DNA from: a virus
Virus record (IMG/VR): IMGVR_UViG_3300010430_000315
Location: 1-32,398 of that record
Reading direction: 5' to 3' (one strand)
DNA: 32,398 bases
Below, in pieces: positions 1 to 32,398 of this stretch (the first letter of the stretch is position 1; every line of letters begins with the position of its first letter). Both the position numbers and the translations under genes were made by a program. The notes beneath the pieces were generated by a model, which searched no databases, was not told the DNA's origin, and worked only from the letters and a program-made list of their open reading frames with translations.

Positions 1-1
1 C

Positions 2-1393
2 AGCGGCGGTGAAGGTGCTGACGATGCTAGGATGTATTTTAGAGCATCCGACAATTCCAACCGATTTACCATTGAAACAGATTTAGACGGATCAACTTCT
101 AATGATTTATTAGGCTTTAGAGCAGTTGGTACTGACAACATACTCGTTTTAAAAGGAAACGGCAACGTAGGTATCGGAACGGATAGTCCTAGTGCTAAGT
201 TAGAGGTTGAAGGCAGCGCTAATAATGCTGATATTGGTATAAGTATAAATAACACCTTTGATGATAATGATCCAGCCAGTAACCCTACTTCAGTATTATT
301 TTTAAATGCTGCAAGTAACAACGGTTACCTTAGAGTTCACGGAGCGCCTGCTGATACAGCTGCAAAACATCAAATAGATTTAGGTTCTACAGCGGCAAGT
401 GCCTTTCTAACATTTTCTCCAAGTGGATCAGAAAAAATGCGCATATCTGCAAACGGCAGCGTAGGTATCGGAACTACTAGTCCTTCTACACCGTTAGATG
501 TTAATGGTGAAATTAATGCCTCTGGAGATGGTTATTATATAAACGGAGAGGCGTGGGCTGTTCAGTATTCAAATGTTTTAACATTAGGTGATTGGGACGG
601 TAATGATTTTCCAACTCGTATAATGGACAATAACTCAAACGAGATACTAAGAGTCGCCGATGGTGGAGTAGGTATTGGAACGACTAGTCCTAACACTGCT
701 TTAGAAGTTAATGGAGCTATTTCAGCAACTAGTTCTGATTTTGTTTCAGGGTCAACAGGCTCAAGACTATTATTACAAACATCAAGCTCTCCTGATACGT
801 ACTCATACATACAAGCAACAGGCGCTGGAGGGACCTTAGTTTCTGCAGCATTAGCGCTTCAACCAGATGGAGGTAACGTAGGTATTGCGACGACTAGTCC
901 AGGCTCTAAGTTAGATATAGTAGGAGCAACTAATGCCTCTGATTCTTCTTTACTTAGAGTAAGAACAACTGACAATCCAAACGCTCCTGAAAAAGTTGTT
1001 GGTTTTTACGTAAATACAAGTACAGAAAGAGGTTTTATATCTGTAAACCAATATCAAACAGCTTATAGTACTTCTTCTGACTATAGATTAAAAGAAAATA
1101 TTGTACCAATACCTAACAGTATAGAAAGATTAAAGGAATTAAAGCCTTGTAGGTTTAACTTTATACAGGGTGACCCTAATCATGTAGTAGATGGGTTTAT
1201 AGCTCATGAAGCAGCTGAAGTAATTCCTGAAGCTGTAACCGGTGAAAAAGATGCTGTAGATGAAGATAACAACCCATCATATCAAGGTATAGATCAGGGT
1301 AAAATAGTACCTTTGCTAACAGCAGCTCTACAAGAAGCAATAAATAAAATAGAACAATTAGAGAAAAGAATACAAACACTAGAAAACAATTAA
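2..1393 (+). CDS. Tail fibre / receptor-binding protein with C-terminal S74 self-cleaving chaperone (5' partial)
   Basis: The reading frame is already open at base 2, upstream of the first ATG at base 32, so this is the C-terminal part of a longer protein. The visible part carries four repeats of the type G-N/S/G-V-G-I-G-T-x-S-P, usual in phage fibre shafts, followed at about residues 345-453 (counting from the ATG) by a Peptidase_S74 intramolecular chaperone. The signature SDYRLKENI is present. By analogy with endosialidase tailspikes, its Ser (codon 1076-1078) and the Lys five residues later (codon 1091-1093) would form the self-cleavage dyad. Cleavage before that Ser would release about 105 residues after the trimer folds. 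The end is a leucine-heptad coiled coil. The role would be host recognition at the tail tip. The class is secure; the receptor is unknown. Confidence 0.9.
   Translation, partial: SGGEGADDARMYFRASDNSNRFTIETDLDGSTSNDLLGFRAVGTDNILVLKGNGNVGIGTDSPSAKLEVEGSANNADIGISINNTFDDNDPASNPTSVLFLNAASNNGYLRVHGAPADTAAKHQIDLGSTAASAFLTFSPSGSEKMRISANGSVGIGTTSPSTPLDVNGEINASGDGYYINGEAWAVQYSNVLTLGDWDGNDFPTRIMDNNSNEILRVADGGVGIGTTSPNTALEVNGAISATSSDFVSGSTGSRLLLQTSSSPDTYSYIQATGAGGTLVSAALALQPDGGNVGIATTSPGSKLDIVGATNASDSSLLRVRTTDNPNAPEKVVGFYVNTSTERGFISVNQYQTAYSTSSDYRLKENIVPIPNSIERLKELKPCRFNFIQGDPNHVVDGFIAHEAAEVIPEAVTGEKDAVDEDNNPSYQGIDQGKIVPLLTAALQEAINKIEQLEKRIQTLENN
161..901 (+). repeat. Four dispersed 30-bp in-frame repeats in the fibre gene
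   Basis: Copies lie at about 161-190, 455-484, 662-691 and 872-901 and share a core like GTAGGTATYGGAAC followed by TAGTCC. They encode the G-x-V-G-I-G-T-x-S-P shaft repeat. Spacings are 294, 207 and 210 bases, all multiples of three. The fourth copy is altered (GIAT instead of GIGT). They are coding repeats, not recombination sites as far as I can see. Confidence 0.8.
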
Positions 1394-1396
1394 ACA

Positions 1397-1753
1397 ATGG
1401 CAATTACTTACAAATGGGATATTCCCGCGATGAATGCTCACATTCAATCAGAAGGTGAAGAAAACGTGATCTACACGGTACATTACAGATACACAGGTTC
1501 TGAAGAGTCAAATGGTAAAATTTATTCATCAACCAATATTGGTACGCAGAGTTACAGTTATGTAGCTGGAGAGCCTTTCACGCCTTACGAAAACACTGAA
1601 GCTTTTGAAGCTATAGTTATCGGATGGTTAGAAAATTCTTTAGATGTAGATCAAATGCAAGATACTATAGCAGCAGACATACAATCTCAAATAGCACCAG
1701 TTAATGAGGACTTGTACTTCACATGGCAAAACCCTGTGCAGCCGACTGAATAA
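1397..1753 (+). CDS. Small hypothetical protein downstream of the tail fibre
   Basis: This 118-residue soluble, acidic protein begins MAITYKWDIPAMNA, three bases after the fibre stop codon, so it is probably co-transcribed with it. The middle has alternating polar and hydrophobic residues suggestive of beta strands, and it has no signal peptide or membrane segment. Small proteins of this kind, starting with a KW-containing strand, often follow structural genes in marine phages, but I cannot name a function. It may be a minor virion protein or a fibre accessory factor. The start is well set by the short spacing to the preceding stop. Confidence 0.6.
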   Translation: MAITYKWDIPAMNAHIQSEGEENVIYTVHYRYTGSEESNGKIYSSTNIGTQSYSYVAGEPFTPYENTEAFEAIVIGWLENSLDVDQMQDTIAADIQSQIAPVNEDLYFTWQNPVQPTE

Positions 1754-1846
1754 AAAAAAGTAATTTACACTTAAAACGTGTAATAATAAAGACCATGCAA
1801 AGCTATTAGCTTGTTATAATTAAATCAAATTAAATTAAATTAAAAT
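1754..1846 (+). promoter_or_regulatory. Leader of the chaperonin operon
   Basis: This is the longest gap in the left half of the window. It contains two small inverted repeats: TTACAC/GTGTAA (1765-1770 and 1778-1783) and AAGCT/AGCTT (1800-1804 and 1808-1812). A TATAAT hexamer follows at 1815-1820, then an A/T-only tract with repeated AAATT units up to the groEL ATG. No clear -35 box or Shine-Dalgarno is seen. A promoter here is plausible because transcription of the chaperonin genes would need a start, but it is only inferred. Confidence 0.35.
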
Positions 1847-3403
1847 ATGTCAGACAGAATTGTTAAAAACCTGAACTTTGGGGAAGACGCTAAAGCCACG
1901 GTATTTAAAGGAATCAAGAAACTAACTAAGGCTGTTAGCTCCACTCTTGGAGCTAGCGGTAAGTGTGTTATCTTGGAAGATGGTAGCGGTAAGCCAGTTA
2001 TTACTAAAGATGGTGTAACGGTAGCTGATTCTATAGTTTTATTGGATCCTGTTGAAAACATGGGTGCTACACTATTAAAAGAAGCGGCTAGAAAAACAGT
2101 TAAAGAAGCTGGTGATGGAACAACTACGGCCACGGTGCTAGCTCACTCAATACTTAAACAAGCTTACAAGCTTGATAAAGATTACAATGATAGAGACTTG
2201 AAAAACGGTATAAACAATGCTGTTGAAAAAGTTGTAAAATACTTAGAGAAAAACTCTATACAGGTAACAGGTGATATGATTGATTCTGTGGCCACTATAT
2301 CAACAAATAATGATCCAGTCTTAGGTAAAGTTATTGGAGATGCTTTTAGGTCCGTAGGAGAGACCGGGGTGGTTATGATGGAGACTACGAGTGAGTCTGA
2401 AACCTATGTAGATGTAGTTGACGGTATTCAGTATGAAAAAGGTTTAACTAATTCTAATTTTGTAACAAACAAGGCTACAAAAGAATCAGTACTTGAAAAC
2501 CCTCTAGTGTTGCTAGTTGATTCACCTATAGAAAGTATCAGGCAGATTCAATCTGTTTTAGAGTACGTTATCAAAAACACAAAGTCATTACTTATTGTTG
2601 CTGATATAGATCAACCAGTTCTATCGGCTTTAGCGATGAACAAGGTTAAAGGAAATATAAAAGTTAACGTTATTAACGCACCTACTTTTGGTATTAACAA
2701 AAAAGATACTTTAACCGACTTATCCATGTTAACTGGTGCTACAATTATAAACGAAGATCTTGGAGATGACCTAGATCTTATATCAGTAGACAAGCTAGGT
2801 GAATGTGTTAGAAGTGTAACTGGTGAACAAGATACTATTATACAAATAAAAGAAACACCAGAAGAAGTAAATGAGCTTATTCAGAAAATTAAAGACCAAC
2901 TTGAAACTGAAAAATCTCCTGCAAACGTTATACGACTTGAAACTAGACTTGCACGTTTATCTGCTAAGGTTGCAGTTGTTAAGGTTGGAGCGAACTCAGA
3001 CATTGAACTTAAAGAAAAGACGGATAGAGTCGAAGATGCTATCTGCGCTACAAAAGCCGCAATCAAAGAAGGTATAATCCCTGGTGGGGGTATTGCTTTG
3101 CTCAACGCGTCTACATATATAAAAGCTAAAAACAAAGGTGAAGAAGTTTTACTAAAAGCTATAAAAGCACCCTACGAGACTATTCTTTCTAATGCTGGAT
3201 TAGAGTTGGTTTATCCTGATAGAAAAAATAGAGGACTAAATGTGGTTACAGGTAAAGACGTAAATATGGTACGAGCTGGCATTATAGATCCACTGTTGGT
3301 TACTAAAAGCGCTTTAAGAAACGCGGCTTCGGTAGCGACTACGATATTATCTACAGATTGTGTAATCAATAATTTAAGAGTTGGAGATGAAAGCAATAGG
3401 TAG
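1847..3403 (+). CDS. groEL: Phage-encoded GroEL chaperonin (Cpn60)
   Basis: Cpn60 family ATPase that encloses unfolded proteins in a double-ring cage with GroES. At 518 residues it is close to bacterial GroEL (548) and lacks the C-terminal GGM-repeat tail. Visible motifs are ITKDGVTVA at 52-60, the nucleotide-binding GDGTTTATVLA at 89-99 (D90 matches E. coli D87), RVEDA with D397 matching catalytic D398, and the GGG turn at 413-415. By hand alignment the apical substrate-binding residues are partly changed: Y199 to L, Y203 to N, L234 to Q, V263 to A and V264 to M; F204, L237 and L259 are kept. The start aligns with the bacterial N-terminus. groES overlaps its 3' end, which makes a classic chaperonin operon. 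It probably serves folding of phage virion proteins; clients are unknown. Confidence 0.95.
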   Translation: MSDRIVKNLNFGEDAKATVFKGIKKLTKAVSSTLGASGKCVILEDGSGKPVITKDGVTVADSIVLLDPVENMGATLLKEAARKTVKEAGDGTTTATVLAHSILKQAYKLDKDYNDRDLKNGINNAVEKVVKYLEKNSIQVTGDMIDSVATISTNNDPVLGKVIGDAFRSVGETGVVMMETTSESETYVDVVDGIQYEKGLTNSNFVTNKATKESVLENPLVLLVDSPIESIRQIQSVLEYVIKNTKSLLIVADIDQPVLSALAMNKVKGNIKVNVINAPTFGINKKDTLTDLSMLTGATIINEDLGDDLDLISVDKLGECVRSVTGEQDTIIQIKETPEEVNELIQKIKDQLETEKSPANVIRLETRLARLSAKVAVVKVGANSDIELKEKTDRVEDAICATKAAIKEGIIPGGGIALLNASTYIKAKNKGEEVLLKAIKAPYETILSNAGLELVYPDRKNRGLNVVTGKDVNMVRAGIIDPLLVTKSALRNAASVATTILSTDCVINNLRVGDESNR

Positions 3404-3647
3404 AAATTTAATTATAAAGAAACAAAAAGAAGGGACTACTAAAACAAAAGGTGGTCTACTTCTTGCTGAGTCACATAGAGAAGATATTAGATATATAGAA
3501 GCTAGTGTAATTTCTATTGGAAGTGATGTAGTTGGCGTTAAAGAAAATGATAAAATATTTTTTGATAGACACGCCGGTCACAAAATAGAAATAGATAAAG
3601 ACTTTTATCACGTTATTAAACTAGAAGATATAGTTGTTGTTTTATGA
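3387..3647 (+). CDS. groES: Phage-encoded GroES co-chaperonin (Cpn10)
   Basis: This 86-residue protein has the GroES layout: an N-terminal strand (AIGRNLIIKK), a mobile loop with GGLLL in the place of the GGIVL GroEL-binding tripeptide, a strand ASVISIGSDV, the KENDKIFF strand matching K-V-G-D-I-V-x-F, and a C-terminal strand around EDIVVVL. It would cap GroEL and form the folding chamber. I chose the ATG at 3387; a TTG six bases upstream is possible but adds only two residues. The gene overlaps the end of groEL by 17 bases, which suggests translational coupling. Length is slightly below the usual 95-100 residues, mainly in the roof loop. Confidence 0.9.
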   Translation: MKAIGRNLIIKKQKEGTTKTKGGLLLAESHREDIRYIEASVISIGSDVVGVKENDKIFFDRHAGHKIEIDKDFYHVIKLEDIVVVL

Positions 3648-4090
3648 AAAGGCTAGACGCAAGGGACATGAAAGATATGAACTTGCTAAAACATTACCGT
3701 ATAATACGCAAATGGGCCTGTAAAAACAACAATCTAAATGACGCTGATTTAGAGCTTTTGATATATCTTGATTGTATGGAGCATTTTTCAAAGCAAGACT
3801 TTAAAACTGGCTCCTACTCTTACAGCTGGGATAATAGACGCTGGAATAAGCTTCTAAAAGCTGACTGGATAAAAGTGTGGAGAAAAAGAAATAGAACTAC
3901 TCAGTTATATCACATATATCAAATATCCTTCAAGGGAAAACAGCTTATAAACAGGATGTACAGGACTATGTTAGGTGAAGATGATATACCGACTAGCTCA
4001 AGAAGAAATAAAATAATAAGCGGTAATAGTTATACAGATAAAGTTTTAACTACAGCCATATATAATGTTAACAACGATAAAGAAAGATAA
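3644..4090 (+). CDS. Winged-helix-like protein, possible transcriptional regulator
   Basis: The ATG overlaps the groES stop in an ATGA junction, so it is translated with the chaperonin genes. The 148-residue protein has an N-terminal helical part (LLKHYRIIRKWACKNN, then a helix LELLIYLDCMEHF), a recognition-like segment RRWNKLLKADWIKVWRKR, and a wing-like strand pair TTQLYHIYQISFKGKQLINRMY. This order resembles MarR/winged-helix DNA-binding domains. It is basic in the middle and has no membrane segment. A role in late transcription or in controlling this operon is possible but inferred. I do not know a characterised relative. Confidence 0.45.
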   Translation: MKRLDARDMKDMNLLKHYRIIRKWACKNNNLNDADLELLIYLDCMEHFSKQDFKTGSYSYSWDNRRWNKLLKADWIKVWRKRNRTTQLYHIYQISFKGKQLINRMYRTMLGEDDIPTSSRRNKIISGNSYTDKVLTTAIYNVNNDKER

Positions 4091-4092
4091 CT

Positions 4093-4425
4093 ATGCCCAA
4101 TTACGAACAAGACTTAAGAGCTACAACAGGCAACGCACCTACGAAGTATGTTGACCCGTTGACTGGATTACAAGTACCATATCCCCAAGCAACTTACCAA
4201 ACACCTACACCAGGTAACCAAATGGGAACCGCGAAACCGCTGTTTAACGATAACACTGTAAATGCTGGTAACCAAATTTTTGGAGATGTCGAACAAAGAC
4301 AAATGTCTCTACAAAATCAATCTGGAATTGTTCAAGCTCCTCTGTATTTTAAAGACCAGACAGGAGATGGTAAAATAACGCAGGCTGATGTTATAAAAGC
4401 AAGAACTGAAGGATATAAAAAATAA
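4093..4425 (+). CDS. Small protein with C-terminal EF-hand-like calcium loop
   Basis: This 110-residue protein begins two bases after the preceding stop. The first 80 residues are low-complexity, rich in Pro, Thr, Gln and Asn, and probably disordered. Near the C-terminus DQTGDGKITQAD (about 88-99) matches a calcium-binding EF-hand/dockerin loop: D at positions 1 and 5, G at 6, I at 8 and D at 12. The following helix ADVIKARTEG is short, so this is a single half-site and would need a partner for strong calcium binding. It may be a minor virion protein. Function is unknown. Confidence 0.55.
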   Translation: MPNYEQDLRATTGNAPTKYVDPLTGLQVPYPQATYQTPTPGNQMGTAKPLFNDNTVNAGNQIFGDVEQRQMSLQNQSGIVQAPLYFKDQTGDGKITQADVIKARTEGYKK

Positions 4426-4438
4426 AAAATAAAAAATT

Positions 4439-4636
4439 ATGGCAAAAAAAGTAACAAAAGCTGATGTTAACGCCGGAGGCGTAGTTGGTGAAAACACTAT
4501 TTGGGACGGACCGTTAAGTCAACTAGGTAGACCTCATGGTAAAGGTTCTAGTAGTGGATCAAAAGGTATGAGGTTAAAACTAGCAGATTGTGGTTGTGAT
4601 TCCTTAAAAGGACCGATCACTCAAAGAGCTAAGTGA
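4439..4636 (+). CDS. Small hypothetical protein with Gly/Ser-rich middle and CGC motif
   Basis: This 65-residue basic protein is preceded by an A/T-only leader (AAATAAAAAATT) and has no Shine-Dalgarno. It has a lysine-rich start (MAKKVTKAD), a Gly/Ser-rich linker (GKGSSSGSKG) and an LADCGCDSLKG stretch with a Cys-Gly-Cys pair that could bind metal or form a disulfide. It is similar in size and charge to the other small genes of this cluster. I do not recognise the family. Confidence 0.5.
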   Translation: MAKKVTKADVNAGGVVGENTIWDGPLSQLGRPHGKGSSSGSKGMRLKLADCGCDSLKGPITQRAK

Positions 4637-4640
4637 TAAC

Positions 4641-4793
4641 ATGATGTCAATGGGAGATATAAAATTGTATATGTTAAACGTAAGTGCGTTTGCTGTATCT
4701 ATGTCTAGTATAGATGTAGTGCTTAAGCTGACTTTATTAGCTGTGTCTATTGGCTACACAGTTCAAAAATGGTATAATCTAAACAAAAAATAA
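4641..4793 (+). CDS. 50-residue membrane peptide, holin-like
   Basis: This short open frame starts at ATG 4641, four bases after the previous stop, and ends at TAA 4791-4793, one base before the next ATG, so it fills the gap exactly. It begins MMSMGDIKLYMLNVSAF; the hydrophobic span from about residue 10 to 42 includes VVLKLTLLAVSIGYTV and is followed by a positively charged tail ending YNLNKK. That pattern fits a single-pass or hairpin membrane peptide such as a small holin or pinholin. A second ATG at 4644 and a third at 4650 are alternative starts. The holin role is inferred. Confidence 0.55.
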   Translation: MMSMGDIKLYMLNVSAFAVSMSSIDVVLKLTLLAVSIGYTVQKWYNLNKK

Positions 4794-4794
4794 T

Positions 4795-5067
4795 ATGGCT
4801 AAGCTGGAAAAATCAAAAATGGCTTGCAATAAACCTAAGAAGACTCCTAGTCACTCAACCAAGTCTCACGTGGTTAAAGCTTGTAGCAACGGTAAAGAAA
4901 AAATTATTAGGTTTGGACAACAAGGAGTTAGTACAGCTGGTAAACCTAAAGAAGGTGAATCAGCCAAGCAAAAAGCAAGACGCGCAAGTTTCAAAGCTAG
5001 GCATGCTAAAAACATTAAAAAAGGTAAAATGTCCGCTGCTTACTGGGCTGATAAAGTTAAATGGTAA
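4795..5067 (+). CDS. Small, strongly basic protein (marine phage family), possible DNA-binding or virion protein
   Basis: The protein has 90 residues and is very rich in Lys and Arg. Its core reads as a compact conserved domain: HVVKACSNGKEKIIRFGQQG, then a basic helix around KQKARRASFKARHAKN and an aromatic end MSAAYWADKVKW. I recall similar sequences in many uncultured marine phages, always without assigned function. The charge suggests nucleic-acid binding, possibly with packaged DNA. It begins one base after the membrane peptide stop. Confidence 0.6.
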   Translation: MAKLEKSKMACNKPKKTPSHSTKSHVVKACSNGKEKIIRFGQQGVSTAGKPKEGESAKQKARRASFKARHAKNIKKGKMSAAYWADKVKW

Positions 5068-5079
5068 AAATAAATAACT

Positions 5080-5358
5080 ATGAATAAAGGTAAAAAATAC
5101 GATCAAAAAGAAGCTTACAATAAAAATTTAAGCGCTAGTGCTAGATTACACTACTTAGAAAACGCTAGACACGATGCTGATTCTCCAGCTAAAATGGCCT
5201 ACGGCAAATCTCCAGCGAAAATGGAATCTGTTAAAACAGAAAAAAACAACTTGCTTAAAGACAATCCAATAGCTAACAAAGCTTCAGGATCTTTCATGTC
5301 TAAACATAGTCAATCAGGTTTTGCTTCTCCAATAAAGAAAAAAAGCTGTAAATACTAG
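5080..5358 (+). CDS. Small basic protein with SPAKM repeats
   Basis: This 92-residue Lys-, Ser- and Asn-rich protein is probably largely disordered. It contains two SPAKM motifs, encoded by near-identical 16-base units at 5182-5197 and 5209-5224, and a third related FASPIKKK at the C-terminus. Ser-Pro-basic motifs recall the DNA minor-groove-binding SPKK elements of histone H1, which would fit a DNA-associated virion protein, but this is a loose analogy. The leader is A/T-only (AAAAATAAATAACT). It sits between another basic protein and the HExxH gene. Confidence 0.5.
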   Translation: MNKGKKYDQKEAYNKNLSASARLHYLENARHDADSPAKMAYGKSPAKMESVKTEKNNLLKDNPIANKASGSFMSKHSQSGFASPIKKKSCKY

Positions 5359-5359
5359 T

Positions 5360-5671
5360 ATGTCTTTTAAGCTAAAACCACCTATCGAGTGTGATAGTAC
5401 TCCAGTGTATCAAAAAGATATGGAAGATGGTGTTTTAGGTATGGCTAATAGAAATGGCACCATACTCGTGTCTAAAAACTTGAGTCCTAACAAGATGGAA
5501 GAAGTAATAGAGCACGAGAAAGTGCATATTGACCAAATGAAGCGTGGTGACTTGGATTATGATAGTGGTAGTGTCTACTGGAAAGGTAGAAAATACTCTA
5601 GAAAATCTATGATGGAAGGTGCTAAAAACCTGCCATGGGAAAAGGAAGCATACAACAAAACTAAAAAATGA
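5360..5671 (+). CDS. Small zincin (HExxH) metallopeptidase-like protein
   Basis: This 103-residue protein has HEKVH at 52-56 in a helix (EEVIEHEKVHIDQMKRG), the zinc-binding motif of gluzincin-type metallopeptidases. PWEKEAYNK near the C-terminus could supply a third zinc ligand (E94 or E96), as in small WExEAY-type peptidase domains of the DUF4157-like kind. No signal peptide is visible. It begins one base after the preceding stop, and its own stop overlaps the start of the holin gene by four bases (ATGA). It may process virion proteins or help lysis; both roles are inferred. Confidence 0.6.
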   Translation: MSFKLKPPIECDSTPVYQKDMEDGVLGMANRNGTILVSKNLSPNKMEEVIEHEKVHIDQMKRGDLDYDSGSVYWKGRKYSRKSMMEGAKNLPWEKEAYNKTKK

Positions 5672-6072
5672 AAAAAATACTAAGCCTTTTAACAGGCGGT
5701 CTCATTAAAGACGTTGGTAGTGTTATAGATAAGTTAACCACTACGGACGAGGAAAGATTAGCTGCTAAGCACAAAATACAAGAATTACTAGAAAAGGCAG
5801 ATAAAGAGGCTCAAGACCAGGTTACTGATAGATGGAAGATGGATATGCAGTCTGATTCTTTTTTATCAAAGAACATTAGACCGTTAGTCATGGTTTATTT
5901 AACAGCTGTTTTCACTATTCTAGCATTTGCAGATGGTAATATAGGTGGTTTTAAAATAAACGTAGCATATATACCAGTTTTCCAAACGTTACTAATGACC
6001 ACTTATGGTGCTTATTTTGTTGGTAGGACATGGGAAAAGAATAAAAAATCAAGTGATAATAAAGATAAGTAA
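5668..6072 (+). CDS. Holin, 3TM GTA-type family
   Basis: This 134-residue protein has an amphipathic N-terminus (MKKILSLLTGGLIKDVGSVI), a charged helix EERLAAKHKIQELLEKADKE, and two clear membrane segments at about 71-90 (RPLVMVYLTAVFTILAFADG) and 98-120 (through IPVFQTLLMTTYGAYFVG), followed by a basic hydrophilic tail. This order is that of the 'holin of 3TMs, for gene-transfer release' family, where a fixed hydrophilic helix precedes the membrane part. It would make lesions in the inner membrane at the end of infection. Its start overlaps the upstream stop, so it is coupled to the HExxH gene. No endolysin is recognised in the window. Confidence 0.75.
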   Translation: MKKILSLLTGGLIKDVGSVIDKLTTTDEERLAAKHKIQELLEKADKEAQDQVTDRWKMDMQSDSFLSKNIRPLVMVYLTAVFTILAFADGNIGGFKINVAYIPVFQTLLMTTYGAYFVGRTWEKNKKSSDNKDK

Positions 6073-6098
6073 ATATAAATTTAATCAAATCAAAGAAA

Positions 6099-6365
6099 AT
6101 GAGTAAAATCACAAAAGAACAATTAGAGAAAATTAAAGAACAACAAGGGAGACTGCAAGGTATCTTAACTGATATTGGTATTATTGAAGTACGTAAGCAT
6201 GAAGCCCTTCACACTCAAGCTGTTATATCTCAAGAGGTTGAAGCTACAAAGAAACAACTCGAAGAGGAGTATGGTGCTATCAATATCAATATGACCGATG
6301 GTAGTTACACTGAGATTGAGGTGAAAGATGACTCTGAAATGACAGTTGTTAAATCTAATAACTAA
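6099..6365 (+). CDS. Small coiled-coil protein
   Basis: This 88-residue protein is helical over residues 1-60 (LEKIKEQQGRLQGILTDIG, then VSQEVEATKKQLEEE-like heptads) and ends in an acidic strand-rich tail. The leader TTTAATCAAATCAAAGAAA has no Shine-Dalgarno. The stop TAA shares its last A with the next ATG (TAATG). It is similar in size and shape to small coiled-coil proteins seen in many marine phages. Function is unknown; a scaffold, chaperone or regulator role is possible. Confidence 0.55.
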   Translation: MSKITKEQLEKIKEQQGRLQGILTDIGIIEVRKHEALHTQAVISQEVEATKKQLEEEYGAININMTDGSYTEIEVKDDSEMTVVKSNN

Positions 6366-6592
6366 TGAACTCTGTAGTTAGAAAAATAAGTATTGGTTCT
6401 GATTACAAAAACGACGCGATGCATTATGCTGTTGGTCAACAGGTTTACGGAGGTCATACTATATCGGCCATACTTTACTCTGAAGATGATAGTTCTTATA
6501 GTATCTATATCAAAAAAAAGGACGAGGTAATGCCATGGAAGAAATTTAATTCTAACATGGCTATCTCTGTTGAATATGATCTAGAATACTAA
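6365..6592 (+). CDS. Small hypothetical protein
   Basis: This 75-residue protein begins MNSVVRKISIGSDYKND and seems mostly beta-stranded (for example VYGGHTISAILYS and YSIYIKKK). It has no membrane segment or known motif. It is joined to both neighbours by TAATG junctions at 6363-6367 and 6590-6594, which points to translational reinitiation in a tightly packed operon that runs into the GroES-like gene and the terminase. I do not recognise a family. Confidence 0.55.
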   Translation: MNSVVRKISIGSDYKNDAMHYAVGQQVYGGHTISAILYSEDDSSYSIYIKKKDEVMPWKKFNSNMAISVEYDLEY

Positions 6593-7197
6593 TGAAAAGT
6601 TTATTTGACTTTATCGTAAAACCCTTAAATAAAAGGTACGATACAGAAGTTAAGATAGGTGACAAAAGCCTAATAACTAACACTAATACTGAAGACTTCA
6701 AAGCTGTAAGCAATAGAGCGGTAGTGATTTCAACTCCCTCTGCTTACTCTACACCGATTAAAGAAGGTGATGTGATTATTATACACCACAATGTTTTTAG
6801 AAGTTTTTTTGATATTAGAGGTAAACGAAAAGATAGTAGATCTAAATTTGTAGATGACTTATATTTTTGTTCACCTGACCAAATATACTTATACAGCAGT
6901 AACGACACTTGGAATTCTTTTCGGGATCGTTGTTTTGTAAAACCCTTGTTAGATAACAATGATCTAACGTTGGATAAAGAGAGAAAGCTTATAGGAATAC
7001 TAAAATATGGTAATAGTTCCTTAGAAGCTCTTAAAATCGTTCCTGGCGACCTTATAGGTTACACTCCGTATGGTGAGTTTGAATTTGTAGTTGATGGTGA
7101 ACGATTATATTGTATGAAATCAAATGATATTGCAATCAAGTATGAATATAAAGGAGACGAAAAAGAATATAATCCTAGCTGGGCAAAAAGCAGTTGA
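6592..7197 (+). CDS. Tandem GroES-like (Cpn10-fold) protein
   Basis: This 201-residue protein reads as two GroES-like barrels. The first, about residues 5-101, has FIVKPL (like D-R-V-I-V-K-R), a mobile-loop-like GDKSLITNT, AVVIST, IKEGDVIIIHHNVF (like V-K-V-G-D-I-V-I-F) and DDLYFCSPDQIYLY (like E-V-L-I-M-S-E-S-D-I-L-A-I). The second, about 111-185, has RCFVKPL, LIGILKYG, KIVPGDLIGYTP and GERLYCMKSNDIAIKYE. Double Cpn10 proteins are known from plastids (Cpn20). It lies about 2.9 kb downstream of groEL-groES and just upstream of the terminase. The assignment rests on pattern matching; it may simply share the fold without acting as a co-chaperonin. Confidence 0.55.
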   Translation: MKSLFDFIVKPLNKRYDTEVKIGDKSLITNTNTEDFKAVSNRAVVISTPSAYSTPIKEGDVIIIHHNVFRSFFDIRGKRKDSRSKFVDDLYFCSPDQIYLYSSNDTWNSFRDRCFVKPLLDNNDLTLDKERKLIGILKYGNSSLEALKIVPGDLIGYTPYGEFEFVVDGERLYCMKSNDIAIKYEYKGDEKEYNPSWAKSS

Positions 7198-7417
7198 GGA
7201 ATTAATTCAAGTAGCTAAGGAAAAAATAGTTGACTCAGATGATGATATATCTGCTGATAGATTAAAAAACGCCGCAGCTACAAAGAAGCTAGCTATTTTT
7301 GACGCTTTTGAAATACTTAGTAGAATAGAAGAAGAAGAAAAACTTTTGGAGGAAAAACCAAAAGATGTTAAACAAGAAAAATCTTTTAGAGGTTTTGCTG
7401 AAGGTAGATCTAAATAA
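7142..7417 (+). CDS. Small helical protein upstream of TerL (possible small terminase or accessory)
   Basis: The frame is open from an ATG at 7124, but I chose ATG 7142 (MNIKETKKNIILAGQKAVEE) because it shortens the overlap with the GroES-like gene to 56 bases; either start is possible. The 91-residue product is all helical, with segments AVEELIQVAKEKIV, ADRLKNAAATKKLAIFDAFEILSRIEEEEKLL and a basic tail ending GFAEGRSK. Its stop overlaps the TerL start by one base (TAATG). Position and size are compatible with a small terminase subunit, but no helix-turn-helix is obvious, so this is a guess from context. Confidence 0.5.
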   Translation: MNIKETKKNIILAGQKAVEELIQVAKEKIVDSDDDISADRLKNAAATKKLAIFDAFEILSRIEEEEKLLEEKPKDVKQEKSFRGFAEGRSK

Positions 7418-9642
7418 TGTATAAGCAAACGCTAGTACGTACTGTAAAAGATCATATAAAGCCAGCAGTTCTCAAAAGAAACAATAGATACAAGAAGTGG
7501 GAAAAAGGCTATAACCCTGAGCATGATGTAGTTATAATAAGTAGCGATGGAACTATAGGTGAAATTATAGAGATTCAAAACTTAAAAATAGCATTACCAT
7601 TAAAACCTAAGAACGTTCACAAATGTTCTCAGGATAAAAAAGATCAAGTTTGGACGAAGTTGGAATATCCAAAAGAACTATCTAAGATAAAGAGTGTTTT
7701 TGATTGGGAAAAATATCCAACTGATTTTAAAGAAGATTGGTACGAATACATAGATAAAGAGTTTGAAAAAAGAGAGAAAGGTTTTTGGTTTTATAACAAT
7801 GGCAATCCAACTTACATTACTGGTACTCATTACATGTACTTGCAGTGGTCCAAGATTGATGTTGGGGCAGCAGATTATAGGGAATCAAATAGAATATTCT
7901 TCATATTCTGGGAAGCTTGTAAAGCAGACAAGAGGTGTTATGGAATGTCGTATCTCAAGAATAGACGTTCAGGATTTTCATTCATGGCGTCTGGGGAGAC
8001 AGTTAATATGGCCACAATATCAACGGATTCACGGTTTGGGATATTGTCCAAATCTGGCTCCGATGCTAAGAAGATGTTCACAGATAAAGTTGTACCCATT
8101 TCTATTAACTACCCGTTCTTTTTCAAACCAATACAAGACGGAATGGATCGCCCAAAAACGGAACTCGCATATAGGGTACCCGCGTCAAGGCTCACCAGAC
8201 GTAAACTTAACGAAGGTGAAACCGAGGAGGAACTAGAAGGATTAGATACAACTATTGACTGGAAAAACACAGGAGACAATTCCTATGATGGTGAAAAATT
8301 AAAACTATTAGTACACGATGAAAGTGGAAAATGGGAAAGACCAGACAATATATTAAACAACTGGCGAGTTACAAAGACTTGTTTAAGGTTGGGTAGTAGG
8401 ATCGTTGGTAAATGTATGATGGGCTCAACCTCTAATGCTTTAGAAAAAGGTGGTGGAAACTTTAAAAAACTTTATTATGCCTCAAATGTCGAAAAAAGAA
8501 ACCGCAACGGACAGACTAGTTCGGGATTATATAGTTTGTTCATTCCTATGGAATGGAACTACGAAGGATTCATCGATGCTTATGGGCTACCTGTATTCGA
8601 CAACCCCAAGAAAGAAACTAGAGACCCTAGTGGCGAAGTAATAACTAATGGAGTTATAGAGCATTGGCAGAACGAAGTTGAAGGTTTAAAAGACGATCAA
8701 GACGGTTTAAATGAATATTATCGTCAATTTCCTCGAACAGAGGAACATGCTTTTAGAGACGAGGCTAAAGAGTCTTTATTTAATTTAACAAAAATATACG
8801 AACAAATAGATTACAATGCTGATCTACATAATACAGCTACTATTACAACTGGTAGTTTTATGTGGGAAAATGGAGTTAAAGATACTAGAGTTTTATTTTA
8901 CCCAAACAAAGATGGAAGGTTTAAGATATCTTGGGTTCCACCTGTTAGTCTACAGAATAGAGTAGTAATAAAGAACGGTGTTAAATATGCAGGTAATGAG
9001 CACTGCGGAGCGTTTGGTTGTGATAGTTATGATATATCAGGTACCGTTGATAAGAGAGGTTCTAACGGATCTCTACATGGGTTAACTAAGTTTTCAATGG
9101 AGAACGTACCCCCAAACTTGTTTTTTCTAGAATACATAGCTAGACCTCAAACAGCTGAAATATTCTTTGAAGACGTGTTAATGGCTTGTGTTTTTTATGG
9201 TATGCCAATACTAGCAGAAAATAATAAACCTAGGTTATTGTATCATTTTAAAAGAAGAGGTTATAGAGGTTTTTCAATGAATAGACCAGATAAGATATAC
9301 AATAAATTATCTGTTACAGAAAGAGAAATAGGTGGAGTGCCAAACTCCAGTGAAGATATGAAACAGGCTCACGCAGCTGCTATTGAAACATATGTAGAGG
9401 AAAACGTTGGTAATACACCTAACGGTTATGGTAATATGTATTTTCAAAGAACACTAGAAGACTGGGCTAAGTTTAACATAAATAATAGAACAAAGCACGA
9501 TGCTTCTATTAGTTCTGGTTTAGCTATAATGGCTTGTAACAAAAACAGATATACTCCTGTGGCTAAAAAAGAATACAAGAAAATAAATTTAGGTATAAAA
9601 CGATACGATAACAAAGGTACATCGTCAAAAATTATAAGATAA
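7417..9642 (+). CDS. terL: Terminase large subunit (packaging ATPase/nuclease)
   Basis: The motor that cuts the concatemer and pumps DNA through the portal. Of 741 residues, the N-terminal ATPase region carries a Walker-A-like KNRRSGFS at 181-188, a Walker B LKLLVHDES with D301-E302, and a motif III STSN at 337-340. FPRTEEHAF at about 438-446 is a usual terminase signature before the nuclease domain. The nuclease part contains FGCDSYDISG (D536 and D539 as candidate metal ligands) and HDASISSGLA near the end. The segment WFYNNGNPTYITGTHYMYLQW-like at 123-144 and the length resemble large terminases of crAss-like phages. The Walker A is degenerate, as in many phage terminases. The portal start follows directly at 9643. 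Confidence 0.9.
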   Translation: MYKQTLVRTVKDHIKPAVLKRNNRYKKWEKGYNPEHDVVIISSDGTIGEIIEIQNLKIALPLKPKNVHKCSQDKKDQVWTKLEYPKELSKIKSVFDWEKYPTDFKEDWYEYIDKEFEKREKGFWFYNNGNPTYITGTHYMYLQWSKIDVGAADYRESNRIFFIFWEACKADKRCYGMSYLKNRRSGFSFMASGETVNMATISTDSRFGILSKSGSDAKKMFTDKVVPISINYPFFFKPIQDGMDRPKTELAYRVPASRLTRRKLNEGETEEELEGLDTTIDWKNTGDNSYDGEKLKLLVHDESGKWERPDNILNNWRVTKTCLRLGSRIVGKCMMGSTSNALEKGGGNFKKLYYASNVEKRNRNGQTSSGLYSLFIPMEWNYEGFIDAYGLPVFDNPKKETRDPSGEVITNGVIEHWQNEVEGLKDDQDGLNEYYRQFPRTEEHAFRDEAKESLFNLTKIYEQIDYNADLHNTATITTGSFMWENGVKDTRVLFYPNKDGRFKISWVPPVSLQNRVVIKNGVKYAGNEHCGAFGCDSYDISGTVDKRGSNGSLHGLTKFSMENVPPNLFFLEYIARPQTAEIFFEDVLMACVFYGMPILAENNKPRLLYHFKRRGYRGFSMNRPDKIYNKLSVTEREIGGVPNSSEDMKQAHAAAIETYVEENVGNTPNGYGNMYFQRTLEDWAKFNINNRTKHDASISSGLAIMACNKNRYTPVAKKEYKKINLGIKRYDNKGTSSKIIR

Positions 9643-12048
9643 ATGAAAGTATACACCAATACTAATAGCTCTTTCCCTAGCCAAGTAGTTAGTGATGAAG
9701 TTAAAGCAAGCTTAGATTACGGGATTCAAGTCGCTAGAGCTATCGAGGGAGAGTGGTTTCAAGAAGGTCGTTCTGGTAACAGGTACGCTCAAAGCTACAG
9801 TAACTACCACCAACTTAGATTATACGCTAGAGGTGAACAATCAATAGCTAAATATAAAGACGAGTTATCAATAAATGGAGATTTATCTTATTTAAATTTA
9901 GACTGGAAACCCGTACCAGTTATACCTAAGTTTGTAGACATTGTTGTTAATGGAATGTCTAACAAGTCCTACGATATACAAACAGTGGCTCAAGATCCTT
10001 TTTCTATAGAGCAAAAATCAAAATATGCTAAAGCTGTTTCTAGAGATGTAAACATGAGACAGACACTAGAGAACTTTAAGACTGATCTTGGTTTAGACTT
10101 GTATAACGTATCTAATCCTAGCGATTTACCAGCTAGCCAAGAAGAATTAGATCTTTACATGCAAATGAGCTACAAACAAACTGTTGAAATAGCAGAAGAA
10201 GAGCTCATAGACAATACACTAGCTTACAATAGGTACGAGGAAACTAAAAGGAGACTAGCCTATGACTTAACTGTTTTAGGAATATGTGCTACTAAAACAA
10301 ATTTCAATAGAGCTGAAGGAATAAAGATAGAATATGTAGACCCTGCTTACATGGTGTACTCATACACTGAAGACCCAAACTTTGAAGATATTTATTATGT
10401 TGGAGAAGTTAAGTCTATAACTATAGCCGAACTAAAGAAACAGTTTCCAGATATATCTAAAGAAGAGCTTGAGGCTATACAGAAAATGCCTGGTAATTCG
10501 CAGTATATAACAGGTTGGGGTAATTACGACGCTAACACTGTACAGGTAATGTATTTTGAATACAAGACGTATCAAGATCAAGTGTTTAAAATTAAAAGAA
10601 CAGAAACTGGCTTAGAAAAAGCTATTCAAAAAACAAGTGACTTTAATCCTCCAACTAACGATAATTTTGAACGAGTTTCAAGAACTATAGAGGTTTTGTA
10701 CACAGGAGCTAAAGTATTAGGTAACAATCATATGCTAGAGTGGAAACTAGCAGAGAACATGACAAGGCCGACAGCTGATTCGACTAAAGTAGAAATGAAC
10801 TACTGTATTTCAGCACCTAGAATGTATAAAGGCAGAATTGAGTCTATCGTAAGTAGAATAACTGGCTTTGCTGATATGATTCAGCTGACCCATTTAAAAC
10901 TTCAACAAGTTATGTCTAGAATAGTACCTGATGGTGTATTTTTAGATATGGACGGGTTAGCTGAAGTTGACTTAGGTAACGGTACAAATTATAATCCAGC
11001 AGAGGCTTTAAATATGTATTTCCAAACTGGTAGTGTTGTAGGTAGGTCATTAACTCAGGACGGAGGTATGAATGCTGGTAGAATTCCAGTACAGGAATTA
11101 GCTTCTTCTTCTGGTCAAGGAAAGATACAGAGTTTAATTGGTACTTACGAATACTACTTAAAAATGATTAGAGATGTAACAGGATTAAATGAGGCTAGAG
11201 ATGGTTCTATGCCTGACAAAGATTCTTTACTAGGATTACAGAAGCTAGCTGCTAACGCATCTAACACAGCTACTAAGCACATATTAAACTCTTTGTTGTA
11301 TGTTAGTCTTAGAATCTGTGAAAACGTTAGTTTAAAAGCTGCTGACGTTCTAAAAAATCCTCTACTTAGAAATGCTTTAGCTAACTCTATAAGTACTTTT
11401 AATACGAACACTCTTCAAGAGCTTATAAACTTACAACTTCATGATTTTGGTATACACTTACAGTTGGAGCCCGAAGAAGAGGATATTGCTAAGTTAGAAC
11501 AGAACGTTCAAATGGCACTACAGACACAAGCTATATCATTATCAGATGCTATCGATATTAGAGAAATAAAAAACACAAAGCTAGCTAATAAGTATATAAA
11601 ACTTAGACAGCAACAAAAATCACAAAGAGAGCAAGAGCAAGCTCAGGCTAATATACAAGCCCAAGCTCAAGCCAATGCACAAGCAAGTGAAGCAGCAGCT
11701 ATGGCTGAAGTTCAAAAACAACAGGCTTTAACTCAAGAAAAAGTTAGTATAGAGCAAGCTAAGTCTCAGTTCGAGATACAACGTATGCAGACAGAAGCTC
11801 AAATAAAAAGAGAGTTAATGGCTGAAGAGTTTAGCTACCAGTTACAGCTGGCAAAAGCTAGAGCAGACGTAGAAAAAAACAAAGAGTCTGAGATTGAAAA
11901 TCGCAAAGACGAAAGGACTAGAATACAAGCTACTCAACAGTCTGAACTTATAGCTCAGAGACAAAACGACGAGCTACCTAAAAACTTTGAATCTGCCGGG
12001 TTTGACAACCTTGGTGGTTTTGGACTAGAACAGTTCAACCCTAAGTAG
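9643..12048 (+). CDS. Portal protein
   Basis: This 801-residue protein forms the dodecameric portal at the capsid vertex. Evidence is its position right after TerL, its size, the early segment LRLYARGEQS, the LNLDWKPVPVIPKFVDIVVN stretch (about residues 85-105) typical of portals of crAss-like and related marine phages, a central alpha/beta part with MSRIVPDGVFLDMDGL, and a long helical C-terminal barrel rich in Gln, Ala and Glu (about 655-770). The start codon abuts the TerL stop, so the genes are translationally coupled. The C-terminal end FGLEQFNPK follows a disordered linker. The long portal, compared with about 500-700 residues in many phages, also fits the crAss-like type. Confidence 0.85.
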   Translation: MKVYTNTNSSFPSQVVSDEVKASLDYGIQVARAIEGEWFQEGRSGNRYAQSYSNYHQLRLYARGEQSIAKYKDELSINGDLSYLNLDWKPVPVIPKFVDIVVNGMSNKSYDIQTVAQDPFSIEQKSKYAKAVSRDVNMRQTLENFKTDLGLDLYNVSNPSDLPASQEELDLYMQMSYKQTVEIAEEELIDNTLAYNRYEETKRRLAYDLTVLGICATKTNFNRAEGIKIEYVDPAYMVYSYTEDPNFEDIYYVGEVKSITIAELKKQFPDISKEELEAIQKMPGNSQYITGWGNYDANTVQVMYFEYKTYQDQVFKIKRTETGLEKAIQKTSDFNPPTNDNFERVSRTIEVLYTGAKVLGNNHMLEWKLAENMTRPTADSTKVEMNYCISAPRMYKGRIESIVSRITGFADMIQLTHLKLQQVMSRIVPDGVFLDMDGLAEVDLGNGTNYNPAEALNMYFQTGSVVGRSLTQDGGMNAGRIPVQELASSSGQGKIQSLIGTYEYYLKMIRDVTGLNEARDGSMPDKDSLLGLQKLAANASNTATKHILNSLLYVSLRICENVSLKAADVLKNPLLRNALANSISTFNTNTLQELINLQLHDFGIHLQLEPEEEDIAKLEQNVQMALQTQAISLSDAIDIREIKNTKLANKYIKLRQQQKSQREQEQAQANIQAQAQANAQASEAAAMAEVQKQQALTQEKVSIEQAKSQFEIQRMQTEAQIKRELMAEEFSYQLQLAKARADVEKNKESEIENRKDERTRIQATQQSELIAQRQNDELPKNFESAGFDNLGGFGLEQFNPK

Positions 12049-12081
12049 GAACAAATTTTAACTATTTAATTATATTATATT

Positions 12082-13227
12082 ATGTCACAAGAAAAACAAG
12101 AGGGAGAATTCTCCTTAAAAGGTAAAAAAACAAAGCCTAAGAATCTAGGTAAAAAACAAGATGGACCTATAAAAGTAGATCTATCTGCCCCAGTTGAAGA
12201 TAGAGTTGAAGAACAACAGGTTGCTAAAGTAGAGATTAAAGAACCAGTTGTTGATCAAGTTATTGAAGAGGTAGAAACTACTGAAGAAGTTGTTGACCAC
12301 GCCACTGGAGTTATTGAAGAAATAACAGAAGAAGAAATAGTAGAAACATCAAGAGCTCTTGAACAAGAAGTAGCTGAAGCTGTTAGAGATGAAAAGTTTA
12401 TAGGAAAAGCATTACCAGAAAACATAGAAAAACTAGTTTCTTTTATGGAAGAGACAGGAGGTACTATTAATGACTACGTTAGGTTAAATGCTGATTACTC
12501 AAGCATCGACAACAACACTCTACTTAAAGAGTATTACAATAAAACAAAACCTTACTTAGATAGTGAGGACGTAAGCCTTTTACTTGAAGATTTTTCATAT
12601 GATGAAGATATTGACGAGGAGAGAGACATCCGCAAGAAGAAGCTTGCGTTTAAAGAAGAAGTTGCAAAAGCCAAGAACTTTCTAGAGCAAACAAAGAGTA
12701 AGTACTACGACGAGATCAAGTTGAGACCGGGCGTAACTCAAGAGCAAAAGAAAGCTACTGACTTTTTCAATAGATATAACGAAGAGCAAGGTCTTGCCGA
12801 GCAACAACACGAAGCTTTCAAGAGCCAAACTAAAAAATTATTCTCACAAGATTTCAAAGGTTTTGATTTCAATTTAGGAGAAAAGAAGTTTAGATATGGT
12901 GTGAAAGATCCTAGTAAAGTTGCTGAAAACCAATCAAACATTAACAATATTGTAGGGAAGTTCCTTGACAATGAAGGTAATGTAAAAGACCCGGTTGGTT
13001 ATCATAAAGCTATGTACGCTGCAGCTAACGTTGATACTATTGCTAACCATTTTTATGAACAAGGAAAAGCTGACGCTGTCAAACAAGTTATAGACGGCTC
13101 AAAAAATCCAAGTCAAGCTGTAAGGCAAGCGCCTCAAACAGGCTTTAAAGATGGTATCAAGGTAAAAGTATTAGGCGAAAGCAATCTTAGTTCATCGAAA
13201 TTAAAGATTAAAAAAATTAAAATTTAA
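12082..13227 (+). CDS. Capsid scaffolding-like protein
   Basis: This 381-residue protein lies between portal and major capsid protein, the usual scaffold position. Residues 1-25 are Lys-rich, 30-110 are very acidic and probably disordered (many Glu and Val, for example IEEITEEEIVETS), 115-270 are helical with coiled-coil potential, and the C-terminus is strongly basic (KLKIKKIKI). An acidic helical body with a basic C-terminal capsid-binding tail is typical of scaffolds such as those of P22 or T7. The leader is A/T-only (TTTAATTATATTATATT). It could also be an internal head protein. Confidence 0.65.
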   Translation: MSQEKQEGEFSLKGKKTKPKNLGKKQDGPIKVDLSAPVEDRVEEQQVAKVEIKEPVVDQVIEEVETTEEVVDHATGVIEEITEEEIVETSRALEQEVAEAVRDEKFIGKALPENIEKLVSFMEETGGTINDYVRLNADYSSIDNNTLLKEYYNKTKPYLDSEDVSLLLEDFSYDEDIDEERDIRKKKLAFKEEVAKAKNFLEQTKSKYYDEIKLRPGVTQEQKKATDFFNRYNEEQGLAEQQHEAFKSQTKKLFSQDFKGFDFNLGEKKFRYGVKDPSKVAENQSNINNIVGKFLDNEGNVKDPVGYHKAMYAAANVDTIANHFYEQGKADAVKQVIDGSKNPSQAVRQAPQTGFKDGIKVKVLGESNLSSSKLKIKKIKI

Positions 13228-13246
13228 CATTTAAAATCATTTAAAA

Positions 13247-14683
13247 ATGGCATTAAACAACGCATTCGGTTCAATTAAACCGAGTCAAAAACAACAATTA
13301 TTGTCTGACAACTATTTAAGTTTTACAGACGGATCAGGAAACGATTTTGCACAACAATATCTACCTGAAATTTATGAACAAGAAGTAGAGCGTTACGGAA
13401 ACAGAACATTGTCTGGTTTCTTGCGTATGGTAGGAGCTGAAATGCCTATGACTTCTGATCAAGTAGTATGGTCTGAGCAAAACAGATTACATATTGCTTA
13501 CAACGATGTAACTTCAGCAACTGCTACTACTTTAACATTCGCACTAGATGCTGCTAATGGAGAGAACTTTGTAGGAAACGTAATTTCTAAGAACGATACT
13601 ATCGTTATTATGAATCCTGCTAATGGGCTTGAAGTAACCGCTTTAGTAATAGACAGTGTTGATACTTCTGCTACTTTAGCCACTCTTACAGTTGCTACTT
13701 ATACTGGAGCTAATCTTGACGCTACTTTTGCAGCTGGTGCTACTGGACTTAAGATCTTTGTATACGGATCTGAGTATAAGAAAGGAACTGGAGATGCTGA
13801 TATTAAATCAATCACTCCTTCTTTCACTCAATTTTCTAACTCACCTATCATCATTAAAGATAAATACGCTATCTCTGGATCTGACGCTGCTCAGATTGGA
13901 TGGGTAGAAGTTGCTACTGAAGATGGAACTGGAGGGTATTTGTGGTACCTAAAAGCTGAGTCTGAAACTAGACTACGTTTTGAGGACTACTTGGAAATGT
14001 CTGTAGTTGAAGGAACTTTAGCTGCTGCTGGATCTGGTGTTGCTGGAATTGCTGGTGATACTAAGTACAAAGGAACTGAAGGTTTATTTGCTGCTGTAAA
14101 ACAAAGAGGTAACATCTTTGCTGGATTCGCGCCTGCTGCTGGAGTATTAACTGAGTTTGACCAAATTCTTAAAAACTTAGATACTCAAGGAGCTATCGAA
14201 GAGAATATGTTATTCGTTAATCGTCAACTTTCTTTGACTATTGATAACATGCTAGGTGGAGTATCTAGTGGAGCAAACGGAGGTACTGCTTACGGATTGT
14301 TTGAGAACTCTGAAGATATGGCACTTAACTTAGGTTTCTCTGGATTTAGAAGAGGTTCTTATGACTTCTACAAAACTGACTGGAAATACTTGAACGATGC
14401 GTCTACTCGTGGAGCTGTTGCAGATTCAGGAATTGAAGGTATCTTGGTACCAGCTGGAACTTCTACTGTTTATGATCAAATCTTAGGAACTAACATCAGA
14501 CGTCCATTCTTGCACGTACGATACAGAGCGTCTCAAACTGATGATCGTCGTATGAAGTCTTGGTTGACTGGATCTGTTGGAGGAGCTTACACTTCTGATC
14601 TTGATGCAATGGAGGTACACTTCCTTTCTGAAAGATGTTTATGTGTACAAGCTGCGAACAACTTCGTATTGTTCACTGACTAA
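13247..14683 (+). CDS. Major capsid protein (HK97-fold expected)
   Basis: This 478-residue protein after portal and scaffold has the size and soluble alpha/beta composition of HK97-fold capsid proteins. The start MALNNAFGSIKPSQKQQLLS and the early FAQQYLPEIYEQEVERYGNR helix would be the N-arm. A beta-rich Thr/Ala-rich insert lies at about 85-160. The C-terminal half contains RPFLHVRYRASQTDDRRMKS and ends LCVQAANNFVLFTD. Its codon use differs from its neighbours, with GGA for Gly and CGT for Arg favoured, as expected for the most highly expressed gene. A terminator hairpin follows. No sequence motif by itself proves the fold; position, length and codon bias do most of the work. Confidence 0.85.
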   Translation: MALNNAFGSIKPSQKQQLLSDNYLSFTDGSGNDFAQQYLPEIYEQEVERYGNRTLSGFLRMVGAEMPMTSDQVVWSEQNRLHIAYNDVTSATATTLTFALDAANGENFVGNVISKNDTIVIMNPANGLEVTALVIDSVDTSATLATLTVATYTGANLDATFAAGATGLKIFVYGSEYKKGTGDADIKSITPSFTQFSNSPIIIKDKYAISGSDAAQIGWVEVATEDGTGGYLWYLKAESETRLRFEDYLEMSVVEGTLAAAGSGVAGIAGDTKYKGTEGLFAAVKQRGNIFAGFAPAAGVLTEFDQILKNLDTQGAIEENMLFVNRQLSLTIDNMLGGVSSGANGGTAYGLFENSEDMALNLGFSGFRRGSYDFYKTDWKYLNDASTRGAVADSGIEGILVPAGTSTVYDQILGTNIRRPFLHVRYRASQTDDRRMKSWLTGSVGGAYTSDLDAMEVHFLSERCLCVQAANNFVLFTD

Positions 14684-14707
14684 TACAAAAGTAAATTATT
14701 GTAATTC

Positions 14708-14748
14708 TTACCCTCGTTATATCAACGGGGGTAATTATTACTTTTATT
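14708..14748 (+). terminator. Rho-independent terminator after the major capsid gene
   Basis: An 11-base-pair stem TTACCCTCGTT/AACGGGGGTAA (14708-14718 and 14724-14734, one G-U pair) with a five-base loop is followed by the T-rich TTATTACTTTTATT. This is the best terminator-like element in the window. It would separate capsid transcription from the connector and tail genes, or act as a partial terminator. Confidence 0.75.
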
Positions 14749-14771
14749 AAATTATTAAATTTTATTATATC

Positions 14772-15599
14772 ATGGCGAATCAAGCTAAAAAAGCAGTAAC
14801 TAAAACTGAGGTTGCACCTCAACCAATTACACCAAAAAAAGTAAAAGTAGAACCAGCTAAACCTAGTTGGGAAATCAAAGATAGAACTTATATTTTAAAA
14901 GGTTCATTTACTCCATTAACGTTAACATTACCATCTAGGCATTCTGCTAGATTTCCTTTGTTATGGTTTGACGAAGAAACTGGAGAACAAAAAGAATTAA
15001 GATATGCTACAAATCAAAACTCACCACTTGTAGAAGAGCAAAAAGGTGAATCAACTCTTGGGCATGTTATGTTTAGAAATGGTACTTTATTTGTACCTAA
15101 ACAAAAACAAAATTTACAGAAACTATTATCTATATACCACCCAGCTTTAAACGGTAAATATTACGAATTTAGTAAAGTTGAAAAAGCAACTGACGATTTA
15201 GTTTATTTAGAGACGGAAATTGAAGCTTTAAACGCTGCTAAATCTATGGATATCGATCAAGCAGAAGCTATATTAAGGGTAGAGGTAGGATCTGAAGTAT
15301 CTAAAATGACTAGTAGAGAAATAAAAAGAGATCTTATAATGTTCGCTAGGAGAAATCCACATTTATTTATCGATCTAGCTAATGACGAAAACGTACAGTT
15401 AAGAAACTTTGCTATTAAAGCAACGGAATCAGCTATAATTAAGCTGTCTGCAGACCAAAGAACATTTGTTTGGGCTTCTAATGGTAGAAAACTAATGACA
15501 GTACCTTTCGACGAGCATCCATACTCAGCTATGGCGGCTTTCTTTAAGACAGATGAAGGCTTAGAAGTTTTCAAGTCTATAGAGAAAAAGTTTCTATAA
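14772..15599 (+). CDS. Probable virion structural protein (head or connector)
   Basis: This 275-residue protein lies directly after the capsid terminator. A Lys/Pro-rich disordered start (1-32) is followed by a compact domain with WEIKDRTYILKGSFTPLTLT, PLLWFDEETGEQKELRYA and GTLFVPKQKQNLQKLLSIYH, then a helical part (YLETEIEALNAAKSMDIDQ) and an end with VPFDEHPYSAMAAFF. It has no enzymatic motif. The order after the capsid gene suggests a head-completion or minor capsid protein. I do not know a characterised relative. The leader TAAATTTTATTATATC is A/T-rich without Shine-Dalgarno. Confidence 0.55.
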   Translation: MANQAKKAVTKTEVAPQPITPKKVKVEPAKPSWEIKDRTYILKGSFTPLTLTLPSRHSARFPLLWFDEETGEQKELRYATNQNSPLVEEQKGESTLGHVMFRNGTLFVPKQKQNLQKLLSIYHPALNGKYYEFSKVEKATDDLVYLETEIEALNAAKSMDIDQAEAILRVEVGSEVSKMTSREIKRDLIMFARRNPHLFIDLANDENVQLRNFAIKATESAIIKLSADQRTFVWASNGRKLMTVPFDEHPYSAMAAFFKTDEGLEVFKSIEKKFL

Positions 15600-15603
15600 C
15601 ATG

Positions 15604-15649
15604 TAATACTAATATATAGGAGATCGCTTCGGCGGTCTTCTCTGTATTA
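15604..15649 (+). terminator. UUCG-capped hairpin without a U tract
   Basis: A ten-pair stem AGGAGATCGC/GCGGTCTTCT (15618-15627 and 15632-15641, two G-U pairs) closes on the extra-stable C(UUCG)G tetraloop, with an outer TAATAC/GTATTA pairing at 15604-15609 and 15644-15649. No T run follows on the + strand; an A run does. It may be a weak terminator, an mRNA 3'-end protector or a processing site. Confidence 0.6.
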
Positions 15650-15667
15650 TAATAAAAAAACTAATAA

Positions 15668-16363
15668 ATGGCAACAATAAGTGTAGACACGGTTTATAAA
15701 ACAGTCTTATTAATACTAAACAAAGAGCAACGAGGCTACATGACGCCTGACGAGTTTAATAAGATAGCTACTCAAGTTCAGCTTGAAACTTTTGAAAATT
15801 ACTTCGAGAGTTTAAACCAACAACTTAGAATTCCAGACAACGACAGTGAATACGCTGATCGTATAAAAAATATTGATGAAAAAATAGCTATATTTAAAAA
15901 ATATGCACCTGTTGCTTATTCAACAGACTCCTTCACACTACCGTCAGACCTATATAGATTAGGTACTGTTATTTATAAAGATGAAATAGAAGCTCAGTTA
16001 ATTCAAAGAAACGATCTTCTGTATGTTAACCAATCACCTTTAACCAAACCCACTGAGCAATACCCGTTATATTTATACGAGGACAACAAGCTTTACTTGA
16101 AGCCCAACGATATACAAGCTAATATCAGTGTGTCTTACGTTAAGAAGCCGGCTGATGTTATTTGGAATTTTGAAATTCCAGCAGGTCAAAACTACTACAA
16201 GTACATAGTTAGTGGTTCTCAAGACTTCGAACTAGATGTATCAGAACAGCCTGAGGTGATCATAAAGATATTGTTATATGCTGGAGTAGTTGTAAAAGAT
16301 TACAACCTAGTAAATCTAGCTGCTCAACAAATACAAGCAGAACAAATAAATCAAAAAAGCTAA
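15668..16363 (+). CDS. Head-tail connector or tail ring protein
   Basis: This 231-residue protein begins with a helical region (MATISVDTVYKTVLLILNKE, then MTPDEFNKIATQVQLETFENYF), followed by a beta-rich domain (SFTLPSDLYRLGTVIY, PLYLYEDNKLYLKP, NISVSYVKKPADVIW) and a final helix bundle around VIIKILLYAGVVVKDYN. Helix bundle plus beta sandwich is common in connector and tail-ring proteins. Placement between capsid and muzzle-like genes supports a head-tail joining role. I cannot match it to a specific named ring protein. The hairpin upstream may set its expression. Confidence 0.6.
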   Translation: MATISVDTVYKTVLLILNKEQRGYMTPDEFNKIATQVQLETFENYFESLNQQLRIPDNDSEYADRIKNIDEKIAIFKKYAPVAYSTDSFTLPSDLYRLGTVIYKDEIEAQLIQRNDLLYVNQSPLTKPTEQYPLYLYEDNKLYLKPNDIQANISVSYVKKPADVIWNFEIPAGQNYYKYIVSGSQDFELDVSEQPEVIIKILLYAGVVVKDYNLVNLAAQQIQAEQINQKS

Positions 16364-16369
16364 TAAACT

Positions 16370-17593
16370 ATGCCTACACCTAATGGAGGTTTAATAACCG
16401 AAAATAATCGTCAGTACTACGCGGGAGCGCAAAGCTTTTTATCTACCGCTAACCAGACAGTATTTGGACCAACAACATTTGATACAAATTTAGTTTTTGG
16501 TAGCTATAATCCTGTAGAGCCTAACTACTCTTTAAACAATTATAAACTATACACTGCTGCCCCTGGGGATATCGTGTACACAGAGTACACAGCTAACTAT
16601 AGTATCACTGATAATAAAATAACCTTCGCTACTGGTCTAGCTTTAAATACAGCTGTAGCTGTTCAACTAAAGTCACAAACAGGTGGTAGCTACGGGAACA
16701 AAGATGCGGTTGGAAATACTGTTGAGGAAAACTGGGGATCTTATTCTTATACTAAGCTAAACGACGTTATTAGTAACTTCATGGTTGCATACGTTGGAAC
16801 TGGTAAAATAATATCTGACGTAAAAAGAACAGATGTTGTTTTCTTCGCTAAAAGAGCAATGCAAGAGTTTAGCTATGACACACTAAAAAGCGTTAAGTCA
16901 CAAGAACTAAGTATACCACCTAGCTTGAGTGTAGCAATGCCACAAGACTATGTTAATTATGTTAACATGTCTTGGATAGATCGCTCTGGTATCAAGCATA
17001 TTATATACCCAACAACACTGACTAGTAATCCGACAGCTATACCTCTACAAGATAGTAATGGAATACCAACTCAAGATAATTTTAACGACAACACTCAAGG
17101 TAGTTCCATAACAGAAGAAAGATGGGATGCTAATGGTATTGGTGTGATAAATAATCAACTACAAGATGGATCACCTGTTTGGGCTGATGTGTACGGCGGA
17201 GGCTTTGGTCAAGGTTTTGCTTGGCAGAGTGGATTCTATGGTATACAACCTGAGGTTAGCCAAGTAAACGGTTGGTTTACTATAAACGAAAGAGAAAATA
17301 CTTTTTCTTTCTCAAACGACTTAGTTGACCGTATAATCATTTTAGAGTACATTTCTGATGGTTTAGCATATGACTTGGATACTAGAGTCCCTAAGATGGC
17401 TGAAGAAGCTATGTACGCTTATATATTACACGCTATAGTTTCTACGAGAGCTAACCAACCTGAGTACTTAGTACAAAGATTACGTCAAGAAAAAAGTGCT
17501 AAATTAAGAAACGCTAAAATAAGACTATCTAATATAAAACTTGACGAATTTGTACAAGTAATGAGAGGTAAATCTAAATGGATAAAATCATAA
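16370..17593 (+). CDS. Tail accessory / adaptor protein (P22 gp4-like or crAss ring-like)
   Basis: This 407-residue structural protein has a beta-rich N-terminal domain (about 20-110) and then a helical-plus-sandwich module: YTKLNDVISNFMVAYVG, DVVFFAKRAMQEFSYDTLKS, QELSIPPSLSVAMPQDYVNY and VNMSWIDRSGIKHIIYPT. The helix RAMQEFSYD with a following 'LPxDYVNYV' segment is what I associate with adaptor or ring proteins of crAss-like and marine phages. The C-terminal helices (MAEEAMYAYILHAIVSTRAN and KLRNAKIRLSNIKL) could pack against the portal. It starts six bases after the preceding stop and lies five bases before the large tail gene. Confidence 0.6.
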   Translation: MPTPNGGLITENNRQYYAGAQSFLSTANQTVFGPTTFDTNLVFGSYNPVEPNYSLNNYKLYTAAPGDIVYTEYTANYSITDNKITFATGLALNTAVAVQLKSQTGGSYGNKDAVGNTVEENWGSYSYTKLNDVISNFMVAYVGTGKIISDVKRTDVVFFAKRAMQEFSYDTLKSVKSQELSIPPSLSVAMPQDYVNYVNMSWIDRSGIKHIIYPTTLTSNPTAIPLQDSNGIPTQDNFNDNTQGSSITEERWDANGIGVINNQLQDGSPVWADVYGGGFGQGFAWQSGFYGIQPEVSQVNGWFTINERENTFSFSNDLVDRIIILEYISDGLAYDLDTRVPKMAEEAMYAYILHAIVSTRANQPEYLVQRLRQEKSAKLRNAKIRLSNIKLDEFVQVMRGKSKWIKS

Positions 17594-17598
17594 ACTAA

Positions 17599-20500
17599 AT
17601 GGCTGAGATTAAAAATACTTTTCTAAAGTCTAAGATGAATAAAGACTTAGACGATAGACTTATACCTAACGGAGAGTATCGTGACGCACAGAACATTTCT
17701 GTGGGTAAATCAGAGGACGCAGATGTTGGTGCTTTGGAAAACATAATAGGTAATGCTAATGTAACTAGTATTTTACCTTACGACTCTAGCTGTGAAATTA
17801 TAGGTTATTTTTCTGACGCTAGAAACAACAGGATAATAACATTTGTAACCAACTACACTGATCAAGATCCAGCTAGCCCAACGTATGTTTCAGACTTTAA
17901 CGTGACTAACCCTAGTCCGATAAAGGAGTGTCACATATGTGTTTACGACCAAAATAACCCTAACTATCAAAAAGTAGTTAGTGGTGAATTCTTAAACTTT
18001 TCCACAACTAATAAAGTTTTAGGAATTAGCTTAATAGAAGATCTACTGTTCTTTACAGATAATAGAAATCAACCTAGAAAAATAAATATAAGCACAGCCA
18101 TAAATGATCCTAGTTACTACGTTACAGAAGACACTATATCTGTAGCCAAGTACAATCCGTATGAACCGATAAGTTTATTAAAAAAAGTAGAACAAAAAAC
18201 AACGGCAGCTGCTTCAGGTGTTGATTCTCTTTCTTTGGATGACGCGAGCGATGTTGAGGTAGGAATGATTGTAGCTGCTAAAAATCTAGATCAAACAGCA
18301 GCTATTTCAGGTTCAGACTTTGTCACTGTTGGAGGTAAATCAGGTAACACGGTTACACTAGTCACTCAAGTCGGGGCTACAACTGTACCAGTACAATACC
18401 TAGCTACTGTTAGTGATGACGCTAATGTTACTTTTTTAAAGTCCACAATGACTAAAGAAGATTCATCGACTGGTTGGCCAGGTGATCCTGACTTGCTGGA
18501 AGAGAAGTTTGTAAGGTTTTCTTATAGATTTAAGTTTGATGACGGTGAGTATTCTTTGATGGCTCCTTTTACTCAAATAGCATACGTACCGAAACAAAAA
18601 GGTTATTTTCAAGAAGGAGACGAAGCGGCAGCTTATAAGTCGACTATTTTAGACTTCATGGAGAATGATATGAACAACATGGAGTTGTTGATACCTCTAC
18701 CATCAAAAGGAGTGGATATAGAATCACAATATAAAATAACCTCTATAGATGTTCTATATAAAGAGTCAGACGCATTAACCGTTAAAGTATTAGAATCTTT
18801 GTCTATAGGATCTATACCTTCTGCTGGTTTACAAACAAATATATACTCTTACCAATACCAATCAAGAAAGCCATATAAAACACTTCCTCAGTTTGAAACA
18901 ACTAGAGTTTATGACAAAGTGCCTGTTAGGGCTTTATCTCAGGAGACTTCTGGAAACAGAGTTATGTATGGTAACTTCTACGATAGATATTCATCTCTAG
19001 AGTCTATAGATTACTATGTTGGAGCTTTTGCTAAAAACACTGAGAACTTTGATTCTTGGGTGGAATACCCTAATCATAGTATTAAGCAAAACAGAAACTA
19101 TCAAGTAGGTTTTATTTTATCTGACAAATTTGGTAGGCAAACACCTGTTATATTATCACCGGTAGACTTATCAGGTTTGGATGCCGGTACCACCCAGTTT
19201 AAAGGTGGCTCAACTGTGTACAGGCCTTATTACGACGGCTCTACTCAACCTGACATACAGCAATGGTTTGGCGACGCTATTCAATTAGTTATTCAAAACA
19301 AGTTATCAAGCGGTATAAACGATAAGAATACTTTAAGTGAAGCTGGTCTATACGCTGTGCAATATCAGGACCCCAGTTTTTCTGGTATTGGATTTTCTAT
19401 CAGCGCATCTTCATTTAGCAGCACTTTTCAAACTCAACTACTATTTGCTTTAGACGCTACACATGCTAGCAACGCTAGTGTACCAAGAGTTGGTGACTAC
19501 TTAAGAGGTGAGTATAGAGACTATGTAAAAGTTACATCGACATCTCTTAACGCAGGAACTTACACGGTTAATGCAGACGGCGCTATAAGTAGTAGTTATT
19601 TACATAAAGATTTTTTACCAAATGACATAAAATTTGCTTACACGTTAAATCAAATTGGATGGTATTCTTATAAGGTTGTCGTAAAGCAAACGGAACAAGA
19701 GTATTACAATGTGTACTCTGCTGGTGCTATGAAAGGTCTTCCATATAATTACGATTCTTCGTCAGTGTCGCCAATTCTTGATGAGGATACTTCTTTTATA
19801 ACTTTACTAGGGGATAACATAAATAAAATACCTAGAGATTTAGCAGAGGTTGGGCCACAAGATAAATCCTTTAGAAGTTCTATAGGTTTGTATGGAAGAG
19901 TTCAAAATCACAATGGAAATAATAGTCAGTTTTTTCCAGGTAGAACAACTTTTAACACAACATCAATAGAGGACTTGTTCACGTTGTTCGATATCAGTAA
20001 TTTTACAAATAGTTTTGATAACCCTATACCTATAACAAACCCGCTTAATGCTTTTCATGGTTTCTTCAAGTCTGAATCGGATCCTTTCGTAGCCGAAATA
20101 AGCACCTCTAAAGACTCTAATTTACAGTTTGGTGCTAATAACAGTGTTTTAACACAAGCGGGTGGGGCTAACGCTAACGCTAACGTAACAAATTCAATAA
20201 CTTTACCAGTCGATACCGTTACTGGTGTCATAGAAATAGGTAGTATTATAACTTCTATCGCAGGTGTTCCGCAGACCGGAACAGTTGACTATGTAGTCAC
20301 CAACACCACAGGTGATTCTACTCCTACTTTAACGCTTAATAGAGAGATAACATTATCAATAAACGATGCTCTAGTTTTTTCATTAGAGACATATAAAGAT
20401 ATTGCCACTTTAGCTGTTTTAGAAACACCACCTGTTGAATCTTTGTTGGATATATTTTGGGAAACTACAACTACTGGTTTAATCTCTGATCTAAATGAAG

Positions 20501-22359
20501 ATATATTAACTGGATCTGATGCTCCAGTAGGTTTAACTAGTTTAGGTTTTATTTATAAAGAAAATCAAAACCCAAACGGCACTGGTATTGGAACTGGTGA
20601 TACCAATTCACCTTATATAACAGATGCTTTCTTCCCGCTTTCACCAGAAGGAGTTTCATTGCAAAATACACTTTTAAGTAGTTTTACTGTAACAGATAAC
20701 AACTCACCAACTAACGACGTAAGCTCGTTCTTTGATGTTATACAAGAAACAACTCCTGGAGCCACGTTTGGTTCGTATAGGTTTAAGTTGAACTCTAATT
20801 CTTATAATTACTTTTCTAATACTTTCGCAACAAGTGGTAGTTATAATTTCTCTATAAGCGTTAAAGATATTAACGGTGATATAGTTGCTTTACCTTTTAC
20901 AGGTTCTTTAACTAATATCGACCCATACATATCTATAGTAACCCCGCCTACTATGACACCAGGTAGCTCTCCGTTATCTTTAATAACAGTGCAAAAAGTA
21001 GATAGCTCTAGCGATAGCTTGCAGATAGGGGATATTGGTACTATTGTCAATGGTTCTTATAGAATAGATGAAGCAGTAAACCAAGTTGGTGTATTCTTTA
21101 CTAGTGTACCTCCAGTGCCTGTTAGTAACATACAAAATTCCGTAACTATAAATCACGAAACAGGACTTGCTTTTAGAGGTTATGACTGGGCTGAAGGTTA
21201 TTATGACTTTAACGTAGAAGTGAAAGATGCTTTAGTTTCTTTTTCATCTGGTCAAAGAGGTATAAGTTCGCAACCCACAGAATCTAACGGAACTGCAACT
21301 AGTATAAACTACGAGCAACCTATTAGAATTGTTCCTGGCGCTTGTAATTTAGACACCGGTTGTCAGTTTGACCCTGGTAGCGGAACTAGAGATCAAACTT
21401 TCCCAGTTCAAGTGCCCGGTGGAAGAACTTTCAAAGATTATGGTTGGAGATTCGGTTCTACTAATGGAGGTAATCCAGCTGGCTTCGTAGCAGAAACAGG
21501 TAATGTCTCTACTCTATCTAGCGATGGCTTAAAAAGAGGTACTGTTTTATTTGACTTAATGGTAGAATCTGAGAAAAGTACTAGCGATTTAATAGGTTAC
21601 TTTAAATGGAGAGTATGGTATAGATCTAATAGTTCTAACGCTTGGTCTATAAATAATGTCATAGATACCAATGGAGTCGATCTTAATACTAGTAATGGAG
21701 AAGTTGCCAGTGGCTCTGGGTGGATTCAACCAGGAGGTAGCAATGATTTTGCTTGTGTCTCCGATGTGTCAGGTAGAGCTTCACAAATACATATACCTGT
21801 TGCTTTATCAAAAAAAGGAGAATACTTTATACAAGTTAGAGGTTATAAAGATGTGAACTCTGGTTCAGTTTCAACTTGGATCAATGCTACAGATGCTAAC
21901 TACCCTACTTGTGTACCAGTTAAAGGCGCGAACATGATAAGTGGCACTGGTAGAGACGCTGACTGGTTTCAATACAATTTAGCTACTACAGGAAATTCAG
22001 ACCCTTCTACATCCTGTGCTGCATCGCTCACTGACACGGTTTACGCAAGAACTCCATACTCCCATGTTATGAGTCAGTTGTTTACAACTCTAGATTTAAG
22101 CATCGGTAAGACTGGTATTGAGAACTTTGGTGAAAAATATTCTTACGAGTATGCACCAGAAACGGGTAATACAGCCGGAGCTAGTATAGCTGCTCAGTAC
22201 GCGGCTGAGTTTATTAGTGATATAAATAATTTTAATACAGGTAGAACAATACGAGGTGTTGTTAAGAATATTACAGGTATAGATAGATTACCGTGTAATA
22301 CTTCTGGAACTTACCAAAACCTAGATGTTAAAGTGTACTACAATGAAAACTACTTGTAA
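17599..22359 (+). CDS. Large tail stabilization / nozzle (muzzle-like) protein
   Basis: At 1586 residues this is the largest complete gene here. The N-terminus FLKSKMNKDLDDRLIPNGEY followed by RDAQNISVGKSEDADVGALE is a hallmark of P22 gp10-like stabilization and crAss-like muzzle proteins, in which beta-propeller blades line the tail tube. Residues about 1-520 look like propeller and inserted beta domains (GYFSDARNNRIITFVT, LFFTDNRNQPRKINIST, SGNRVMYGNFYDRYSS). From about 850 to 1586 it has Thr/Ser/Asn-rich, beta-sandwich, Ig-like stretches that may project outward. A short ANANAN run is coded by GCTAAC repeats near 20167-20190. Some regions may be surface adhesins. The position before 22390, which reads like a continuation, supports a tail role. 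Confidence 0.7.
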   Translation: MAEIKNTFLKSKMNKDLDDRLIPNGEYRDAQNISVGKSEDADVGALENIIGNANVTSILPYDSSCEIIGYFSDARNNRIITFVTNYTDQDPASPTYVSDFNVTNPSPIKECHICVYDQNNPNYQKVVSGEFLNFSTTNKVLGISLIEDLLFFTDNRNQPRKINISTAINDPSYYVTEDTISVAKYNPYEPISLLKKVEQKTTAAASGVDSLSLDDASDVEVGMIVAAKNLDQTAAISGSDFVTVGGKSGNTVTLVTQVGATTVPVQYLATVSDDANVTFLKSTMTKEDSSTGWPGDPDLLEEKFVRFSYRFKFDDGEYSLMAPFTQIAYVPKQKGYFQEGDEAAAYKSTILDFMENDMNNMELLIPLPSKGVDIESQYKITSIDVLYKESDALTVKVLESLSIGSIPSAGLQTNIYSYQYQSRKPYKTLPQFETTRVYDKVPVRALSQETSGNRVMYGNFYDRYSSLESIDYYVGAFAKNTENFDSWVEYPNHSIKQNRNYQVGFILSDKFGRQTPVILSPVDLSGLDAGTTQFKGGSTVYRPYYDGSTQPDIQQWFGDAIQLVIQNKLSSGINDKNTLSEAGLYAVQYQDPSFSGIGFSISASSFSSTFQTQLLFALDATHASNASVPRVGDYLRGEYRDYVKVTSTSLNAGTYTVNADGAISSSYLHKDFLPNDIKFAYTLNQIGWYSYKVVVKQTEQEYYNVYSAGAMKGLPYNYDSSSVSPILDEDTSFITLLGDNINKIPRDLAEVGPQDKSFRSSIGLYGRVQNHNGNNSQFFPGRTTFNTTSIEDLFTLFDISNFTNSFDNPIPITNPLNAFHGFFKSESDPFVAEISTSKDSNLQFGANNSVLTQAGGANANANVTNSITLPVDTVTGVIEIGSIITSIAGVPQTGTVDYVVTNTTGDSTPTLTLNREITLSINDALVFSLETYKDIATLAVLETPPVESLLDIFWETTTTGLISDLNEDILTGSDAPVGLTSLGFIYKENQNPNGTGIGTGDTNSPYITDAFFPLSPEGVSLQNTLLSSFTVTDNNSPTNDVSSFFDVIQETTPGATFGSYRFKLNSNSYNYFSNTFATSGSYNFSISVKDINGDIVALPFTGSLTNIDPYISIVTPPTMTPGSSPLSLITVQKVDSSSDSLQIGDIGTIVNGSYRIDEAVNQVGVFFTSVPPVPVSNIQNSVTINHETGLAFRGYDWAEGYYDFNVEVKDALVSFSSGQRGISSQPTESNGTATSINYEQPIRIVPGACNLDTGCQFDPGSGTRDQTFPVQVPGGRTFKDYGWRFGSTNGGNPAGFVAETGNVSTLSSDGLKRGTVLFDLMVESEKSTSDLIGYFKWRVWYRSNSSNAWSINNVIDTNGVDLNTSNGEVASGSGWIQPGGSNDFACVSDVSGRASQIHIPVALSKKGEYFIQVRGYKDVNSGSVSTWINATDANYPTCVPVKGANMISGTGRDADWFQYNLATTGNSDPSTSCAASLTDTVYARTPYSHVMSQLFTTLDLSIGKTGIENFGEKYSYEYAPETGNTAGASIAAQYAAEFISDINNFNTGRTIRGVVKNITGIDRLPCNTSGTYQNLDVKVYYNENYL

Positions 22360-22389
22360 TATATTAATAAAATAAGTGATAATAAAACT

Positions 22390-23733
22390 ATGTCAGCAAC
22401 TTTAGAAGTAAAATATTTTAACTCTTTTTGGATAAAGAAGATGAAGTCGATAGTTGACGCTGGAAATGCTGTTGTAGAAAACTTAGTTCCAGGCGCTTAC
22501 GCTTCTAGCACAGCGAGTCCAAACGAAGACTGGTACATTGAAGAAGCTAGAATACGAGGTGGCTACAATAACACTTCTGTAGATCTTGGTGTAAAAGCTC
22601 ACTTAGTGGAAGATAACACTAGGCAGCAACATAGATTTAACTCTATAATATACTCTGATATATTTAACTCTAGAACAGGTATAAATAGAACAAATGTTTT
22701 TTCTGTAAGTGATAACATAACTAAATCAGCTGATCCAGCTAATGGTAGTATTCAAAAACTATATGCTGAGGATACTAACTTAATATTATTACAAGAAGAT
22801 AAAGTCAGTAGAGCGTTAATAGATAAAGACGCTATTTACTCTGCTGAAGGTAACGCCGCCGTAACATCATCTACTCAAGTTGTAGGACAAATAGTTCCTT
22901 ACGCTGGTAACTATGGTATTAGCACTAACCCAGAGTCTTTTGCTGTTTACGGTTATAGAAAGTATTTTACTGATAGAAAACGTAACGTTGTTTTAAGACT
23001 GTCTATGGACGGTTTAACTGAGATATCATCTTATGGTATGAAAGACTTTTTTAGAGACGAACTAGGATCCCTAAATAACTCAGATAACATTATTGGAGGT
23101 TGGGATATACATAGTAAAAACTATACAGTATCTATACAGCAAAATGGAACTTACAAAACTTTAACCTTTGACGATAGTGTTAATGGTTGGACTAGTTTTT
23201 TAAGTTTTAAACCTGGATTCCTATTCAGCTTGAATACTTCTTTGTATTCTACCAATGACGGTAAAATATGGCAACATTACACGTTTGAGGATAACTCTAC
23301 AGAGAGAGGTAAATTCTACAACGTGTCTAATAATTCAACAGTAGAATTTGTGTTTAATGCTAATCAATCATTAGTTAAAAACTTTAAGACTATAAATTAC
23401 GAAGGTGGTAAAGATTGGGAGATGTTATCTATGCAAACATCAACTGATTCATCTCTACCTGTAGCTAAAGCTATAAACATACTTACACAGGCAAGTAATT
23501 TAATAGATTTGCAGAACCAGTTGTTACAGAATAATTTCAAAGTTAAAGAAAACAAATACTTTGCTAACTTAATAAATAGTACGATTTCTCAACCCGGTGA
23601 GGTTTTATGGGGTCAAGATGCTTCAGGAATAAAAGGCTTCTTCGCTACAGTAGAAATGAGTGTAGATAACAGTTTAGGTGGTAAAAAAGAACTATTTGCG
23701 GTTTCTACTAACTACGTAGAATCATCGTATTAA
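22390..23733 (+). CDS. Tail stabilization protein, second part (muzzle-associated)
   Basis: The 447-residue product contains the block RFNSIIYSDIFNSRTGINRT, GSIQKLYAEDTNLILLQEDK, VSRALIDKDAIYSAEGNAAV and YRKYFTDRKRNVVLRLSMDG, followed by GMKDFFRDELG. I associate this block with the distal half of stabilization/muzzle proteins in crAss-like and uncultured marine phages, where it can be fused to the N-terminal part. Here it is a separate gene 30 bases downstream. Blade-like strands (YTVSIQQNGTYKTLTFDD, KGFFATVEMSV) suggest a beta-propeller. It probably forms the tail nozzle with the 1586-residue protein. Confidence 0.65.
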   Translation: MSATLEVKYFNSFWIKKMKSIVDAGNAVVENLVPGAYASSTASPNEDWYIEEARIRGGYNNTSVDLGVKAHLVEDNTRQQHRFNSIIYSDIFNSRTGINRTNVFSVSDNITKSADPANGSIQKLYAEDTNLILLQEDKVSRALIDKDAIYSAEGNAAVTSSTQVVGQIVPYAGNYGISTNPESFAVYGYRKYFTDRKRNVVLRLSMDGLTEISSYGMKDFFRDELGSLNNSDNIIGGWDIHSKNYTVSIQQNGTYKTLTFDDSVNGWTSFLSFKPGFLFSLNTSLYSTNDGKIWQHYTFEDNSTERGKFYNVSNNSTVEFVFNANQSLVKNFKTINYEGGKDWEMLSMQTSTDSSLPVAKAINILTQASNLIDLQNQLLQNNFKVKENKYFANLINSTISQPGEVLWGQDASGIKGFFATVEMSVDNSLGGKKELFAVSTNYVESSY

Positions 23734-23750
23734 CATAAAAAAATAAAAAA

Positions 23751-24581
23751 ATGACAGACGTTTTAATCGCACAACTTCCCGAAGCAGGAGAGTATGTACA
23801 AGGTTGGCTTGGAGCAGCTATAGGAATGGGAGGTAGTTTAATTAGCGGTATCTTTGGAGCTAGTAAAGCTAAAAGCCAAGCTAGAGCAGCAGCTAAAGAA
23901 AAAAGAAGACTATCAAGAGAGTTATCTAACTTGGAAGCGAACAGACAACCAGTAATAAATCCATATGAAGACGTACAAAGTGTGGCTGGCTTAGCTCAAG
24001 ATTTAAGCGGTAACATGACAAATCCAATGGCTAACTTAGGAGTTGCTACTCAAGCTGCAGAGATGCAAGCTGAAGAAGCTGATATGGCTCTAGCTAATAC
24101 TTTAGATACTATTAGAGCTACTGGATCAGGTGCTGGTGGTGCAACCGCTTTAGCTCAAGCAGCTTTACAAAGTAAGAAAGGTGTTTCCGCTAGCATTGAA
24201 GCTCAAGAGGCAAACAATGAAAAACTAAGAGCTCAAGGTCAACAAGACTTAGAGAGAAGAAAAATGGCTGAACAGCAAAGAATTCAAGGTATTGAAATGT
24301 CTGAGGCTCAACGACTACAACAAGCTGACGTGTCTGGTAAACAATTCGTGTACGGTCAAACAGAACAAAGAGAACTAACAGCTTTAGAGAGAAAACAAAC
24401 TGAGTTAGAAGGTGCTCAAGCTAGAGAGATGGCGGCTAATCAAGCTAGAACAAGTGCTATAACTGGAGCTATTGGTGCAGTTGGTAAAGGAATTGGAGGT
24501 ATGGCTAACGCTGGGGCCTTTGGGTCTAAAGTCATGGGTAGAACATATGCAGAACAACTTGAATACGAAAAAAATCAATAA
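23751..24581 (+). CDS. Internal virion / DNA-ejection protein, Ala-rich coiled coil
   Basis: This 276-residue protein has a glycine-rich hydrophobic stretch at about 19-40 (GWLGAAIGMGGSLISGIFGA), long Ala/Gln/Glu-rich helices through the middle, the segment ANTLDTIRATGSGAGGATAL, and a second small hydrophobic part TSAITGAIGAVGKGIGGMAN. Two membrane-active glycine-zipper-like stretches with a coiled coil in between are typical of small ejection proteins such as T7 gp14, and similar sequences are common in marine podoviruses. It would insert in the host envelope during DNA entry. It is followed after two bases by the next internal protein gene. Confidence 0.65.
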   Translation: MTDVLIAQLPEAGEYVQGWLGAAIGMGGSLISGIFGASKAKSQARAAAKEKRRLSRELSNLEANRQPVINPYEDVQSVAGLAQDLSGNMTNPMANLGVATQAAEMQAEEADMALANTLDTIRATGSGAGGATALAQAALQSKKGVSASIEAQEANNEKLRAQGQQDLERRKMAEQQRIQGIEMSEAQRLQQADVSGKQFVYGQTEQRELTALERKQTELEGAQAREMAANQARTSAITGAIGAVGKGIGGMANAGAFGSKVMGRTYAEQLEYEKNQ

Positions 24582-24583
24582 TA

Positions 24584-26131
24584 ATGAGCTATAGAAATCC
24601 AAAACAATTCGTAGATACAGAAACTGCTAAATACTATAGTGATCTTCAAAAGACTTTCTCTGGTATTACTGATGACTACGTTAAACAGTTGAACGCTAGA
24701 AGAGCTGCAGAAGCTAAGCGATTAGCAGAAGTAGCTGAGCAGAATAAAAAAATTACAATAGCGCGTAATAAATACGAGAACGAAACAGGCTCTGACATTA
24801 ATGGGGCTACAGCTATAACACCTAACTTATTTGATGACGATGCTCAAAAAAGAATAAGAGAATCAATAGATGTTGCTGCTGATATATCTACAGACATGTT
24901 TGCTTCTCAGGAACAAAAAACATACAAGCAAAACGTAGATGGTCTTAACGAGGTTATAATAAGAAATCAAACTGACTTAGCGTCATATAAAGAAGATTTT
25001 GAAGAAGCTTTAAGTAAACAAGGCCAGATGGGTGGTTACTCGGTATATAATGATCCTAAGCAAACAGCGTTTGTTTCAGGTGTTTTAGGCGGTGGTTTAA
25101 AAGGTAAAAGCTCTTTCAGCTTTGACTTAACTAAGCCCGGAGGAGCTGAGACTATGTATTCTTGGAAACAAGAAGGCGCTAGTGAAGGATTCTCATTATC
25201 TGGTAGCATGATAGGTGAAATAGCTGCAAACCCAGATAGAGATATACTTGTTAAAGTTCCAAATGAGGCTGAAAGCATGGAACGAACTATAAATATATTT
25301 GGTAGACAAACTGATGAAAAAGGTGACCCAACTGCCGGTGTACAAGAAGATCTTTATGTTGGTCAAGAAGAAAAAGTTAGAATTATTAGAGATGGAAACA
25401 AAGTAATCAAGCAATATTATCAAGAACCTAATGTGAATTTGTTAGGTGAAAAAATAAAACAAAAAGTTGTTGCTAGCGTTGAAGCTTTAAGTTCTAATAA
25501 AGATCTTGTGTCTAATGAGCAAATAGCCTTGTACAACTGGTTTCAAGATCAAAAAGCAGAAGGTAAAAAATCAGTGATTGGTTTCAATGAGTTTAATGAA
25601 GCGAGTCAAGAGGATAGAGATATTTTTTTAGATGATTTATCTGCTGAATACTCAGCTTATGCTATGAAAAAGTATTTTACAGGAAATACGGAGCGCAAAA
25701 CAGGCACAGAAGAGGTTATAGAACCTGAAGAAGAAAAGTTAACAGAAGGCGCAATAAAAAGAAAAATAGCAAGCGAAACTGCAGAAACCGTTCTCAACGA
25801 TATGCTTGAAAGTCCTAAGTCTTATTTTAAAGACAGAAGAATAAACGGTAAGAAAGTATCAGACGTAAGAATTTTACCTTCTACAATAGGTGAAGGTGGT
25901 GGAAAAGAAGGTCGTATACTTGAAATTGGCTATGAATCAGGTACTAGTACTAAGGGAGGAGAAAGAACTATATTTACAGATGAAATGACTTTTGACCTAG
26001 ATGATCCTGTTAGAGTTAGAACCCTTATAGATATGCTACCAGGAGACGATGCTCTTAAAACAGCTTTAAAGAAATTAACAGAAAAAAAGGAAAATAAAAC
26101 TAATATAGGTAATCTACCAGTAAAAAAATAA
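24584..26131 (+). CDS. Internal virion protein candidate
   Basis: This 515-residue hydrophilic protein has an N-terminal coiled coil (about 10-65, LQKTFSGITDDYVKQLNARR onward), a helical domain (NVDGLNEVIIRNQTDLASYK), a Gly-rich, beta-containing centre (AFVSGVLGGGLKGKSSFSF), a strand pair KVRIIRDGNKVIKQYYQEPN and an acidic/basic alternating C-terminal half ending in a Lys-rich tail. It has no catalytic motif or membrane segment. Its place between the ejection protein and the giant polyvalent protein suggests an internal head component (cargo), comparable in position to T7 gp15. I cannot name a family. Confidence 0.55.
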   Translation: MSYRNPKQFVDTETAKYYSDLQKTFSGITDDYVKQLNARRAAEAKRLAEVAEQNKKITIARNKYENETGSDINGATAITPNLFDDDAQKRIRESIDVAADISTDMFASQEQKTYKQNVDGLNEVIIRNQTDLASYKEDFEEALSKQGQMGGYSVYNDPKQTAFVSGVLGGGLKGKSSFSFDLTKPGGAETMYSWKQEGASEGFSLSGSMIGEIAANPDRDILVKVPNEAESMERTINIFGRQTDEKGDPTAGVQEDLYVGQEEKVRIIRDGNKVIKQYYQEPNVNLLGEKIKQKVVASVEALSSNKDLVSNEQIALYNWFQDQKAEGKKSVIGFNEFNEASQEDRDIFLDDLSAEYSAYAMKKYFTGNTERKTGTEEVIEPEEEKLTEGAIKRKIASETAETVLNDMLESPKSYFKDRRINGKKVSDVRILPSTIGEGGGKEGRILEIGYESGTSTKGGERTIFTDEMTFDLDDPVRVRTLIDMLPGDDALKTALKKLTEKKENKTNIGNLPVKK

Positions 26132-26139
26132 TTATAATT

Positions 26140-29100
26140 ATGTTTGAATTAGAAGGTGAACAATACTCATTAGAGCAAGTAACTTCAGCTGCGGAGCAAT
26201 CTAACATGTCTCTTGAAGATTACTTAGAAGAGTACAGTATTAAGAAATTGGAAGAAACTGTAGAAACAGTGGAAAAGCCAAAAGATGTTGTGGAGAAGGA
26301 TGCAACTGTAACATCGATAAAACCGGAGCAAGCATCCGAGAGTACGGAATTAGAGCAGGTAGATACTTCTTTGGTATCAGAAGATCCTGAACCAGTTGTA
26401 AGAAGAGGTAGAGCTCAAGTAAGGCAAGAAGAATTACAGCGTAGAGAAATAGCTAAAGAGCGAGAAATAGAAAAAGATTGGTCAAAAGATTTTGCTAAAA
26501 CGGTTGAGTCTCCTAATTTTTCAGACTTAAAACAAGATCAAATATTAAATATACAAAACAAGGCTATAGAAGAACTCACTTCTTTATACAAAGATGGGGA
26601 AGAGTATTCTTTCGATGAAACAGATATTAGATTAAAAGCTAATAGTATATTTGAAAATAAAGTATTACCAGAAGTTTCTTTAGAAAAAGATACTGCTTTA
26701 GAAAAATTTGTAAATGAAAAAGCGCCTATATTAAACCCGTATGCGGATTTTATATCTGATATATATACAGCTGGAGCGCAGGGACTTTCTACATCTGGTT
26801 TGGTAGATCCGACGTTTGAGCTGCTAAAAAAAGGATCCGGAAGTTCAGACGAAGACATTATTACGTGGATAGAAGCTAATAAGAAAATAGCTGCTGAAAA
26901 CATGCAGTCAGACGAGATGCGTGATTTTAATAGAATTTATGAAGAAAACGGATCTGGTGTTTTTGGTTTTATAAAAGGTGTAGCAAACAACCCGAGTATA
27001 ATGCCTTCATTGCTAGTTAGCTCTATAGCTACTCAAGTAGGTTCTTTAAGATCAGAAGAAGTTGCTTTGTCAGCAGCCGCTGGAGCAGGTACTGGCGCCA
27101 TTGTGGGTAGCGTTGTGCCTGGCTTTGGAACCATGACAGGAGCAGTTGGTGGTGCGATTGGTGGTGGAGCTGCTGCTATGGAAGCTTCATTAACGTTTTC
27201 AGAACTACTACAAGAAGAAGTAGGTGAAGATCTTAATTTAGAATCTGTTAAAGCTTTTTTTGAAGACGAAACTAAAGTTGCAGACTTGCAGCGTAAAGCT
27301 ATATCAAGAGGTGTAGCTATAGGATTAGTTGAAGGGTTAACAGGTAGTATTGCTAAAGGTGTAACTGGTAAAGTTTTAAAAGCTGGACTTAAAAAACCTG
27401 TAGCTACAGTAGCAGGTATAGGTGTTGAGAGTGTTGGTGGTGGTTTAGGTGAAGTTGCCGGTAGGTTGGCTGCAGACCAAGAAATGGATATTGCTGAAAT
27501 TGGATTCGAAGCTATTACAGGTACTACCACGGCGCCTATAACCGTGGGTTCTGAATTAATTAATTTAGATAATAAAATAGCTAATTACAAAATAAATAAA
27601 GAACTAAAAAATACAGACTTTAATAATATAGAGCAGGCTTTTAGTCCCGATGCTATTACAACAGAAGCTCAAGTTATAATTTCTCAAAATAAAAACGCTG
27701 AAACTATACTAGACAATAACTTAAAAAAATCTGTATTAAAAGGCGACATAACGCAAGAGCAAGCTGATCAAACTAAAAGAACTTTTGTAGAGACTCAAGG
27801 AGCCGTAAACAATATAAAACCTTTAAAACTAAACGATCAAGATCAAGCAGAGGCTGTTGGTTTAATAAAAGAAAAGAAGAATTTACTACAAGAAATAAAA
27901 AGAGTTAACGAGCCGTCACTAACAGAGGCTCAAAGCGAAAGAATAAGCGAAATAGATAGCTCATTAAAAGAAATAGGTAAAAAAGCTAAAGCTCAAGAAA
28001 CTAAAAAAGTAGAAAAAGTTGTTAGTCAATTAGAAAGTGTTGGCATTAAAGCGATGTCTACTGAAGAGGTACAAGAGTACTTACAATCTAAAAATCTGGT
28101 AAAAGATAAAGAGGATGCTGTTGTAAAATCTGGAGAAGGAGCATTTATTGTTCAAGATAAAAAAACCGGTGAACAAGAAATAATAGTAAATAAAGATTTG
28201 GGAAGTATATCTGATCCTTCACATGAAGCTTTACACGCTATTATATTTAAAACTGTAAACAAAAATCCCGAAGCTGCTGTTAACCTTGGTAAAGCTTTAC
28301 AGGCAGAGTTAAATAAAATAGACGAAAGTTTAATAAAAGATTCTGGTATAAAAAATAGGTTAGAACTATATAAGTCCTCCCCAGAATCTGTTCAAATGGA
28401 GGAAGTTTTAACCTTGTTTTCTGATGCTATAAGAAATGAAAACGTAAAGTTTGATGAAAATGTTTTTACCAAGATAGGTGATTTTATACGTCAAGTTTTA
28501 CAAAAAGCAGGTATAAAAGCTAAATTCAACAAAGGTAGAGATGTATTCAACTTTATTAGGGACTATCAAAAAAGTATAGAGTCTGGCAAACTTACACGTG
28601 GTCAAGTTAGAGCTGCTAAAGAAGGTGTTAAAGGTAAGCTAGTTACAGAGGCTCAGCAGGTTCAAGAAGCTGAAACAATTATAAAAGAATCAAGATCTGA
28701 AGATATTCAGAATGAAATAGAAGCACTAGAAGACAGTTATTTTGATGGAGAAATAGATGAATATCAGTTTGAGCAAAAACTTGAAAACTTAGAGAATAAG
28801 TTAAAGCAAGCAGAAAAAGAATCTGTAACAGAAAAAGCTGAAACCAAAGTAGAGCCTACTCAGCAAGTTGAAAAAATAGTTAAAGAAGCTACTACTAAGG
28901 TTTTCGAGAAAAAAGAAGTATCTGATAAGAATAAGCAAATAGCAAAAACCAATGATGACATCGTTCAAGAGATGGCTGATTTGGGAGCTAATAGAATATC
29001 AGAAATAAAAGACCCTAAAGCTAAAAAAGCTATAGTTGACAAGTTAGGTGAAAACAATATCGGAGCTGTCACTGAGCTAGCTAAAAAAGCAGCTGCAACC

Positions 29101-32100
29101 AGTAGGGATCTACCTATAGACGATAACTTAAAAGTTAACTACGAAGAATTCTTTTTAGGTTTTAGTGAAGAGTTGTCTGCGCTTATAAACTCCTACAAAG
29201 CTAACGTTGACGGCAAGAAAGTTCCTTTTGGCGCTTACATGAATCAAAATCTTAGACTTAGGTATGGTAATATACTTAACAGATCTTTAAAGGGTAAACT
29301 GAAAGGATCTGAAAGCTTGTCTAGTGACAAAAACATAAAGAAAGAAGTTGGATCATTTGCCGAAGAGTCTTTAAGCGAGCCAACTAGTAGAGATGAAGAA
29401 AGAGTATTAGATCGTATTGATGTTAGAAAGTTTGGCCCAGCGAAAGACAAAGCTAGTGAGATATCTAGCATAGTAGAAGTTGAAGATGGAGAAAGACCTA
29501 CATATAAACAATTAGCAGATAAATTTATAGAGCCTGTCTCTATGGAGTTATTTGATGTGCCTGGTAAGAAAATACAAGGTAAAGCAACTTTAACAGACGC
29601 TGAAGCAAAATCTCTACAAAGACTATTTGTTAGTCCTGATAATGTTAGAAAGCTTATTAAAACCATGCCTCCTTACAATGTTGCTACTAGCGAGACAGTA
29701 ATTGGTGAACAAGGAGAAATTATAGATGTATCTAAAGATGTTAAAGGTAGATCTATAGGTTTGTCAAATAAATTTATCAAGCAGTTTTACCAACCAGTTA
29801 ACAGAGCTATACCTGGCATCTCTAGTCCAAAAGGTAGGAGTTTAGGTGAAACTAGTCAAGGTCAAGTATATGAGTTGAGGCCAGAGTTCAAAGGTAGAGT
29901 CTCTAACGATGCTGTTAAGCAGATTCAAAATAGCGTAGGCGTCACAGAAGCTGGAGTTCCAAATGAAAAAATATCCGCAGCCAACAGAACAAAGTACGGT
30001 ACTACTCTTACTGGTTTTGCAAAGACTTATATAGCTAATGTCATAAACATAACAGGTAGATCTAAACAAACTGACAAACAAGAACAAGCAGATACTGGTG
30101 CTGGCAAATCTAGAGTAATGTTTAGTAAAGAATCGTCCTTAGAAGAAGGTATAGATCCAAAAACTTTATTAAGCACAAAAACTTCTAAAAAAACATTATC
30201 AACAAAACAAAACAATAAGAAGTCTAGTGAAATATTTCAAGCAACTGGGGTGTTGTTTTTGAATAATATTGGTGATGTAGATTCTTTTTTAAACGATGCT
30301 GTTGATTACTTAAAAAATATCAAACTAAAAGACAAAGATCTTCAGGATAATATAAGAAGAATAGCTACTGCTTCCAGTACTAGAGGTAATCTTACAGAGT
30401 ACTATAACTGGCATAAACTAAACAATAATAAAACGCTGAAAGAAACTTTAGGTATAAAAAAGCTTATACCTAAAAAGTGGAACAGTTCTAACGATATAGA
30501 AGCTGAGTATTATGACGGCACTGTAGAGGGTATAGAAGTAAAGATGAACTGGAGAGATATAATGGGTAGTGGTGGATTATTTTTTGATGGAGAAAAAGTT
30601 AAATCATACACCTATAACAACGGAGAACCTAAAGTAAGTGACGACATAGTAAATGAAATCAATAACAACACGGAAATAATAAACAAACTATTAACAGCTA
30701 CTGAAAACGCTGGCAAAGTAGAGTCTGTTGTTAAAGATGGAAAAATTGGTATGCCGTTCGCGTTGTTAAGCGATACAGAAAGTCAGGCTAGATCGAGCAG
30801 AAAAGAACTTAACAGACCTAAGTTTAAAGACGTATCAATGAGTATTGATCAAGTTCTAAAACACTATAAGAAAAAAGACGTTGGTTTATTCATAGTTGGT
30901 GATGAACTTTTCTACGTTCAAGATAAAAGAGGTAATTTTAAAGAAATGAGCATCCCAAAACTCAACACAGATGCTTCTATAAAACTAAGAGTTAAAACTA
31001 GTGGTATTAAAAATAGAAAAAGAACAAATGACTTTGTAGATTCTTATACTTTAACAGCTCAGTATCAGTTTGATAAAAAACCTTCAAACGGAATTAAGTT
31101 TTCAAAAGTATTAGCAGAAGATCTCGATAAAGCGTTTAACGATATTATAGAGAATAAAACAGGTATATCTAGCAGAAAGAGATACGGTATTGTTGAAGCT
31201 ATAACTAAAGGATCCAATAAAGGTAGATTTAATTTCTTTATACCGCCATCAGCAGAGGACTTTGTTGGTTTATTATACCCTACACTTGGCAAAGGCAAAA
31301 TTGGTGATGCTCAAATGTCTTGGTACAAGAAGAACTTAATAGATCCATACGCTGAAGGTATGAACAAGCTAAGTAAAGCTCGTGTGTACATTACAAACAC
31401 TTATAACCAACTTAAAAAACAGCTAGACATTGTGCCCAAGAACCTTACTAAAAAAGTAGGTGAAACAGATTACACTAAAGAACAAGCTATTAGAGTTTAC
31501 ATTTGGAGAAAGCAAAAAATGGAAGTTCCTGGCATGAGCAAAAAAGATGTTAACATGTTAGCTGATTATGTAGCTGGTAATGATAAATTACAGTCTTTTG
31601 CTGATCAACTAATAAACCTACAACTAGGCGATGGTTATGCTAAACCAAAAGTTGGTTGGCCAGCTGGAACAATAACGACTGATATACTTGAAGGTTTAAA
31701 CACTACTAAAAGAGCTAAATACTTGAGTAAGTGGCAACAAAATGTAGATGCAATATTTAGTGAAGATAATTTAAACAAATTGCAAGCTGCTTATGGTGTA
31801 AACTACAGAAAAGCGCTAGAAGGTTCGTTAGAAAGAATGAAGACTGGTAGAAATAGAAACTTTGCAGGTGACAGTATGACTGGTAGGTTTACTGACTGGT
31901 TAACTGGAAGTATTGGTGCTATAATGTTTTTCAACACTAGATCAGCTGTGCTTCAAACAATATCTGCTGCGAACTATATAAACTTTGAAGATAATAATAT
32001 CTTTGCGGCTGGTAAAGCTTTTGCAAACCAAAAACAATATTGGTCTGATTTTATGAAGCTTATAAACTCTGATTTCTTAAAAGAAAGACGTGGAGGTTTA

Positions 32101-32398
32101 CGTATGAATGTTAACGAAGCTGATATATCTGACATGGCTAAAAAAGGTGGAGTTAGAGGAGTTATTAGTAAGCTTTTGGAAATAGGTTTTACACCTACTC
32201 AAGTAGCAGATAGCTTTGCTATTGCCTCTGGTGGATCTACTTTTTACAGAAATAGAATAAATACATACTTAAAAAAAGGAGGTAAGTTTGAAAAACCACA
32301 AGTTATATTTTTAACAGGAGCTGCAGGAAGTGGTAAAACAACTGTTGCTAAAAACTTTGGAAAAAACTGGACCATCGTTAATAAAGACGTTGAAATGG
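26140..32398 (+). CDS. Giant polyvalent ejected virion protein (3' partial)
   Basis: The frame runs from ATG 26140 without a stop to the window edge: 2086 codons visible. Layout: an acidic, disordered N-terminal region (about 25-110); a glycine-zipper hydrophobic segment at about 308-345 (AAAGAGTGAIVGSVVPGFG, then GAVGGAIGGGAAAM); charged coiled-coil stretches at about 590-660 and 830-960; a zincin motif HEALH at 695-699 with E754/E755 as possible third ligand; FGAYMNQNLRLRYGNIL at about 1030-1046; FSK motifs at 1328 and 1654 that may mark domain joints; a helical LPD-type region with FNTRSAVLQTISAANYIN and FTPTQVADSFAIASGG; and a P-loop GAAGSGKT at 2060-2067. It resembles the 'polyvalent proteins' of marine phages, which are injected with the DNA. 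A role in the envelope passage and early takeover is inferred. Confidence 0.75.
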   Translation, partial: MFELEGEQYSLEQVTSAAEQSNMSLEDYLEEYSIKKLEETVETVEKPKDVVEKDATVTSIKPEQASESTELEQVDTSLVSEDPEPVVRRGRAQVRQEELQRREIAKEREIEKDWSKDFAKTVESPNFSDLKQDQILNIQNKAIEELTSLYKDGEEYSFDETDIRLKANSIFENKVLPEVSLEKDTALEKFVNEKAPILNPYADFISDIYTAGAQGLSTSGLVDPTFELLKKGSGSSDEDIITWIEANKKIAAENMQSDEMRDFNRIYEENGSGVFGFIKGVANNPSIMPSLLVSSIATQVGSLRSEEVALSAAAGAGTGAIVGSVVPGFGTMTGAVGGAIGGGAAAMEASLTFSELLQEEVGEDLNLESVKAFFEDETKVADLQRKAISRGVAIGLVEGLTGSIAKGVTGKVLKAGLKKPVATVAGIGVESVGGGLGEVAGRLAADQEMDIAEIGFEAITGTTTAPITVGSELINLDNKIANYKINKELKNTDFNNIEQAFSPDAITTEAQVIISQNKNAETILDNNLKKSVLKGDITQEQADQTKRTFVETQGAVNNIKPLKLNDQDQAEAVGLIKEKKNLLQEIKRVNEPSLTEAQSERISEIDSSLKEIGKKAKAQETKKVEKVVSQLESVGIKAMSTEEVQEYLQSKNLVKDKEDAVVKSGEGAFIVQDKKTGEQEIIVNKDLGSISDPSHEALHAIIFKTVNKNPEAAVNLGKALQAELNKIDESLIKDSGIKNRLELYKSSPESVQMEEVLTLFSDAIRNENVKFDENVFTKIGDFIRQVLQKAGIKAKFNKGRDVFNFIRDYQKSIESGKLTRGQVRAAKEGVKGKLVTEAQQVQEAETIIKESRSEDIQNEIEALEDSYFDGEIDEYQFEQKLENLENKLKQAEKESVTEKAETKVEPTQQVEKIVKEATTKVFEKKEVSDKNKQIAKTNDDIVQEMADLGANRISEIKDPKAKKAIVDKLGENNIGAVTELAKKAAATSRDLPIDDNLKVNYEEFFLGFSEELSALINSYKANVDGKKVPFGAYMNQNLRLRYGNILNRSLKGKLKGSESLSSDKNIKKEVGSFAEESLSEPTSRDEERVLDRIDVRKFGPAKDKASEISSIVEVEDGERPTYKQLADKFIEPVSMELFDVPGKKIQGKATLTDAEAKSLQRLFVSPDNVRKLIKTMPPYNVATSETVIGEQGEIIDVSKDVKGRSIGLSNKFIKQFYQPVNRAIPGISSPKGRSLGETSQGQVYELRPEFKGRVSNDAVKQIQNSVGVTEAGVPNEKISAANRTKYGTTLTGFAKTYIANVINITGRSKQTDKQEQADTGAGKSRVMFSKESSLEEGIDPKTLLSTKTSKKTLSTKQNNKKSSEIFQATGVLFLNNIGDVDSFLNDAVDYLKNIKLKDKDLQDNIRRIATASSTRGNLTEYYNWHKLNNNKTLKETLGIKKLIPKKWNSSNDIEAEYYDGTVEGIEVKMNWRDIMGSGGLFFDGEKVKSYTYNNGEPKVSDDIVNEINNNTEIINKLLTATENAGKVESVVKDGKIGMPFALLSDTESQARSSRKELNRPKFKDVSMSIDQVLKHYKKKDVGLFIVGDELFYVQDKRGNFKEMSIPKLNTDASIKLRVKTSGIKNRKRTNDFVDSYTLTAQYQFDKKPSNGIKFSKVLAEDLDKAFNDIIENKTGISSRKRYGIVEAITKGSNKGRFNFFIPPSAEDFVGLLYPTLGKGKIGDAQMSWYKKNLIDPYAEGMNKLSKARVYITNTYNQLKKQLDIVPKNLTKKVGETDYTKEQAIRVYIWRKQKMEVPGMSKKDVNMLADYVAGNDKLQSFADQLINLQLGDGYAKPKVGWPAGTITTDILEGLNTTKRAKYLSKWQQNVDAIFSEDNLNKLQAAYGVNYRKALEGSLERMKTGRNRNFAGDSMTGRFTDWLTGSIGAIMFFNTRSAVLQTISAANYINFEDNNIFAAGKAFANQKQYWSDFMKLINSDFLKERRGGLRMNVNEADISDMAKKGGVRGVISKLLEIGFTPTQVADSFAIASGGSTFYRNRINTYLKKGGKFEKPQVIFLTGAAGSGKTTVAKNFGKNWTIVNKDVEM

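Follow-up and report, generated by a model that had tools for sequence, protein, structure and literature searches.

What is encoded by the very large reading frame that closes a viral contig, and could its product act in the host cell at the onset of infection? This question is raised by the last gene of the IMG/VR record IMGVR_UViG_3300010430_000315, whose 32,398 nucleotides are referred to here as the window. An earlier note had proposed that this gene encodes a polyvalent protein, carried in the capsid and injected, which joins a membrane-inserting glycine zipper, a zincin and a P-loop domain.

The giant gene and its genomic setting

The single open frame of at least 2086 residues was confirmed, since an ATG frame at 26140..32397 on the plus strand contains 2086 codons without a stop and remains open at the contig end.

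26140..32398, plus strand: giant open reading frame, residues 1-2086, open at the contig end
24584..26131, plus strand: 515-aa gene upstream of the giant gene, positional counterpart of phi40:1 gp100 by synteny only
23751..24581, plus strand: 276-aa protein, weakly similar to the T7 internal virion protein gp14 (E 0.0096, short of the cut-off)

Judged from its predicted genes, the source phage is a crAss-related phage (podovirus) of Bacteroidota. The model crAss_MUZ_C exceeded its cut-off in the window, TerL and portal matched PHROGs, and the TerL has relatives in MW202828, Elemovirus, Pachyviridae and Pervagoviridae; the window as a whole thus carries the muzzle, portal and TerL of the crAss type. 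The giant gene is the last of a virion block in the order TerL, portal, MCP, muzzle and giant gene, and stands therefore among late virion genes.

At least 586 IMG/VR loci encode members of the same family, in which the order of modules is fixed: a membrane part, a zincin, a sigma-2-like domain, a domain like that of residues 1085-1330 in the window, a swappable cassette and a C-terminal module. In this comparison of sequences, the family is a mosaic with apparent exchange of modules. No Pfam model exceeded its cut-off on the giant protein, its full-length profile retrieved only Beclin-1 (E 0.51) from the PDB, and tblastn of the protein or of its N-region gave no match in named phages. An RNA polymerase domain, as in an N4-like virion RNA polymerase (vRNAP), was not found by Pfam, PHROGs and NCBIfam scans; a search with PF00940 (single-subunit RNA polymerase) was silent in the relatives' records and also in the controls, and is thus uninformative.

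Membrane-like region and zincin domain

26995..27579, plus strand: Gly-rich hydrophobic membrane-like region, residues 286-480, with a glycine zipper (core residues 308-345), from sequence
27937..28779, plus strand: zincin metallopeptidase-like domain, residues 600-880, from alignment, a model of pLDDT 83 and structural neighbours
28222..28236, plus strand: HEALH zinc motif, residues 695-699
28402..28404, plus strand: Glu755, third zinc ligand, in the helix after the HExxH helix

The proposed glycine zipper was borne out: the sequence matches G...G...G five times, where shuffling predicts 0.8, and 2 of 1000 shuffles reached five. It lies inside a Gly/Ala-rich hydrophobic stretch (residues 308-345), and a comparable Gly-rich hydrophobic stretch occupies a similar position in many relatives and in the phi38:1 protein.

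The HEALH motif likewise proved to belong to a genuine zincin-like domain. The motif's two histidines and its glutamate, as well as Glu755, did not vary among the 46 homologues that were aligned, even where identity to the window fell to 18%. The predicted model combines a three-stranded sheet, the HExxH helix and a later helix bearing the downstream Glu, which is the core described for polyvalent-MPTases. Nearly all of its 15 best VIA-align rows were zincin-fold entries, ArdC among them, and Foldseek returned no significant match. Loss of zinc-binding residues in close relatives, which the earlier note had regarded as evidence against its reading, gave a mixed picture: HExxH is kept in the homologous domain of 86 of 112 long relatives (HExxxH in one further), whereas the first His is lost (xEELFH) in 8, indicating that some lineages can do without peptidase activity. 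The domain is missing from 17 of the 112, most of which carry another HExxH.

A sigma-70-region-2-like domain

28948..29325, plus strand: sigma-70-region-2-like helical domain, residues 937-1062, from structural and profile comparison

The domain content given in the earlier note was correct as to the zincin and incomplete, since it missed this domain and the C-terminal module (about 1650-2047). The 13 best VIA rows of the sigma-2-like model were all sigma region 2, at middling Z values of 5.0-6.2, the next unrelated row scoring 4.0; Foldseek gave no significant match (E>1), and the pLDDT of this part ranged from 31 to 77 by blocks of ten. When a profile of 59 sigma-like segments was compared with 177,635 PDB sequences, the five best matches were all sigma factors (E 0.001-0.19). 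By hhalign, agreement with 27 bacterial sigma region-2 sequences extended over 70 columns (P 6.9e-5, prob 63%), against 0.1-0.6 for controls (reversed, zincin and other modules), and the real score of 29.0 compared with a maximum of 11.1 in 98 column shuffles; a score of 126.6 in one shuffle run was absent from a clean repeat and was taken as a parsing artefact. The sigma factors encoded by the phages themselves agreed weakly with the domain (P 0.002). The window does not reach Pfam Sigma70_r2, the window-like subgroup alone gave no hhalign signal against sigma region 2 (P 0.18), and the giant proteins of named isolates yielded no sigma-like match. The domain was found in 91 of 112 relatives and was located after the zincin in 80 of 80.

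Middle domain and exchangeable cassette

29392..30129, plus strand: domain between the sigma-2-like domain and the cassette, residues 1085-1330, ending in MFSK
30118..30129, plus strand: junction motif MFSK, residues 1327-1330
30130..31095, plus strand: lineage-unique cassette, residues 1331-1652, with GIEVK and no homologue found
31096..31107, plus strand: junction motif KFSK, residues 1653-1656

Homologues of residues 1085-1330 were detected in 23 relatives by iterated HMM. The following cassette is peculiar to the window, residues 1351-1550 being matched in none of the 112 relatives and residues 1551-1600 in 4. In relatives, the corresponding cassette is often a HAD phosphatase (motifs DFDDT or LTAR in 74 of 112), sometimes with a zeta/PNK-like kinase nested inside, and full kinase modules exceed Pfam cut-offs. 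By its GIEVK the window's cassette is possibly PD-(D/E)XK-like; its assignment as such a nuclease was dropped, as GIEVK had been recognized by eye only and Pfam, PDB and IMG/VR offered no support.

C-terminal module and the P-loop at the contig end

31108..32280, plus strand: invariant C-terminal module, to residue 2047, matched in 112 of 112 long relatives
32281..32398, plus strand: P-loop fragment cut off by the contig end, residues 2048-2086, which breaks into the C-terminal module

The earlier expectation of more domains beyond the window holds only in part: complete relatives run on for another 270-390 residues or so, and that stretch completes the conserved C-terminal module; any remaining kinase would be added to it here. 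The P-loop domain was also partly upheld: the sequence GAAGSGKT is present at residues 2060-2067, but its standing as a fixed part of the protein is not supported. The local segment from GG..FYRN to QQS[SA] is uninterrupted in 121 of 121 relatives, and no match of the first scan passed query residue 2058, most ending at 2047. The P-loop was rejected as a core domain because no relative carries it at that site. Either a module was recently inserted here in frame, or the contig end is chimeric through assembly.

That the fragment is foreign to the giant protein and was joined to it in assembly is given slightly less than an even chance, and this would be compatible with every other explanation considered below. 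The fragment consists of the last 39 codons, within the last 118 bases of the contig, at a site intact in all relatives compared, and was not found at this site elsewhere: an IMG/VR pattern search from FYRN to the P-loop (limited to TTT-coded Phe) yielded 88 stretches, none a giant protein, and an exact-sequence search for the junction region yielded no second copy. However, the fragment is in frame and resembles the zeta/PNK-like kinase modules of the giant proteins L041, L042 and L161 (scores 79-82), the VNxD motif being part of the resemblance; only Walker A and VNKD precede the contig end. Furthermore, the kinase module occupies more than one site in the family, being inside HAD in most members and alone behind the zincin in L161, and the interrupted loop tolerates length changes of 7-10 residues in relatives.

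Comparison with known systems

The polyvalent label is apt. Known polyvalent proteins, from phages and from conjugative elements, likewise unite unrelated enzyme domains in one chain and are encoded among late virion genes; zincin-like metallopeptidases, their commonest component, and zeta-like kinases are listed among their domains (Iyer et al. 2017, PMC5512222). The giant protein carries a zincin, a sigma-2-like domain, a cassette and a C-terminal module in one chain. It differs in lacking any Pfam match above cut-off, and the word sigma is absent from the main text of PMC5512222.

Carriage in the capsid is well supported by analogy. In Cellulophaga phage phi40:1, the syntenic giant gp101 and the upstream gp100 carry the annotation of structural proteins on the strength of MS/MS experiments, and a profile of the window's N-region matches the corresponding phi38:1 protein (E 1.7e-4, Z=5000), which shares the membrane-like region. 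The gp101 proteins of phi40:1 and phi38:1 (Pervagoviridae) and gp127 of phi13:2 (Pachyviridae) follow the same kind of genes. They are, however, 1691-1990 aa long and lack HExxH, and neither a sigma-like domain nor resemblance to the C-module could be detected in them; detectable similarity to the MS/MS-detected counterpart is confined to the N-terminal region. The zincin profile reaches QMP85072.1, the 3694-aa "structural protein" encoded at the syntenic position in Elemovirus (E 1.3e-7, Z=5000). In the syntenic UOF82488.1 of MW202828 (3859 aa), HEFGH occurs twice and the membrane-like region is weakly similar; in both, the other modules differ and blastp similarity is only patchy. Crassvirus virions contain large cargo proteins, and phicrAss001 gp45-gp50 are ejected with DNA (PMC10172136); RNA polymerase-associated proteins are among them, which marks a difference, and the likeness is one of description.

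A parallel in design is coliphage N4 gp50, a giant ejected vRNAP with membrane-spanning N-terminal, transcription and HExxH domains and a large helical C-terminal part (PMC12633501). The same kinds of parts occur here in a chain whose ejection is presumed, but their order differs, no polymerase domain was detected, and the transcription-related part resembles sigma region 2.

Proposed function and alternative explanations

We consider it probable that the giant protein is a modular ejection or polyvalent protein of the N4 vRNAP kind, in which a sigma-like, RNA-polymerase-binding domain replaces the polymerase. It would be packaged in the virion and enter the cell together with the DNA or before it, its hydrophobic Gly-rich N-terminal part inserting in or crossing the envelope. 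Between this part and the C-terminal module, the effector domains would act in their fixed order. The gluzincin-type metallopeptidase, of predicted activity, would probably trim the giant protein itself during or after ejection; the sigma-2-like domain would dock on the clamp of the host RNA polymerase and help to redirect or restrain it; and the exchangeable cassette would supply a HAD phosphatase with or without a zeta/PNK-like kinase in many relatives, and a unique domain in the window. The C-terminal helical module may serve packaging or anchoring, because it is present in every relative.

A polyprotein is the less likely alternative. In that case the main role of the giant chain would be delivery: cleavage by the zincin at recurrent KFSK-type junctions, either inside the head or once the protein has entered the cell, would free the effectors, and the sigma-like helices would do no more than link parts of the structure. 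In the window, the unique cassette has a motif of this type directly at either end, zincins of polyvalent proteins have been proposed to process these proteins (PMC5512222), and [KR][FY]S[KR] was counted at 81 sites, which represent 33 independent contexts, whereas eleven permuted motifs gave 6-20 contexts. Nevertheless, this enrichment is only about twofold, [KR][IVLM]S[KR] and [EDQN][FY]S[KR] reach as many contexts, many relatives have no FSK-type motif, the zinc site is degenerate in some, and the N4 vRNAP is packaged unprocessed (PMC5512222). A tripeptide enrichment for cleavage sites was not useful, its top words being those of conserved domains. Less probable still is a purely structural ejection protein, a channel or anchor like T7 gp16 or that of P22, whose enzyme-like domains are decaying leftovers. 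The invariance of the C-terminal helical module, the membrane-like hairpin and the zinc ligands lost in some relatives would agree with it; against it stand the invariant H, E, H and E in zincin copies down to low identity, the frequency of HAD motifs and the full kinase modules of relatives.

Significance

Polyvalent proteins are a kind already known, whereas the sigma-like element in a giant protein of this type, as well as the recurrent KFSK junction motif, appears new; the repeated FSK junctions suggest places where modules are joined or cut. More tentatively, hundreds of marine crAss-related phages may inject, together with their DNA, a protein in which a sigma-region-2-like domain stands beside a metallopeptidase and which takes hold of the host RNA polymerase ahead of all phage gene expression; we rate this possibility as less likely than not. 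If true, such a virion-delivered device would take the place that injected RNA polymerases have in N4 and crassviruses. For those Bacteroidota phages in which an injected polymerase may be missing, a sigma-like virion protein would offer a directly testable account of how transcription starts, and would link ejection proteins of the N4, crAss and polyvalent types. In addition, the mosaic family would represent a natural catalogue of early-acting, host-directed modules.

Genomic context of the giant gene

The window, a virus contig of 32,398 bases, corresponds to the virion block of a crAss-related phage. Upstream of the giant gene it encodes GroEL, a GroES-like protein, terminase, portal, capsid, ring-like proteins and a crAss-muzzle-C-terminal-domain protein, and its terminase is 63% identical to that of MW202828 (Manatee Spring), 45% to those of Elemovirus phages of Flavobacterium, and 38-41% to those of Cellulophaga and Maribacter podoviruses. 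The phage-encoded GroEL (1847-3403) is followed by an overlapping GroES-like frame (3381-3647). The muzzle-type protein seems to be divided over two adjacent genes (17599-22359 and 22390-23733), which align to different portions of a single PHROG (14478, 1474 positions). A 103-aa protein (5360-5671) bears an HEKVH motif and weakly matches a PHROG that is named metallo-protease. The earlier note's single open frame of at least 2086 residues was verified: the frame that opens with the ATG at 26140 holds 2086 codons and no stop before the record ends.

Modular structure of the giant protein

Relatives of the giant protein were found at 38 loci in one scan and confirmed in at least 586 cases by a profile scan, and modules were compared among the 112 relatives longer than 1800 aa. 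Metagenome bins with relatives bear labels such as Flavobacteriaceae, Saprospiraceae, Crocinitomicaceae and Sphingobacteriales, which are not proof of host. Residues 1650-2047 (the C-module) are matched in 112/112, while the middle part is a patchwork. The relatives L002 and L004 share about 90% identity with residues 1-99 and 70-74% with residues 735-1330, and L003 shares 59% with residues 113-927; residues 1351-1550 have no match among the 112. Different segments match different relatives, and one matches none, which amounts to modular recombination inside one gene.

The motif [KR][FY]S[KR] was counted at 81 sites, which fall into 33 independent contexts; each of eleven same-residue permutations has 6-20 (about twofold enrichment). 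It is seen on both sides of HAD and behind both the S domain and the zincin, at junctions that are non-homologous across relatives, and the unique cassette of the window is flanked by MFSK (residues 1327-1330; nt 30118-30129) and KFSK (1653-1656; nt 31096-31107). Because some related motifs are equally frequent, it is only a lead for possible processing or recombination sites, not established ones.

A sigma-2-like domain behind the zincin

The HEALH zincin claimed by the earlier note was upheld, H695, E696, H699 and E755 being invariant among 46 aligned homologues. The model (pLDDT 83) shows three strands, an HExxH helix (104-117, model numbering) and a Glu-bearing helix (160-176), the same layout as that described for polyvalent-protein metallopeptidases (PMC5512222). 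Foldseek alone gave no significant match with this model; the 15 best VIA-align rows are nearly all zincin-fold entries, with LF-type at Z 6.7 to 5.7, ArdC at 3.8, and also MATCAP and YfcM. On loss of zinc-binding residues in relatives, which the note had set against its claim, the outcome is mixed: in this domain 86 of the 112 keep HExxH and one HExxxH, eight read xEELFH, and 17 are without the domain. In the relative L033 the zincin is an HExxxH variant (HEFIGH), a type described for polyvalent proteins.

A sigma-2-like domain, not mentioned in the earlier note and new here, follows the zincin in 80/80 cases and is present in 91/112 relatives. The resemblance to sigma region 2 was first seen by eye at residues 937-1062. 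A model built from 21 sequences had 13 sigma region 2 chains at the head of its VIA rows (Z 5.0-6.2; next unrelated row 4.0). Independently of the structure model, an HMM of 59 phage-protein segments against the whole PDB sequence set returned sigma factors as its five best matches (E 0.001, 0.037, 0.08, 0.19 and 0.19). Against 27 sigma region-2 sequences from bacterial bins, hhalign gave P 6.9e-5 over 70 columns. The controls, namely reversed profiles, the N, cassette and C regions, the zincin and the S-domain core, fell at 0.1-0.6, and none of 98 column shuffles scored above 11.1, versus 29.0 for the real profile. On the weak side, the model pLDDT is low, Foldseek gave E>1, the Pfam cut-off was not reached, and the window-like subgroup alone gave no sigma signal in hhalign.

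The same phages encode an ordinary 250-aa stand-alone sigma-70-family factor in 20 of 33 records, which suggests that they use host RNA polymerase at some stage. In the phage record G029, this gene lies in two parts separated by stop codons.

Kinase modules and the P-loop end

HAD motifs (DFDDT or LTAR) are found in 74/112 relatives; the window has no HAD. In several relatives (L034, L041, L042, L181-L183, L194 and L211) a zeta/AAA_33-type kinase is nested in the HAD as DFDDT-kinase-LTAR; in L161 it is found by itself, behind the zincin. The relatives' kinase modules score above the Pfam cut-offs for both Zeta_toxin and AAA_33. A HAD phosphatase domain with a nested zeta/PNK-like kinase represents a PNKP-like pairing through domain insertion.

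Of the P-loop domain claimed previously, a fragment indeed stands in frame within the C-module, but 121/121 relatives have no interruption at that site. Its similarity to kinase modules of the same family favors a genuine insertion of a roaming kinase module, whereas its confinement to the last 118 bases of the contig favors an assembly chimera, and the two explanations are nearly balanced. Within 32260-32300, the junction directly follows TTAAAAAAAGGAGG, a seven-A run and then a Shine-Dalgarno-like GGAGG, a place open to slippage or misassembly.

Probable virion location and proposed action

In the named relatives, the virion block ends with a giant gene.

Giant proteins of named relatives
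MW202828: 3859 aa
Elemovirus: 3694 aa, annotated structural protein
phi13:2: 1990 aa
phi38:1 (gp101): 1691 aa

In phi40:1, the annotation of both gp100 and gp101 reads 'experimental MS/MS proteomics analysis'. The profile made from the window's N-terminal region matches phi38:1 gp101 over 147-662 with E 1.7e-4, and the one made from its zincin matches positions 1502-1684 of the Elemovirus giant with E 1.3e-7 (both at Z=5000). From the block-end position, the MS/MS annotation of phi40:1 and the profile matches, the carriage in the capsid proposed earlier is probable for this phage.

The membrane-suited glycine zipper previously claimed is present in a Gly/Ala-rich hydrophobic stretch (residues 308-345), with five G...G...G in the giant protein versus 0.8 expected. 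L003 retains it; phi38:1 and other relatives share a Gly-rich hydrophobic stretch in a similar place without the zipper, so that the conserved property of the N-terminal part, if any, would be membrane insertion.

The N4 vRNAP comprises a membrane N-terminal domain, a polymerase, an HExxH domain and a helical C-terminal domain (PMC12633501). The sequence features of the giant protein are observed, and all its activities we infer by analogy with this polymerase and with crassvirus cargo (PMC10172136): it would be ejected via the tail, its N-terminal part would insert into the membrane, and its middle domains would be active in the cytoplasm immediately upon entry. RNA polymerase would be bound by the sigma-like domain, nucleic acid ends or metabolites would be the targets of the cassette, and the zincin would trim the chain or host targets.
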